Origin: Hutsoniella sourekii ATCC 700629 | GTDB taxonomy: Bacteria > Bacillota > Bacilli > Lactobacillales > Aerococcaceae | DNA length: 64,000 nucleotides | Assembly (NCBI RefSeq): GCF_000518205.1 | Contig: NZ_JADD01000011.1 | Coordinates: 1 to 64,000 of the forward strand | Direction of reading: 5' to 3' | Shown: positions 1 to 64,000 of the stretch, in pieces | How the letters are laid out: each line of letters begins with the position of its first letter | Numbering within the stretch: position 1 is the stretch's first letter | Translations under genes and position numbers: made by a program | The notes under the pieces: model-generated | Database searches by the model: none | What the model saw: only the letters and a program-made list of their open reading frames with translations | Told to the model about the DNA's origin: nothing

Positions 1-217
1 GGTGCTTAGGACGACGACCTTTTGAAGCCTTCTTTTTATTCGCATGTTTTTGCGCTGATCTAGCTTGATAGGCTTCTGAGTGACAACGATTCAGCTCTCG
101 ATAAATCGTTGAGCGATGGCAGCCAATAATATCAGCTATTCGGCTAACTTTATAGCCTTCTTTATGCAGGACTTCTATTTTTAATCGTTCTTCTATGGTA
201 AGATGTTTGTAGCTCAT
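1..217 (-). CDS. IS30-family transposase, N-terminal fragment (runs off left edge)
   Basis: The minus-strand reading starts at ATG 217-215, preceded by a GGAGG ribosome site, and stays open to the window edge (72 codons visible). It begins MSYKHLTIEERLKIEVLHKE and continues through a helix-turn-helix (GYKVSRIADIIGCHRSTIYREL) typical of the DNA-binding N-terminus of IS30-family transposases. The catalytic DDE core would lie further left and is not visible. The protein would cut and join IS ends. Function is read from family resemblance. Its insertion is what separates hsdS from its 5' end. Confidence 0.8.
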   Translation of the reverse strand, partial: MSYKHLTIEERLKIEVLHKEGYKVSRIADIIGCHRSTIYRELNRCHSEAYQARSAQKHANKKKASKGRRPKH

Positions 218-268
218 AACAGGCCTCCGTGTTCATGTTGGTGTGGTAACTTACATTTTACACGAACC
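1..268 (-). mobile_element. IS30-family insertion sequence, partial (cut by window edge)
   Basis: Contains the 5' part of an IS30-type transposase gene reading leftward. Its outer end lies near 250-270, where sequence resembling an IS terminal repeat (ttcgtgtaaaatgtaag on the minus strand) meets hsdS coding sequence. The exact boundary and target duplication cannot be fixed because the other end lies outside the window. CATAACAGG at 215-223 and CCTGTTATG at 267-275 form an inverted repeat that could fold over the transposase start and shield it from outside transcripts (inference). Confidence 0.7.
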
Positions 269-272
269 TGTT

Positions 273-1196
273 ATGGGTTTTTATTATTTGTCGCAATTAA
301 TTTTACAATCTATCATGTATAAAATGAATTGTGATCAAATTTTAGATTTAGTATCAAGCAATGTATCGGGAACTACACATCAAAGAATTAGTAGAAAAAA
401 TTTAGAAAAATTAGAATTAACTGTCCCTTTGTTAAAGGAACAAAAAGCTATTGCCGACACACTATCAACATTTGACGAACACATCGAAAATCTTGAAAAA
501 CTAATCGAAAAGAAAAAGATGATTCGTGATGGGGCAGTAGAAGACTTGATGAGTGGTAAGACAAGATTGGACGGTTTTGATGGGGATTGGATAGAGTTAA
601 GCTTTAAAGATTATTTTACTAAATTAAGAAATAATACTTTATCCCGTGATAAATTATCAAGTTCTGGTAAAGTCTCGAATATTCACTACGGAGATGTACT
701 AATAAAATATGGGCCTGTCTTAGATAGCGTAGAGGATGTACCTAAAGTAAAGGGAAATATTAAAATAGATTCATTATCTGTACTAAAAATTAATGATGTA
801 ATAATAGCTGACACTGCCGAGGATAATACTGTAGGGAAAGCAGTTCAAATTGGAGATATTCATAAACAAATTGTTTCAGGGCTACATACAATACCGTGCA
901 GACCTAATTATCCAACTGCTCCAAGATTTTTAGGATACTATATCAATTCTGATGTTTTTCATGATCAATTATTGCCATATATTACTGGCATAAAGGTATC
1001 TTCAATTTCGAGAAAATCTATTGATAAAACTAAGCTGTATATCCCTAGTGATATTAAAGAGCAACGAGCCATCGCTTCTGTTTTATCATCAATGGACGAT
1101 GAAATAGACAATCTACAAAATGAAAAAGAAAAGCTTGAAAAAATTAAGCAGGGAGCAATGGATGATTTGTTGACGGGCAGAGTAAGACTAGTTTAG
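273..1196 (+). pseudogene. hsdS: Type I restriction specificity subunit HsdS, 5'-truncated by IS30
   Basis: About 307 codons remain of a protein normally near 400 residues. Visible order: end of the first target-recognition domain, the first conserved helical spacer (QRISRKNLEKLEL ... EQKAIADTLSTFDEHI), an entire second target-recognition domain, and the C-terminal helical repeat (EQRAIASVLSSMDDEIDNL ... GAMDDLLTGRVRLV). The N-terminal half of recognition domain 1 is missing where the IS begins. An in-frame ATG exists at 273 and an earlier in-frame start lies inside the IS, but neither has a convincing ribosome site. It is probably non-functional. Some truncated S subunits work as dimers, so residual activity cannot be excluded. 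The stop codon lies just before the hsdR ribosome site. Confidence 0.8.
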
Positions 1197-1206
1197 GAGG
1201 TGGATT

Positions 1207-4200
1207 ATGAGCGTTGATCGAGAAAAACAATTACAAGATAGAGTTCTAAAGATCTTGAGAGATGATTTAGATTACAGATATATCGGTAATCTTGAGGATT
1301 TAGAAAATAAGTCGATAAGAGAAAATGACTTAATAGCCACCCTCAAGAATAGAGGTTATTCTGATGACCTCATTAAGCAGGCACTAAATGAAGTTAGAAA
1401 TATCGCTTATAATCAAGTGTCAGGTCTTTATAGAAATAATCAGGCCTTTTATTCCCTACTTAGATATGGTGTTCAAGGTTTGAAAGATGAAAATAAAGAA
1501 CGTATCACTGTTCATTTAATTGATTGGGAAAACATTGAAAATAATGATTTCGCTGTCGCTCAGGAGGTTAGCTTACTTTGTTATGACAATAAGCGAAGAA
1601 AGCGCCCTGATGTAGTCATCTATGTGAATGGAATTGCTTTAGCTGTTTTTGAACTAAAACGATCCTCTGTAAGTATTGGTGAGGGGATACGTCAAACCCT
1701 AACCAATCAAAAGGAAGAGAATATTGAACGATTCTTTAATACTGTTCAATTTACTTTTGCTGGAAATGAATCAGAAGGTCTTAAATATGGCACAATCTGC
1801 ACCTCGGAAAAGTATTACCTTCAATGGAGAGAAGATGAGAATGCTAGCGATAAACTATCTAATGAAGTGAAGCAATTACAAGGTGAGAGAACAAATCGGT
1901 TGAAGAATGGTATCATCTCAATTTGTCAAAAAGAAAGATTTTTATCTCTAATCCATGACTTTGTTATTTTTGATGCGGGCGTCAAAAAGCTAACTCGCCA
2001 CAATCAATATTTTGCGACGATTGCAGCTAGAAGTTTTATTCGCCGAGATGAAGGTGGTATTATTTGGAATACCCAAGGATCTGGTAAATCTCTTATTATG
2101 GTTTGGCTAACTAAATGGATTATTGAGAACGTAGAGAACAGCCGTGTAGTAATCATTACAGACAGAGATGAGTTAGACGATCAAATTGAGGGACTTTTTT
2201 CTGATGTGGACATTAAGATTGCCAGAGCAAAGTCAGGCCAACACTTAAGAAATCTATTGAATACTTACGAGGAATCTATCATTTGTTCTCTAATTCATAA
2301 GTATGGGCATAACGCTGGGAAACAAGCTGATGTCGATCTATATGTCAAAGAACTTGAGAAAAGCTTAGGTAGTGATTTTGAGGCTAAGGGTAACATTGTA
2401 GCCTTTATTGATGAATGTCACCGAACAAATTCTGGAAAGCTCCATAAAGCAGTGCGAACTATTATGCCCGAAGCCACTATTATTGGTTTCACAGGGACTC
2501 CATTATTGAAGAAGGACAAACAAACAAGTCGAGAAGTTTTTGGGGAATACATCCATACTTATAAATTTGATGAAGGGGTAGAGGATGGTGTCGTTCTCGA
2601 TTTAAGATATGAAGCGCGTGATGTAGATCAAGCTTTAACTAATCAAGACAAAGTAGATTTATGGTTTGAATCAAAGACTAAGGGCTTAACAGATTACGCC
2701 AAGAACAAATTAAAATCTTCTTGGGCTTCATTAAATAAGCTTTACTCATCTAGACAAAGATTAGAAAAGATTGTTGCAGATATTATCTTTGATATGGAAA
2801 CAAAGCCAAGACTTTCGTGTGACCGTGGAACGGCTATGCTAGTAGCTGGTGATATTCTTCAAGCTTGCAAGTACTGGGAGATTTTTCAAAGTTCTGGTTT
2901 CAAAAGATGTGCCGTGGTAACTTCATTTGAACCCAATGCGGCTAGTGTAAGAACAGCAACTTCAGATTTGAATGAAGAAAGCGAAAACGAGTATAAAAAA
3001 TCAATTTACGAGCGAATGCTTGATGGTAAGAGTACCGCGGAATATGAAAGCGAAGTAAAGAAAAAATTCAAAGAAGAACCTGCAAACATGAAGCTACTCA
3101 TTGTGGTTGATAAACTTTTAACAGGCTTTGATGCCCCAAGCGCCACTTATCTTTATATAGACAAATCAATGCAAGATCACGATTTATTCCAAGCAATCTG
3201 TCGAGTTAATCGTCCTGATGGAGATGATAAAGATTATGGATATATTGTTGACTATAAAGATCTGTTTAAAAATGTCCAATTAGCGATAACTAATTATACA
3301 GGTGGGGCATTTGAAGGGTACGATGATGAAGATGTGGAAGGTTTGATAAAAGGTCGGTATGAGGAAGCTAAAGCAGAAATGGTAGGAGCACGAGCGTCTT
3401 TAGATGACTTGTTTGGTAACATAGATGATAAATCGGTTGATTCTCAAGTTGTTGACTATTTTTGTGGGGACACCGAAGATGATGAGACCTATGTTGGACG
3501 TAGAGAAAGCTTTTATTCTTTATGCGCTTCATTTACTCGGTCATTCGCAAGTTGTTGTGAAAAATTAGTCAGTGATTATGGTTATAGTGAAAATGAAGTT
3601 AATCAAATACGACGAGAAATTTCAAATTATAATAAGACAAAAGAAATGGTGAAATTAGCAAGTTGTGATTACATTGATTTGAAGCCTTATGAGTCTGATA
3701 TGAGATATATCTTAGATACCTATATTAGGGCAGAGGATTCTACTGTTATTAGTGCGTTGGAAAACATGTCACTTGTAGAATTATTATTAAATAGTCAAAC
3801 TACAACTCCAATTGAACAAATCATAGATGGTCTCTCTGGGGATGATGCCGCTAAAGCAGAAATAATTGATAACAATGTGACTCATGAAATTGTAAAGCGA
3901 CGATCATCTAACGAGGTTTATTACGGAAAACTATCAGAAATGCTTGAAAATGTCATTACCTTACGAAAAATTGGTGTCATGAGCTATGAGGAATATTTAA
4001 AAGAAGTAGTTGAACTTGCTAAATCGGTTGTTCGACCTGAAGATAGTGGGAATTATCCCGATGATATTAAAGACAGTGAAGCCAAGCGAGCACTTTATGA
4101 TTTTTTTGGAGATGAAGATTCGTCACTAACGTATTCGCTTGATACCTCCATTCGAAGTGCAATGCAACCAGATTGGTTAAACAATCGGCAGAAACAAAGA

Positions 4201-4323
4201 AGAATTCAATCTGTCATATATGAAGATTTATGTAAATATGGATACGACAAAGATAAATCAGATGATTTAACGGAGGAAATTTTCGAACTTGTAAAAAGGC
4301 AGGGAGAATATCGTGAAATATAA
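1207..4323 (+). CDS. hsdR: Type I restriction endonuclease subunit R
   Basis: A 1038-residue motor/nuclease subunit that translocates and cleaves DNA in complex with HsdM and HsdS. Seen in order: an N-terminal PD-ExK-like nuclease region (RPDVVIYVNG ... AVFELKR, about residues 134-155), Walker A (NTQGSGKS, near 289), the DEAD-type box DECHR (near 402), motif III-like GFTGTP (near 428) and the second helicase domain (VVDKLLTGFDAP). A strong AGGAGGTGG ribosome site precedes ATG 1207. Length is normal and no frame break is seen. hsdM is not in the window and presumably lies beyond the IS. With HsdS damaged, the system may be inactive or may rely on another S subunit. Confidence 0.95.
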   Translation: MSVDREKQLQDRVLKILRDDLDYRYIGNLEDLENKSIRENDLIATLKNRGYSDDLIKQALNEVRNIAYNQVSGLYRNNQAFYSLLRYGVQGLKDENKERITVHLIDWENIENNDFAVAQEVSLLCYDNKRRKRPDVVIYVNGIALAVFELKRSSVSIGEGIRQTLTNQKEENIERFFNTVQFTFAGNESEGLKYGTICTSEKYYLQWREDENASDKLSNEVKQLQGERTNRLKNGIISICQKERFLSLIHDFVIFDAGVKKLTRHNQYFATIAARSFIRRDEGGIIWNTQGSGKSLIMVWLTKWIIENVENSRVVIITDRDELDDQIEGLFSDVDIKIARAKSGQHLRNLLNTYEESIICSLIHKYGHNAGKQADVDLYVKELEKSLGSDFEAKGNIVAFIDECHRTNSGKLHKAVRTIMPEATIIGFTGTPLLKKDKQTSREVFGEYIHTYKFDEGVEDGVVLDLRYEARDVDQALTNQDKVDLWFESKTKGLTDYAKNKLKSSWASLNKLYSSRQRLEKIVADIIFDMETKPRLSCDRGTAMLVAGDILQACKYWEIFQSSGFKRCAVVTSFEPNAASVRTATSDLNEESENEYKKSIYERMLDGKSTAEYESEVKKKFKEEPANMKLLIVVDKLLTGFDAPSATYLYIDKSMQDHDLFQAICRVNRPDGDDKDYGYIVDYKDLFKNVQLAITNYTGGAFEGYDDEDVEGLIKGRYEEAKAEMVGARASLDDLFGNIDDKSVDSQVVDYFCGDTEDDETYVGRRESFYSLCASFTRSFASCCEKLVSDYGYSENEVNQIRREISNYNKTKEMVKLASCDYIDLKPYESDMRYILDTYIRAEDSTVISALENMSLVELLLNSQTTTPIEQIIDGLSGDDAAKAEIIDNNVTHEIVKRRSSNEVYYGKLSEMLENVITLRKIGVMSYEEYLKEVVELAKSVVRPEDSGNYPDDIKDSEAKRALYDFFGDEDSSLTYSLDTSIRSAMQPDWLNNRQKQRRIQSVIYEDLCKYGYDKDKSDDLTEEIFELVKRQGEYREI

Positions 4324-5053
4324 TCAAACAATCGGTGGTATAGATATAGAAATTATTAAAAAGACTAATTTGAAAAACCTTTATATTAGAGTCTTGCCAC
4401 CAGATGGACAGATTATAGTTAGCGCTCCAACAAACTGTCCAGGTGAGGAAATAAGAAACATCGTACTGAAGCGAATTCCTGATCTTAATAAAGCCATTGC
4501 AAAATTTAAAAATCAGCCAAGACAGAGTAAAAGAGAATACGTCTCTGGTGAATCCCATTATTTGTGGGGTAAGCCGTATCGGCTAGAAGTAATCTATGAT
4601 GGTAAAAAGTCGGAGATTCAAAAGACTCCTAATAAAATTATTCTGAGAGTTCCGCACGATGCTGACTTAGCTAAAAGAGAATACATTTTAACAGAATGGT
4701 ATCGACAAGAGTTGAAAAGGGTTCTAGTAAGTGTTACAAAAAAATGCGAAAAAAACACGGGTCTTAAAGCTAATGAATATCGAGTCAAGAACATGAAGAC
4801 AAAATGGGGGACATGTAACATTGATAAAAAAAGAATTTGGCTCAATTTGCAGCTTGTAAAAAAACCTATGGAATGTTTGGAATATGTTTTGACGCATGAG
4901 CTAGTTCATTTGCTGGAGAAAAACCATACCCATAGGTTTCATGCTCTAGTAGAGAAATATTATCCTACATGGAAAGAGGCAAAGAAACTTTTAGAAGAGA
5001 TGCCTCTAGACCATATGGAAAAGGATGAACTTAATGAAGAAGACGCGAAGTGA
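4313..5053 (+). CDS. YgjP-like (DUF45) zinc metallopeptidase
   Basis: A 246-residue protein starting at GTG 4313 with an AGGGAGA site, overlapping the end of hsdR by 11 bases, which suggests coupled translation. The C-terminal half carries NMKTKWGTCN followed by HELVH (residue 195 onward) and then a later H (NHTHRFHALVEKYYP), the signature of the YgjP/DUF45 family of WLM/SprT-related metallopeptidases. Such genes often sit beside type I restriction genes. The substrate is unknown. Base composition matches hsdR, so it belongs to the same imported block. Exact function is not inferable; a regulatory or maturation protease for the restriction system is speculation. Confidence 0.85.
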   Translation: MKYNQTIGGIDIEIIKKTNLKNLYIRVLPPDGQIIVSAPTNCPGEEIRNIVLKRIPDLNKAIAKFKNQPRQSKREYVSGESHYLWGKPYRLEVIYDGKKSEIQKTPNKIILRVPHDADLAKREYILTEWYRQELKRVLVSVTKKCEKNTGLKANEYRVKNMKTKWGTCNIDKKRIWLNLQLVKKPMECLEYVLTHELVHLLEKNHTHRFHALVEKYYPTWKEAKKLLEEMPLDHMEKDELNEEDAK

Positions 5054-6599
5054 TGTTTATGACATCAACAGGAAGACAGGAGCCTTGATAATCGGGAAAA
5101 ATAGATTAGATGATTATGCAACAAAGATCCTTAATAAATACTGTCCAGCAGCTTTAAGCGCCCCTATGGCATTACCCGTCAATAAAATTATTGAACGCAT
5201 GGGACTTAATTTAGAGCATCATAATTTATCCGAGAATCATGATGTTCTAGGGTGCTGCACTTTATTGGAAGGCAATGTTCCTATTTATCAAAGTAAAACA
5301 AAAAGATACGAAGAAAAGTATTTTGATCAAGGAACTATAATTATTGAATCATCTTTATCTAAACCTGAAAATATCGGAAGATATAGAAACACATTAATTC
5401 ATGAATTGATTCATTGGGAAAAGGACAAGAAGTATTTTGAAATTCTGAGATTACGTCATCCAGAGTTAATGGAAGATCTGTATCCATTAATGCAAAGACA
5501 ATCCAAATTTCATTTTGAACCTGCGCAAAATAAACAAACTGATGATAATCAAATTATGTGGTTAGAATGGCAAGCACATCGAATTGCCCCACGAATTTTA
5601 ATGCCAAAGAATACCTTTAAAAGTAAGGCAGAAGAAATACTAAAAAAAGAAAAATCGTGCGATGATTTGATTCAGAAGTTGAGTGATTTTTTTGTTGTAT
5701 CACGTAGTTCAACAAAGTATCGGCTTTTGGAAGTTGGACTAGAATCTAAAATGGGTCATTTTGATGATTATGAAGATGTATTTGCACCAATTAATAATAG
5801 GACAGATTATGTAAAAATTTCTTTGAGTGAGGCATACTCTCTTCTAGAATCCAATGAATCTCTATCAGATTGGATTAATACTGGAAGATATATGTTTGTA
5901 GATGGCTATTTTGTGATAGCAAATACTCAATATGTTCAATTTAAAAATGGTAGATTTACAATAACGAAAAAAGCTCTGAAAAATATAAAGCAATGTGCCT
6001 TAAATATTTCAGAAATTAATACAACTGAGTACAAAAACTTATCTAATGATTTTTATGGTATTTCTTTCCTATATCGTTGTCATGGTGTCTCAAATCAAAT
6101 TTTGATTTATCACCCTGAATTTCAAGTAGACCTTAAAGATGAAGATAAAGCTTATGGATCAGCAGCTGACATGCTCAATTCCTTATACAATCAAAAAGAT
6201 GAAATAGAATTGGTAAGAATGATAGACGACCCAGAAATAACGATATGTGATTGTTTGTTGTATCTTTTTGAAAAAAGATCGTGGGACAATAAAGATATTT
6301 TTAATGATGAAACGGAGCTTGATACTAATTACTTTTATAAAATAAGAAAAAACAATATGAATAATATATCAGAAAAAAATTTAATTGCTATTTGTGTTGG
6401 ATTAAAGCTAACACTTCATATTACTGAAAAGCTTCTTGAAAAAAGTGGTGTAGTTGTTAAAAATATAAGGTACCAATCCCCGTTTAATACCTATTTCAAT
6501 ATAATGGAAAGGTTTCCTGGATTACCGCTTAGCGATTTTAATAGTCTTTTAGAAGAGTTGGAAGTGGAACCGCTCGGTACAAAAAGAATTAATGAATAA
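5034..6599 (+). CDS. Large ImmA/IrrE-family metallopeptidase with C-terminal HTH-like segment
   Basis: About 521 residues. ATG 5034 is preferred because AAAAGGA lies about 10 bases upstream; an in-frame ATG at 5025 abuts that site. The gene overlaps the previous one by about 20 bases. The zinc motif HELIHWEKD (residues 123-131) and the downstream WLEWQAHRIAPRILMP segment are typical of ImmA/IrrE domains, which in mobile elements and phages cleave repressors or act in stress signalling. The C-terminus (YKIRKNNMNNISEKNLIAI, then VGLKLTLHITEKLLEKSG) resembles the XRE-like module seen in large members of this family. The middle is unassigned. It is AT-rich like hsdR. The target is unknown. Confidence 0.8.
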   Translation: MKKTRSDVYDINRKTGALIIGKNRLDDYATKILNKYCPAALSAPMALPVNKIIERMGLNLEHHNLSENHDVLGCCTLLEGNVPIYQSKTKRYEEKYFDQGTIIIESSLSKPENIGRYRNTLIHELIHWEKDKKYFEILRLRHPELMEDLYPLMQRQSKFHFEPAQNKQTDDNQIMWLEWQAHRIAPRILMPKNTFKSKAEEILKKEKSCDDLIQKLSDFFVVSRSSTKYRLLEVGLESKMGHFDDYEDVFAPINNRTDYVKISLSEAYSLLESNESLSDWINTGRYMFVDGYFVIANTQYVQFKNGRFTITKKALKNIKQCALNISEINTTEYKNLSNDFYGISFLYRCHGVSNQILIYHPEFQVDLKDEDKAYGSAADMLNSLYNQKDEIELVRMIDDPEITICDCLLYLFEKRSWDNKDIFNDETELDTNYFYKIRKNNMNNISEKNLIAICVGLKLTLHITEKLLEKSGVVVKNIRYQSPFNTYFNIMERFPGLPLSDFNSLLEELEVEPLGTKRINE

Positions 6600-6634
6600 A
6601 TGTAATATAACTGTAACATTTCATTGAGATGTTG

Positions 6635-6663
6635 AGAGTCCCAGATAGGGGCTCTTTTTTGTA
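6635..6663 (+). terminator. Rho-independent terminator after the hsdR-ImmA block
   Basis: AGAGTCCC pairs with GGGGCTCT across a short loop, followed by a T run. It lies 36 bases after the metallopeptidase stop codon and closes the island transcript. Confidence 0.85.
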
Positions 6664-6780
6664 TTTATTTTTTATTAAGACTTGCTAAATAAGGAACTTT
6701 TAACATCTTACTGAGTTGTACATGCTTTTTTTATATATCGCATAATGTATTTAGAAAAATGAAAAGCGAGGTGAAAAAAG

Positions 6781-6921
6781 TTGACCAGATGTAATAGTAA
6801 GCAGACATCTCGAAAGATTGCACGCAAAGCGTCAAAAATTTTACGAGACAAGCGCTACAGCAAGATTTCCAAGTCAATCGCAGGTTCCGCATTAGCCCAG
6901 ACTAAACGTAAACGCAAATAA
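6781..6921 (+). CDS. Small highly basic conserved-looking protein (46 aa)
   Basis: The start is TTG 6781, with AGGTG about 7 bases upstream; the stop is TAA 6921. The product is rich in Lys, Arg and Ser: it begins MTRCNSKQTSRKIARKASKI, continues through LRDKRYSKISKSIAGSALAQ and ends in a basic tail. From memory, similar short proteins (KASKVLRD..SK..KS.AGSALSQ) recur in mobile or phage-derived regions of Firmicutes with unknown function. The charge suggests binding to nucleic acid, but that is inference. It is directly followed by the structured-RNA candidate at 6981-7131. Confidence 0.6.
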   Translation: MTRCNSKQTSRKIARKASKILRDKRYSKISKSIAGSALAQTKRKRK

Positions 6922-6980
6922 TTTAATGGCTTTAGAAGGTGAGCCGTAATCATCTTCAAATTAAAATTCAATATAGCCCT

Positions 6981-7131
6981 AGTGATCATAAGGCGTGAGG
7001 ATACATATTCGATACCATCAGTCGTAAGACTGGTGTGCATTGAGTAGAAGGTAGCCTTTCCTTATGATGCACTTAAATGGGTGAACTGTAGGTCTGGATA
7101 CTTCTATCTTCGGAAGGGTCCAGACCTTTTT
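6981..7131 (+). ncRNA. Candidate structured RNA ending in an intrinsic terminator
   Basis: The strand AGTGATCATAAGG (6981-6993) pairs almost perfectly with CCTTATGATGCACT (7060-7073), leaving one bulged base. It encloses a hairpin CAGTC-GTAA-GACTG capped by a GNRA-type tetraloop. A terminator (GGTCTGGA 7091-7098 with TCCAGACC 7119-7126, then TTTTT) follows 18 bases later. A closing stem, an internal hairpin and a terminator look like a riboswitch or small RNA, but I could not match it to a known family. No long ORF covers it. Confidence 0.5.
7091..7131 (+). terminator. Intrinsic terminator of the structured-RNA candidate
   Basis: An eight-base GGTCTGGA / TCCAGACC stem with an inner CTTC/GAAG extension, followed by five T. 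Confidence 0.8.
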
Positions 7132-7177
7132 GCTGTTCTCACGCCTTGGTATCACAGGCATCAAAGGAGTTATAACA

Positions 7178-7369
7178 GTGAGAATTATTATTAAATCAGA
7201 ACCAAATAGCCGAAGCAGTTATACAGATCAAGAAGTTTACGATGTAACAGTCGAAGAAGTCGCCATCCACACACGCGAGGGTGATCCCTCCAATTTTCTT
7301 TTGTTACTTACTTATTGCACACTTGAAATTAATCCCTTATCAACCGCTTCACTCTTGCTATGTCGCTAG
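7178..7369 (+). CDS. Short hypothetical ORF, probably degenerate 3' end
   Basis: GTG 7178 has a good AAAGGAG site 8 bases upstream and gives a 63-residue product beginning MRIIIKSEPNSRSSYTDQEV. The first 39 residues look like a hydrophilic protein. The rest (FLLLLTYCTLEINPLS...) reads as AT-rich junk, suggesting that the original frame was lost around 7290. I do not recognise the family. It lies in a zone of mobile-element remnants. Confidence 0.35.
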   Translation: MRIIIKSEPNSRSSYTDQEVYDVTVEEVAIHTREGDPSNFLLLLTYCTLEINPLSTASLLLCR

Positions 7370-7448
7370 GCTTTCTGGTATTGATAATTACCTTTCCACT
7401 TCTTAATGAAATAGGCCGGGTTAAAATTTTTAGTGTTTTCTTATTTGA

Positions 7449-7495
7449 TTGATTCATGTCATTATATGCGTATAATATAAGTATTGAAAGGAGAG
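7449..7495 (+). promoter_or_regulatory. Promoter and ribosome site of the hicAB module
   Basis: TTGATT (7449-7454), 16-base spacer, TATAAT (7471-7476), then AAAGGAGAG at 7487-7495 upstream of the hicA start codon at 7509. Confidence 0.6.
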
Positions 7496-7508
7496 AGCTA
7501 ATATACCT

Positions 7509-7675
7509 ATGACCCCAAAGCAAATGGTTAAACTGTTGAAGAAAAACGGTTTTAATAAGGTTGGTCAAAATGGTAGTCCGCTAAAATTTATAACCCCGAA
7601 ACCAACATAACTACTAAATCTCCTTTGCATAACAAAGATTTAAGAAAGGGGCTTGAAGCTAAGACTTTAAAGTGA
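7509..7675 (+). pseudogene. hicA: HicA-type mRNA interferase toxin, frameshifted
   Basis: ATG 7509 opens with MTPKQMVKLLKKNGFNKVGQ, a typical HicA start, but the frame stops at 7610. The rest of the protein continues in the next frame from about 7592 (NPETNITTKSPLHNKDLRKG) and ends at TGA 7675, so one indel near 7588-7592 breaks the gene. In addition the GSH motif, whose histidine is catalytic in this dsRBD-like RNase family, reads GSP here. The toxin is therefore doubly inactivated. The intact antitoxin gene lies 67 bases downstream. Confidence 0.85.
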
Positions 7676-7742
7676 GTTGGTCTGAAATAAACTTCTTACT
7701 TACTATTCTATCTCTCCGTAGCAAATGAAAGGAATGATTTCA

Positions 7743-8120
7743 ATGATAGTTTATCCGGCAATAATTGATCAAGATGGGAACTACTTCTCTGTATTTTTTC
7801 CAGATGTAGATGGCGCACTCACTCAAGGAGAAACGCTTGAAGAAGCGTATGAGATGGCTGGTGAAGCCTTAGGAACTATTCTTGAGGATTACACTAATTA
7901 TCCAGAAGCAACAGCCTACGATGTATTAATCAAAGAATATCCCAATAGTATTGTTACTTTAGTTGGTTTTGATCACATCGCTTTCAAAAAGAAATACCAA
8001 TCAAAAACTGTTCGTAAAAACGTGACAATTCCAGAATGGTTAAATGATTTAGCAACATCTAATAATATTAACTTTTCTCAAACCTTAACAGAAGCACTTG
8101 AAGCAAAACTTGGCGTCTAG
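7743..8120 (+). CDS. hicB: HicB-family antitoxin
   Basis: A 125-residue protein from ATG 7743, which has AAAGGA 9 bases upstream; an in-frame ATG at 7725 has no such site. The N-terminal partial RNase H-like fold shows YPAIIDQDGNYFSVFFPDVD and GETLEEAYEMAGEALG, the HicB hallmark. The C-terminus (NVTIPEWLNDLATSNNINFSQTLTEAL) looks like the ribbon-helix-helix DNA-binding module that autoregulates hicAB. It should bind and neutralise HicA and repress the promoter at 7449-7476. With hicA broken next to it, it is either an orphan regulator, an anti-toxin against related toxins, or a gene in decay. Confidence 0.9.
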   Translation: MIVYPAIIDQDGNYFSVFFPDVDGALTQGETLEEAYEMAGEALGTILEDYTNYPEATAYDVLIKEYPNSIVTLVGFDHIAFKKKYQSKTVRKNVTIPEWLNDLATSNNINFSQTLTEALEAKLGV

Positions 8121-8135
8121 TTTGGGAAGAATTAA

Positions 8136-8213
8136 ATGACTAGATTTTTATTAATTATGGTAAATGCTGTTGCAGCTATGGGGATTATATTAACTCTAAA
8201 TAGTTTTATTTAG
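8136..8213 (+). CDS. Tiny hydrophobic peptide (25 aa), possible
   Basis: ATG 8136 follows GGGAAGA by about 6 bases and begins 15 bases after hicB. The product MTRFLLIMVNAVAAMGIILT plus a short tail is one predicted transmembrane helix. It is too short for homology. It could be a type I toxin-like or regulatory membrane peptide, or chance. I do not recognise it. Confidence 0.3.
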   Translation: MTRFLLIMVNAVAAMGIILTLNSFI

Positions 8214-8325
8214 TACCGTAAATCTGATCGCTAGCAAGCTCATAACAATTTTTTGTACCGACACAATCCACTTAGTTAAATAAACTGAGCCTTGATTTAA
8301 ACTAAATCTGAAAGGGAGAATTTAT

Positions 8326-8391
8326 ATGTGGGTTATAACATCATCTTATTATAATAATATTGTTTTTTCGCACATGCTCTTAAGCTATTAG
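8326..8391 (+). CDS. Possible leader peptide (21 aa) with downstream hairpin
   Basis: AAAGGGAGAA precedes ATG 8326. The peptide is MWVITSSYYNNIVFSHMLLS plus one residue. Its 3' end overlaps a hairpin in which CATGCTCT (8373-8380) pairs with AGAGCATG (8405-8412), with a CTTAAG/CTTAAG inner stem. The rest of the 8214-8511 gap holds only AT-rich sequence. A leader-peptide attenuator for the acetyltransferase gene is conceivable but unproven. Confidence 0.25.
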   Translation: MWVITSSYYNNIVFSHMLLSY

Positions 8392-8511
8392 CACCTTAAG
8401 ATAGAGAGCATGCAAGATTAACTCCTCCATCAGCTATTTCTTGATCTTTAAAATTGTATTCATTATCATGAAATTATATTTACAAAAAATCAACCCCAAG
8501 GAGGCCCGCCC

Positions 8512-9147
8512 ATGAATCCCTACATCACCATCCGCCCCGAATTCCCAGCCGACTTCCGCCAGACTGAAGAACTGGTGCGTGAGAGTTTCTGGAACGTCTA
8601 CCAACCAGGTTGTTATGAACATTTCATCCTTAAACACCTGCGTCAAAGCCCCGACTACCTGGCTGACTTATCTCAGGTGATGGAATTAGAGGGTCAGTTA
8701 ATCGGTCAGATCACTTTCGTCAAGGGGTCGGTGGACCTGGATCAGGGTGGTCGCTTGCCGGTCTTGACTTTGGGGCCGATGGCTATTCGTCCGGATTATC
8801 AAGGGCTGGGTTTGGGTAAGAAGCTTCTGGATTCGAGCATAGACTTGACTAGAAGCTTAGGCTATGGTTGTGTGTGCTTGGAGGGTAATCCTGACTTTTA
8901 TGGTCAGAGTAGCTTTGTGCCGGCTAGCCAGTATGGTCTGCGCCACTATGGTGTGCCTGAAGGTGAGGCGGCGCCATTCTTTCTGGCACTGGAACTTCAA
9001 CCAGCTTACTTGGCTCATGCAGCGGGTCTTTACCAAGTATCGCCGGTTTATAATGCTCTGGAAGGCCAGGAAGCAGCTTTTGCAGCATATGATGCGACTT
9101 TTCCTGAGCGGGAGAAGCAGACACTACCTGGTCAGCTATTTAGTTAA
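8512..9147 (+). CDS. GNAT-family N-acetyltransferase (YhbS-like)
   Basis: A 211-residue acetyl-CoA-dependent acyltransferase. The core shows beta-strand motif A (LGPMAIRPDYQGLGLGKKLL, about residues 86-105) containing the Q-x-x-G-x-G/K acetyl-CoA pyrophosphate loop, followed by LGYGCVCLEGNPDFYGQSSF, typical of YhbS-type members. ATG 8512 has an ideal AAGGAGG 8 bases upstream. Composition is richer in G+C than the debris zone before it, so the native chromosome resumes here. The substrate is unknown. Confidence 0.85.
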   Translation: MNPYITIRPEFPADFRQTEELVRESFWNVYQPGCYEHFILKHLRQSPDYLADLSQVMELEGQLIGQITFVKGSVDLDQGGRLPVLTLGPMAIRPDYQGLGLGKKLLDSSIDLTRSLGYGCVCLEGNPDFYGQSSFVPASQYGLRHYGVPEGEAAPFFLALELQPAYLAHAAGLYQVSPVYNALEGQEAAFAAYDATFPEREKQTLPGQLFS

Positions 9148-9185
9148 TAATCAGATGAGAATTTTTGGTTTTCTTTTGTCTACTC

Positions 9186-9214
9186 TTGACAATCTCAACT
9201 GAGAGTTTTATAAT
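9186..9214 (+). promoter_or_regulatory. Consensus sigma-A promoter for the MFS leader RNA
   Basis: TTGACA at 9186-9191 and TATAAT at 9209-9214 with a 17-base spacer, a perfect consensus. Transcription should begin near 9221, just before the structured leader. Confidence 0.85.
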
Positions 9215-9220
9215 TTCTTC

Positions 9221-9341
9221 CAATGTATGTTACTTTAATTCTGTCCTGTGAGGCAAGAGAAGTAGGCAAGTTGGAAGTGGTGATGTGAGCTTCTTCCTAG
9301 CATTGACCACCTTTAGCCTGGACAGAGTCCGGGCTTTTTTT
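9221..9341 (+). promoter_or_regulatory. Riboswitch-like leader with competing terminator, upstream of MFS gene
   Basis: TCTGTCC (9240-9246) pairs perfectly with GGACAGA (9320-9326), extended by AGGC (9251-9254) with GCCT (9316-9319). The 3' arm of this closing stem overlaps the terminator hairpin AGCCTGGAC (9315-9323) / GTCCGGGCT (9327-9335) followed by seven T, so the two folds exclude each other. Inside, GTGGTGATGT pairs with GCATT and ACCAC to form a second helix; its loop has CTTC runs able to pair with the upstream AGAAG/GGAAG as a pseudoknot. The architecture is that of a ligand- or protein-sensing attenuator. No known class was recognised. Confidence 0.55.
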
Positions 9342-9428
9342 GTGTGAGGAGGACGAGAAGAGGACGCCCTATATCAGTGACCGTTAAATAAATAATTCCC
9401 GTGAGAATTAATTTAAGGAGATGGAAAG

Positions 9429-10643
9429 ATGAATAACCGTAAGAAAACTGTGATTGCTAGTATTATTGCTTCTGGGACCGATGATTTGAATGTGATGTTC
9501 TTGTCCTTTAGTATGGCTTCGATTATTGCAGCCTTTGGTCTATCCGGCGTTCAAGCTGGGGCCATTGCCACTATCACCAACTTGGGGATGTTAATCGGGG
9601 GCTTGATCTTCGGCTACTTGGGTGACCGTCACCACAAGCTTAAGGTCTTAGCTTGGACCTTGGTTTTGTTTAGTATGGCTAATGGCTTGATTGCCTTTGC
9701 GCCGAGTATTTATTGGATCTACCTCTTGCGATTCATCGCCGGAATTGGTGTAGGCGGTGAGTACGGAATTGCTTTGAGTATTATGGCTCACCTGGTTCCA
9801 GCTGATAAGATGGGGCGTATTGCTTCCTTGAATGGGGTAGCTGGCCAAGTCGGTTCCATTGCTTCTGCCATACTAGCTGGCTTATTTCTAGCTAACTTGG
9901 GTTGGCGCGGGCTCTTCTTGTTCGGCTTTGCTCCCTTGTTGATTGTGGCTTATATGAAGTGGGGCTTAGAAGATGAAGCTGTCTTCTATCCGAGTGCTAA
10001 GAGTCAAGCAAGCGATAGTAAGCCCGGCTTATCGGTCTTATTCAAGGACAAGGCAACCAGTTACCAAACCCTAGTCTTGATGGCTATGGCCACCGTTCAG
10101 ATTGCTGGCTACTTCGGTATGATGAATTGGTTACCGACCATGATGCAGGAATTAACGGGAGCTTCCGTTCAGAATTCATCTATTTGGATGGTTGCTACTA
10201 TTCTTGGAATGTCTCTAGGCATGGTCGTTTTTGGTCGGGGTTTGGACTACTTTGGCCCTAGATTGATGTTTGGCCTCTACCTAGTCGCTTCAGCCGTGAG
10301 TGTCTACTTGTTCGCCATGATTACTCATCCAGCAGGTATGGTGCTAGGTGGTGCTATGATGGGCTTCTTCGTTAATGGTATGTTCCCAGGTTATGGGGCA
10401 GTGGTGAGTCGCTTGTATCCTAAGGAAGTTCAATCCTTGGCCAACAACTTGATCTTGAATGTCGGTCGGGCTGTAGGAGGATTTTCTTCTATGGTTATTG
10501 GCTTCTTGATGGAACAAGGCGGGGTATCGGTCGTCATGATCTTCCTAGCCAGCCTCTACTTGATCAGCTTCCTCCTCATGCTAACCGTTCCAGGTCTCAA
10601 GGGTAGCCGCTACCAAGCCGTCCTTAACCACGCTAAGGCCTAG
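9429..10643 (+). CDS. Major facilitator superfamily transporter
   Basis: A 404-residue, 12-helix secondary transporter. Helix 1 contains a paired acidic motif (TDDLN), the loop after helix 2 has the MFS signature (GYLGDRHHKLK), and helix 4 region carries RFIAGIGVGGEYGIALS, a sequence seen in organic-acid and sialate-type MFS carriers. The AAGGAGATGG site lies just before ATG 9429. The gene stands alone behind a riboswitch-like leader, so expression is probably set by that leader. The substrate is unknown; an organic acid or small metabolite driven by proton symport is inference from the GGEYG motif. Confidence 0.8.
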   Translation: MNNRKKTVIASIIASGTDDLNVMFLSFSMASIIAAFGLSGVQAGAIATITNLGMLIGGLIFGYLGDRHHKLKVLAWTLVLFSMANGLIAFAPSIYWIYLLRFIAGIGVGGEYGIALSIMAHLVPADKMGRIASLNGVAGQVGSIASAILAGLFLANLGWRGLFLFGFAPLLIVAYMKWGLEDEAVFYPSAKSQASDSKPGLSVLFKDKATSYQTLVLMAMATVQIAGYFGMMNWLPTMMQELTGASVQNSSIWMVATILGMSLGMVVFGRGLDYFGPRLMFGLYLVASAVSVYLFAMITHPAGMVLGGAMMGFFVNGMFPGYGAVVSRLYPKEVQSLANNLILNVGRAVGGFSSMVIGFLMEQGGVSVVMIFLASLYLISFLLMLTVPGLKGSRYQAVLNHAKA

Positions 10644-10677
10644 AGCAGATCAGTCTAGATAAATTATAATCTATTGT

Positions 10678-10722
10678 AAGTCCAGCTTCTCTGAACCTAA
10701 TCAGAGAGCTTGGACTTTTTTT
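10678..10722 (+). terminator. Intrinsic terminator after MFS gene
   Basis: AAGTCCAGCTTCTCTGA pairs with TCAGAGAGCTTGGACTT, followed by a T run. Confidence 0.9.
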
Positions 10723-10750
10723 ATATCTGTTGTAGTTGAATTATTTTTGT

Positions 10751-10779
10751 TTCACATAGTGTTCTCATTATGATACAAT
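10751..10779 (+). promoter_or_regulatory. Likely gdhA promoter
   Basis: TTCACA (10751-10756), 17-base spacer, TACAAT (10774-10779), about 35 bases before the start codon. Confidence 0.5.
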
Positions 10780-10814
10780 TATTTTAATAATAATCACATA
10801 ATAGGAGGAGACAG

Positions 10815-12152
10815 ATGACGACTTACAGCCAACGTGTCTATCAGACCTTAAAGGACAAGTACCCTGAACAAGAAGATTTCCTAGGAGCGGTGGAGGAATT
10901 CTTCCAAGCCATCCAACCGGTCTTAGAGGCTCATCCTGAATATGAAGACTTGGCCATCTTGGAACGGATGGTGGAACCCGAGCGGATCTTTATCTTCCGC
11001 GTGCCTTGGTTGGATGATGAGGGCAAGGTGCAAGTCAATACCGGCTACCGGGTCCAATATTCGTCCTTGAATGGGCCTTATAAGGGCGGAATCCGCTTCC
11101 ACCCAACAGTCAACTTAAGTATTATGAAGGCCTTGGCTTTTGAGCAGACCTTCAAGAACTCCTTGACCACCTTACCGATTGGAGGTGGCAAGGGGGGTGC
11201 TGACTTTGATCCCAAGGGCAAGTCGGACCAAGAAGTGATGAAGTTTACCCAGAGCTTTGTCACTGAGTTACAGAAATACATCGGCCAAGACCAAGACGTT
11301 CCTGCTGGAGATATTGGTGTGGGTGGCCGTGAGATTGGTTATATGATGGGTCAATACCGGCGCTTGAATGATGCAGCAGGTGGCGTCTTCACAGGTAAGC
11401 CAGTCCTAGCAGGAGGTAGTCTGGGCCGGACTCAAGCGACCGGTCACGGGGTGGTCTACTTCTTGAACCATGTCCTGGAAGCTGCTGGAGACTCCTTGGC
11501 TGGTAAGCGGGTCATGATCTCTGGTGCGGGTAATGTGGCCTATTATGCTGCTGAGCTGGTGGAAGAGCTAGGAGGTATTGTTGTTAGCCTCAGTGATTCA
11601 ACTTCTGCCGTTTACCAGCCTGATGGCTTAGACTTGAATATTGTTAAAGAGTTGAAGATTGAAGGTCGAGAACGGATCAGTCGCTATCTTGAAGAAGATC
11701 CCGAGGCCAAGAACTTTGAAGGGTCACTCTGGGACCAAGACATTCAAGCCGATATCGCCTTGCCATGTGCAACCCAAGGGGAGATTAATGGCGACCAAGC
11801 TCAGCGACTAGTAGATAATGGTGTCCGCTATGTGGTGGAAGGCGCTAACCTGCCTTGTAACAAGGAGGCCCAAGCTGTCTTCAAGGAGGCCGGCGTTCAA
11901 CGGGCTCCGGCTAAGGCTTCCAATGCCGGTGGGGTCGCAGTCTCAGCCCTTGAGATGGCGCAGAATTCCATGCGTCTAGCTTGGAATGCCGACCGAGTAG
12001 AAGAGAAACTGCAGGCGATTATGCAATCTATCTTTGACCAATGTCTGGAGGCGTGTAAGAAATATGATCTGGACCAAGACTATGTGGCCGGTGCAGATAT
12101 TGCTTCCTTTGAGAATATTGCTGAATTAATGAAATTACAAGGCGTGATCTAA
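10815..12152 (+). CDS. gdhA: NADP-type glutamate dehydrogenase
   Basis: A 445-residue cytoplasmic enzyme that interconverts 2-oxoglutarate plus ammonia and glutamate. The glutamate-binding segment GGIRFHPTVNLSIMKALAFE and the catalytic PIGGGKGGADFDPKGKSD motif are present, as is the dinucleotide fold (ISGAGNVAYYAAELV) and the late ALEMAQNS segment. The length matches hexameric bacterial GdhA, and the biosynthetic, NADPH-dependent class is inferred from that length and sequence style. AGGAGGAG precedes ATG 10815. The gene is monocistronic, with its own promoter and terminator. Confidence 0.95.
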   Translation: MTTYSQRVYQTLKDKYPEQEDFLGAVEEFFQAIQPVLEAHPEYEDLAILERMVEPERIFIFRVPWLDDEGKVQVNTGYRVQYSSLNGPYKGGIRFHPTVNLSIMKALAFEQTFKNSLTTLPIGGGKGGADFDPKGKSDQEVMKFTQSFVTELQKYIGQDQDVPAGDIGVGGREIGYMMGQYRRLNDAAGGVFTGKPVLAGGSLGRTQATGHGVVYFLNHVLEAAGDSLAGKRVMISGAGNVAYYAAELVEELGGIVVSLSDSTSAVYQPDGLDLNIVKELKIEGRERISRYLEEDPEAKNFEGSLWDQDIQADIALPCATQGEINGDQAQRLVDNGVRYVVEGANLPCNKEAQAVFKEAGVQRAPAKASNAGGVAVSALEMAQNSMRLAWNADRVEEKLQAIMQSIFDQCLEACKKYDLDQDYVAGADIASFENIAELMKLQGVI

Positions 12153-12180
12153 GTCAAGATTGAATCCTCTGCCAAATACA

Positions 12181-12256
12181 ACCGACTGATTTCACTTGGA
12201 CGCTTAGGCTGGTCGTCAGCCTGGCTAGTTCCGAAAGTGGATGCAGTCGGTTTTTG
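12181..12256 (+). terminator. Intrinsic terminator after gdhA
   Basis: The outer stem ACCGACTG (12181-12188) / CAGTCGGT (12244-12251) encloses a further AGGCTG...CAGCCT hairpin and is followed by TTTTT. Confidence 0.8.
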
Positions 12257-12356
12257 TGTATTAATGAAATAGATTTCTTCTATAATATAATTGCTCTTTG
12301 CTCGATTCTGGTATGAGGGTGGCGCAACTTGAAAGTGCCTACCTGTCGATAGCTAA

Positions 12357-12413
12357 TTGACTTGGCCAGTGAATTGGCATAAGATTTGATTATCAAATAG
12401 TTTGAAGTTCAAA
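12357..12413 (+). promoter_or_regulatory. fab operon promoter with two FabT-type operators
   Basis: TTGACT (12357-12362), 17-base spacer, TAAGAT (12380-12385). Two perfect 13-base palindromes follow: TTTGATTATCAAA (12385-12397), overlapping the -10, and TTTGAAGTTCAAA (12401-12413). Both fit the TTTGA-N3-TCAAA FabT box known from streptococci and enterococci, and their centres are 16 bases apart. Autorepression of fabT and the whole operon is inferred. Confidence 0.8.
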
Positions 12414-12429
12414 GTAATTGAGGTGAATT

Positions 12430-12903
12430 ATGGAAAAGGACAACAAGGAATATATTAACCGCCAGTTGGTTGCGATCTTCAACGAGATGTTAGTGATTGA
12501 AGAAGCGGCCTTGCAGGCGAGTGATTTCTCTGATTTGTCGATGCGGGAGATGCATACGATTGAAGCCATTGGTTTGTTTGGCCGTTTGAGTTCCAAGGAG
12601 GTGGCCCAGAAGTTGGCCATTACGCCAGGGACCTTGACGGTGGCTATTCAGAACTTGGTTAAGAAGGGCTATGTCGAACGCAGACGCTTGGAGGATGACC
12701 GGCGGGTGGTTCGGCTAGCCTTGACAAAGAAGGGGAAGTTAATCTACCGTCTCCACCGGAAGTTTCATATGAATATGGTCGACCGGGTCACCCAAGACTT
12801 CGATGAAGCCGAAGTGGCTACCCTGGTCAAGGGCTTAACTAATTTGATGGCCTTCCTGGATGAAGTCAAGGCGGATGTCAATCAGGAGTTGGACCGTGAG
12901 TAA
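12430..12903 (+). CDS. fabT: MarR-family fatty acid synthesis repressor FabT
   Basis: A 157-residue winged-helix regulator at the head of the fab cluster. The MarR core is clear: an HTH (LSSKEVAQKLAITPGTLTVAIQ), then the wing GYVERRRLEDDRRVVRLALTKKG. In relatives, FabT binds long-chain acyl-ACP and represses the fab genes. Its matching operators lie immediately upstream. The start is ATG 12430 with AGGTGAATT upstream. The gene ends 8 bases inside fabH, so the two are translationally coupled. The position first in the operon is typical of Lactobacillales. Confidence 0.95.
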   Translation: MEKDNKEYINRQLVAIFNEMLVIEEAALQASDFSDLSMREMHTIEAIGLFGRLSSKEVAQKLAITPGTLTVAIQNLVKKGYVERRRLEDDRRVVRLALTKKGKLIYRLHRKFHMNMVDRVTQDFDEAEVATLVKGLTNLMAFLDEVKADVNQELDRE

Positions 12904-13834
12904 GATTCTAGCGACTGGTCATTATTTACCGCCTCAAGTTCTTAGTAATGAGGACCTGATTCAAGCTTGGCAATTGGATTCCAGCGATGACTGGATTCAG
13001 ACCCGTTCGGGAATCCAACAAAGACACTTTGCTCTGGAAGATCAGAGTGTGGGTGACTTAGCGGTTCAAGCGGCTTTAAACTTATTTGATAAGCTGGACT
13101 CAGACCTTAGAGGTCAAGTCCAACTCATAATTGTTGCATCGATGTCTTCTTATGCTCCTACCCCCGGACTAGCCAATCTGGTTCAAGCAGCGCTTGGCTT
13201 AGACCAAGCCCAGGCCTTTGACTTGAATACGGCTTGTAGTGGCTTCGTGACTGCCTTGGATACGGCTGTTAAGTTGGCCAGCTTCCAGGCGTCGGGTTAT
13301 ACCTTGGTGATCGGGGCCGAGAAGATGAGTCAAATATTAGACCCCCAAGATCGGTCAACTTGTGTCTTATTCGGTGATGGGGCTGGAGCCGTCTTGCTAG
13401 CTAATGACGGGCAAGTTCTAACGGACTATGCGAGTCGGCTACAATCGATGGCTTCAGGGCAGGACTCGATTCAATTTGACGGTCGGACCTATCTAGAGAT
13501 GGCGGGACGTCCAGTGTTTAACTTTGTCAATCGGACCGTGGTAGGGAGCCTGAAGGCATTTATTGAAGGCCACCATTTGGAAGACTTTGACTACTTGTTG
13601 TGCCACCAGGCCAACCAGCGTCTCTTGGATATTATCACCCGTAAGCTCAAGTTAGACCCCGAGCAAGTACCCAGTAACATCAGTCAGGTCGCTAACCTAT
13701 CAGCGGCCAGCCTGCCAGTCCTCATGGACCAGCTACTGGAAGCGAGGACTTTGCGATTAGGCAGTGGCCAGAAAGTGATCCTGGCTGGCTATGGTGGTGG
13801 TCTGACTTGGGGCGAGATCGCTTTTACACTATAA
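12896..13834 (+). CDS. fabH: Beta-ketoacyl-ACP synthase III
   Basis: Condenses acetyl-CoA with malonyl-ACP to start fatty acid chains. The start chosen is GTG 12896 (MSKILATGHYLP), with AGGAG 7 bases upstream and the usual FabH N-terminus; an upstream in-frame ATG at 12860 lies within fabT. The product is 312 residues, the normal FabH size. The catalytic Cys is in NTACSGF, the His in CHQANQRLLD and the Asn in NLSAASLP. The C-terminal GYGGGLTWGE is the family signature. Confidence 0.95.
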   Translation: MSKILATGHYLPPQVLSNEDLIQAWQLDSSDDWIQTRSGIQQRHFALEDQSVGDLAVQAALNLFDKLDSDLRGQVQLIIVASMSSYAPTPGLANLVQAALGLDQAQAFDLNTACSGFVTALDTAVKLASFQASGYTLVIGAEKMSQILDPQDRSTCVLFGDGAGAVLLANDGQVLTDYASRLQSMASGQDSIQFDGRTYLEMAGRPVFNFVNRTVVGSLKAFIEGHHLEDFDYLLCHQANQRLLDIITRKLKLDPEQVPSNISQVANLSAASLPVLMDQLLEARTLRLGSGQKVILAGYGGGLTWGEIAFTL

Positions 13835-13864
13835 ATATAAAACCAATAAATGGAGGAATATAAA

Positions 13865-14089
13865 ATGATTTTCGAAAAAATTCAAGCAATTATCGTAGAT
13901 GAACTAGGTGTTGAAAAGGAAGCTGTAACTTTACAAACAGATTTTGAAAATGATCTGGATGCGGATTCTTTAGATGTCTTCCAAATTATTTCTGAAATTG
14001 AAGATGAATTAGATATCACTATCGACACTGACCAAAACTTAAAGACCGTAGCGGACTTAGTGAACTATATCGAACAACAACAAGCATAA
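13865..14089 (+). CDS. acpP: Acyl carrier protein
   Basis: A 74-residue acidic helical protein that carries growing acyl chains. ATG 13865 has GGAGG about 10 bases upstream. The phosphopantetheine attachment Ser35 sits in DADSLDVFQ, a slight variant of the usual DSLDxVE. It lies between fabH and fabK as in streptococcal fab clusters. Confidence 0.97.
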
Positions 14090-14117
14090 TCTCTCAGACT
14101 GGATGAAGGACGGTACT

Positions 14118-15077
14118 ATGAAAACAGCAATTACAGAATTACTAAATATTGAATATCCCATCGTGCAAGGTGCGATGGCTTGGGTAGCAGATGCCGACTT
14201 GGCAAGCGCTGTTTCAAACGCGGGGGGACTCGGTGTCATTGGAACGGGTCATGACCCACGGGAAGTCGTTCAACAGAAGGTCGAAGCGATGCAAGAAAAG
14301 ACGGACAAGCCTTTCGCGGTGAACGTCATGCTCTTGAACCCCCATGTTGAAGAAGTGGTGGATTATATTATTGAATCCGGTGTCAAGATTATTACCACCG
14401 GTGCGGGTAACCCCGGTCCCTACATGGCTCGCTTCAAGGAAGCGGGAATTGAAGTGATTCCGGTCGTAGCCTCTGTTGCGATTGCTAAGCGTTTGGAGCG
14501 GACCGGTGTGTCGGCCTTAATCGTTGAAGGAATGGAAGCCGGTGGTCATATTGGTAAGACTACAACCATGGCCTTGTTGCCGCAAGTTGTCGCCGCCGTT
14601 GACATTCCGGTGATTGCAGCGGGTGGCTTTGGTAATGGGGAATCCCTAGCAGCAGCGATTATGCTGGGAGCAGAAGCTATTCAAGTAGGGACCCGATTTG
14701 TGACAGCCAGAGAATCCAATGCCCATGACAACTTCAAGCAGAAGATCTTGAAGGCCAGTGACTTGGATACGGTGGTAACCGGCCAAATTACCGGCCACCC
14801 GGTCCGGGTCTTGAGAAACAAGCTAACCAAGGAATACTTGGAAGAAGAGCGTCTTCAGACCTCTAAAGACCAACCGGATTTCACTAAGATGGAAGCCATG
14901 GGTAAAGGGGCCTTACGCCGGGCAGTTGTAGAAGGAGATATCCAAAGCGGATCCATGATGGCGGGTCAGATTGCTGGCTTGATCAACAAGGAAGAGACCG
15001 TGAGTGAGATTATCCAAGACTACGTGGATACCGCTAAGGCGACCTACCAACGCAAACAAGCTTATTTTCTAGATTAG
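14118..15077 (+). CDS. fabK: Enoyl-ACP reductase II (FMN-dependent)
   Basis: Reduces trans-2-enoyl-ACP in the last step of each elongation cycle. ATG 14118 (MKTAITELLNIEYPIVQGAM) is preferred because AAGGAC lies about 6 bases upstream; 14103 is an in-frame alternative. It is a 319-residue TIM-barrel flavoprotein with the nitronate monooxygenase/FabK signatures GAMAWVADADLASAVSNAGG, EGMEAGGHIG and AAGGFGNGESLAAAIMLGAE. FabK replaces the triclosan-sensitive FabI in many Lactobacillales. No fabI is seen here. Confidence 0.95.
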   Translation: MKTAITELLNIEYPIVQGAMAWVADADLASAVSNAGGLGVIGTGHDPREVVQQKVEAMQEKTDKPFAVNVMLLNPHVEEVVDYIIESGVKIITTGAGNPGPYMARFKEAGIEVIPVVASVAIAKRLERTGVSALIVEGMEAGGHIGKTTTMALLPQVVAAVDIPVIAAGGFGNGESLAAAIMLGAEAIQVGTRFVTARESNAHDNFKQKILKASDLDTVVTGQITGHPVRVLRNKLTKEYLEEERLQTSKDQPDFTKMEAMGKGALRRAVVEGDIQSGSMMAGQIAGLINKEETVSEIIQDYVDTAKATYQRKQAYFLD

Positions 15078-15090
15078 AAGAGGAGAGCAG

Positions 15091-16041
15091 ATGAAGTTAG
15101 CAGTTATCTTTAATGGCCAAGGTGGCCAGTATCCAGGTATGGGGGCAGACTTTAAGGAGGCTTACCCTCAGGCACAAGCGGTTTATCAAACTTTTGAGTC
15201 GGTGCTTGGTGAACCTGTGGCAGATTGGGCCCAGTCCCAAGACCGCTTGTCCTTAACCCGTTACGCTCAGCCAGCCATTCTAGCGACTAGCTTGGCCATC
15301 TATAATTCCATCAAAGCTCAGCTTCCAGCCATTTCTTATATGGCTGGATTAAGTTTAGGTGAGTACACGGCCCTAACGGCTGCCGGCTATTTGACGCTTG
15401 AATCGGCGGCTGATCTGATTAATCAGCGGGGTCTGATTATGGGTCAGGTCTGCCAAGACTTAAGTGAGACCAGTGATGTGGCTATGGGGGCAGCTGTTCG
15501 CTTGCCACTTGAAGCGGTTCAAAGCTTGGTCAAGGAAGTCCAAGACCAAGGCCATGAAATTTATCTAGCTAATATGAACGCATCGACTCAGACCATCCTA
15601 GCTGGAAGAAGTGAGGCCTTAGATGCTTATAATCAATTGGCTAAGAGTCAAGGCTATAAGAAATTAATGCCCCTCAAAGTCGAGGGCCCTTTTCACAGTC
15701 CCTTGATGGAAGGAGCCTGTCAGCCATTTAGTCAAGTCTTAGAAAACACGGACTTCCAACCTGGTCAAGTACCGGTGATCTCTAATACGACCTTAGAAGT
15801 TCACCAACCAGCAACCATTAAGGAGACCTTAGTCCGACACTTGGTTGAACCGGTTCATTGGAAGCAGACCATGGATTATTTCCAGGCACAAGGAGTCACT
15901 CATGTGGTCCAGATTGGGCCAGGAGACACCTTGGTTAAGTTGGCCAAGCGAGAGGGCTATGACTTTGACCTCTTACTTGTCGATAAAATCAGTGATATTG
16001 AAGAAATTGAAACAGTTATAAACAAAGGAGTGGAGAAATGA
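15091..16041 (+). CDS. fabD: Malonyl-CoA:ACP transacylase
   Basis: Moves malonyl groups from CoA to ACP. A 316-residue protein with the N-terminal FNGQGGQYPGMG loop, the nucleophile elbow GLSLGEYTAL (active Ser) and the catalytic His in VEGPFHSPLMEGA. AGAGGAGAG precedes ATG 15091. It overlaps fabG by 4 bases. Confidence 0.97.
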   Translation: MKLAVIFNGQGGQYPGMGADFKEAYPQAQAVYQTFESVLGEPVADWAQSQDRLSLTRYAQPAILATSLAIYNSIKAQLPAISYMAGLSLGEYTALTAAGYLTLESAADLINQRGLIMGQVCQDLSETSDVAMGAAVRLPLEAVQSLVKEVQDQGHEIYLANMNASTQTILAGRSEALDAYNQLAKSQGYKKLMPLKVEGPFHSPLMEGACQPFSQVLENTDFQPGQVPVISNTTLEVHQPATIKETLVRHLVEPVHWKQTMDYFQAQGVTHVVQIGPGDTLVKLAKREGYDFDLLLVDKISDIEEIETVINKGVEK

Positions 16042-16760
16042 CATTAACTTGCCTGATTACAGGAAGTTCACGGGGGATCGGCTTATCGATTGCTAAGCAC
16101 TTAGCAGCAGCCGGCCACCAAGTGATCCTCAACAGTCGCAAGTCGATTGAAGCCGAGATCTTGGAAGAGTTCCAAGATTACGCCTTGCAACCGGGTCAGA
16201 TGATCGGCGATATTAGTGATTTTAGTGACAGTGAGCGGATGGTTCAAGAAGTCTTGAACCAGTATGGACGGGTGGATGTTCTGGTCAACAATGCGGGTAT
16301 TACCAAGGATGGCCTCTTGATGCGGATGAGCGAGGCAGACTTTGATTCTGTGATCAATACCAACTTGAAGGGAACCTTCAATATGATTCGTCACCTAGCT
16401 AAGCCCATGATCAAGGAGCGCACAGGGACCATCATCAACATGTCCAGTGTGGTTGGCTTGATGGGAAATGCCGGTCAAGCTAATTATGCGGCTTCTAAGG
16501 CCGGTGTGATTGGCTTAACTAAGTCGGTGGCTCGGGAGCTGGCCGGTCGGGGGATTACCGTTAATGCGGTGGCGCCTGGCTTTATCGAAACCGATATGAC
16601 CGACCAATTAAGCGATAAGATCAAGGACGCTATGTTAAGTGAGATTCCGGCCAAACGTTTTGGCCAAGTAGAAGAGATTGCCCAAGCTGTTGACTTCTTG
16701 ATCGCTAACCGGTACGTAACCGGCCAAGTGATTGAAGTTAACGGCGGTCTGCATATGTAA
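16038..16760 (+). CDS. fabG: 3-oxoacyl-ACP reductase
   Basis: A 240-residue NADPH-dependent SDR that reduces beta-ketoacyl-ACP. The Rossmann motif is GSSRGIGLS, the structural NNAG is present, and the catalytic Ser and YAASK tetrad residues are clear (NMSSVVGLMGN ... NYAASKAGVIG). The length is standard. Its ATG overlaps the fabD stop (ATGA), and fabF begins 11 bases after it. Confidence 0.97.
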   Translation: MTLTCLITGSSRGIGLSIAKHLAAAGHQVILNSRKSIEAEILEEFQDYALQPGQMIGDISDFSDSERMVQEVLNQYGRVDVLVNNAGITKDGLLMRMSEADFDSVINTNLKGTFNMIRHLAKPMIKERTGTIINMSSVVGLMGNAGQANYAASKAGVIGLTKSVARELAGRGITVNAVAPGFIETDMTDQLSDKIKDAMLSEIPAKRFGQVEEIAQAVDFLIANRYVTGQVIEVNGGLHM

Positions 16761-16771
16761 GGAGGGTCTAA

Positions 16772-18007
16772 ATGGAACGTGTAGTAATTACAGGGATGGG
16801 GACCATTTCCCCAATTGGCAATAATGTTGAAGACTTCTGGCAAGCCATGAAGAATAATGAGTCTGGCATTGCCAAGCTGACAAAGGTGGACGCCTCTGAA
16901 ATTGAGGTCTATGTCGGGGGTGAAGTCAAGGACTTTGATCCAAGCTTGACCATGGACCGCAAGGAATTCAAGCGAATGGATCTCTTTAGCCAATATGCGG
17001 TCGCAGCTGCCGTCGAAGCAACCCAGATGTCAGGCTATGATATCCAAAGCAATGCCAACCGGGTGGGGGCTTATATCAGCTCCGGTATCGGTGGCCTAAT
17101 CGAAATCCAAAAAGGGATCCAACGCATGGATGACAAGGGCATGAAGCGGGTAGCGCCCTTATTTGTTCCTTTAACCATTGGGAATATGGCCGCGGGAAAT
17201 GTATCTATTAAGCTAGGAACTAAGGGGCCAGCCTTGGATATTGTCACTGCCTGTGCCAGTGCCACCAACTCTATTGGCGAAGCTTTCTTGAAGATCAAGT
17301 TAGGCATGCTGGATGCTTGTCTAGCGGGTGGAGCGGAAGGAACCATCAACGAGATCGGCATTGCTGGTTTTGGTGCCTTAACGGCTCTATCAAACAACCC
17401 CGACCCAGAAACGGCCTCCCGTCCCTTTGACAAGGACCGTGATGGCTTTGTCATGGGTGAAGGATCCGGTGTTCTCTTCTTGGAATCCCTCTCTTCAGCC
17501 CAAGCGCGGGGTGCTGAAATCTATGCCGAATTAGTGGGTTATGGTGCTAATTCTGATGCCTACCATATGACCGCCCCAAGTCCTGATGGATCAGGTGCTG
17601 GTCGGGCCATTCAAGAAGCCCTTGACATGGCTGGAATTGAACCAGAGACTATTGATTATATTAATGCCCACGGTACTTCCACGCCAACTAATGATAGCGC
17701 GGAGACGGCTTCCATCAAGTATGCCTTAGGCGAACATGCCTACAAGGTAGCCATCTCTTCTTCTAAGGGCCACTTTGGTCACTTACTGGGAGCTGCTGGG
17801 GGGGTCGAAGCGGTTGCTGTGGTTAAGGCCTTACAAGACGGCTTTGTGCCAGCGACTCTAGGTCTTGAACATCCTCAAGAGGACTGCGATTTGGATTATG
17901 TACCACAAGAAGGTCGTCAGCAAGCTATTCGTTATGCTTTAAGTAATTCGCTTGGTTTTGGAGGGCATAATGCGATTCTCTGCTTCAAGCGTTGGGAGGG
18001 TGCTTAA
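16772..18007 (+). CDS. fabF: Beta-ketoacyl-ACP synthase II
   Basis: Elongates acyl-ACP with malonyl-ACP. A 411-residue thiolase-fold enzyme. The catalytic Cys is in TACASATNSIG, the two His residues are in NAHGTSTPTND and KGHFGHLLGAAG, and the C-terminus has NSLGFGGHNA. GGAGG lies 9 bases before ATG 16772. Its last base is shared with the accB start codon (TAATG), so the pair is coupled. Confidence 0.97.
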   Translation: MERVVITGMGTISPIGNNVEDFWQAMKNNESGIAKLTKVDASEIEVYVGGEVKDFDPSLTMDRKEFKRMDLFSQYAVAAAVEATQMSGYDIQSNANRVGAYISSGIGGLIEIQKGIQRMDDKGMKRVAPLFVPLTIGNMAAGNVSIKLGTKGPALDIVTACASATNSIGEAFLKIKLGMLDACLAGGAEGTINEIGIAGFGALTALSNNPDPETASRPFDKDRDGFVMGEGSGVLFLESLSSAQARGAEIYAELVGYGANSDAYHMTAPSPDGSGAGRAIQEALDMAGIEPETIDYINAHGTSTPTNDSAETASIKYALGEHAYKVAISSSKGHFGHLLGAAGGVEAVAVVKALQDGFVPATLGLEHPQEDCDLDYVPQEGRQQAIRYALSNSLGFGGHNAILCFKRWEGA

Positions 18008-18504
18008 TGAATTATCAAGAAGTGCTCGACTTAATGGATAAGTTGGAGGATTCGTCCATCCGCTATATCCAATATCAGACGGGAGAGGGGAGCCTGGAAT
18101 TATCCAAGGACCCGATTCAAGCTAACAGCTATCCAGCCAGTTTTGAAACGAGCCCAAGTACTTATTCCAATCTGGCTCAAGCGCCTGAATCTAGTTCCCT
18201 TAAGCCAGCTTTAAGTCAAGACTTAGAAGCTGCGGCAGAAGCAAGCCAAGCTGTTCAAGAAGCTGAAGGGGAAGACGTTCTCTCCCCAATGGTAGGAGTG
18301 GTTTACCTGCAGCCCGATCCTGATTCACCCACCTTTGTCAAGGTGGGCGACCAAGTCCAACAAGGGGATGTCTTGGTGATCATTGAAGCGATGAAGCTGA
18401 TGAATGAGATTCAAGCACCCGTGTCTGGAACTATTACTGAAATCTATGTAACCAATGAATCGGTGGTCGAATTCAACCAGCCACTGGTTCGCATCCAAGA
18501 GTAA
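18007..18504 (+). CDS. accB: Biotin carboxyl carrier protein of acetyl-CoA carboxylase
   Basis: A 165-residue carrier that shuttles carboxyl groups between AccC and AccD/AccA. ATG 18007 overlaps the fabF stop and has GGAGGG upstream. An N-terminal helix is followed by an Ala/Ser/Gln-rich linker (about residues 35-85), then the biotinyl domain with the biotin-accepting Lys in EAMKLMNEIQAPVSG. Confidence 0.96.
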   Translation: MNYQEVLDLMDKLEDSSIRYIQYQTGEGSLELSKDPIQANSYPASFETSPSTYSNLAQAPESSSLKPALSQDLEAAAEASQAVQEAEGEDVLSPMVGVVYLQPDPDSPTFVKVGDQVQQGDVLVIIEAMKLMNEIQAPVSGTITEIYVTNESVVEFNQPLVRIQE

Positions 18505-18515
18505 AGGAGATTAAG

Positions 18516-18953
18516 ATGACCGTATTATATACCGCACAAGAAGTCATGGAAATTATTCCTAACCGTTACCCAATCATGTACATTGACGGAGTAACCGAAT
18601 TAGAAAAGGGCAAACGCGTCGTTGCCTTCAAGAATATTACTTATAATGAGCCAGTATTTCAAGGACACTTCCCAGGCGAACCCGTATGGCCAGGGGTCTT
18701 AATTATTGAAGCCCTCGCTCAAGCAGGATCGATTCCTCTTCTAACTCAAGACGACTTTGAAGGAAAGACTGCCTACCTAGGTGGCCTAAATAAAGTGAAG
18801 TTCCGCCAAAAAGTTCAACCGGGTGATGTCTTAAGATTAGAAGTTGATATTGTTAAATTAAGAAGCAATGCAGGAATCGGCTTTGGCCAAGCTTTTGTCG
18901 GCGATAAGCGGGTCGCCCAGGCAGAATTGACCTTCATCATAGGGGCTAAATAA
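18516..18953 (+). CDS. fabZ: 3-hydroxyacyl-ACP dehydratase
   Basis: A 145-residue hot-dog-fold dehydratase. The catalytic His is in QGHFPGEPVWPGVLIIEALA, with the second active residue Glu in that helix. It is the only FabZ-like gene in the cluster. Some Lactobacillales have a second, isomerising paralogue (FabN) or FabM for unsaturated fatty acids; neither is visible here, and sequence alone does not say whether this enzyme also isomerises. Its last base is the first base of accC. Confidence 0.95.
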   Translation: MTVLYTAQEVMEIIPNRYPIMYIDGVTELEKGKRVVAFKNITYNEPVFQGHFPGEPVWPGVLIIEALAQAGSIPLLTQDDFEGKTAYLGGLNKVKFRQKVQPGDVLRLEVDIVKLRSNAGIGFGQAFVGDKRVAQAELTFIIGAK

Positions 18954-20335
18954 TGTTTAAGAAGGTACTTGTTGCTAATCGGGGTGAAATTGCGGTTCGG
19001 ATCATTCGTGCCTTAAGAGAAATGGGCATTGCCTCTGTGGCGGTCTATAGTGAAGCGGACCGCCAGGCCTACCATACAGAACTAGCGGACGAAGCAATTT
19101 GTATCGGACCGGCTAAGACCTTGGATTCTTATGCGAATCCAGTGGCTATCTTGAGTGCAGCCCTAGTAACTGGAGCAGATGCCATCCACCCGGGCTATGG
19201 GTTCCTATCAGAGCGCAGTGACTTTGTTACTATGTGTGAAGAAGTAGGGGTTACCTTTATCGGGCCCAAGGCATCCATTATCCGCGACATGGGTAACAAG
19301 CAGAATGCTCGCGAGACCATGCGTCAAGCGGGAGTACCGATTACTCCAGGAAGCCCAGGTTTGGTGGAAGACCTCATTCAAGCAGAAGCCATTGCCCAAG
19401 AAATTGGCTATCCCTTGATGATTAAGGCCGCTGATGGGGGCGGGGGTAAGGGGATGCGCCGGGTTGATTCGCCGGACCAGTTGGCCAATCTTTTTGCCCA
19501 GGCTCAGCAGGAAACCCAGTCCATCTATGGCAACCAAGACTTGTATATTGAACGCATCATTTACCCAGCCAAGCACATTGAAGTGCAACTCCTAGGAGAC
19601 CAGCAGGGTCAAGTGGTTCACTTAGGGGAACGGGATTGTTCCTTGCAACGGAAAAACCAGAAGGTCATAGAGATTGCTCCCGCAACGGGTCTAGCTGACG
19701 ATGTGCGTCAAGCACTGTGCCAGACGGCTGTTCAAGCGGCCCAAAGTATTGGCTATACCAATGCTGGGACGATTGAGTTTCTTGTTGATCAGGAAGGTAG
19801 CTATTACTTTATGGAGATGAATACCCGTCTGCAAGTGGAGCACCCAATCACTGAGATGATTACCGGTATTGATATTGTCAAGGAGCAAATCCGTATTGCT
19901 CAAGGCTTGCCTCTAAGCTTCAAGCAAGACGAGGTTCAATTCGACGGGGTCGCCATCGAATGCCGCTTAAACGCTGAGGATCCCCGAGCAGACTTCATGC
20001 CATCCAGTGGTTATATTGACCGCTTAATCTTACCTGCAGGGGGGATGGGCCTTCGGACGGAATCAGCCATCTATCCGCATTACAGCCTGCCACCCTTCTA
20101 TGATTCGATGATTGCTAAGATTATTACCCACCAGCCGACCCGTCAAGCAGCCTTTAACTTGATGCAGCGGGCCTTGGTGGAAGTTAATGTCGAAGGGCTG
20201 ACAACCAATGTGGAATTGTTGGAAGCCTTGGTTCATGATCGGGATGTCCAAGCGGATCATTTCCATATTCGTTGGTTGGAGGAAGAATTTATGCCTAAAT
20301 GGCAAGTAGAGGAGGAAGCTGATGGGGCTATTTAA
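18953..20335 (+). CDS. accC: Acetyl-CoA carboxylase, biotin carboxylase subunit
   Basis: ATP-dependent carboxylation of biotin on AccB. A 460-residue ATP-grasp enzyme. Seen: the N-terminal KVLVANRGEIAVRIIRALRE, the glycine-rich ATP loop AADGGGGKGMRRV, the catalytic EMNTRLQVEHPITEMITG and the C-terminal domain IECRLNAEDP. ATG 18953 overlaps the fabZ stop and accD starts 14 bases inside its 3' end. Confidence 0.97.
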   Translation: MFKKVLVANRGEIAVRIIRALREMGIASVAVYSEADRQAYHTELADEAICIGPAKTLDSYANPVAILSAALVTGADAIHPGYGFLSERSDFVTMCEEVGVTFIGPKASIIRDMGNKQNARETMRQAGVPITPGSPGLVEDLIQAEAIAQEIGYPLMIKAADGGGGKGMRRVDSPDQLANLFAQAQQETQSIYGNQDLYIERIIYPAKHIEVQLLGDQQGQVVHLGERDCSLQRKNQKVIEIAPATGLADDVRQALCQTAVQAAQSIGYTNAGTIEFLVDQEGSYYFMEMNTRLQVEHPITEMITGIDIVKEQIRIAQGLPLSFKQDEVQFDGVAIECRLNAEDPRADFMPSSGYIDRLILPAGGMGLRTESAIYPHYSLPPFYDSMIAKIITHQPTRQAAFNLMQRALVEVNVEGLTTNVELLEALVHDRDVQADHFHIRWLEEEFMPKWQVEEEADGAI

Positions 20336-21215
20336 CCGCAAGAAAACAATTCGTTTAAATCCAGACTTACCCAAGGATTTCTCCGACAAGCGGTCGCAAA
20401 TTCCTGACGATGCCTTCAAGCGTTGTCCCAATTGCCGGCAGGTGCTCTTTCGCAAGTTGGTGCCGGCTGATTATACTTGCCCTAAGTGTTCTTATCATCT
20501 GAATTTTCCAGCGCCTGAGCGTTTGTTCTGGCTCTTGGATGAGGGGGCTTTTACCCAGTGGGATGGGGACCTAATGGCTTGTAATCCCCTGGATTTCCCC
20601 GATTATGACCGCAAGCTCCAAGGAGCGCGTGCCTTGACGGGGCTCCGGGAAGCGGTTATTACTGGCCAGGGTCAATTGGATGGTCAAGATTTAGCGATTG
20701 CCATTATGGATAGTCGCTTTATTATGGCGAGTATGGGAACGGTCGTGGGTGAGAAGTTAACCCGTCTTTTTGAACGGGCCAGGGAATTGAAGCTACCGGT
20801 TCTGATCTACGCTTGCTCGGGGGGTGCTCGGATGCAGGAGGGGATCTTGTCCTTGATGCAGATGGCCAAAGTGACCCAAGCGGTCAGCCGTCACAGTCAA
20901 GCTGGACTCTTGTATATTTCATTTTTAACGCATCCGACAACCGGTGGGGTGACAGCTAGTTTTGCCAACCAGGCTGATATTATCTTAGCAGAACCTCAAG
21001 CGACCGTCGGCTTTGCCGGTAAACGGGTCATCCAACAGACTCTAAACTCACGCCTACCTGACAATTTCCAAACCGCTGAGCGGGTGTTGGAGGTCGGCTT
21101 TATCGATAAGATTGTTGCTCGCAAGGACCAACACTCCTTGCTTAGTTTCTTGATTCAAGCACATTCAACCAAGGAGGTCGCCAATGAAAGCCTATCAAAC
21201 CGTTCAAAAGGCTAG
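20322..21215 (+). CDS. accD: Acetyl-CoA carboxylase, carboxyltransferase beta subunit
   Basis: A 297-residue crotonase-fold subunit with an N-terminal four-Cys zinc ribbon (CPNCRQ ... CPKC, about residues 32-54) typical of AccD. The later MDSRFIMASMGTVVGEKLTR and CSGGARMQEGILSLMQMAK segments form the acetyl-CoA site. AGAGGAGG precedes ATG 20322 inside accC. It overlaps accA by 32 bases. Confidence 0.97.
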   Translation: MGLFNRKKTIRLNPDLPKDFSDKRSQIPDDAFKRCPNCRQVLFRKLVPADYTCPKCSYHLNFPAPERLFWLLDEGAFTQWDGDLMACNPLDFPDYDRKLQGARALTGLREAVITGQGQLDGQDLAIAIMDSRFIMASMGTVVGEKLTRLFERARELKLPVLIYACSGGARMQEGILSLMQMAKVTQAVSRHSQAGLLYISFLTHPTTGGVTASFANQADIILAEPQATVGFAGKRVIQQTLNSRLPDNFQTAERVLEVGFIDKIVARKDQHSLLSFLIQAHSTKEVANESLSNRSKG

Positions 21216-21966
21216 AGATGTCCACCGGTTATCGGCCATGGACTTGATCCAAGCCCTATGCGACCGATTCGTTGAATTCCACGGCGACCGCGTCCAAGCC
21301 GACGACCAAGCCTTAATCGGAGGCATAGGGCTCGTGGATGGCCAGGCCTGGACCCTTATCGGCATCCAAAAGGGCCGCGACACTGAGGAGAACCTGAAGC
21401 GTAACTTCGGATCCAGTGGTCCAGCAGGTTACCGCAAGGCCCAACGTCTTATGAAGCAGGCCGATAAGTTTAATCGGCCCGTATTAACCTTGATCAACAC
21501 AGCCGGAGCCAATGCGACGCCTGAGTCTGAGGAGCATGGAATAGGAGAAGCTATTGCTTCTACCTTGACGGTGATGAGTGAACTTACGGTTCCTAGTCTA
21601 GCGATTATTCTTGGAGAGGGAGGTAGTGGTGGAGCCATTGCCTTAGCTTTGGCCGATGAAGTGTGGATGTTGTCTAATGCAGTCTATTCGATCTTGTCAC
21701 CTGAAGGCTTTGCTTCGATCTTGTGGAAGGACTCCAAGTTGGCTCCACAAGCGGCTGAGATGATGAAGCTGACGGCTGGTGACTTATTAGACCTAGGGGT
21801 CATTGACCAGATCATCTCGGAAGAAACGGAGACCGGCGCAACCTATGCCAATGAAACCTTGGCTAAGCTCATGGTTCCTAAAATCAAGGCCAAGATCAAG
21901 GAGCTCTCCGGCATGGATGTAGCTAGCCGGCAAGAGTTGAAATACCAGCGTTTTCGTAAATTTTAA
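21184..21966 (+). CDS. accA: Acetyl-CoA carboxylase, carboxyltransferase alpha subunit
   Basis: A 260-residue partner of AccD; the pair transfers the carboxyl group to acetyl-CoA to make malonyl-CoA. Seen: FVEFHGDRVQADDQALIGGI, NFGSSGPAGYRKAQRLMK and GEGGSGGAIALALADEVWML. The N-terminal extension of Gram-negative AccA is absent, as usual in Firmicutes. It is the last gene of the fab operon, followed by a terminator. Confidence 0.96.
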   Translation: MKAYQTVQKARDVHRLSAMDLIQALCDRFVEFHGDRVQADDQALIGGIGLVDGQAWTLIGIQKGRDTEENLKRNFGSSGPAGYRKAQRLMKQADKFNRPVLTLINTAGANATPESEEHGIGEAIASTLTVMSELTVPSLAIILGEGGSGGAIALALADEVWMLSNAVYSILSPEGFASILWKDSKLAPQAAEMMKLTAGDLLDLGVIDQIISEETETGATYANETLAKLMVPKIKAKIKELSGMDVASRQELKYQRFRKF

Positions 21967-21977
21967 TACTAGTCATC

Positions 21978-22033
21978 AAGCGATGATCCTCAAGCTTCCG
22001 GACGAGCTGGCAGCCTGGGGAGGTCGCTTTTTT
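21978..22033 (+). terminator. Terminator of the fab operon
   Basis: The outer stem AAGCGA (21978-21983) / TCGCTT (22024-22029) with internal CCTC/GAGG pairing is followed by a T run. Confidence 0.75.
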
Positions 22034-22071
22034 GATTGAGCCAAAAGTAATGGACAGTATGACGAGTCTGA

Positions 22072-22160
22072 TTTTGATACACTTGAGTGAATCCAAGTGT
22101 ACCCTAAGGGTGGTTTTCAATACGGTTTCTTGAAGTGAACTGTATTGAAAATCTCTATTT
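22072..22160. repeat. Intergenic inverted and direct repeats between accA and the amidohydrolase gene
   Basis: ACACTTG (22079-22085) pairs with CAAGTGT (22094-22100). A larger hairpin pairs TTTTCAATAC (22114-22123) with GTATTGAAAA (22142-22151), extended by GTTTC/GAAC. A second copy of the TACACTTG motif follows near 22163. The remainder of the 420-base gap (21967-22386) has no recognised gene. Confidence 0.5.
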
Positions 22161-22386
22161 TAATACACTTGCTGGATTGAAGGGTATCGAAGTAAAAAAA
22201 GTGTGAAGTTTTTGCAAGATAAGGACTCGGACCTAAGGTTACGCTCGGCTTATTATTTTTCGACCTTGGCCTAGGCGTTTTCCTAAAAATTGAAAACAAG
22301 GAAAAAATCCAAATGAATTCTGCAATTGATTTCTGCTTGAGCTTGGTCTATTCTTGAGGGAAGGTATATGAAGGGAAGAGGTTATA

Positions 22387-23652
22387 ATGAAGGAACAATT
22401 TGCGCGTTTACAAGCTTGCCGCCGGCATTTCCACCGGTTTCCAGAAGTGGCCTGGCAAGAGTACCAAACGACCATTGAGATTATTGAACACTTGCTGGAT
22501 TTGGGTTACCAGGTTGAATACGGCCAGGCAATTCACCAGGAAAAGATGCGGATGGGCGTTCCTCATCCGAGTAAGCCTGACCGCTTGCTGGATTTAGAGA
22601 CACCAGTAGATACCCAAGAGATTTTTGCTGGTTACACGGGAGCGGTCGCCAAACTGGCGACTGGACGTCCGGGGCCTCGAATTGGCTTCCGCTTTGATAT
22701 TGATGGCTTGCCCGTTCAGGAGAGCAAGGATCCCCAGCATCGACCTAATCGGGAAGGTTTTGCCTCCCAGCGTCCTGGCTTTATGCATGCCTGTGGCCAT
22801 GATAGTCATATTGCGGTAGGGCTAGCCTTGGCTGCCTGGTTACAAGAGCAAGCCGATCAATTAGTGGGTGACTTTATCTTGATCTTCCAACCGGCTGAAG
22901 AAGGGGTCAAGGGCGGTAAGTCTATCTCTGCGACGGGGCTGGTGGATGATTGTGATTATTTCTTTAGTGGTCATATTGGGATGGGGCTACCCGGAGGTGT
23001 TGTTGGGGTAGCTAGTCAGGGCTTCCTAGCGACCAGTAAGTTGGATATCGACTTCTTTGGTCAAGGGGCCCATGCGGGTCTGGCTCCAGAAGAGGGCCAC
23101 AATGCCAACTTGGCCCTGGCTTCAGCAGTTCTAGGTCTACATACCCTGCCGCAACACTCTGCTGGTAGTAGCCGAATTAATGTCGGCCGCATCCAAGGAG
23201 GCAGTGGGCGCAATGTCGTCGCTGACCATTCGCAACTGCAGCTAGAGACCCGAGGATCCAGTAATGAGATCAATGCCTACTTGGAAGAGCGGGTCCAAGC
23301 AGTGGTTCAAGGGGCAGCCTTGCAATTTGCTTGTGACTATCAGATTCATAAGGTTGGTGAAGCTCCGGCTCTGGCTAAATATCAGGGTGACTTCTACCGC
23401 CAAGTCAACGACCTCCTCCAAGAAGCTCACTTCCAGACCCTCTTAGAGCCTGACTTTGGTGCTTCTGAAGATGTTTCCTTCTATATGAACCGGGTCAGCG
23501 AATGTGGGGGGCTAGCCTGCCACTTTACCTTTGGAAGCGACTTGACTGCCGGCCACCACCAGTCCAACTTCGATATACAAGAAGAGACCATGCTGACCAG
23601 TCTGCAAGTCTATCAATTATTGGTCCAAGCCATCCAAACAGGTAGAATCTAA
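22387..23652 (+). CDS. M20-family amidohydrolase, AbgA-like
   Basis: A 421-residue zinc-dependent amidohydrolase. The N-terminus RRHFHRFPEVAWQEY, the metal ligands in HACGHDSHIAVGLAL, PAEEGVKGGKS and HIGM, and the dimerisation domain GAHAGLAPEEGHNA are typical of M20D. The insert QAIHQEKMRMGVP and the HRPNREGFAS segment match AbgA, which cleaves p-aminobenzoyl-glutamate, more than ordinary aminoacylases. It leads a likely operon with a YfcC permease and an asparaginase, so a role in using N-acyl amino acids or dipeptides is inferred. Substrate not certain. Confidence 0.85.
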   Translation: MKEQFARLQACRRHFHRFPEVAWQEYQTTIEIIEHLLDLGYQVEYGQAIHQEKMRMGVPHPSKPDRLLDLETPVDTQEIFAGYTGAVAKLATGRPGPRIGFRFDIDGLPVQESKDPQHRPNREGFASQRPGFMHACGHDSHIAVGLALAAWLQEQADQLVGDFILIFQPAEEGVKGGKSISATGLVDDCDYFFSGHIGMGLPGGVVGVASQGFLATSKLDIDFFGQGAHAGLAPEEGHNANLALASAVLGLHTLPQHSAGSSRINVGRIQGGSGRNVVADHSQLQLETRGSSNEINAYLEERVQAVVQGAALQFACDYQIHKVGEAPALAKYQGDFYRQVNDLLQEAHFQTLLEPDFGASEDVSFYMNRVSECGGLACHFTFGSDLTAGHHQSNFDIQEETMLTSLQVYQLLVQAIQTGRI

Positions 23653-23724
23653 TTGTCAAGTCAGCAAAAATCTGCTATTATCAAGGAATATTAATATTTC
23701 TCATCAAATTCTAAGGAGGAAATT

Positions 23725-25131
23725 ATGGAAAAGAAAAAAAGGAGGATGCCCAATTCCCTTGTGGTCTTGTTTATCCTACTTATTGTTGTTGCCATTTTAA
23801 CTTATATTATACCGGCGGGTCAGTTCGCACGTATGGTCTTGGATTCAGGCCAAGAGGTAGCGGACCCGCAGAACTTCAAGTTTGTTGAGCGTCAGCCCAC
23901 CGGCTTTTTTGACTTTTGGAATGCCATTCCTAAGGGCTTCGTCAAGGGCTCGGCAGTAATCGCCTTCACCTTAATCATTGCCGGAACGGTGGAAGTGATC
24001 AAGAAGACGGGACTAATCGATGGGATGGTGGCTCGTCTGTCTAACCGTCTGGCGGGTAATGGAATCTGGGTGATTCCGATTTTGATGTTCTTTTTTGCCC
24101 TAATTGCGGCCTTTATCGGAACGCCAGAACTGAGCTTGGTTTATCTGCCAATTATCATGCCCCTGGTCTTATCGCTAGGCTTTAACGCTATGACGGCGGT
24201 GGGGATTGTCTTAGTATCGACGACCTGTATTGGTTTTTCTTCAGGTTTCACGAATCCCTTTACGGTTGGGATTTCCCATCAGATCACGGGACTACCCATG
24301 TTCTCTGGGATGGGCTACCGGGTGCTTGTCTTTGCGGTCTTCTATGTCATCTCGGTGGTCTACTTGATGCGCTATGCCAAAAAGCACCAGCGAGATCCGC
24401 AGGAAGTACTGGCGGAAGCTCGTTCACGAGGGATCATTGAAGAACATGAAGGAAATTTTGTTCCCGGACAAGCCGTGGCCTTTACCAGCCGGCAAAAGCT
24501 AATTGCTCTCTATGTGGTTCTAGCCTTTGTCTTCATGGTCTACCAAGTCCTAGTCAGTGGCTGGGGAATGACCGAGATGGCGGGAATCTTCATTATGATT
24601 GGGGTATTATCGGGTGCTCTAGGTGGCATGAATAGCAGTCAGATTATTGATGCCTTTATTCAAGGAGCTGTCAGTGTCTTGAGTGGCTGTATCTTGATTG
24701 CGGTGGCTAATGGGGTCTCGGTTCTCATGGACCAGGCACAAATTTTGGATACGATTGTTTATTACTTTGGTAATGGCTTACAAGGTCTACCTGTCTATTT
24801 GAGTGCGATTGCGATTTTTGCTTTTATTACTTTATTTAACTTTCCAGTGCCATCAGGTAGTGGGAAGGCGATTGTAACCATGCCGATTATTTCCCCGCTA
24901 GCACGTCTGGTCGGACTCAACCAGCAGGTTGCGGTTCTAGCCTATATGCTAGGGGACGGCTTGACCAATATCTTGTATCCAACTTCCGGCTTCTTTATGG
25001 CTACGATTGCCAATGCCAAGGTGGAGTATTCCGATTGGGTCAAGTTCTATACCCCGCTTCTAACCATTCTGGTTGCTGTATCCGTGGTCTTGATCTGCTT
25101 GGCGCAATTTATCGGTTACGGCCCCTTCTAG
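23725..25131 (+). CDS. YfcC-family membrane transporter
   Basis: A 468-residue integral membrane protein with about 12 hydrophobic segments. It belongs to the YfcC/DcuC-like (C4-dicarboxylate anaerobic carrier) family: YIIPAGQFARM near the N-terminus, the conserved GTPELSLVYLPIIMPL and FTNPFTVGISHQI segments, and PVPSGSGKAIVTMPI and DGLTNILYPTSG near the C-terminus. AAGGAGG precedes ATG 23725. Relatives are linked to amino-acid, arginine/ornithine or peptide uptake. Being between two amidohydrolases, it probably imports their substrate. Confidence 0.85.
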   Translation: MEKKKRRMPNSLVVLFILLIVVAILTYIIPAGQFARMVLDSGQEVADPQNFKFVERQPTGFFDFWNAIPKGFVKGSAVIAFTLIIAGTVEVIKKTGLIDGMVARLSNRLAGNGIWVIPILMFFFALIAAFIGTPELSLVYLPIIMPLVLSLGFNAMTAVGIVLVSTTCIGFSSGFTNPFTVGISHQITGLPMFSGMGYRVLVFAVFYVISVVYLMRYAKKHQRDPQEVLAEARSRGIIEEHEGNFVPGQAVAFTSRQKLIALYVVLAFVFMVYQVLVSGWGMTEMAGIFIMIGVLSGALGGMNSSQIIDAFIQGAVSVLSGCILIAVANGVSVLMDQAQILDTIVYYFGNGLQGLPVYLSAIAIFAFITLFNFPVPSGSGKAIVTMPIISPLARLVGLNQQVAVLAYMLGDGLTNILYPTSGFFMATIANAKVEYSDWVKFYTPLLTILVAVSVVLICLAQFIGYGPF

Positions 25132-25144
25132 GAGACGATAAAAA

Positions 25145-26125
25145 ATGAAAAAAATTGTTTTACTGAATCTCGGTGGCACGATTACCAGTGTCCGCACCCA
25201 AACGGGTGGCTTACAGTCTGGTTCCATGACTGGAGCTGAACTCTTGGCAGATATTGATCTTCAAAGAGACGATCTGGACTTGGAAGTGGTTGATGTCAAG
25301 TCAATTCCTTCCAATGAGATGACTTTGGCAGATATGGTGGATATCTACCAGGCCATTAACCAGCAATTGGACCGAGGGGTCGATGGCCTTGTTCTCACTC
25401 ACGGGACTGATACCATGGAGGAGACGTCTTATTTTATGGACCTCTTGCTAGATACCCCGGTACCTGTTGTCTTCACGGGTAGCCAGCGGAGTATCTTGGA
25501 CTTGGGCTTTGACGGTCATGCCAATATTCGCGACGCGATTCTAACCGCTTGTGATCCGGCTAGCCGGGGGCAGGGTGTCCTCTTGGTCTTCAACCAGGAA
25601 GTCTTCACTGCTCAAGGAGTGGTCAAGTCTAACAGTGTCGCCATTCAAGGCTTCTCTGATCCGCAGCGAGGGCCCTTGGGCTTAACTTACGGGGGTCGTC
25701 TGCATTACTTGAGACAAGCGTGCCCACGCAAAAAGTTAAGCTTTGACTCACTAGCCTTCGACAACCAAGTCTACTTGATCAAGATGACTCTTGACTTTAA
25801 CCCCAAGCTGATTGAAGCCTTAGTGGCGACCGGTTGCCAGGGGATCGTTATTGAAGGGCTGGGCGTGGGCTCTGTGCCACCAGCCGTTCAAGATCAGATT
25901 CAAGTGGCAATAGAGCAGGGGCTTCCGGTGGTCTTGACAACCCGTGCCAGTCAAGGTGGGGTCCACCGGGTCTATGAATCCAAGGGAGCGGCTATCAAAC
26001 TTGAACAAGTCGGGGTGATCTTGGACCAGAACTACTTAACAGGTCCAGAAGCCCGCTTGAAGTTGATCGCTTTTCTAGCGAGTCGTGAAAAAGGGTCCAT
26101 CAGTGAACTTTGGAACCAGTATTAA
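25145..26125 (+). CDS. L-asparaginase
   Basis: A 326-residue amidohydrolase converting asparagine to aspartate and ammonia. Both active-site threonine motifs are present: LGGTITSVR at the N-terminus and LTHGTDTMEETSYFMDL around residue 85. The conserved GFDGHANIRDAIL and VIEGLGVGSVPP segments support the family. There is no signal peptide, so it should be cytoplasmic. It starts 13 bases after the YfcC stop, so it is co-transcribed with it. Confidence 0.92.
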   Translation: MKKIVLLNLGGTITSVRTQTGGLQSGSMTGAELLADIDLQRDDLDLEVVDVKSIPSNEMTLADMVDIYQAINQQLDRGVDGLVLTHGTDTMEETSYFMDLLLDTPVPVVFTGSQRSILDLGFDGHANIRDAILTACDPASRGQGVLLVFNQEVFTAQGVVKSNSVAIQGFSDPQRGPLGLTYGGRLHYLRQACPRKKLSFDSLAFDNQVYLIKMTLDFNPKLIEALVATGCQGIVIEGLGVGSVPPAVQDQIQVAIEQGLPVVLTTRASQGGVHRVYESKGAAIKLEQVGVILDQNYLTGPEARLKLIAFLASREKGSISELWNQY

Positions 26126-26138
26126 TTGAATAAAGCTT

Positions 26139-26176
26139 AGGATCTTGAATCGCCCTCGATTCAGGATCTTTTTTTG
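26139..26176 (+). terminator. Terminator after the asparaginase gene
   Basis: GGATCTTGAATCG pairs with CGATTCAGGATC, followed by seven T. Confidence 0.9.
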
Positions 26177-26254
26177 TGGGATAAATTGTAACAGGTTTGA
26201 TGCTGTTACAAAATAAAAAAACAAAAAGAGAATCAGGAAATGTTGATAAGATGA

Positions 26255-26420
26255 GATTGTGAATTCAGCCACTTGTTGTAAGTGAATTCAATCACGATAA
26301 AATAGGCTTTATGAGGCTTTCCTGTATTAATTAACTTGTGATGTAAATGGTTGCAAATAAAAGTTAATCGTGATAAATTAAGGTTAACTAAGTGATACAG
26401 AAACTAAGGGACTGTATTAT
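26255..26420 (+). promoter_or_regulatory. pdh upstream region with repeated motifs
   Basis: The 326 bases before pdhA hold no gene. The 8-base palindrome TGAATTCA occurs at 26260-26267 and 26283-26290. TTAA-Y-N-GTGAT-like words recur near 26329, 26362 and 26383. TATTAT near 26415 may be the -10. Such reiterated dyads suggest regulator binding, possibly by a redox or catabolite regulator, but no known box was matched with confidence. Confidence 0.4.
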
Positions 26421-26424
26421 TTAA

Positions 26425-27558
<1,134 letters not shown>

Positions 27559-27560
27559 GA

Positions 27561-28538
27561 ATGGCTCAAATGACTATGATCCAAGCCATTACAGATGCGC
27601 TGGATATCGAATTAAATAAAGACAAAAACACCCTAATCTTCGGAGAAGACGTTGGTAAGAACGGTGGGGTTTTCCGTGCTACTGAAGGATTACAAGACAA
27701 GCACGGTGAAGACCGCGTGTTCAACACGCCACTAGCTGAATCTGGAATCGGTGGCTTGGCGATGGGTCTTGCTCTTGAAGGCTTCCGCCCAATTATGGAG
27801 ATCCAATTCTTCGGCTTCGTCTTCGAAGTCATGGACTCTATCGTTGGTCAAATCGCTCGGACCCGTTACCGTCTAGGCGGTACACGCAACATGCCAGTGA
27901 CTATTCGTTCACCATTTGGTGGTGGGGTAGCTACACCGGAAATGCACGCCGACTCACTTGAAGGATTAATTGCTCAATCGCCTGGTATCAAGGTGGTTAT
28001 TCCATCTAATCCATACGATGCTAAAGGTTTATTGATTTCTTCTATTCGTGACAACGATCCAGTTGTCTTCTTGGAACATATGAAGTTATATCGTTCATTC
28101 CGTGAAGAAGTGCCAGAAGGTGAATATACGATTCCACTTGGCGAAGCTAATGTGGTTCGTGAAGGTAAGGATGTCTCCATCATTGCTTACGGTGCGATGG
28201 TTCGTGAAGCGATCAAGGCTGCTGAAACACTTGAAAAAGAAGGCATTGACGCTGAAATTATTGACTTACGTACAGTTTATCCATTTGATGTGGACGCACT
28301 AGTTAAGACCACTGAGAAAACCGGTCGTGTCGTTGTTGTTCAAGAAGCACAACGTCAAGCGGGTGTCGGTGAGAAGATTATTTCTGAGATCTCTCAACGC
28401 GCCATCCTATCTCTTAAAGCACCAATCGGTTACGTTTCTGCTCCAGATACTGTTTACCCATTTGGTATGGCTGAAAATGATTGGTTACCGAATGCAGACG
28501 ATATTGTAGCAAAAGTAAAAGAAACCACTGATTTCTAA
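27561..28538 (+). CDS. pdhB: Pyruvate dehydrogenase E1 component, beta subunit
   Basis: A 325-residue partner of PdhA in the E1 heterotetramer. Seen: [36 protein letters not shown], the conserved RSPFGGGV segment and a C-terminal transketolase-like domain ([12 protein letters not shown]). It begins just after the pdhA stop codon. A terminator-like hairpin separates it from pdhC. Confidence 0.96.
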
Positions 28539-28550
28539 TAGAACGCTTAA

Positions 28551-28586
28551 GGCCTAGGCTAGACCGCTAGCCTAGTAGCCCTTTTT
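28551..28586 (+). terminator. Terminator-like hairpin inside the pdh operon
   Basis: CTAGGCTAG (28554-28562) pairs perfectly with CTAGCCTAG (28567-28575), flanked by GGC/GCC, then CTTTTT. It lies between pdhB and pdhC, so it may reduce read-through or protect the upstream mRNA. Confidence 0.6.
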
Positions 28587-28611
28587 AGATAAGAAGAAAG
28601 GATGTAGCTAA

Positions 28612-30246
28612 ATGGCTTTTAAATTTAGATTGCCTGAGCTTGGCGAAGGGATTCACGAAGGTGAAATTGTTTCTTGGCCAGTTCAAGAAGGGCAAGAAAT
28701 TAAAGAAGATGACACACTTGTAGAGATCCAAAACGACAAGTCAGTTGAAGAAATTCCATCTCCAGTTACGGGTACCGTTAAGAAAATCCACGTTCCTGAA
28801 GGAACGGTTGCGGTTGTAGGAGACCTACTAATCGAAATCGATGCCCCTGGTTATGAAGGAAATGACGAAGAAGACGAAACGCCTCAAGAAGAAGCAGCAG
28901 AGGTTCAAGCAGCTCCAGCCTCATCTAACAGCAACTTCATCTTCCGTCTACCAGAACTAGGCGAAGGAATCCACGAAGGAGAAGTCGTCTCCTGGTTGGT
29001 TAAAGAAGGCGATTCTGTAAGTGAAGATGACACACTAGTGGAAATCCAAAACGACAAGTCAGTTGAAGAACTACCTTCTCCGTACAACGGAACGGTTGTT
29101 AAGATCTATGTTGAAGAAGGAACCGTTGCCCATGTTGGCGATGCCTTAATCGAAATCGACGCCCCTGACTATGAAGGTGACGGCGACGAGGCAGCTGGTA
29201 CGCCTGCTTCTCCAGCTGCAGAAGTTGGCGAAGATCCAGCTCAAGGTGCTGCTTCTAACGCATCAACCGGTCAAGCTAGCGGCCAAGCAGGTCAAAGCCC
29301 TGCCGGACACGTGCTAGCTATGCCATCTGTTCGCAAGTTAGCCCGCGAAAAAGGCATCGACATCAACCAAGTGACACCAACTGGTAAGGGTGGCCGCGTT
29401 ACAGCTGACGATATCAATAACTTTGATCCAAATGCCAGTGGTGCTTCAGCTGCTCAAGCCTCTGAACCCGCTTCACAAGCCAGTCAAGAAACAGCAGCTC
29501 CAGCAGTCGCTAAGAGTGAGCCAGCTTCTATTCCAAGTGGCGAACGTCAAGAGCGCGTGAAGATGACACCAATGCGTAAGGCGATCTCTAAGGCAATGGT
29601 TACTTCTAAGTACACCGCTCCTCAAGTTACTCACTTTGATGAGATTGAAGTCTCTAAACTATGGGCTCACCGTAAGAAATTCAAGGATATTGCTAGCGAA
29701 CGCGATACTAAGCTAACCTTCCTACCATATGTGGTTAAGGCCTTAGTGGCAGCGGCTAAGAAATACCCAATTATCAATGCCAAATTAGACGAATCAACAG
29801 ATGAGATTGTCTACAACAACTACTACAATATCGGTATCGCAACTGATACGGATGCTGGATTATATGTACCCGTTATCAAGGATGCCAATACCCTAAGTAT
29901 GTTCGATATTGCGGACTCAATTACAGACCTAGCTGACAAGGCTCATGCCGGTAAGTTAAGCGCAGGTGAAATGCGTGATGGAACCATCTCTATTTCTAAC
30001 ATTGGTTCTGCTGGCGGTAAGTGGTTTACTCCAATCTTGAACTACCCTGAGGTAGCTATCCTAGGATTTGGTTCCATCGTTCAACAACCGATCGTTAACG
30101 ATGAAGGTGAATTAGCCATCGGTCGTGTGGTCAAGTTATCCCTGACTTATGACCACCGGGTTATCGACGGCGCCACTGCCCAAAAAGCCTTGAACGAAGT
30201 CAAGAAATACTTAGCAGACCCTGAATTACTATTAATGGAAGGTTAA
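28612..30246 (+). CDS. pdhC: Dihydrolipoamide acetyltransferase (E2) with two lipoyl domains
   Basis: A 544-residue core of the pyruvate dehydrogenase complex. Two lipoyl domains (about residues 1-80 and 104-183), each with the lipoylated Lys in [10 protein letters not shown], are followed by an Ala/Pro/Gln-rich linker, a peripheral-subunit-binding domain ([19 protein letters not shown]), a second linker, and the acyltransferase domain ending with the catalytic [15 protein letters not shown]. Two lipoyl domains are common in Lactobacillales. Confidence 0.97.
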
Positions 30247-30258
30247 GGTGAAGATTAG

Positions 30259-31668
30259 ATGGTAGTAGGAGATTTCGCAATTGAACTAGATACAGTCGTT
30301 GTTGGTTCTGGACCTGGTGGATACGTGGCAGCTATTCGAGCTGCCCAACTAGGCCAAAAAGTAGCCATCATCGAACGGGATTATATCGGAGGAACTTGTC
30401 TAAACGTTGGTTGTATTCCTTCTAAGGCATTAATCAACGCTGGTCATGTCTACCATAATGCGAAGCACGGGGACTTCTTTGGTGTGAACACCAAGGATAT
30501 TACAGTTGATTTTGCCCGTACCCAACAATGGAAAGATGAAGAAGTCGTTGGTAAATTAACTGGCGGTGTTGAGATGCTCTTGAAGAAGAACAAGGTAGAA
30601 ATTATCGAAGGAGAAGCCTTTTTTGTTAATGACAATACCTTACGCGTCATCAAGGAAGACTCGGCTCAAACTTATTCATTCAAGAACGCGATTATCGCAA
30701 CCGGTAGCCGTCCTATCGAAATTCCAGGCTTTGCCTTCAATGACCGCGTCCTAGATTCAACCGGTATCCTAGCCTTAACAGATATCCCTAAAGACTTAGT
30801 GGTTATCGGTGGCGGTTATATCGGATCTGAATTAGCGGGTGCTTTTGCTAACTTTGGTACCAAGATTACAATCTTGGAAGGGTCACCGCAAATTATTCCA
30901 AACTTTGAGAAGGATATGGTGCGCCTAGTTGAAAATGAATTCAAGGAAAAAGACGTTGAAATCATTACCAACGCGATGGCAAAAGAAGCATCAGTTGATG
31001 GCGACCGCGTAACAGTTACTTATGAAGTGGGTGGCAAGACCCATACAGTTGAAGCTGATTACTGTCTAGTAACAGTCGGCCGTCGTCCAAACACTGACGA
31101 AATGGGCTTAGAGTTAGCTGGTGTCCGTGTTGGCGACCGTGGTCTCATTGCTGTGGATGACCAGTGTCGGACTAGCGTGAAGAATATCTACGCCATTGGA
31201 GACGCAGTCGAAGGACCAGCTCTTGCCCATAAGGCCAGCTATGAAGCCAAGGTAGCAGCTGCTGCTATTTCTGGTGATGAGTCAACCGTGGTTGATTATG
31301 TAGCTATTCCAGCGGTCTGCTTCACGGATCCTGAACTAGCTTCTGTAGGTCACACTCAAGAATCAGCCAAGGAAGCTGGCTTAGACGTTAAAGCAACCAA
31401 GTTCCCATTTGCTGGTAACGGTCGTGCCTTATCCTTGAACCATACGGATGGATTTGTCCGTCTCATTACAACCAAGGAAGGCAACGTGATCGTGGGAGCT
31501 CAAGTGGCTGGACCAAATGCTTCTGATGTGATTGCTGAATTAACCTTAGCGGTTGAGTCAGGTATGAATGCTGAAGACATTGCCTTGACCATCCACTCTC
31601 ACCCATCACTAGCAGAATCAGTCATGGATACAGCTGAAGCAGCTCTAGGAATGCCAATTCACATGTAA
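30259..31668 (+). CDS. pdhD: Dihydrolipoamide dehydrogenase (E3)
   Basis: A 469-residue flavoprotein that reoxidises lipoamide with NAD. FAD motif [18 protein letters not shown], redox disulfide [19 protein letters not shown] motif [18 protein letters not shown] and the C-terminal catalytic [12 protein letters not shown] are all present. Fourth gene of the operon, 12 bases after pdhC, followed by a terminator. Confidence 0.97.
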
Positions 31669-31686
31669 GCTAATTAAACCGTTCAA

Positions 31687-31713
31687 AAGTCGAGCTTTAG
31701 CTCGGCTTTTTTT
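31687..31713 (+). terminator. Terminator of the pdh operon
   Basis: AAGTCGAGC / GCTCGGCTT with a TTTA loop, then a T run. The rest of the gap up to 31979 contains a foldable segment at 31779-31855 (outer TCATCATC/GATGATGG, inner CCACT/AGTGG) and a palindromic AAACGTTT at 31940-31947 that resembles half of a cre site. Confidence 0.9.
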
Positions 31714-31979
31714 GATGCTAGAATTAGAGACAAAAGACGATCTGACAGAATCTTCCACAGGAAAGGTGAATACGATCATTCATCATCTTCCGGGCTGGCC
31801 CCACTGTCCAAGTGGATAGCCAAACGGCCTTTAGCTTCCGCTTTTCTGATGATGGATAAAGGACCAAGATAAATTCAATTCCCTGAGCAAATCATTCTGC
31901 CTTTCTGGCAAGCTGTGGTATATTTAGAGCGCAAAAGGGAAACGTTTGCAAATATTGAATAGATAGGTAGGAGATATGA

Positions 31980-32726
31980 ATGTTATTAGAAGGTAAAGTA
32001 GCGATTATTACGGGAGCGGGGTCTGGATTTGGCCGGGCCACCTCCTTGTTATTTGCCCAAGAAGGGGCTAAGGTTGCCGTTGTTGATTATGCGGTAGAAG
32101 GAGCGGAAGAGACTGTTTCGATGATTCAAGAAGCGGGCGGTCAAGCCGTTGCCATTCAAGCGGATGTTTCAAAGGCTGACCAAGTCAAGAACTTTATTGA
32201 CAAAACCGTAGAAGCCTTTGGTCAAATTGATATTCTCTTCAATAATGCAGGGATTTACGTACCAGGAAATGTAGAAGAAACCGAACTAGATGGTTTCCAA
32301 CGTAGTATGGATGTTAACGTAACGGCTGTCTACTTGGCCAGCCACTACGCTATGCCATACCTTAAGAAGACCCAAGGAAATATTATTTCAACAGCTTCGG
32401 CTGGCGGTATTATTGGCTTCCCTGAAGCGGTTGCTTACGGGACCACAAAAGGTGCGGTCATCTCTATGATGCGGGCGATTGCGGTTGACTACGCTAAAGA
32501 CGGCGTCAGAGCTAATGCCATCTGTCCAGGAACCGGTCGGACAGGTATGACCAAGGACTTATTAGAAGTTGAGGATATTGCGGCTGGCTTCCTAACGCCT
32601 ATTCCAATCAAGCGCTTTGGTGAACCGGAAGATATTGCTCAAGCAGCCTTATTCTTAGCCAGCGACCAAGCTAGCTATATTACCGGCCACGCCCTTCCTG
32701 TTGATGGCGGCTGGACCATGAGCTAA
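31980..32726 (+). CDS. Short-chain dehydrogenase/reductase
   Basis: A 248-residue NAD(P)-dependent oxidoreductase. The cofactor motif TGAGSGFGRATS, the structural NNAG and the catalytic Ser with YGTTKGAV (Y-x-x-x-K) are intact. Asp at the end of strand 2 (VVDYAVEG) favours NAD(H). GGTAGGAG precedes ATG 31980. The C-terminal LPVDGGWTMS is typical of classical SDRs acting on alcohols or sugars. A weak cre-like palindrome lies 30-40 bases upstream, hinting at carbon control (inference). Substrate unknown. Confidence 0.88.
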   Translation: MLLEGKVAIITGAGSGFGRATSLLFAQEGAKVAVVDYAVEGAEETVSMIQEAGGQAVAIQADVSKADQVKNFIDKTVEAFGQIDILFNNAGIYVPGNVEETELDGFQRSMDVNVTAVYLASHYAMPYLKKTQGNIISTASAGGIIGFPEAVAYGTTKGAVISMMRAIAVDYAKDGVRANAICPGTGRTGMTKDLLEVEDIAAGFLTPIPIKRFGEPEDIAQAALFLASDQASYITGHALPVDGGWTMS

Positions 32727-32788
32727 CAACCAGCTCGCTTCGTAACTGTAAGATCGATTAAAATCAATTATTAAGAGTATCAACAATT

Positions 32789-32836
32789 AAATACTCCTCC
32801 AGCAGTCTTGGTCTATTACTGCTGGAGGAGTATTTG
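32789..32836. terminator. Bidirectional terminator between convergent genes
   Basis: AAATACTCCTCCAGCAGT (32789-32806) pairs perfectly with ACTGCTGGAGGAGTATTT (32818-32835), giving an 18-base stem with A and T flanks usable on both strands. Confidence 0.9.
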
Positions 32837-32895
32837 TTTGGAAGCTTTTATCAAGCTGTTTTAGTTGAACTTATAAGCTGACTTGCTTAGTTCAT

Positions 32896-34902
32896 TTAAC
32901 GTTTCTTCTTATCAAAACGAGTTAAGTTATAATACTGGATGATGCGGTTGAGCTTGTCACCGTAGTGGATATCGGTGGCATAAGTACCGGTTAGAGCCTT
33001 GGTTGCCTCCTTGTAGGTCTTGGCCTGGCTGAAGCGGGCTGGCCAGTATAGTTGACGGCGCCAGTTGCTTCCTACTCCCGTTAGCACCCGGGCGTAATCT
33101 TCCATGGACTCGCGGTAATTATTATAGCGGCGGAAGTCGGCTTGGATGCGGTAATAGTTCCCCTTACCGTCATCTTCCAAGGTAGCCATATTGACTCTTG
33201 GACCCGGGAAGCTACCGGACTTAATGCCAAACAAGTTGTAATTTGGTTTCAAGGAAAGGTCACTATTGCCCCAACCGGTCTCCAAGGCCGCTTGAGCAAT
33301 CATCACAGATGCATACAAGTCGTTGGCTCCAGCAATGCCTTGGGCATGCGGAGCTAACCATTGGATAAACTCCTGAGGCTTGATCTTGTTAATATCTAGG
33401 GCAGACTTAGGAATCCAACCTTGAATCTGACGGCTAGGAATGGAAATATAGGCAAATTTTCCTTTCGGGGTCCGTTGTTCTCTTTGGATGTGGACAGTAA
33501 TGCCACTTAAGCGGTTGGTGTCAGCTAGGACTTGGTAATTGGCTAGCCCTTCTGGCCGGTCAGTGACCCAGGCACCAGGCTTGATCTGACCACTATAGTG
33601 AAGTTCACGTTCTTCCAGAACCCGGTCGACACTCAAGCCTCGCTTATCAATCCAGCCCTGGATGCCAGTTCCTAAGACTTGAACCTTGGCCCAGGTCGCT
33701 CTCGGAGTCACTGCTTCTTGAATCACTTCAACGCGTTGACCGTTCAAGTTCCCCACCTGTCTGATGATCTTGAAGTCATAGACGCCAAAAGGCTTGGTCG
33801 AAATCGTATGGTAGGAACCCTTGAGTTGAGCTTGATAGCGGGCAGGGGACTGGCTGGTAACCTGTTCAATGTCTATAGCTCTTTGGTCGACCCAGCCTTG
33901 AAGATTACTGCCGACCACATGAACATAGGCCCAAGTGGCGCGGTCGGTTTTTTGTTGTTTAGAGATACGCACTTCACGACCGTTCAAGTCACCCACTTGA
34001 CGAATAATCTCAAAGCCTCGTAAGCCAAATGGTTTGGTATTGATCGTGTGGTAGCGACCCTTGAAGCGACCCGCATAATTAATCGCCTGCTCAGCTTGGG
34101 TGACTTGTTCTGGATCAATGGCTCTTTGGTCAATCCAGCCTTTAAGTGAGCTACCGACCACGTGGATATAAGCCCACTTGGCTCGCTGGGTAGCGACTTC
34201 TTGGGTGACTCGCACTTCACGACCAGCTAGATTACCTACTTGGCGTAGGATATCAAAGCCATCCACCCCAAATGGCTTGCTGGTAATGGTGTGACCCGGA
34301 TGGTTCAACTTGCCCGCATAGTTAATGGTTTGTACCGGTTGGGTCAGGCTTTCTACTTGGATGGCCTCTTTGGGGACCCATCCTTCTTGACCACTCCCTA
34401 GAACATGGACATAAGCCCAAGTTCCTTCAGGGGTGTCGACTTGTCGAGTCGCCCGGACTTCCTTGCCAACTAGGTCTTGCTTTTGAGTGTTAGCAGTCGG
34501 GTTACTGGCTTGAAAGTCAGTGCTTGATGCCAGTTTACCGGCAAAATGATGACGGTAACCGGTGTCTTTGGTTAATTCAGGCTGAAGGGTGACGCTAGGG
34601 GCGGCATACATGCGGTAAGCTCTCGGCTCTTCCTCGGCCAATTCAGTGGTGGTTAGATCTTCTGTTTCATTTTCTATTGTAACTGTATTTATTACAGGGT
34701 CATTAGGTATGACTTCTTCTGGAGTGGCTTCCGCAGCTGGCTGTTCCATTGCTTCTGCACTTGGGTCAGCTTGGGCTAGGGTATCCGATGCTACTGGTGG
34801 CAGGCTTTCTTGGGCTTGTACCTGTGTCAAGCTTAAGCCAAGGCCAATACTGCTGGCACACAAGCTAGCCGCTAAGATTTGATATTTGAGTTGTGTCTTC
34901 AT
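32896..34902 (-). CDS. Secreted glucosaminidase (autolysin) with five GW/SH3-like modules
   Basis: A 668-residue cell-wall hydrolase. Residues 1-30 form a signal peptide (MKTQLKYQILAASLCASSIG ... QVQA). A Glu/Ala-rich low-complexity stretch follows, then five GW-type repeats of about 75 residues from roughly 110 to 495, each ending in a GW[IV]-x-[KQ]-x-[AG] motif (GWVPKEAI, GWIDQRAI, GWVDQRAI, GWIDKRGL, GWIPKSAL). GW modules bind teichoic acids. The C-terminal 170 residues are a glucosaminidase domain (SVMIAQAALETGWGNSDLS ... YNLFGIK) expected to cleave N-acetylglucosamine linkages during cell separation. It is transcribed alone. Confidence 0.93.
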   Translation of the reverse strand: MKTQLKYQILAASLCASSIGLGLSLTQVQAQESLPPVASDTLAQADPSAEAMEQPAAEATPEEVIPNDPVINTVTIENETEDLTTTELAEEEPRAYRMYAAPSVTLQPELTKDTGYRHHFAGKLASSTDFQASNPTANTQKQDLVGKEVRATRQVDTPEGTWAYVHVLGSGQEGWVPKEAIQVESLTQPVQTINYAGKLNHPGHTITSKPFGVDGFDILRQVGNLAGREVRVTQEVATQRAKWAYIHVVGSSLKGWIDQRAIDPEQVTQAEQAINYAGRFKGRYHTINTKPFGLRGFEIIRQVGDLNGREVRISKQQKTDRATWAYVHVVGSNLQGWVDQRAIDIEQVTSQSPARYQAQLKGSYHTISTKPFGVYDFKIIRQVGNLNGQRVEVIQEAVTPRATWAKVQVLGTGIQGWIDKRGLSVDRVLEERELHYSGQIKPGAWVTDRPEGLANYQVLADTNRLSGITVHIQREQRTPKGKFAYISIPSRQIQGWIPKSALDINKIKPQEFIQWLAPHAQGIAGANDLYASVMIAQAALETGWGNSDLSLKPNYNLFGIKSGSFPGPRVNMATLEDDGKGNYYRIQADFRRYNNYRESMEDYARVLTGVGSNWRRQLYWPARFSQAKTYKEATKALTGTYATDIHYGDKLNRIIQYYNLTRFDKKKR

Positions 34903-35148
34903 GGTATCTCCTTTTATATTTATAGTCCTAATTATTATATCTAATTATAGTGGGCAAGGCTAGATTATTTGGCCTTCACTAGTTATTTTGTGAGTAAGCG
35001 ATTACCATTTAGATTAGTTTGTGAATACCGGCAAAAATCCTAAATCTCATTTTATTTTAAAGTTACTGAAATTATCCACTTGGCTTAAGCTTATGTTGTT
35101 ATTTTATTGAGTCAATATCCAACAAAAACTTATAATTGATGATTCTCC

Positions 35149-35177
35149 TTGATTTCACAATCTATTAGGGGTACAAT
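35149..35177 (+). promoter_or_regulatory. Likely atp operon promoter
   Basis: TTGATT (35149-35154), 17-base spacer, TACAAT (35172-35177), about 80 bases before atpB. The rest of the 34903-35255 gap is AT-rich and should also hold the leftward autolysin promoter. Confidence 0.6.
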
Positions 35178-35255
35178 CATTGGTATTACAGGACTGAATG
35201 GAGTTTTATATGGTTTTGTATGCATAAAATCACAAAATAGAAAGAAGGTTTAAAC

Positions 35256-36205
<950 letters not shown>

Positions 36206-36218
36206 TAGGAGGTAAGGA

Positions 36219-36728
36219 ATGGAAATACTAGGACAAACTGCTCTTGGTCAATTCTTAATGACCCTTATCGCTTTTGGATTAGTGATCTTCCTTGTCTACA
36301 AGTACGGTTGGCAACCGATTACTCAAATGCTTGAGGAACGTAAAGAAACGATTACACGTGACTTAAAAGAAGCTCAAATGAGTAAAGACGAAGTAGCTGC
36401 CAGCGTGAATCAAGCCCACGAAGGCTTAGTTCAAGCCCGCAAGGAAGCGCAAGATATTATTGATGCCGCCACCAAAACGGCCAACAATAAAGCCCAATTA
36501 ATTGAAGAAGAGGCCCGCCAACGAGCAGAAGAATTAGAAGCAAGCACGCGTGTCGCCCTAGAACAAGAAAGGGCTCAAATGCAAAGTGAAATGGAAGAAA
36601 GCGTCTTAAGCTTATCCATTGCTATGGCTGAGAAGATTCTAAGACGAGAATTAAGTCAAGCCGACCAAGAAGAATACGTGGCTCATTTTATCAGCCAACT
36701 GCAAAGTGAAGTGAATCCTCATGACTAA
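36219..36728 (+). CDS. atpF: F1Fo ATP synthase subunit b
   Basis: A 169-residue peripheral-stalk protein. One N-terminal membrane helix (GQFLMTLIAFGLVIFLVYKY) is followed by a long charged coiled coil rich in Glu, Ala and Gln. Its length and C-terminus are normal, with no fused delta domain. It overlaps the next gene by 8 bases. This matters because atpH is truncated. Confidence 0.96.
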   Translation: MEILGQTALGQFLMTLIAFGLVIFLVYKYGWQPITQMLEERKETITRDLKEAQMSKDEVAASVNQAHEGLVQARKEAQDIIDAATKTANNKAQLIEEEARQRAEELEASTRVALEQERAQMQSEMEESVLSLSIAMAEKILRRELSQADQEEYVAHFISQLQSEVNPHD

Positions 36729-37002
36729 TTTGAATTTAACCTTACTTGAAGATAAGATGTCACGTCGCGCTCCCAAAAAAGATACATTAACGATTACGAG
36801 TGCTCAGGAATTAACCGATCAAGAAAAGCAAGAAATCATCGATATCTTTGCTGATAAGATTCACCGTGATTTCAAAGAAGTGATCTATATTGTGGATCCA
36901 GACTTAATTGCTGGGGTTCACGTGCAATCAACGGCCTATTCCTACGAATGGTCCGCCCAGAAATTATTAAGAGACTTAGCACGCTCTCTGATTAAGAAAT
37001 AG
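36721..37002 (+). CDS. atpH: ATP synthase delta subunit lacking its N-terminal domain
   Basis: Only 93 residues against about 175-180 for normal AtpH. What is present matches the C-terminal part of delta: [20 protein letters not shown] and [20 protein letters not shown], corresponding to the conserved terminal segment that contacts subunit b. The six-helix N-terminal domain, which in other bacteria binds the alpha N-termini at the top of F1, is absent. No intergenic sequence could encode it, because ATG 36721 overlaps atpF and the downstream atpA follows 11 bases later. No stop or frameshift marks a recent accident. Confidence 0.85.
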
Positions 37003-37013
37003 GAGGTAATCAA

Positions 37014-38522
37014 ATGAGTATTGAATCGATCAAGCAAACCTTGCTCCAAGAGATTGCCGCCTTCCAACCTGAAGAGACAATCGAAGCGGTCGGGACAATT
37101 ACTTCCATTGGAGACGGGATCGCTCAAGTTAGCGGTCTAGACAAGGTAAAATACGGCGAGATGGTCCAATTTGCTAACGGTACCATCGGTATGGTTCAAA
37201 ACCTGAATGAAGGTAGCGTCGGGATCATTATCTTTGGTGAATATTCTGATATTCATGAAGGACATATGGTTCGCCGCCTAAACCGGATGATGGAAGTACC
37301 TGTCGGAGACAACTTCCTAGGACGGGTCGTCAACCCACTCGGAGAGCCGATTGATGGCTTAGGTACTATTGAAGCTACAGGCTACCGACCAGTAGAGACT
37401 GAAGCGCCCGGCATTATGGACCGTCAAAGTGTAGACCAACCGCTACAGACAGGCATTAAAGCCCTAGATGCTCTAGTACCTATTGGACGCGGTCAACGGG
37501 AATTGATCATTGGAGACCGTAAGACTGGTAAGACGACTGTCGCAGTGGATGCGATTATCAACCAGAAGGATTCAGATGTCCTTTGTATCTATGTCTCAAT
37601 CGGTCAAAAGGCTTCGACGGTTAAGAATATCGTCTCTACCTTACAAAAGCATGACGCGATGGACTATACCATTGTGATGTCAGCGACAGCTTCACAAGCG
37701 ACCTCGCTCCAATATTTGGCTCCTTATGCAGCCACAGCAATGGCCGAAGAGTTTATGTACAATGGCAAGCATGTTCTAATTGTCTATGACGACCTCTCCA
37801 AACAAGCGGTCGCTTACCGTGAACTGAGCTTGCTACTTAAACGACCACCTGGACGGGAAGCTTATCCAGGGGATATCTTCTACTTGCACTCACGTTTACT
37901 TGAACGTTCAGCTAAGTTGAATGATGCCCTAGGAGGTGGGTCAATTACGGCCTTACCGATCATCGAAACCCAAGGTGGGGATATCTCTGCTTATATTCCA
38001 ACCAACGTTATCTCAATTACCGATGGTCAGATCTTCCTAGAAAGCGACCTCTTCCTAGCTGGTGTGCGCCCAGCGATTAATGCTGGACTTTCCGTATCCC
38101 GGGTAGGTGGATCGGCACAATTACCAGCCATGAAGAAGGTATCCGGTACCTTGCGGATTGACCTAGCCAGCTACCGTGAATTGGAAGCCTTTAGTCAATT
38201 TGGTTCCGACTTAGACGAGATGACACGTGCCAGTCTAGCTCACGGGGAAAAGACGGTCGAAATCTTGAAGCAACGTGCACATGAATTGATCCCAGCTTCC
38301 AAGCAAATCATTCTTTTCTATGCCTTGGTTAATCAATATTTGAAGCCAGTGGAAGCCAGCAAGGTCAGAGACTTTGAACATGAGTTATACGAGTACTTGG
38401 ACCGCTACCATGCGGACTTATTAAGAGAAATCGAAACCAAAGGTAAGATTGAAGATTATCAAGTGGTTGATCAATTATTAGAAGCCTTCAGCTCTGACTT
38501 TTTGAATGTTTCTGCTGATTAG
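37014..38522 (+). CDS. atpA: F1Fo ATP synthase subunit alpha
   Basis: A 502-residue catalytic-hexamer subunit with non-catalytic nucleotide sites. The P-loop is [11 protein letters not shown], and the ATP synthase alpha/beta signature [17 protein letters not shown] is present. The N-terminus ([20 protein letters not shown]) is of standard type even though its usual partner domain in delta is missing. Confidence 0.98.
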
Positions 38523-38535
38523 TTAGGAGGGAATT

Positions 38536-39450
38536 ATGGAATCATTGATTCAAATCAAGCGTAAGATTGACTCTGTCGCTAAGACAGCGCAAATCACCAA
38601 CGCCATGAAATTGGTTTCCACCTCCAAATACAATAAGATGGTTGAAGAAGCAAAGCATTATGACCAATATGCAGGCCAAGTGCGACAAATGATGACTCAA
38701 ATGGTTCAAGCACCTATGTACGAGTTACCAGAGAACTTATGGATTGTGGAGGGGCAAAGTGAACAATTCGACTACCGCGACCTCCTGGAAAGGTCCAAAG
38801 ACCGGAAGATCGGTTATTTGATCATCTCTTCTGACAAGGGATTGGCTGGTAACTATAATTCCAATCTCTTGAAGTCGGTTGAGGCCTTCTTTGACAAGCA
38901 CCATGCCAGCAAAGAAGACATCAAGGTCTTTGCGATTGGTCAGCCGGTGGTTAAGTTTTGTCACAGCCAGCAAATTGAAGTGGTTCACCAACAACATTAT
39001 TTACCAGATTATCCGACCTATACCCAAGTGCAGCGGATCATTGAGCGAGCTATAACCCTATACACAGAAGGAGTCTATGATGCCTTGTATATTTGCTATC
39101 AACACTCGGTTAATGTCTTGCAAAGTGAGATTCGGATCGAACCCTTCTTGCCACTCAACCACCTCTTACAAAAAGACCAACCAAAGGTATCCTCAGTGGA
39201 CTATGTCACTGAACCAGGCAACCAAGTTGTCATCAACGAACTCTTACGCCAATATGCTGAGAGTCAGATTTATGGGGCAATTATAGACGCCAAGACAGCT
39301 GAACAAGCCAGCCGGATGCAAGCCATGTCGCAAGCAACCGATAATGCAGAGGATATTATTTCTAGTTTGAAACTTCAATACAACAAAGCTCGTCAAGTTA
39401 GTGTCACCAATGAAATGTTGGATATTATTAACGGATCGAGTGTTCAATAA
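38536..39450 (+). CDS. atpG: F1Fo ATP synthase subunit gamma
   Basis: A 304-residue central rotor shaft. The N-terminal helix (IKRKIDSVAKTAQITNAMKL) and C-terminal helix (ASRMQAMSQATDNAEDIISS) form the coiled coil. It is slightly longer than the usual 285-290, with the extra residues in the globular part. GGAGG precedes ATG 38536. Confidence 0.97.
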   Translation: MESLIQIKRKIDSVAKTAQITNAMKLVSTSKYNKMVEEAKHYDQYAGQVRQMMTQMVQAPMYELPENLWIVEGQSEQFDYRDLLERSKDRKIGYLIISSDKGLAGNYNSNLLKSVEAFFDKHHASKEDIKVFAIGQPVVKFCHSQQIEVVHQQHYLPDYPTYTQVQRIIERAITLYTEGVYDALYICYQHSVNVLQSEIRIEPFLPLNHLLQKDQPKVSSVDYVTEPGNQVVINELLRQYAESQIYGAIIDAKTAEQASRMQAMSQATDNAEDIISSLKLQYNKARQVSVTNEMLDIINGSSVQ

Positions 39451-39473
39451 AATATTACAAAGAAAGAAGGTAA

Positions 39474-40943
<1,470 letters not shown>

Positions 40944-40951
40944 GTGATCAG

Positions 40952-41380
40952 ATGACACAGAGACAAACAGTCCGAATCTCATCACCGGAAGGAATCATCT
41001 ACCAACAAGAAGCCTATAGTGTGAATGCCCAGACCATTGACACCGGGGTAACCATCTTGCCTCACCACGTCCCTTATATGACCGTTGTCAGCCGAGGAAT
41101 CGTGGAAGTCAAGGACAGCCTAGAAGCTAGCGAGAGCGACTATATCGCCCTCAGTGGTGGTATTCTGGAAGTCAACAACAACCAGACATCCATTGTCTGC
41201 AACTACGCTATTCACGCCAAAAGTCCTGAGGAAGGCAAGCTACTCCTGGACAAGCAAGAAGCCGAAGTAGAAGCTGCCCAAGCCCTCAGCCGTGACGATA
41301 CGGTTGCCTACCAACGAGCCCAAGTCAATATCAAGCGGGCCTTGAACCAGTTGGACGCTGGGCAGACTAAGGGATTTTAA
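40952..41380 (+). CDS. atpC: F1Fo ATP synthase subunit epsilon
   Basis: A 142-residue rotor and regulatory subunit. The N-terminal beta-sandwich (ISSPEGIIYQQEAYSV ... TGVTILPHHVPYM) is followed by a C-terminal helical hairpin (AEVEAAQALSRDDTVAYQRA). Last gene of the operon, with a terminator about 50 bases downstream. Confidence 0.95.
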   Translation: MTQRQTVRISSPEGIIYQQEAYSVNAQTIDTGVTILPHHVPYMTVVSRGIVEVKDSLEASESDYIALSGGILEVNNNQTSIVCNYAIHAKSPEEGKLLLDKQEAEVEAAQALSRDDTVAYQRAQVNIKRALNQLDAGQTKGF

Positions 41381-41432
41381 TTAACAATCAATATGAGGCT
41401 AGCACACATTGATAGCTAGCTTGCCTCAATCT

Positions 41433-41480
41433 AAAAAGCCGAACTTTCTATTCCTAAAGGAAGAAAGTTCGGCTTTTTTT
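41433..41480 (+). terminator. Terminator of the atp operon
   Basis: AAAAAGCCGAACTTTCT (41433-41449) pairs perfectly with AGAAAGTTCGGCTTTTT (41462-41478). Confidence 0.93.
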
Positions 41481-41520
41481 CATTTTGATCTTTAATCACT
41501 GTGCTAAGGGCGTTCTATCA

Positions 41521-41831
41521 CCCTTGAAAATAATTTGAAGTGCGATGGGCCCTCTCAATTGCCCCTGAAATAAATTTGAAGTGCGATAGGGGTGTTCTAT
41601 TACCCTTGAAATAAATTTGGGGTGTAATCGGGGCGTTCTATCGCCCTTGAAACAAATTTGAAGTGCGATAGGGTTGTCCCATTCCCCTTGAAAAGAATTT
41701 GAAGTGTAATAGGAGCGCTCTATTCCCCTTGAAATGAATTTGGAGTGCAATAGACCTGCCCCATTTCCCTTGAAAAATTTTGAGTGTGATAGAAGTACGC
41801 CATCCCTTTTGAAATAAATTTCAAAGTGAAT
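41521..41831 (+). repeat. 41-bp tandem repeat array 1 (8 units)
   Basis: Units begin at 41521, 41562, 41603, 41644, 41685, 41726 and 41767 (exact 41-base period) and a shorter last one near 41804. The conserved part reads cccttgaaataaatttgaag then tgcgat, followed by about 15 less conserved bases. The last unit is palindromic (ttgaaataaatttcaa). It is immediately followed by a decayed nnrD fragment. There is no coding potential on the plus strand. Confidence 0.9.
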
Positions 41832-41894
41832 AGAAGGGTCACTAGCCACCTTCAGGAGATCGGCCCCAGAATTGAGGCACCCTTTGGCAGCTAA
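41832..41894 (-). pseudogene. Decayed fragment of nnrD next to array 1
   Basis: 41839-41894 aligns without gaps to 52322-52377 inside nnrD at about 80 percent identity by eye. Translated on the minus strand it gives LAAKGCLNSGADLLKVASD, against LAAKGSLYSGAGLLTVASD in the intact protein. Only this internal piece survives; it directly abuts the last array unit. Confidence 0.8.
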
Positions 41895-41993
41895 TAAGAC
41901 TTACTTGAATCTTTTTGTGTTTATAGGATTGTTTAGTCCACTAGACCAGCTCCACCTAGGTGGTTGGTGTAGGAGAACTAGGCATTGCTATTA

Positions 41994-42011
41994 TGTACAA
42001 GATATTGTACA
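41994..42011. promoter_or_regulatory. YefM-YoeB operator
   Basis: Two TGTACA hexamers at 41994-41999 and 42006-42011, centres 12 bases apart, within the dyad TGTACAA-GATA-TTGTACA. The same core and spacing are known for the E. coli yefM-yoeB operator. It lies 20 bases before the antitoxin start codon. Confidence 0.85.
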
Positions 42012-42031
42012 ATATTAGTGAGGTGATCAAG

Positions 42032-42277
42032 ATGGAGACAACCAATTATAGTGATTTTAGACAAAACTTAAAGACTTATATGGATCAAATTAATGAGCAT
42101 TCCTTGGAATATACAGTGACTAGTCAAAATGGTAATGATGTCGTTGTCTTAGCTAAAAAGGACTTTGATTCTTTAATGGAAACTCACTACTTATTATCGA
42201 GTAAAGCCAATCGAGAGAATTTATGGGCTGCCATGGAGGAACTTGATCAAGGTGATTTTATTGATGAGGACTTGTAA
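42032..42277 (+). CDS. yefM: YefM-type antitoxin (Phd/YefM family)
   Basis: An 81-residue antitoxin that should bind YoeB and autorepress the operon. ATG 42032 has AGGTG 7 bases upstream. The N-terminal DNA-binding domain (NYSDFRQNLKTYMDQINEHS ... VVVLAKKDFDSLMETHYLL) is followed by the acidic toxin-wrapping tail (AAMEELDQGDFIDEDL). The stop codon overlaps the toxin start, ensuring coupling. Confidence 0.93.
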   Translation: METTNYSDFRQNLKTYMDQINEHSLEYTVTSQNGNDVVVLAKKDFDSLMETHYLLSSKANRENLWAAMEELDQGDFIDEDL

Positions 42278-42534
42278 TGAAAGTCAGATGGAGTAAAAGG
42301 GCTTATAAAGAGAAAGAAATTTGGCGGAATAAAGATAAGAAAATTTACCAAAAAATCATTCAATTACTTGAAAACATCAAGGACACGCCCTATTCAGGTC
42401 TAGGCAAACCGGAACTCTTAAGGTATGAGCTCAGTGGCTTCTGGTCGAGACGAATCACGATTGAACACCGATTGGTCTATCGGGTGGTGGAAGGTCGGAT
42501 TGAAGTGTTGTCATGTATGTATCACTATGATTAG
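42277..42534 (+). CDS. yoeB: YoeB-type ribosome-dependent mRNA interferase toxin
   Basis: An 85-residue RelE-fold toxin that cleaves mRNA in the ribosomal A site. The catalytic residues known from E. coli YoeB fall at the same positions: Glu46 in GLGKPELL, Arg65 in EHRLVY, and His83-Tyr84 near the C-terminus. The family signature WSRRI is present. The gene appears intact. A degenerate second copy of its 3' part lies 220 bases downstream. Confidence 0.95.
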   Translation: MKVRWSKRAYKEKEIWRNKDKKIYQKIIQLLENIKDTPYSGLGKPELLRYELSGFWSRRITIEHRLVYRVVEGRIEVLSCMYHYD

Positions 42535-42576
42535 CTGTTTGAATTCAGATTACAATATGCTAGAATTTAAGTGCCA

Positions 42577-42624
42577 GAACCCACTACGTTCCCTGATTTC
42601 AAAACCTAGTGGGTCATTTTTTTG
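42577..42624 (+). terminator. Terminator after yoeB
   Basis: ACCCACTA (42579-42586) pairs with TAGTGGGT (42607-42614), followed by CATTTTTTT. Confidence 0.8.
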
Positions 42625-42711
42625 ATGTCTTTTTGTTAGTAAGATGATCTTATGCTTTATCGAAGCATTTTTGTAGAAATTCGGGCTTACACTTATCCGT
42701 TAAATCAATGA

Positions 42712-42764
42712 ATTGGTCGAGCGAATAAGATTAAACATCGACTAGTCTATCGGTTGGTCGAAGC
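42712..42764 (+). pseudogene. Remnant of a second yoeB copy fused to adh
   Basis: 42714-42763 aligns to 42442-42493 of yoeB with two one-base gaps and over 80 percent identity by eye. The segment encodes WS..RI.IKHRLVYRLVEA and then runs in frame into alcohol dehydrogenase sequence. The gaps break its own reading frame. Confidence 0.75.
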
Positions 42765-43644
42765 AATAGGTGACCGCGTTCATGAGTTTGAAGTAGGAGA
42801 CCATGTGGTGATGTCTTATGCCCACTGTGGTCATTGTTCACATTGCTTGTCCGGCTATCCGACTACCTGCTTGAACTTCAATGAGCTGAACTTCGGCGGG
42901 CATACAGAAGATGGGGGCCACACTCATGAACTTGACGGTCAGCCCGTGAGTCTCTTTTTTGGTCAGTCATCCTTTGCAACTTACGCCAATGTTGAAGAGA
43001 AGAATCTGGTCAAGGTGCCCAAAGATTTAGATCTCGTTAAGCTAGCGCCATTAGGCTGTGGAATCCAGACAGGTGCAGGGACAGTTCTCAATGCCTTTGA
43101 TGCTAAATTGGGGGATAGTATTGTTGTTCTAGGTGTGGGTGCGGTCGGTTTAAGTGCGATTATGGCTGCAAAGATTGCTGGTTACAAGCATATCATTGCC
43201 GTGAATCGCAATGACGACAAGCTGGAAATGGCGCAGCATTTTGGTGCTACTGACTTGATTAATAATAAGCATAACCCGGATATTGCTGCTCAAGTTAAAG
43301 AAATTACTGGTGGTGGGGCTAAGTACGCCATCGATACAACCGGAAATACCGACATTATTGTCCAAGGCCTTCACAGCCTTCAGCCTCGAGGTGAACTGGC
43401 TGTGGTAGGGATGAACTTAGATTTTCAGATGAATATGCAAGAAGACTTGATGGCCGAAGGAAAGACTTTGAAGGGCGTTATTGAAGGTGATTCGATACCG
43501 AAGCTATTTATTCCTGAACTCATTGAATACTACCGTCAAGGCCAATTCCCATTTGATGATATGATTACGGTGTTTGACTTTGAAGACTTACAACGGGCTT
43601 TTGAAGAGCGCTCGATTAAACCAGTGGTAAGAATATCGGAATAG
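42765..43644 (+). pseudogene. Zinc-type aryl/alcohol dehydrogenase, 5'-truncated
   Basis: About 293 codons of a roughly 360-residue medium-chain dehydrogenase. The structural zinc cluster (CGHCSHCLSGYPTTC), the cofactor fold (VVLGVGAVGLSAIMAAKIAG) and the C-terminus ending VVRI are present. The first 60-70 residues, which carry the catalytic Cys and the GHE segment, are missing and replaced by the yoeB remnant. The start is not supported by a ribosome site. It should be enzymatically dead even though the remainder is an open frame, which suggests a fairly recent event. Confidence 0.85.
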
Positions 43645-43675
43645 TCTGTCACCTAGACTAATAATTGATAACCAG

Positions 43676-43763
43676 AAAGCGATAAAACGTACTTTGTCAT
43701 AGTGAGAGTTAAACTGAAAGTGACACTCTAACAAGCGAAGTATCCGTTCTTATCGCTTTTTTG
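43676..43763 (+). terminator. Long terminator hairpin after truncated adh
   Basis: AAAGCGATAA (43676-43685) pairs with TTATCGCTTT (43750-43759), with AACG/CGTT and GAGAGT-type inner pairings, then TTTTTT. Confidence 0.7.
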
Positions 43764-43797
43764 CACTTAAAGGAGGCCGTGCCCCCTGAACTTAATT

Positions 43798-44400
43798 TGC
43801 CACGAAAAAAGTTGGAGTGTGATAGTCTCGTTCCATTGCCCATGAAATGAATTGGGAGTGTGATGGTCCCGCGCCATTGCCCTTGAAATAAATTTGGAGT
43901 GTGATGAGCTCGCGCCATTGCCTTCGAAATAAATTTGAAGTGTGATGAGCCCGCGCCATTGCCCTTGAAAAAACTTTGGAGTGGGATAGCCCTAGCCCAT
44001 TGCCCTTGAAAAAACTTTGGAGTGGGATAGGCCCGCTCAATCGCCCTTGAAAATTAATTTGGGATGCGATTGTACCAGGCCATTGCCCTCGAAATAAATT
44101 TAGAGTGTGATGGTCCCGCGCCATTGCCCTTGAAAATTAATTTTGAGTGCGATGAGCCCGCGCTATTGCCCTTGAAATAGATTTGAAGTACGATTGGACC
44201 ATCCTATTGCCCTCGAAATAAATTTGGGGTGTGATTGCACCAGCCCATTGCCCTTGAAATAGATTTGAAGGGCGATAGAAGCACCCAATCACCCTCGAAA
44301 TAAATTTGGATTGCGATTGGATCGTTCCATTGCCCTTGAAATAAATTTGAAGTGCGATAGAAGCACTCAATCACCCTTGAAATAAATTTGAAGAACAATA
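43798..44400 (+). repeat. 41-bp tandem repeat array 2 (about 15 units)
   Basis: Units start near 43799 and at 43839, 43880, 43921, 43962, 44003, 44044, 44086, 44127, 44169, 44210, 44251, 44292, 44333 and 44374. The period is 41 with two 42-base units. Same orientation and core as array 1, but more diverged between units. It starts right after the adh terminator and ends beside an nnrD-promoter-like remnant. Leftward ORFs that appear here are a by-product of the repeat. Confidence 0.9.
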
Positions 44401-44409
44401 GCCGAGCAC

Positions 44410-44440
44410 CGTTCCTCTATATCTAGTCTTAACATAATAT
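44410..44440 (-). pseudogene. Remnant of the nnrD promoter/ribosome-site region next to array 2
   Basis: ttcctctatatctagtctta followed by acataat here resembles ttcctccattctagtcttag followed by cataat at 52510-52535, directly upstream of nnrD, with one gap. It contains the leftward -10-like TATTATG and an AGAGGAA site. No nnrD coding sequence remains between it and the array. The other bases of the 44401-44670 gap show only a likely promoter for the next gene (TATAAT 44635-44640). Confidence 0.55.
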
Positions 44441-44670
44441 TCTTGTTAGTTATTTCTTTGGACGCGCCTTTTTATCTTTCCTCTCAGTCAATCAAACTTC
44501 CATTTTTAACCTTCTCCAATCTCCTCTGAGGAAAGTACGAACCACTTCCGATCTAGTTAATTTCTTATCTGGCGAATCGGATGAAAATGAACGAATTCGA
44601 TGATAAATGCTTTTAATACAAGCTTTTGGTCTGTTATAATCAACTCCAATCTCTGGAAAGGATGATTAGG

Positions 44671-45843
44671 ATGACCAAACAATTAACAGATACGATTACT
44701 TTTCGCCATGGCGCTCAAGTTGGGAATCGACTGGTTCAGCCAGCCATGTTGACTAATAGTGGTCAAAATGACGGCTTTATTAGCCAGGATACCTTGGATT
44801 ATTACAGCGCCCGGTCGCGTTCGGCAGGGATGATCTTGGTAGAATACTGCTATGTCAGTCAGAATGGCGGTCCAGCCCTAACCAAGAGTTTGCACCGTCA
44901 ACAGTTGGGGATCCATACTGATGCGCATACTGAAGGCTTGGCTCAAGTAGCTCAAGTGCTTCAAAAAGATGGGCACAAGGCCTTGTGTCAATTAGCCCAT
45001 ACGGGTCGAGAAGCGGCTTACCGCATTCAATTAGGTGAAGATGTGGTAGCTCCTTCAGCGATTGACTACGACTTCTTAGATTACCCGGTGCGGGCCTTAA
45101 CGGGTCAGGAAGTGGAAGCGATTATTGAAGCTTTTGGTCAGGCTACTCGGCGAGCCATTGCAGCGGGCTTTGACGGGGTGGAAATCCATGGTGCCAATCA
45201 TTATCTGATCCAACAGTTCTTCTCTCAAACTTCCAACCACCGAGAAGACCAGTGGGGTGGTAGCTTGGCTAATCGAGCGCGTTTTGCGATTGAAGTGACT
45301 CGGTCAGTCGTTGAAGCGGCCCGCAAATACGGAGCGCCAGATGACTTTATCATTGGTTACCGGATTAGTCCGGAAGAAATCCATGGTGATCAAGTAGGCT
45401 ATGATTATCAGGAATCTAATCACTTGATTCAAGCCCTTACCGATCAATTTGACTTGGATTATATCCACTTGTCGCTACCTCATTATCAAGCAGGCCCTAG
45501 TGGACTCGACCAATCTTATGCTGAATTGGTTCAAGACTTCTTGCCTGAAGAAGTCAAATTAGTGATAGTCGGACAGGTTTTTGACGAAGAGACAGCTAAG
45601 GATGCTCTAGCCCATACGGACCTTGTCGCAACGGGTCGGGCGACGATTATTGACCCTGAGTTCGGACACAAGATTGACCAAGGTTTAGGCCATGAGATCG
45701 TGACAGCTATCTCACCTGAACAATTAAGTCGGGCTCACTGGACACCGGGTCTGGTTCACCTCTTTACCCAACCTCAGGGGGCACCTTACTTGAAGGGCCA
45801 AGAGACCATTAGTGACCTGTATGACCAGTATCCATTAATCTAG
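44671..45843 (+). CDS. NADH:flavin oxidoreductase / Old Yellow Enzyme family
   Basis: A 390-residue FMN-dependent TIM-barrel ene-reductase. ATG 44671 is preferred, with AAAGGA 9 bases upstream. Seen: an early PAMLTNSGQNDGFIS segment, the substrate/FMN motif CQLAHTGREA, the catalytic pair in EIHGANHYLIQQFFS (H and N), and NHREDQWGGSLANRARF. The conserved VATGRATIIDPEF is in the FMN phosphate region. It reduces activated double bonds of unknown substrates. There is no C-terminal iron-sulfur domain. It stands alone between array 2 and the T-boxes. Confidence 0.9.
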   Translation: MTKQLTDTITFRHGAQVGNRLVQPAMLTNSGQNDGFISQDTLDYYSARSRSAGMILVEYCYVSQNGGPALTKSLHRQQLGIHTDAHTEGLAQVAQVLQKDGHKALCQLAHTGREAAYRIQLGEDVVAPSAIDYDFLDYPVRALTGQEVEAIIEAFGQATRRAIAAGFDGVEIHGANHYLIQQFFSQTSNHREDQWGGSLANRARFAIEVTRSVVEAARKYGAPDDFIIGYRISPEEIHGDQVGYDYQESNHLIQALTDQFDLDYIHLSLPHYQAGPSGLDQSYAELVQDFLPEEVKLVIVGQVFDEETAKDALAHTDLVATGRATIIDPEFGHKIDQGLGHEIVTAISPEQLSRAHWTPGLVHLFTQPQGAPYLKGQETISDLYDQYPLI

Positions 45844-45940
45844 AGTCTAAATGAGCTAATTCTAACAAAATTAAAAAAAGATAAATATTTAGCTTGATTT
45901 TTATCATTTAATGATTTAAACTATTAAAAATTTACAAACT

Positions 45941-46201
45941 GTTGAAGAGGAAGTAACATTAAATCAGCTAACTACTAGCGAAGACGGAGGGTGGGAGCGT
46001 CTAGTTAGCTTAATGGATGGGCCTCGGAGGGTAAGGTGAAGGGTAGTAGCCTTAACGTGTGACGATCGTTAAATCGTTATAAATAATAGCGATATTATTT
46101 AGTGAGCGGATCTCTGTTGAGATCAATCAAGGTGGCACCGCAGGTTAGAAGCACTTGTCCTTAATCATTCTTTGGAATGGTTAAAGACGAGTGCTTTTTT
46201 G
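45941..46201 (+). promoter_or_regulatory. T-box riboswitch 1 (likely tRNA-Trp) of the trp operon
   Basis: It begins with GAAGAGGAAGTAA, the conserved 5' end of T-box stem I. The T-box core AAGGTGGCACCGCA is at 46129-46142, followed by a terminator with a long stem (AGCACTTGTCCTTAATCATTC ... to GAGTGC) and a T run ending near 46200. A UGG codon in the segment taatggatgggcc (about 46010) is the probable specifier. Uncharged tRNA should favour read-through. Confidence 0.85.
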
Positions 46202-46221
46202 AATAGATAGATAAACTTAAG

Positions 46222-46480
46222 ATTGGGAATAGTTAGACCAAGAACCTGACAGCAAGAACGTGATGATGGAAGACGTTTAGGGGATAGCTAACGATGGGCC
46301 CGAGTAACTAAGGATGGCTAAACTGCTTTAGTGGGCGGTGAACCGTTACGCAAGACTGGCGTTATCATCAGTCAGGAGTTGATAGACTCTAGTAAGTGGG
46401 TATTTAGATGCCAACAGAGGTGGTACCGCAGGTTGATGACTTGTCCTCATTTCTCTTTTTGGGAGAAATGGGGGCATTTT
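46222..46480 (+). promoter_or_regulatory. T-box riboswitch 2 (likely tRNA-Trp), tandem copy
   Basis: The core AGAGGTGGTACCGCAGG is at 46416-46432. The terminator pairs ATTTCTC with GAGAAAT and ends in a T run near 46480. The specifier region gctaacgatgggcccgag resembles that of copy 1, with UGG shared. It sits directly downstream of T-box 1, and trpD follows 27 bases later, giving a two-step gate. Confidence 0.82.
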
Positions 46481-46506
46481 TTATATATAGAATAGGAGTG
46501 GTAGGA

Positions 46507-47526
46507 ATGCAAGCAACTATAGAAACGATTATTAATGGACAGGACTTGAGTTATGACCAAGCTTATCATGCCGTTGAAGAGATGATGACTGGCCAGGTCA
46601 ACCCCGCACAGATGGCAGCTTATCTAACAGCCTTGGCCATGAAGGGGGAGACGGACCTTGAGATTGCTGGATCAGCAGCAGCCATACGGGACCAGGCGGT
46701 TAAGATCACGACCCCAAATCCCAGCTTAGAAATTGTCGGGACAGGAGGCGACCAGTCCTATTCATTCAATGTCTCATCAACAGCAGCCCTAGTGATTGCA
46801 GCCAGTGGGGTCCCGGTAGCCAAGCATGGTAACCGGTCCGCTTCTTCTAAGTCGGGAGCAGCCGATTGTATGGAGGCTCTTGGGATTAACCTGGACCAAG
46901 ACCCAGAATTAGCCCAGGCTTTACTTGAAGAATTGGGGATCTGCTTCTTGTTTGCCCAGAATTACCATCAATCCATGAAGTATGTAGCTCCTATTCGTAA
47001 GGACTTGGCCTTCAAGACGGTCTTTAATATTTTGGGCCCGATCACTAATCCAGCTTGTCCGACTTATCAATTATTAGGTGTCTATAAAGAAGAATTAGTC
47101 CAACCCATGGCTAAAGTAATCCAAAGTCTAGGCGTCAAGAGAGGCATGGTGGTCTATGGTCAAGACGGGATGGATGAAGTATCTATCTCGGCTCCAACTT
47201 CTGCCTTATTCTTTGATGGTGACCAGGAGACCACCTTTACCATTGAGCCCGAGTCCTATGGATTCCCAAGCTATAAAAAGCAAGAAATCGTTGGTGGCGA
47301 TCCTCAGGAGAACGCAGCCATTACTCGTGGCATCTTGCAAGGAGTGATTCACGGGGCGAAGCGGGATATAGTCTTGCTGAATGCTGCTTGTGGCTTGTAT
47401 GTAGCGGGACGAGCGGTGGATATCCCACAAGGTATCACTCTAGCTCGGCGGATGATTGATTCTGGCCAGGCCTACCGCCTCCTGCAAGCTTATATTAGAG
47501 CCAGTCAGAAAGGAGTCAAGGCATGA
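46507..47526 (+). CDS. trpD: Anthranilate phosphoribosyltransferase
   Basis: A 339-residue enzyme attaching phosphoribose to anthranilate. ATG 46507 follows AGGAG by about 9 bases; longer in-frame starts lie within the T-box. The PRPP/anthranilate motif GTGGDQSYSFNVSSTAALV and VAKHGNRSASSKSGAADCME are typical, as is NILGPITNPA. It is the first gene of the operon. No trpE or trpG precedes it. Confidence 0.97.
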   Translation: MQATIETIINGQDLSYDQAYHAVEEMMTGQVNPAQMAAYLTALAMKGETDLEIAGSAAAIRDQAVKITTPNPSLEIVGTGGDQSYSFNVSSTAALVIAASGVPVAKHGNRSASSKSGAADCMEALGINLDQDPELAQALLEELGICFLFAQNYHQSMKYVAPIRKDLAFKTVFNILGPITNPACPTYQLLGVYKEELVQPMAKVIQSLGVKRGMVVYGQDGMDEVSISAPTSALFFDGDQETTFTIEPESYGFPSYKKQEIVGGDPQENAAITRGILQGVIHGAKRDIVLLNAACGLYVAGRAVDIPQGITLARRMIDSGQAYRLLQAYIRASQKGVKA

Positions 47527-48320
47527 TTCTCGATCAACTCGCTCAATACAGCCGAGATCGGGTCCGCTTAGCCCAAGCTTCTAAGAGTCTATCAGCGATC
47601 CAGGCCGAAGCTCTGGCCTTACCCAGAGGCGACTTTCCCTTCGAAAAGGCAATGGCCAATCCGGGTCTTAGCCTAATTGGTGAAGTTAAGAAGGCGTCTC
47701 CTTCCAAGGGGATCATTTCGGAGGATTTTCCATATTTGGAGATTGCTGACCAGTATCAGACCAGTGGCGTTGATGCGATTTCCGTCTTAACGGAACCCAA
47801 GTGGTTCCTAGGATCTGATCAGATCTTCCAAGCCATTCGGCAAAGGGTGGACCTTCCGATGTTACGCAAGGATTTCACGGTGGATCCCTATCAGATCTAT
47901 GAGGCTAAGTTGTTAGGGGCTGATTGTGTACTAGTGATTGTAGCTCTATTGGATCAAGACTTAGGCCGGCTTCAAGACTACTTAAGTCTCTGTGATCAAT
48001 TGGGCTTGTCTGCGTTAGTTGAAGCCCATGACTTAGGGGAGATTGAGCTAGCCTGCCAGGCTGGAGCCCGGATCATTGGTGTAAATAATCGGAATTTGAA
48101 GGACTTCTCAGTAGACTTCAACAACGCCGAGCGCTTGCGTGATGCAGTTCCTGAAGGAATCCTCTTCGTCGCTGAAAGCGGGGTCCAGACTGTTAGCGAT
48201 GTTCAAGCAGTGACCCGATTGGGAGCGGATGCCGTCCTAGTTGGGGAGGCCTTGATGCGCCAGAAGCAACCGGGTGATTTGGTGAGGGCTTTCAAGCGGG
48301 GGGCGGCTGATGCAAGTTAA
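47523..48320 (+). CDS. trpC: Indole-3-glycerol phosphate synthase
   Basis: A 265-residue TIM-barrel enzyme closing the indole ring. Seen: LIGEVKKASPSKGII, PMLRKDFTVDPYQIYEAKLLGAD, GVNNRNLKDFSVD and FVAESGVQT, covering the catalytic Lys and Glu residues. It overlaps trpD by 4 bases and trpF by 11. Confidence 0.97.
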   Translation: MILDQLAQYSRDRVRLAQASKSLSAIQAEALALPRGDFPFEKAMANPGLSLIGEVKKASPSKGIISEDFPYLEIADQYQTSGVDAISVLTEPKWFLGSDQIFQAIRQRVDLPMLRKDFTVDPYQIYEAKLLGADCVLVIVALLDQDLGRLQDYLSLCDQLGLSALVEAHDLGEIELACQAGARIIGVNNRNLKDFSVDFNNAERLRDAVPEGILFVAESGVQTVSDVQAVTRLGADAVLVGEALMRQKQPGDLVRAFKRGAADAS

Positions 48321-48912
48321 GATTTGTGGCTTGAAGCGATTAGAAGATGTCGCCTACTGCAACCAAGCTGGCGTTGACTATGTAGGTTTTATCCTGGATT
48401 ACCCCAAGAGCCCGCGTTATTTAAGGCCAGGTCAACTAGCTCCACTCAGTTCGGCCGTTGGGCCGGGTATTCAAAAAGTGGGAGTCTTTGTTGACCCGGA
48501 CTTAGCGACCGTTACCGGCTTATTGGAGCAAGGCTTGATTGATATTGCCCAACTGCACGGCCAGGAAAGTCCAGACGAGATTCGCTTTTTGCAGGAAGTG
48601 ACCAACTGTCCGATCTGGAAGGCTTTTGGTATTCAAGGACCCGCTGATGTTGTGGAGGCTCAAGCCAGCCCAGCAGACCGGGTCTTGTTGGACTACAAGC
48701 AAGCCGGAAGCGGGCAAAGCTTTGATTGGCGCTTAATTCAAGGAATCGACCGGCCCTATATCTTAGCGGGAGGCTTGAATGCTAGTAAGATCAGGCAGGC
48801 TCTTTCACAGCTACAACCTGAAGCGATTGATTTATCCTCGGGTGTTGAGACGAATGGTTACAAAGACTTAGATAAAATAAAAGAAATAGTGAGGGTGGTT
48901 AAAGATGTCTAA
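48310..48912 (+). CDS. trpF: Phosphoribosylanthranilate isomerase
   Basis: A 200-residue TIM-barrel isomerase. The catalytic Cys is in [12 protein letters not shown] near the N-terminus and the Asp in [17 protein letters not shown]. The phosphate site reads [10 protein letters not shown] and DLSSGVET. It overlaps both neighbours, so the trp genes are tightly coupled. Confidence 0.96.
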
Positions 48913-50089
48913 AGGAAGATTTGGGGAATTTGGGGGGCAATTCATCGCCGAAACCTTGATGCCCACAATTATTGAACTAGAAAAGGCCTATAAGTTTTAC
49001 AAGGAGGATCCGCTTTTTCAGGAGGAGTTGACTGAACTCTTGAATCAGTATGCGGGTCGCCCTAGCTTGCTCTATTATGCGGAGAATATGACCCGGGACT
49101 TGGGTGGGGCTAAGATCTATCTCAAGCGAGAAGACTTGAATCATACGGGTGCTCATAAGATTAATAACGTGCTCGGTCAGGTCTTGATGGCTAAGAAGAT
49201 GGGCAAAAAACGGATTATCGCTGAGACCGGGGCGGGCCAACATGGAGTAGCAACCGCTACCGCTTGCGCCTTGTTGAATCTGGATTGCGTGATCTATATG
49301 GGTCAACACGATATAGTTAGGCAGGCCTTGAATGTCTACCGGATGAAACTCCTTGGGGCAGAGGTGGTCTCTGTAAGGTCTGGTACCGGGACTTTGAAGG
49401 ATGCCGTCAATGAAACGATGAAAGAATGGACCCGCCGAATGGATGATACCCATTATTGCATCGGTTCTGCCATGGGGCCCCATCCCTTCCCGACAATGGT
49501 GAAGGACTTCCAGAGTGTTATCTCCAAGGAACTAAAAAGCCAGATTCTAAAGGCAGAGGGGCGCTTACCGGATGCTGTCCTGGCTTGTGTAGGTGGGGGA
49601 TCTAATGCAATTGGTAGCTTTGCTGCCTTCATCGATGACCTAGACGTCCGCTTGATAGGTTGTGAAGGGGCAGGCCACGGGATAGATTCGCCTGATTCAG
49701 CGGCTACCATGCAGGTCGGACGAACAGGTGTCTACCACGGGATGAAGACCATTCTCGCTCAAGACAGTGATGGTCAAGTTCAACCGGTCTATTCCATTTC
49801 GGCTGGGCTAGACTATCCAGGCGTGGGCCCAGAACATGCCTATCTAGCCGCTATTCTCCGGGCAGAATATGTCCCTGTAACCGATGAAGAAGCAGTTCAA
49901 GCCTTTGAATATCTCAGCCGAACCGAAGGGATTATCCCCGCTATCGAATCTGCCCACGCCGTCGCTTACGCGATCCGATTAGCCCAAGAGATGAATCCAG
50001 ATCAGATTATTTGTTTGACCTTGTCCGGCCGGGGGGACAAGGATTGCGCAGCTATTGCACGTTACCGAGGGGAGGAAATTTATGAGTAA
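48905..50089 (+). CDS. trpB: Tryptophan synthase beta chain
   Basis: A 394-residue PLP enzyme joining indole and serine. The PLP Lys lies in [15 protein letters not shown], with [16 protein letters not shown], the phosphate loop [12 protein letters not shown] and the C-terminal LSGRGDKD. It is the TrpB1 type that pairs with TrpA. ATG 48905 lies in the end of trpF. Confidence 0.98.
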
Positions 50090-50855
50090 ACTAGAAGCAG
50101 TTTTTTCAGAGGGCAAGGCTTTTATTCCTTATATTACAGCCGGTTACCCAGACCTAGAGAGCACGGAAGCTTATATTCAAGCCTTGGCTCAAGAAGGAGC
50201 TAGTATTATCGAGATCGGCATTCCCTTCTCAGATCCCACTGCAGAAGGGCCAGTTATCCAACACGCTATTGAGCAAGCTCTTGATAAGGGGATTCGAACG
50301 GATGATATCTTTGATATGGTGGCCCGCTTAGAAGATCAGGTGTCGGCGCCTTTGGTCTTCATGACCTACGCCAATATCGTCTTCGGCTACGGCCTTGAGG
50401 CCTTTTTCCAGCGCTGCCAAGCGGTCGGTATTCAAGGGCTGATCCTGCCCGATGTTCCCTACGAGGAAAAAGAGGAATTGGCCTCCTATACAAAAAAATA
50501 CGGCATTCCCCTAATCTCCCTGATCGCTCCAACATCCAAAGGGCGAATTCGCCAGATTGCCGGGGAGGCCGACGGCTTCCTCTACGTCGTCTCTTCCTTA
50601 GGTTTAACCGGAACTCGAGAATCGATCCAAACCGATCTTTCCAGCATGATCCAAGCCATTCGTCAGGCCAATCCCGACCTACCGGCAGCGATCGGCTTTG
50701 GGATCTCGGGACCAGACCAAGCCCAGCAAATGGCTCAACTAGCAGATGGTGTCATCATTGGCTCAGCAATCATGAAGTTGATTGATCAATACCAGGACCA
50801 AGCTGAGCCAGCCATTCGGGACTATGCACGCGCCATTGTTGAAGCGATTCGTTAG
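50082..50855 (+). CDS. trpA: Tryptophan synthase alpha chain
   Basis: A 257-residue TIM-barrel that releases indole from indole-glycerol phosphate. ATG 50082 has GGGAGGAAA upstream and overlaps the end of trpB. The catalytic Glu lies in [17 protein letters not shown] and the Asp in [22 protein letters not shown] and [10 protein letters not shown] follow. Last gene of the operon. No clear terminator is seen before array 3 begins 73 bases later. Confidence 0.97.
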
Positions 50856-50928
50856 TTGAGATGCTGGTGATACTTGATTGACAAGTGGAATCGTGTCGAA
50901 TGTAGCTTTAGCCAAGTGTGAATGTGTT

Positions 50929-51660
50929 CCCTTGAAATAAATTTGAAATGCGATGGGGGTCGCACTATCGCCCTTGAAATATATTTGGAGTGTGATGGGG
51001 TTGTCCTATTGCCTTTGAAAAATAAATTGGAGTGTGATGGGGTCATTCTATTGCCCTTGAAACAAATTTGAAGTGCGATGGGGTCGTTCTATTCCCCTTG
51101 AAAATAATTTGGAGTGTGATGGGGTCATTCTATTGCCCTTGAAACAAATTTGAAGTGCGATGGGGTCGTTCTATTCCCCTTGAAAATAAATTGGAGTGTG
51201 ATGGGGTCATTCTATTACCTTTGAAAATAAATTGAAGTGCGATGGGGTCGTTCTATTACCCTTGAAAATAATTTGAAGTGCGATGGGGTCGTTCTATTCC
51301 CCTTGAAAATAATTTGGAGTGTGATGGGTCCGCTCTATTCCCCTTGAAAATAAATTGGAGTGTGATAGGGTTGCGCCATTCCCCTTGAAAATAAATTGAA
51401 GTGTGATGGGGTCATCCTATTCCCCTTGAAAATAAATTGAAGTGCGATGGGGTCGTTCTATTCCCCTTGAAAATAATTTGGAGTGTGATGGGTCCGCTCT
51501 ATTCCTCTTGAAAATAAATTGGAGTGTGATAGGGTTGCTCTATCGCCTTTGAAAATAAATTGGAGTGTGATGGGGTCATCCTATTGCCCTTGAAACAAGT
51601 TTGAAGTGTGATAGTCGCCTTCATTTCCCCTCGAAATTTATTTCAAGGGGAATGGGGACA
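50929..51660 (+). repeat. 41-bp tandem repeat array 3 (18 units), adjacent to nnrD
   Basis: Units start at 50929, 50971, 51012, 51054 and then every 41 bases to 51628. It is the longest and most homogeneous array. Higher-order structure is visible: units 9-12 (51259-51422) are nearly repeated as units 13-16 (51423-51586), and units 4-5 as 6-7. The last unit is a palindrome (cccctcgaaatttatttcaa then gggg), as in array 1. It ends 15 bases from the nnrD stop codon. Confidence 0.93.
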
Positions 51661-51675
51661 TAATCCCTACCGCCA

Positions 51676-52503
51676 TTAATGAGAACCTTGCTTTAAATAG
51701 TAGGGAATCTGCTCAGAAATCTGACTAGGGAGGACTACATACTGCTTTTCTGCCAAGGTTTCAGCAATATAACTGTGGAGGTAGACGGCTGATAGGATGG
51801 CTTGATCTGCTGATTGGTAGGGCTGGCCTAAGAATCCCGCAATCATACCAGCAAGGGTGTCTCCCATTCCTCCGGTCGCTTGTGCGGGAGTCCCGCAGGT
51901 GTTTAGCCAAATCTCATCTCTCAGATAGATCTGGGTTCGGTGTCCCTTTAGAACCAGCTTGACTCCAAGATTACTAGCAAGCGCTTGGTTTAGTGTCAGA
52001 CTTTGTTCTTCAGGAGCTAGGTCCGTCAAGTATTGCCATTCGCCTAGGTGGGGAGTGATAATGAAGTTTTGGCAAGGTGAATCTAGCCCCAGTTTCTTAA
52101 AGTGATGAAGGCCATCGGCGTCCAAGATCAGTGTTTGATCCGGCCGGATATGGTGGAAAACGGTTTCCATAATTGCGGCTTCTTGAGGTCCTCTGGACAA
52201 GCCTGGTCCCAGGAGAATGATTTCATTTTTTTGGACGGCTTGGATTAAGGCTTCCTGGTCATAGAGGTCCAGGAACATGGCCTCAGGAAGATGACTATAG
52301 AGGGCTGTTTTGTTGGAGGGATCACTAGCTACCGTCAAGAGACCGGCCCCGGAATAGAGACTTCCCTTGGCAGCTAGAATAATCGCTCCGCCCATGGTTC
52401 GGTGGCCGCCAATGAGGAGCACGCGTCCATAGTCTCCTTTATGCGACTCAGCGGGCCGGATAGGTAACCATTCTTGCACTAAGTCTGCCGTTATTTTCTG
52501 CAT
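51676..52503 (-). CDS. nnrD: ADP-dependent NAD(P)H-hydrate dehydratase
   Basis: A 275-residue ribokinase-like repair enzyme that converts damaged NADHX/NADPHX back to NAD(P)H. Seen: IGGHRTMGGAIILAAKGSLY, GAGLLTVASDPSN, GPGLSRGPQEA, LDADGLHHF, ITPHLGEW, and the nucleotide-site GTPAQATGGMGDTLAGMIAG. It is the dehydratase domain alone, without the epimerase (NnrE) half found in fused forms. GGAGGAA precedes ATG 52503. Its 3' end touches repeat array 3, and fragments of a related copy flank arrays 1 and 2. Confidence 0.93.
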   Translation of the reverse strand: MQKITADLVQEWLPIRPAESHKGDYGRVLLIGGHRTMGGAIILAAKGSLYSGAGLLTVASDPSNKTALYSHLPEAMFLDLYDQEALIQAVQKNEIILLGPGLSRGPQEAAIMETVFHHIRPDQTLILDADGLHHFKKLGLDSPCQNFIITPHLGEWQYLTDLAPEEQSLTLNQALASNLGVKLVLKGHRTQIYLRDEIWLNTCGTPAQATGGMGDTLAGMIAGFLGQPYQSADQAILSAVYLHSYIAETLAEKQYVVLPSQISEQIPYYLKQGSH

Positions 52504-52557
52504 CTTTCATTCCTCCATTCTAGTCTTAGCATAATCCAAAATTCTCTAAATATAAAG

Positions 52558-52605
52558 AAAAAGACCGCTAGCAGTCAGTAAAAATTGACTCTTAGCGGTC
52601 TTTAA
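52558..52605. terminator. Terminator hairpin downstream of lrgB
   Basis: AAAGACCGCTA pairs with TAGCGGTCTTT around an inner AGTCA/TGACT stem. It lies between lrgB and nnrD (both leftward), with A and T flanks on each side. Confidence 0.85.
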
Positions 52606-52643
52606 AAATAGCCATCTGGGTCTGATCGGACCCAATGTCCTGA

Positions 52644-53351
52644 TTATAAGAAAAAGGCCTGCAAGAGGCCTCCTACCAGTGGGGTGAGGAGGATAACAGC
52701 CAGGCCGGTGACAATCAAGGCAACGGAAGACATGGCTCCTTGAACTTCTCCCATCTTGATCGCTTGAGAAGTCCCCATGGCGTGAGCGCTAGTTCCCATC
52801 GCTACCCCTTGGGCGACTTCATGCTTGATACCGAATTTATCCATCACCTTAGGCCCTACTACGGCTCCCAAGGTTCCAGTCGCAATGACCAAGGCGATCG
52901 TCAAGGAGACAATTCCTCCAAGTGAATCGGTGGCACTGATGGCGATGGCGGTTGTAATGGATTTAGGATAGATGGTGGCTACCATCTCAAAATTAAAGTT
53001 GAAGACCAAGGCCAAGGCCACAACTAAGACCGTGTGAATAATAGTACCCGTTAGACAACCAATCAAGATTGGCAGCAAGTAAGTCTTGAGATAGACAAAG
53101 TTTTTTTCCAAGTTGATGGCTAGAGCAACTGTTGCCGGTGTCACCAACCAGGAGAAGACTTGGGCACCTTGGTTGTAGGTGTCATATTCAATACCTGTTA
53201 CCATTAGGATGAGAATAATACTAATAATAGCGAAGACGAGAGGGCTAAACAGGGCAATAGGCCAACGTTTATAGAGCTTGTCACCTAAGAGGAACATCCC
53301 CAAGGTTAAGACAATCCCAAACAAAGGGGTATCAATCATACTTTGGATCAT
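52644..53351 (-). CDS. lrgB: LrgB-family membrane protein
   Basis: A 235-residue protein with about six or seven hydrophobic segments. The signatures SITTAIAISATDSLGGIVSLT and AQGVAMGTSAHAMGTSQAIK are typical of LrgB/CidB, the partner of holin-like LrgA. The family modulates murein hydrolase activity, and in some species moves pyruvate or glycolate. ATG 53351 has AAAGGAAG upstream and overlaps the lrgA stop by 4 bases. Confidence 0.92.
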   Translation of the reverse strand: MIQSMIDTPLFGIVLTLGMFLLGDKLYKRWPIALFSPLVFAIISIILILMVTGIEYDTYNQGAQVFSWLVTPATVALAINLEKNFVYLKTYLLPILIGCLTGTIIHTVLVVALALVFNFNFEMVATIYPKSITTAIAISATDSLGGIVSLTIALVIATGTLGAVVGPKVMDKFGIKHEVAQGVAMGTSAHAMGTSQAIKMGEVQGAMSSVALIVTGLAVILLTPLVGGLLQAFFL

Positions 53352-53719
53352 GATTTTCTTCCTTTCTTGATTTCTTTAGCAATTGAGAATTGGACCGTCT
53401 TACCTGTGACTACCATGGTAATCAGGGTAGTCAAGACGACTAGTAGAATTAATTGCCACCAAATGTCCTTAAGCACATGGAATTGATTCATCAAGGCCAC
53501 ACCACCTGGAACGAACAGGATCGCCATATTGCCAGTTAACCAAGAACCCGATTCATCCACTTCTTCCATCGGCAAGATTTGATAATGCAAACACAAAAAT
53601 AGCAAGATCATACCAATTACACTGCCCGGTAATGTCAGAATCGGACGAATGAGAATCGATAAGACCTCGCCTAGGAACGAGAAGAAAAATAACCAAAATA
53701 ATTGCTTGTAAATCTTCAT
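53348..53719 (-). CDS. lrgA: LrgA/CidA-family holin-like protein
   Basis: A 123-residue protein with four hydrophobic segments. MKIYKQLFWLFFFSFLGEVL, LPGSVIGMILLFLCLHY and FVPGGVALMNQF match the LrgA/CidA family. The start at 53719 is chosen because AAGGAGGAG lies 8-10 bases upstream; a GTG three codons earlier abuts that site. First gene of lrgAB, divergent from the UPF0223 gene. Confidence 0.92.
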   Translation of the reverse strand: MKIYKQLFWLFFFSFLGEVLSILIRPILTLPGSVIGMILLFLCLHYQILPMEEVDESGSWLTGNMAILFVPGGVALMNQFHVLKDIWWQLILLVVLTTLITMVVTGKTVQFSIAKEIKKGRKS

Positions 53720-53830
53720 AACTACCACTCCTCCTTAATAGGGCTTATGGTATACTATTATAAACTAATCCCTTTCGTTGGGAAAGAAGTGGAGTCGTTT
53801 TCAACGAAGGGAAATTTAGGAGGAGATAGG

Positions 53831-54094
53831 ATGGCTAATTTTTCATATCCCATTCAAGACGATTGGACCACTGAAGAAACAGCCAAGGTTGTAACTTTTC
53901 TAGCTACAGTTGAGCGGGTCTATCACGAAGGCGTCCCTCAGGAGCGGTTCGCTAAAGACTATCAAGCTTATCAGACTGTCATTGATTCCATCGCGGCGCA
54001 AAAGCGCTTGGAACGTCAATTTGATTATTCAATCTATCAAGCCGTTAAGTATTGGCGAGAAAATAAAGATCATCTAAAAACCATTAAACTATAA
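53831..54094 (+). CDS. UPF0223 family protein (YktA-like)
   Basis: An 87-residue protein of the UPF0223 family found across Firmicutes, function unknown. The family hallmark YPIQDDWTTEE opens it, with AVERVYHEGV-like and FDYSIYQAVKYWR segments following. AGGAGATAGG precedes ATG 53831; in-frame starts from 53702 onward are less likely. It is 10 bases before the phosphatase gene, an arrangement also seen as yktA-suhB in B. subtilis. Confidence 0.9.
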   Translation: MANFSYPIQDDWTTEETAKVVTFLATVERVYHEGVPQERFAKDYQAYQTVIDSIAAQKRLERQFDYSIYQAVKYWRENKDHLKTIKL

Positions 54095-54104
54095 GGAGAC
54101 AAAT

Positions 54105-54881
54105 ATGGATTATCAATTACATCACCGGATTGTTGTATGGATGGAAGAAGCAGCCAGGCGCTTACGTGCTTCCTTGGACCAGACCATTCAAGTCAAGGAG
54201 AAGTCTGATCGGGCGGACTTGGTAACGAATATGGACCGCGAAACGGAAGCATTCTTTGTCGAAAAAATTCGCCAATATTACCCGGACCACCGCATCTTAG
54301 GGGAAGAAGGATGTAGTGACCAGCCGGAAGATCATCAAGGGATGATCTGGTTGATCGACCCAATTGATGGGACTTTGAATTTTGTTAAGCAACAAAATAA
54401 CTTTGGTATTATGATCGGTTTGTTTGAAGATGGCAATCCGGTAGCGGGCTATATTTATAATGTGATGCCGGGTGACCTCTACTATGGGATTGTCGGTGAG
54501 GGAGCCTACTTGAACCATCAACCACTAGAGCCACTAGCTATTGATAGCTTGTCGCAAGGCCTAATCATTGGTAATATCGGTAACTTTGCTGACAACAAGT
54601 TAAATATTAACGCCTTACTAGCCACCTCCTTGGGGGCTCGTTCTTATGGGGCGGCAGCCTTGGAAATCATTTCCGTGATTCGCGGAGAATCCGCTCTTTA
54701 TTTATCAACGGGTCTCAATCCGTGGGACTTTGGCGCGGGCTACTGTATTTGTGAAACCATGGGCCTTAAAGTTACTACCCATACCGGCCAACCCTTAGAC
54801 ATCTTGCGAAAGAGCCCTGTTCTCTTTGCTAGTCCGCGTATTCATCAAGAAGCGCTAGAAATCTTAGCCAACCAGGATTAA
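54105..54881 (+). CDS. suhB: Inositol monophosphatase family protein
   Basis: A 258-residue Mg-dependent, lithium-sensitive-type sugar phosphatase. Metal-binding motifs are complete: GEEG at about residue 67, WLIDPIDGTLNF at about 82, and the C-terminal NPWDFGAGYCIC. Substrates could include inositol-1-phosphate, NADP or fructose bisphosphate; sequence does not decide. It forms a two-gene unit with the UPF0223 gene. Confidence 0.9.
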   Translation: MDYQLHHRIVVWMEEAARRLRASLDQTIQVKEKSDRADLVTNMDRETEAFFVEKIRQYYPDHRILGEEGCSDQPEDHQGMIWLIDPIDGTLNFVKQQNNFGIMIGLFEDGNPVAGYIYNVMPGDLYYGIVGEGAYLNHQPLEPLAIDSLSQGLIIGNIGNFADNKLNINALLATSLGARSYGAAALEIISVIRGESALYLSTGLNPWDFGAGYCICETMGLKVTTHTGQPLDILRKSPVLFASPRIHQEALEILANQD

Positions 54882-55022
54882 TCGTTAATAAGATGAAAGG
54901 CTCTATTGACTGACAAGATCAAGGATGGGTGATGGGGCATTAATGCTAGAATTTGTTTTTTACTGAGTTAGTTGCCCTCTTATGAGGCTACTTAACCTGT
55001 TAACCGCAATAATAAAACGAGG

Positions 55023-55066
55023 AGATGGCTTGAAGGTCCTGAAAGGGTCGGAAGCCATCTTTTTTG
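55023..55066 (+). terminator. Terminator between suhB and the pseudokinase gene
   Basis: AGATGGCTT pairs with GAAGCCATCT and is followed by a T run. The remaining 54882-55215 sequence contains no recognised gene; TATAAT at 55173-55178 is a likely -10 for the next gene. Confidence 0.85.
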
Positions 55067-55215
55067 CTTGTAATGTGAGCGCTAGTTTGACTTAGTGACC
55101 AAGGAATCTTCCGTTTGGGATCGGAAAGGGGAGACCAGTTATTTTGCTCTTAAATTCTTATAAGTATTAAGATATAATGGAGATAATGATAACATGCAGG
55201 AAGAGGAGAGGACCG

Positions 55216-57024
55216 ATGTCTGTAAGTGATAACCCTAAGCAGCCAAGTGCCAGAAGGCTAGGTCAAGATGAGTCGGGAACTTGGTGGCAAGTACAAGTAG
55301 CCAATAGTGAGGCCCTGGTTAAATACTTTGAACATGGACTCAGTGAAGCGATCCGCAATAAATGGCAGGCGCTGATTCATGAAGACCCCACCCCCGCCCT
55401 CAAGCGTCAAACAACTTGGCCCTTGGAATGGGTAGCTGGTGATCAAGGCCAGGAAGGGGTCTTGATGCGGGACCAGCAGGGAATTTGGCTGAGTGACTAT
55501 TTAGAAGAAGGCAGACCGCTGAATCAAAGAATTGAAGTAGCCAAAGCCCTCTGTTTGTTGGTCAGTGAGTTTCACCGGAATAATTATCTACTGGGAGACA
55601 TGAATCCGGATGGCTTTCTGGTGGATCAGTTAGGCCAGCAAACACACCTAACTTATGCAAGATTAGAGCGGATCAGCTTCTTGGACCGCCAGGGGAATAC
55701 CTGGGCGACTCCAAGCGGACGCTATGACCTTTTGGCCCCGGAATTGAGAGGGATTAATTTAAGTCAGCTTCCTTATGTCGCTTGGACTCGGGAGAATGAT
55801 TATTACCAATTAGCGGTTTTAATCTTTGTCTTATTAGTCGATCAGGTCCATCCTTTAACCGGTCTGGATTTCCGTCGGGAAGTGAGCCAAGCTAATCCTC
55901 AACCGTCTCCTGGCTACCATGAATTAGATTTTCGAGTGGAAGATTACCCGCAATTGCTGGAGTTTCCAAGCCAATTAGTGAGCTTGATGGACTTTTCTTT
56001 CCGGGTCGGCTTGGACAATCCGACGCAACGCCTGCTTCCTCAGACTTGGTACCAGTCCTTGGAAGCCCTGGAAGAAAGTCTGGAGTCAGGGAGTGACAGG
56101 AAGGCTAGTGGCCTAGATCCAGCTAGTGAATTGCTTGATGAAGATCAATCATCAAGTGGCCACAATCGTCTAGGTCGACTGGTCTTCTCACTGGTCTTGT
56201 TGATGGGTCTGGCTGGAGGTGCTTGGGCAACTTGGGATTATATGACGACTTCGGGTAACCAGAAAGCCTCCTTCTCCCAGAGCCAATCGGTCCAGGAATC
56301 GCTAGCTGAAGAGACGGTGATTCCTTATGCCTTGGATAAGGAGTGGGACCAAGTACTACACGATCTGCAAGAAGGGCAGCTAGATGAGTCGAGTTTGGAG
56401 GCAGGCTTCCAAGCTATAGATAGAGAGGCATTCGATCCATACCCTGTAGTTAAGCAGATGCTAGCTGACCTAGATCAAGAAGGTAATCCGGAAGCGCTTT
56501 TTGACTTGTATTCCCATACTTATACCTACCAGCTAAGACGAGGGACCCTGTCATCCTTGGAGGGTCAGGCGATTAATTATTTAAGAGCCAAGCTCCTCTT
56601 GGGTCTTGACCAGGCCGGTATTTCCAAGGCGATTTTGGCTAAGACTTATCAGAATTACCTTGATATTAATGAGACTAGTCCAGATTTAGGAGAAGTATTG
56701 AGAAGGCTCAGCGACTATTCGGGTCAAGACGGGCGCGCCTATCAAGTAGAATTTGGTCTAGTTGATGATCAACCCAGCCAGATTGCGGTCATGCTCTACT
56801 CTCCGGTCAGTGGCCGATCCTATGATTATATTTATAGACTGGAGGACAGTCAGTGGACAGCTTTTTCTCCAGAAGGAGAACCGATGGAGTCGCAAGCTTT
56901 TGACTTTGAGGAGACTTATGGCGCCCAGTTGACGGATACTTATCAACCCCAAGTCATTTTCCCTGAAGGAACTATTTTCCAAAAGTTTGAAGCAGACTCA
57001 TCTACTTCCTCCCAGAGCAGTTAA
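55216..57024 (+). CDS. Membrane-anchored pseudokinase with extracytoplasmic domain
   Basis: A 602-residue protein from ATG 55216 (AGGAGAG upstream). Residues about 15-300 resemble a family of atypical bacterial Ser/Thr kinases: a Lys in EALVKYF, TWPLEWVAGDQGQEGVLMRD, the catalytic-loop-like YLLGDMNPDGFLVD (Asp128), LLAPELRGI, and LAVLIFVLL followed by VHPLTG. The DFG-equivalent Asp is absent (LTYARLERISF), the glycine loop is degenerate, and the loop Asn is replaced. One membrane helix lies at about 321-343. The last 259 residues are predicted outside the cell and match nothing I know. Orientation and signalling role are inferred. Confidence 0.7.
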   Translation: MSVSDNPKQPSARRLGQDESGTWWQVQVANSEALVKYFEHGLSEAIRNKWQALIHEDPTPALKRQTTWPLEWVAGDQGQEGVLMRDQQGIWLSDYLEEGRPLNQRIEVAKALCLLVSEFHRNNYLLGDMNPDGFLVDQLGQQTHLTYARLERISFLDRQGNTWATPSGRYDLLAPELRGINLSQLPYVAWTRENDYYQLAVLIFVLLVDQVHPLTGLDFRREVSQANPQPSPGYHELDFRVEDYPQLLEFPSQLVSLMDFSFRVGLDNPTQRLLPQTWYQSLEALEESLESGSDRKASGLDPASELLDEDQSSSGHNRLGRLVFSLVLLMGLAGGAWATWDYMTTSGNQKASFSQSQSVQESLAEETVIPYALDKEWDQVLHDLQEGQLDESSLEAGFQAIDREAFDPYPVVKQMLADLDQEGNPEALFDLYSHTYTYQLRRGTLSSLEGQAINYLRAKLLLGLDQAGISKAILAKTYQNYLDINETSPDLGEVLRRLSDYSGQDGRAYQVEFGLVDDQPSQIAVMLYSPVSGRSYDYIYRLEDSQWTAFSPEGEPMESQAFDFEETYGAQLTDTYQPQVIFPEGTIFQKFEADSSTSSQSS

Positions 57025-57128
57025 GATAGCGAGTCTAGGACCCGACTAGACAGCTAGTAGGATCCCTTGATATAATAATTGATAAAGATACCGTAATAAA
57101 TAAATTAAGAAGTTAAAGGAGCAGCACC

Positions 57129-58009
57129 TTGAAACATCCAATCCAAAAACTATCAACTCTAGCCTTAACAGCCACATTGATTTTCTCATCAGTTCCAGTA
57201 TTAGCCACTGAAGTTCCAGTCAGTGAGCACAATTTTCAGCAGAGGCTCCTAGTGTGCCGAATTCCGAAAATAATGGTCGTCCCAACGCATATTCCACCCC
57301 TTCCTATGAAGTAGCCCTAAGCGCTGAACCGGCTTACTCATTGTCAGATAATATGACTGACAACATGACTAATCCTGAACCTGAGAAGAATAACCAACAT
57401 GACACGAGTCTGGCTACTGAACCCGAGAACAATCCGCCAGCGGACTCTAGTGTAGACACTTCTTCCCCTGCCACTGTGCCTAACTCAGTTGATGAGAGTT
57501 CGACCGTTAGCATCAGTGAAGCTTCGCAAATAGAGAATGGGACTAGCCAGCCTAATCGAGAGGCTGGAGCTACAGGCTCGTCAACTATCGTTGCTCAAAT
57601 TATTCGCTTAGCCTTTGCTAAGCAATTATATGAAGGCGATACCCTAGTATCAGGTACTGCACCTGCGGGGGCCACAGTCACTGTCACCGTTCAAGATCCA
57701 ACCGCTCAAGCAGCTGGACATGTTTATGCAGCAGAAGCCTACACAACAAAGGCTGATTCGAGTGGTTATTTCGCAGTGAATGTCGCTCCATTAAAGGTTG
57801 GCCAAATTGTGACCATTACCGCTAATGGTCACTCAGTGTCGCAAACCGTTCAAGCGATCAAGGTTACTGATATTAAAGCCATCGATCCGTCTAAGGCTGA
57901 TGAATTGCCGGAAGCAGGAGAAAATGTAAATGGAATTATGTTCGCCAGTGCCCTAACGTTTCTAGTGGCGGGCTTGGCCATTGCTTTATCCAAACATAAG
58001 AGCCATTAA
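57129..58009 (+). pseudogene. Frameshifted cell-wall surface protein with Ig-like domain and LPxxG tail
   Basis: TTG 57129 with AAAGGAG 8 bases upstream encodes a signal peptide (MKHPIQKLSTLALTATLIFS ... PVLATEVPVSE). The frame then runs out at 57314, while the protein continues in another frame from about 57225 (AQFSAEAPSVPNSENNG). One lost base near 57224-57230 explains it. The second part has a Ser/Thr/Asn-rich stalk, a bacterial Ig-like domain (GTAPAGATVTVTV ... GYFAVNVAPLKVG) and a sorting-type tail: LPEAG, hydrophobic stretch, KHK. Export and wall anchoring of the intact form are inferred. A sequencing error or phase variation cannot be excluded. Confidence 0.7.
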
Positions 58010-58247
58010 ATTTATCATATAAAGAATCGATTAATATTCACTGAATTCCCCCTTAAGTTAGAAGCTCAATCTAGCTTGAGGGGCTTGTTGTCTCAGTGGG
58101 GATTGGGGTTAGTTTTTACTTCTTGGTTGAAGATAGGATGTGCTACGTTTTCATCAATTATTTTGACCTTAAAAGCTATACACAAACTCTAAAAAAGTGT
58201 AAACTGATTAAGTTAGCGTTACTTGAATTTTGTAAGGAGCGAATTGG

Positions 58248-60083
58248 ATGACAGCAAACTATCGCGAAGATATAAGAAATATAGCAATTATTGCCCACGT
58301 TGACCACGGAAAGACGACCTTGGTTAACGAACTATTAAAACAATCAGAAACTCTAGACGCCCATACCCAATTAGACGACCGGGCGATGGACCGTGGGGAT
58401 ATTGAGCGGGAGCGTGGAATTACCATCCTAGCCAAGAATACCGCTATTGAGTATAAAGGTCACCATATCAATATTATGGATACCCCAGGACACGCGGACT
58501 TTGGGGGAGAAGTAGAGCGAATCTTGAAGATGGTTGACGGTGTCGTCCTTGTGGTGGATGCCTTTGAAGGAACCATGCCTCAGACTCGTTTTGTCTTGAT
58601 GAAGGCCTTGGAGCAAGGATTAACCCCTGTGGTAGTGGTTAATAAGATTGACAAGCCAGCTGCTCGTCCAGCAGAAGTGGTAGATGAAGTCTTAGAGCTC
58701 TTTATCGAATTAGGTGCCGATGACGACCAGATTGAATTCCCGGTAGTCTATGCTTCTGCCATCAATGGGACTTCGAGTCTATCAGATGATCCAGCCGATC
58801 AAGAAGCTTCCATGGATGCCATCTTGGATACGGTCATTGAGTATGTGCCGGCGCCTCTTGATAATGTAGACGAGCCATTGAAATTCCAAGTTTCACTGCT
58901 AGATTATAATGAGTATGTTGGACGTATCGGTATTGGCCGCGTCTTCTCAGGACGCATTAAGGTTGGGGACAACGTGACCTTGATCAAGAATGATGGGTCC
59001 ATCAAGAACTTCCGCGTCACCAAAATGTTTGGTTTCCTAGGATTGAACCGGGTAGAAATTCAAGAAGCAGAAGCCGGGGACTTGATCGCCTTAGCAGGGA
59101 TGGATGATATCTTCGTTTCTGAGACCGTCACTTCGCCAGATGACTTGACACCATTAGCGCCACTTCATATTGATGAGCCGACCCTACAGATGACTTTCTT
59201 AACCAATAATTCGCCTTTTGCGGGTCGTGAAGGAGACTATGTCACTTCTCGTAACTTACAAGACCGTCTGGAACAAGAACTGCATACAGACGTTTCCTTG
59301 AAGGTTGATCCGACAGATTCACCGGACGCCTTTACCGTTTCAGGACGGGGTGAATTGCACCTATCCATCTTGATTGAGAACATGCGTCGGGAAGGTTATG
59401 AATTCCAAGTATCCCGTCCGCAAGTAATCATCAAAGAGGTAGACGGTATACAAATGGAACCATTTGAACGGGTTCAAATTGATACACCAGAAGAATACAT
59501 GGGAGCCATTATCGAAGCCATGGGTGAACGTCGGGCAGAGATGGCTGATATGATTAATACCGGAACTGGTCAAGTTAGAATTATCTTCTTGATTCCTGCC
59601 CGAGGCTTGATTGGTTTTTCAACCGAATTCATGTCCTTGACTCGCGGTTACGGAATCATGAACCATTCCTTTGATGAATACCGTCCAGTAGTGGATGCAT
59701 CGATTGGTCGCCGTCGCCACGGAGCCTTAGTATCCATCGACAGTGGTAGTGCGACTACTTATTCGATCATGAACTTGGAAGACCGGGGAACGATCTTTGT
59801 TGAACCGGGAACAGAAGTTTACGGTGGTATGATCGTAGGTGAACATAACCGTGACAATGACTTAACGGTCAACATCACTAAAGCTAAGCAGTTGACCAAC
59901 GTTCGGTCTGCAACCAAAGACCAGACGAGTGTGATCAAGCAACCGCGTATTATGACCTTGGAAGAGTCGATTCAATTCATGGATGATGATGAATATTGTG
60001 AAGTGACGCCACAAAGCATTCGTCTCCGTAAGAAAATCTTAGACAAGTCTGCTCGTGAAAAAGCAGCTAAAAAAGAAAAATAA
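58248..60083 (+). CDS. typA: Ribosome-associated translational GTPase TypA/BipA
   Basis: A 611-residue EF-G-like GTPase. G1 is [10 protein letters not shown], the switch motif is [15 protein letters not shown]3 is [14 protein letters not shown]4 is NKIDKP. EF-G-type domains III and V, and the TypA-specific C-terminus with [20 protein letters not shown], follow. AAGGAGCG precedes ATG 58248. It acts in ribosome assembly and stress or cold adaptation. Confidence 0.97.
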
Positions 60084-60095
60084 GTCTATCCACTT

Positions 60096-60146
60096 ACAGA
60101 CAAAGTCAGTAAACAGCCTTGTTTATTGGCCTTGTCTGTTTTATTT
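60096..60146 (+). terminator. Terminator after typA
   Basis: ACAGACAAAG pairs with CCTTGTCTGT around an inner TAAACA/TGTTTA stem, followed by TTTATTT. Confidence 0.8.
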
Positions 60147-60266
60147 AGAAAAATTTTAAAAAATAATTTTCTCCAGAAAAAAGATGAAAACGCATACGGT
60201 CAAGCTTTCTCTGTTGCAGAATTTAAATACAGATCGTGAACTCTGTTACAATGAAAGGGTATTCTA

Positions 60267-60295
60267 TTGCTATTTTATAGGCTTTCGGCTATAAT
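60267..60295 (+). promoter_or_regulatory. Likely pflB promoter
   Basis: TTGCTA (60267-60272), 17-base spacer, TATAAT (60290-60295), leaving a 5' leader of about 120 bases. No other gene is seen in 60084-60424. Confidence 0.65.
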
Positions 60296-60424
60296 ATGAG
60301 TGTAGTAAATCACAAGCGCAATAGACATTCGGTTACGCTAAGTCTTCTAAATGACACAGGACACAATCAATGTAACAAGGGTCTAGGCCGATTGAATAGA
60401 AATTCTTAATGGAGGAAATACTAT

Positions 60425-62677
60425 ATGGAGAAAATCAAACAAGAACAAGTTCATGCATGGGATGGTTTCAATGGTCAAGTTTGGCGTGATGAAATCGACG
60501 TTCGTGACTTTATTCTAGAAAACTATACGCTTTATGAGGGTGACGATTCTTTCTTAGAAGGTGCAACCGTTGAGACTATGCAATTGTGGGATCAAGTGAT
60601 GGACCTTACTAAGCAAGAGCGTGAAGCAGGTGGCGTTTTGGATATGGACACCAAGGTTGCTTCAACTATCACTTCTCATGGCGCAGGCTACTTAGACAAA
60701 GAAAAAGAAAAAGTCGTTGGTTTCCAAACAGACAAACCATTCAAGCGTTCAATGCACCCATTCGGGGGAATTCGTATGGCTAAATCTTCTCTGGAAGCCT
60801 ACGGTTATGAACTCGATCCAGAGACTGAGTATACCTTTACTCATTTACGTAAGACTCACAACCAAGGAGTCTTCGATATCTACACACCTGAAATGCGTGC
60901 AGCGCGTAGTTCTGGTGTAATTACTGGTCTACCAGATGCATACGGACGTGGCCGGATTATTGGTGACTACCGTCGTGTGGCTTTATACGGGGTTGACCGT
61001 TTGATGAAAGAACGCGCGAAGGACTTTGAAAATATTGGTGACGGTCGCATGACTGAAGAAGTGATGCGTCTACGTGAAGAAGTATCTGAACAATACCGTG
61101 CTTTACAAGAATTAATCGAACTAGGGGATATCTACGGATTCGACCTTCGTCGCCCAGCTGAGAATGCTCAAGAAGCCTTCCAGTGGTTATACTTAGGTTA
61201 CCTAGCTGCTATCAAGCAACAAAACGGGGCAGCGATGTCTCTTGGACGTACTTCTACTTTCTTAGACATCTATATTGAACGTGACTTAAGAAATGGTGTC
61301 TTAACTGAAAAAGAAGCACAAGAAATTGTTGACCACTTCGTTATGAAGTTGCGTCTGGTTAAGTTTGCTCGTACACCAGAGTACAATGAACTCTTCTCAG
61401 GAGACCCAACTTGGGTAACTGAATCTATTGGTGGGATGGCGCTTGACGGACGTCCATTGGTTACGAAGAACTCTTTCCGCTTCTTGCATACCCTATCTAA
61501 CTTAGGGCCAGCACCAGAACCAAACTTAACCGTTCTCTGGTCACCAGACCTACCAGCTAACTTCAAACGTTTCTGTGCTAAAGTTTCTATAGAAACTTCA
61601 GCTATTCAATACGAGAACGATGAAGTGATGCGTCCACACTTCGGTGATGACTATGGAATTGCTTGTTGTGTATCTGCTATGCGTATTGGTAAACAAATGC
61701 AATTCTTCGGAGCTCGTGCTAACCTTGCTAAGGCATTACTATATGCTATTAACGGTGGGGTAGATGAGAAATCTAAGAAGCAAGTAGGACCAAGATATCA
61801 ACCAATCACTTCTGAATATTTAGACTATGATGAAGTGATGGATAAATATGACGAAATGTTAGAATGGCTAGCTGAATTGTATGTTAATGCACTGAACTGT
61901 ATCCACTACAGCCACGACAAGTATTCTTATGAAAGTTTAGAAATGGCTCTTCATGATGTGAATGTACTTCGTACTATGGCTACAGGTATTGCTGGCTTCT
62001 CAGTAGCTATTGACTCATTATCAGCAATTAAATACGCTAAAGTAAAAACAATCCGTGATGAAAACGGACTTGTGGTTGACTACGAAACAGAAGGCGAATT
62101 CCCTAAATATGGTAACAACGATGACCGTGCGGACCAAATTGGGGTAGACTTATTGAAGGCCTTCATGACTAAAGTTAAAAAGCATGAAACTTACCGTGAC
62201 TCTGTCCACACGACTTCAATCCTTACAATCACTTCTAACGTGGTTTATGGTAAGAAGACAGGTAACACACCTGATGGACGCCGGGCAGGTGAACCATTTG
62301 CGCCAGGTGCTAACCCAATGCACGGACGTGATACAAATGGAGCCCTAGCTAGCTTGCTATCTGTTGCCAAGATGCCTTATGAGTATGCTCTTGATGGTAT
62401 CTCTAATACCTTCTCAATTATTCCTAAAGCCTTAGGTAAAGAAGAAAGTATGCAACAAGATAACTTAGTGAATATGCTGGATGGTTATGCTCGTGAAGGA
62501 GGCCACCACTTGAATATTAACGTATTCAACCGTGACACCTTACTAGATGCGATGGAACATCCAGAAGAGTACCCTCAATTAACAATCCGCGTTTCAGGAT
62601 ATGCTGTTAACTTTATCAAGTTAACACGTGAGCAACAATTAGACGTTATTAACCGGACAATGCACGGTTCAATGTAA
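60425..62677 (+). CDS. pflB: Pyruvate formate-lyase
   Basis: A 750-residue glycyl-radical enzyme that splits pyruvate into formate and acetyl-CoA without oxygen. The adjacent active-site cysteines are in [12 protein letters not shown], and the radical glycine is in [12 protein letters not shown] close to the C-terminus. The length is standard. ATG 60425 follows GGAGG. It complements the aerobic route through pdhABCD in this window. Confidence 0.98.
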
Positions 62678-62696
62678 GATTAGATAGGAGACAGTC

Positions 62697-63467
62697 ATGA
62701 CAGAAGTAAAATCACCTGTAATTGGAAATGTTCACTCTACAGAAAGTTTTGGTTCTGTCGACGGGCCAGGTATTCGCTTTATCAGCTTTATGCAGGGTTG
62801 CCGCTTGCGGTGTGAATTCTGTCATAACCCGGACACTTGGAACTTGAGAGGTGGAACGCCTTATACAGCCCAAGAACTCTTCAATCAAGCGATTGCCTAC
62901 CGGTCTTTCTGGGGCGATAAGGGGGGCGTCACCGTCAGCGGTGGCGAGCCCTTGCTCCAGATCGACTTCTTGCTTGAATACTTCAAATTATGTAAGGAAC
63001 ATGGGATTCATACAACGATTGATACCTGTGGCGCGCCTTTTACTTATGAAGAGCCTTTCTTTTCAAAGTTTGAAGAATTGATGCAGTATACGGACTTGCT
63101 GCTATTTGATATTAAGCATATTGATCCGGAACGGCATCTAAGCTTGACAGGGGCTAGTAATAGTTCCGTCTTGGAAATGGCTCGTTACTTGTCTGACCAT
63201 CAGATTCCAGTCTGGATTCGTCACGTCTTAGTGCCTACGCGGTCGGATTATGATGAGTATCTGATTCGTTTGAGTGACTTTATTGAGACCTTGGACAATG
63301 TACGTAAGGTGGAGATTCTGCCTTATCATGAATTAGGTGTTTATAAGTATGAAGCTCTAGGGATTCCTTACCGACTCAAGGGGGTTAAGCCGCCGACAGA
63401 GGACCGGGTGAGAAATGCCCAAAGGCTACTCAAAGTCGACCAATATAAGGGTTATTTAGAAGACTAA
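62697..63467 (+). CDS. pflA: Pyruvate formate-lyase activating enzyme
   Basis: A 256-residue radical-SAM enzyme that installs the glycyl radical on PflB. The cluster motif is GCRLRCEFCHNPDTW (C-x3-C-x2-C). SAM-site GGVTVSGGEPLLQ and DLLLFDIKHID follow. It starts 19 bases after pflB in the same operon, with AGGAGACAG upstream. Confidence 0.97.
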   Translation: MTEVKSPVIGNVHSTESFGSVDGPGIRFISFMQGCRLRCEFCHNPDTWNLRGGTPYTAQELFNQAIAYRSFWGDKGGVTVSGGEPLLQIDFLLEYFKLCKEHGIHTTIDTCGAPFTYEEPFFSKFEELMQYTDLLLFDIKHIDPERHLSLTGASNSSVLEMARYLSDHQIPVWIRHVLVPTRSDYDEYLIRLSDFIETLDNVRKVEILPYHELGVYKYEALGIPYRLKGVKPPTEDRVRNAQRLLKVDQYKGYLED

Positions 63468-63473
63468 TCATTG

Positions 63474-63501
63474 CCTCCTCTTTTTAGAGGAGGTTTTTTT
63501 A
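63474..63501 (+). terminator. Terminator of pflBA
   Basis: CCTCCTC (63474-63480) pairs with GAGGAGG (63487-63493), followed by seven T. Confidence 0.93.
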
Positions 63502-63610
63502 TATTTTGACTTAAATAGAAGTGATCGACCGATTTTGTAAGCAGATTGCTTGGTAGAAGGCTTGTTAAAATGGTATAGTCTAAGCAAGAAATGGATAAAG
63601 GAGAGATATT

Positions 63611-64000
63611 ATGGCATTTGAATTACCGAACTTACCTTATGCTCATGATGCGTTGGAACCAGTGATTGATAAGGAAACAATGGAGCTTCACCACGGCAAG
63701 CACCACAACACTTATGTGACTAACTTGAATAAGGCAGTGGAAGGTACTGAGTGGGCTGATAAGTCTATTGAAGAAGTTGTTAGCCAGATTGATCAAGTTC
63801 CAGAAGACATTCGCACAGCCGTTCGCAATAATGGGGGTGGCCACATTAACCACACCTTATTCTGGGAAGAGATGAAATCACCAGTTGAAAACAATGAAAT
63901 TCCTGAAGCTGTAGCTAGCAAGTTAGAAGCAGCTTTTGGATCTGTGGATAGCTTCAAAGAAAAATTCGAAGCAGCAGCGACTGGCCAGTTTGGTTCTGGT
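63611..64000 (+). CDS. sodA: Superoxide dismutase (Mn/Fe), 5' part, cut by window edge
   Basis: 130 codons are visible from ATG 63611 (AAAGGAGAG upstream). [20 protein letters not shown], the metal-binding [10 protein letters not shown] and [12 protein letters not shown] are classic for Mn/Fe SOD; the second half with the remaining metal ligands lies outside. It removes superoxide in the cytoplasm. The metal cannot be decided from this part, although [11 protein letters not shown] is usual for Mn or cambialistic forms. A TTGGTA-18-TATAGT promoter is possible at 63550-63579. Confidence 0.95.

Follow-up and report, generated by a model that had tools for sequence, protein, structure and literature searches.

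A stand-alone ATP synthase delta subunit without its N-terminal domain in Hutsoniella sourekii and a clade of its relatives

In the textbook F-ATPase, the N-terminal domain (NTD) of the delta subunit is required to hold the stator on F1. The Bacillus PS3 enzyme places this domain on the threefold axis, where the three alpha N-termini are unequal: one touches the C-terminal region of delta and two touch the NTD (PMC12229609). In 2025 an engineered PS3 enzyme was described in which the NTD (residues 2–104) was deleted and the delta C-terminal domain (CTD) was fused to alpha; the enzyme is active, shows canonical docking of the b2 dimer, carries one to three peripheral stalks and has an H+/ATP ratio of 5.8 versus 3.0, about double (PMC12229609). 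The same study names the delta NTD as the element that sets the stalk number to one, and its authors chose a fusion because they feared that an unfused piece would not hold (PMC12229609).

Here we describe an operon that encodes such an unfused piece. It lies within the first 64,000 nucleotides of contig NZ_JADD01000011.1 of H. sourekii ATCC 700629 (hereafter the window), in a genome of 2.07 Mb and 48 contigs that is 99.6% complete. To our knowledge, an unfused, NTD-less delta has never been put to the test.

The atp operon and its short delta subunit

The atp operon is read from the forward strand and is composed of atpB (35256–35975; a subunit), atpE (35993–36205; c), atpF (36219–36728; b), atpH (36721–37002; delta), atpA (37014–38522; alpha), atpG (38536–39450; gamma), atpD (39480–40943; beta) and atpC (40952–41380; epsilon). 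The original prediction held that all subunits other than delta look normal and that b carries no fused delta, and both points stand: a, c, b, alpha, gamma and epsilon match their own families (Pfam, NCBIfam), beta was read from the open reading frame (ORF) list only, and b is the product of a separate gene with an ordinary length of 169 residues. The motifs of the motor are legible, including the arginine motif LALRLFGN of a, GLIEAIP of c, the P-loop GGAGVGKT of beta and SRVGGSAQ of alpha. The alpha subunit is of the ordinary F-type, scoring 779 bits against TIGR00962 (cut-off 484) and 628 bits, under the cut-off of 750.5, against the N-ATPase-type model TIGR03324. Its N-terminal helix of 16 residues is kept.

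The atpH gene occupies the usual slot between the b and alpha genes and encodes 93 residues, of which residues 16–90 (36766–36990) match positions 98–172 of the 172-position Pfam OSCP profile PF00213 (E = 7e-9, 36.4 bits, cut-off 22.3). The same region is homologous to the CTD of Bacillus PS3 delta (PDB 6n2y_I, residues 112–177, E = 1e-6), and the structure matches of AtpH include PDB 9jc1_I, a delta–alpha–alpha chain that fits the PS3 fusion as described in PMC12229609. The NCBIfam delta models match the C-terminal part only and stay under their cut-offs (TIGR01145, 36.5 bits vs 57.5). In place of an NTD of about 105 residues there is a tail of 20 residues (36721–36780), and AtpH scores -1.7 bits against a family-specific NTD profile; the N-terminal six-helix domain is absent, and the subunit is thus the C-terminal segment that had been predicted. 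A single-sequence AlphaFold model of AtpH alone is poor (pLDDT 61).

The boundaries of the gene leave no room for a concealed domain. The ATG start lies within the last codons of atpF, with an overlap of 8 nt with the atpF stop, and the stop-to-stop frame consists of 95 codons, two of which precede the ATG, so that a longer delta cannot start there; a hidden upstream start, which the original prediction had ruled out from the gene spacing, is excluded. At the other end, atpH terminates at 37002, 11 nt 5' of the alpha start at 37014, and the two genes are in different frames, so that the delta CTD is not fused to alpha.

The window has other features. A 41-bp tandem repeat forms three arrays between genes, at 41507–41834, 43803–44390 and 50929–51612 (about 7, 14 and 17 copies); its core is CCTTGAAAWWAATTTGRAGTG, which is also found on contigs C12 and C13 of H. 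sourekii (57 forward and 5 reverse matches, with 0 for a reversed control). Directly behind the atp operon, at 41960–42534, an ORF pair resembles by eye a Phd/YefM–YoeB toxin–antitoxin. Positions 1–7000 have a GC content down to 34%, compared with 43–50% later, and hold ORFs that resemble, again by eye, HsdS and HsdR of type I restriction and an SprT-like protease; this segment was probably acquired.

Distribution of the NTD-less delta and selection on it

We compared delta, b and alpha across 76 genomes of the window's family (Lactobacillales, probably Aerococcaceae), 58 of which have an F-type alpha, using the upstream region that was fetched for most of them. An NTD-less delta is encoded in about half of the family genomes with an F-ATPase operon (30/58), a count that includes near-copies and a few genomes (e.g., G002) taken from near-identical matches and not fetched singly. 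Of these genomes, 28 fall in a single clade that spans 15 genera; all deltas read from it are NTD-less, and two genomes filed under another family (G156 and G234) join it. The remaining two (G052 and G053) are two species of a single genus whose other members have a full-length delta. The NTD profile separates the two types of subunit: all 22 full-length relatives, each scored against a version built without its own genus, reach at least 10.5 bits, and the NTD-less tails reach at most 6.9 bits. The closest relatives of the window in the alpha tree (g18, g15, g17 and g64) all lack the domain, and a full-length AtpH is therefore not what the nearest relatives have. Order-wide, among 395 genomes, the deltas listed outside the window's family and one further family (f6) all match PF00213 with E values of at most 4e-24. 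A search for papers on delta in Aerococcaceae gave none in the literature collection used.

In a tree of alpha from which the N-terminal 25 residues were removed, a single branch (91/78) sets 27 NTD-less rows apart, and the same branch is recovered with the whole of alpha (98/93). G052 and G053 lie elsewhere in this tree, and their forced union with the main NTD-less clade is rejected (AU p = 0.0028); the NTD has therefore been lost at least two times in the family, the loss in these two species being, on the evidence of the tree, independent of that in the main clade. We conclude that the loss is ancient and not the result of an error or a new mutation.

Between close NTD-less pairs, dN/dS of the CTD is 0.02–0.18, compared with 0.04–0.24 between full-length pairs and with 0.01–0.08 for alpha, and by this measure the CTD is under strong purifying selection. 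This selection and the absence of the NTD from the whole clade bear out the view that the short gene reflects stable evolution. The CTD of the clade has a signature of its own in the alignment (Q in column 52, YY in columns 57–58, E instead of D in column 59 and G in column 62). The amphipathic helix at the alpha N-terminus is kept in all 23 aligned NTD-less rows, with changed side chains. The b subunit is of similar length in both groups (164–169 residues with NTD-less and 163–168 with full-length delta), so no domain has been shifted into b, and we found no extension of note that would compensate for the NTD.

Attachment of the stalk without an NTD

We posit, with a probability of roughly two in three, that AtpH is a functional, naturally NTD-less and unfused delta whose CTD caps b2 and docks on the alpha N-terminal helix. 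By analogy with PS3, the most likely arrangement is a direct one, in which the CTD would still cap the b2 dimer and, together with b2, would dock straight onto the N-terminal helix of one alpha. This contact would be one that ordinary F-ATPases already have beside their NTD contacts, and the NTD plug, which in other enzymes lies on the symmetry axis of the alpha3beta3 crown and holds the two remaining alpha N-termini, has simply been discarded. We infer that coupling is retained in such an enzyme. The original prediction had left two options, a domain supplied by another protein or a stalk that attaches differently; very probably the attachment differs, and the first option fares poorly, as discussed below.

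Absence of the NTD matters for how many stalks there are as well as for how a stalk is held, a consequence that the original prediction did not consider. Given that the NTD normally restricts the enzyme to one stalk, the NTD-less clade may attach its stalk differently or carry more than one. With the axis free of the NTD, each alpha N-terminus could hold its own delta CTD and b2, and the window and its clade would then encode natural, unfused multi-stalk ATP synthases with two or three copies of the peripheral stalk and of the a subunit, and with a proportionally larger number of protons per ATP. We regard this extension as tentative and, on balance, unlikely. A clade that has neither an NTD nor a delta–alpha fusion is nonetheless a natural experiment on two questions: whether coupling can do without the NTD, and whether multi-stalk motors with a raised H+/ATP ratio occur in nature.

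Next in plausibility, although doubtful, is that the tail of delta stands in for the NTD through a short amphipathic helix motif, present in one or two copies (e.g., YEDDLLRKI), that bundles with the alpha N-helices. The motif [YFHVE]E[DENQ]xLLxx[ILMVF] occurs in 14 of 27 tails from six genera, several of them with two copies, where shuffling of the tails gives 0.14 on average, but it was derived from the very tails counted. The alpha N-helices resemble the motif more closely in the NTD-less clade (mean 2.2 bits vs -5.1 bits with full-length delta), as in IKQTLLQEI of the window and LEKRLLKQI of G028; however, this difference is a single event on the tree. Nine genera have no motif, the window included (LTLLEDKM at most), and one tail consists of 13 residues and forms no helix. 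The motif is accordingly rejected as a general replacement of the NTD and could do no more than strengthen the grip in some members of the clade, where the tail and the alpha helices may, from their sequences, form a helix bundle at the crown.

It is improbable that the NTD, or a substitute for its role at the crown, comes from a very divergent or unrelated protein encoded at another locus. The alpha N-terminal helices are kept though their usual main partner is gone, and an all-helical domain may diverge past sequence detection. Nevertheless, PF00213 has no second match in the H. sourekii genome up to an E value of 10, and the sole match of the family NTD profile there is a MetQ-like lipoprotein (E = 0.01), within the reach of sequence profiles, which could overlook a detached and strongly diverged NTD. 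Weak N-terminal matches to the profile in two relatives (G026 and G027) proved to be amino-acid ABC binding proteins, and no additional conserved gene was seen in the atp operon.

Less probable still is that the F-ATPase is decaying or badly coupled, its NTD lost since the enzyme is minor beside a V/A-type ATPase. Subunit D of the V/A-type enzyme is encoded in 75 of the 76 family genomes, H. sourekii included, and in two genera (g3 and g10) no F-type alpha passed the threshold applied. The V/A-type enzyme is, however, just as common beside a full-length delta, which eliminates it as the cause of the loss; delta may have been freed of some constraint by a second rotary pump, but such a pump accompanies both types of delta alike. 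Further points against decay are that alpha and delta are under purifying selection, that the operon is complete and has its key motor motifs, and that the NTD-less form has persisted across 15 genera. Misassembly, misannotation and a deletion that arose recently in a single strain can all be dismissed, as the closest relatives are likewise NTD-less and the atpF and atpH genes share 8 nt.

Comparison with known delta and stator systems

Bacillus PS3 delta (6n2y_I) has a CTD homologous to AtpH and carries an NTD on the crown that AtpH does not have. The engineered PS3 delta–alpha protein is closer, since there too the NTD is gone and the CTD is kept, and the contacts with b2 and alpha are expected to be equal. 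It differs in that its CTD is fused to the alpha N-terminus, whereas in the window delta and alpha are distinct subunits read in different frames, and this NTD-less delta is natural and shared by a whole clade.

Natural delta–alpha fusions, proposed for Acidaminococcus fermentans and two further UniProt entries (PMC12229609), resemble the window in that the NTD is absent and the CTD is encoded in the atp operon. Our scan of 139 genomes of the phylum identified a delta CTD in frame with an alpha-sized protein in seven (G419, G463, G447, G480, G486, G512 and G521), with frames of 612–659 residues, and in the four whose loci were read (G419, G480, G512 and G521) the CTD is fused ahead of alpha. 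These fusions share one frame with alpha and belong to other families of the phylum, unlike the unfused delta of the window.

In L107, L109, L110 and L111, in atp operons of other families of the phylum, the delta CTD is fused ahead of alpha, and by the argument of PMC12229609 these would be predicted to be multi-stalk enzymes. Further loci have other arrangements. The atp operon of L108 (G443, 3165–4064) encodes a delta of about 290 residues, with one NTD and two tandem CTDs, from a gene flanked by those of b and alpha. Free-standing delta-CTD-like genes occur in tandem in L105 (G423, 7072–8123 and 11513–11926) and L106 (G505, 5590–6651); their products have about 110–130 residues and an N-terminal amphipathic helix (MEKWRxxxAxEY), and there is no atp gene nearby in the stretch read. 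In L106 these genes adjoin an 828-residue ORF that resembles SpoIIE by eye.

N-ATPases, which have no delta (PMC5706428), provide another NTD-free form: their b subunit (TIGR03321) is without the delta NTD, and its C-terminal part matches residues 21–88 of AtpH. Some family members have second operons of this type, with a b of about 251 residues that has a delta-CTD-like end. There the delta-CTD-like part is fused to b in a different type of operon, whereas b and delta of the window are separate genes. The EG peripheral stalk of A/V-type enzymes offers a likeness only, in that its head attaches to the crown with no six-helix plug at the centre (PMC5706428, PMC6131620 and general knowledge); it is built of other subunits than the stalk of the window. 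The occurrence of natural fusions and of N-ATPase-type b subunits indicates that NTD-free stators recur. NTD-less forms as such had already been proposed, as delta–alpha fusions and as the N-ATPase b, a precedent that the original prediction did not take into account; what is new is an NTD-less delta that is unfused, stands alone and extends across a clade.
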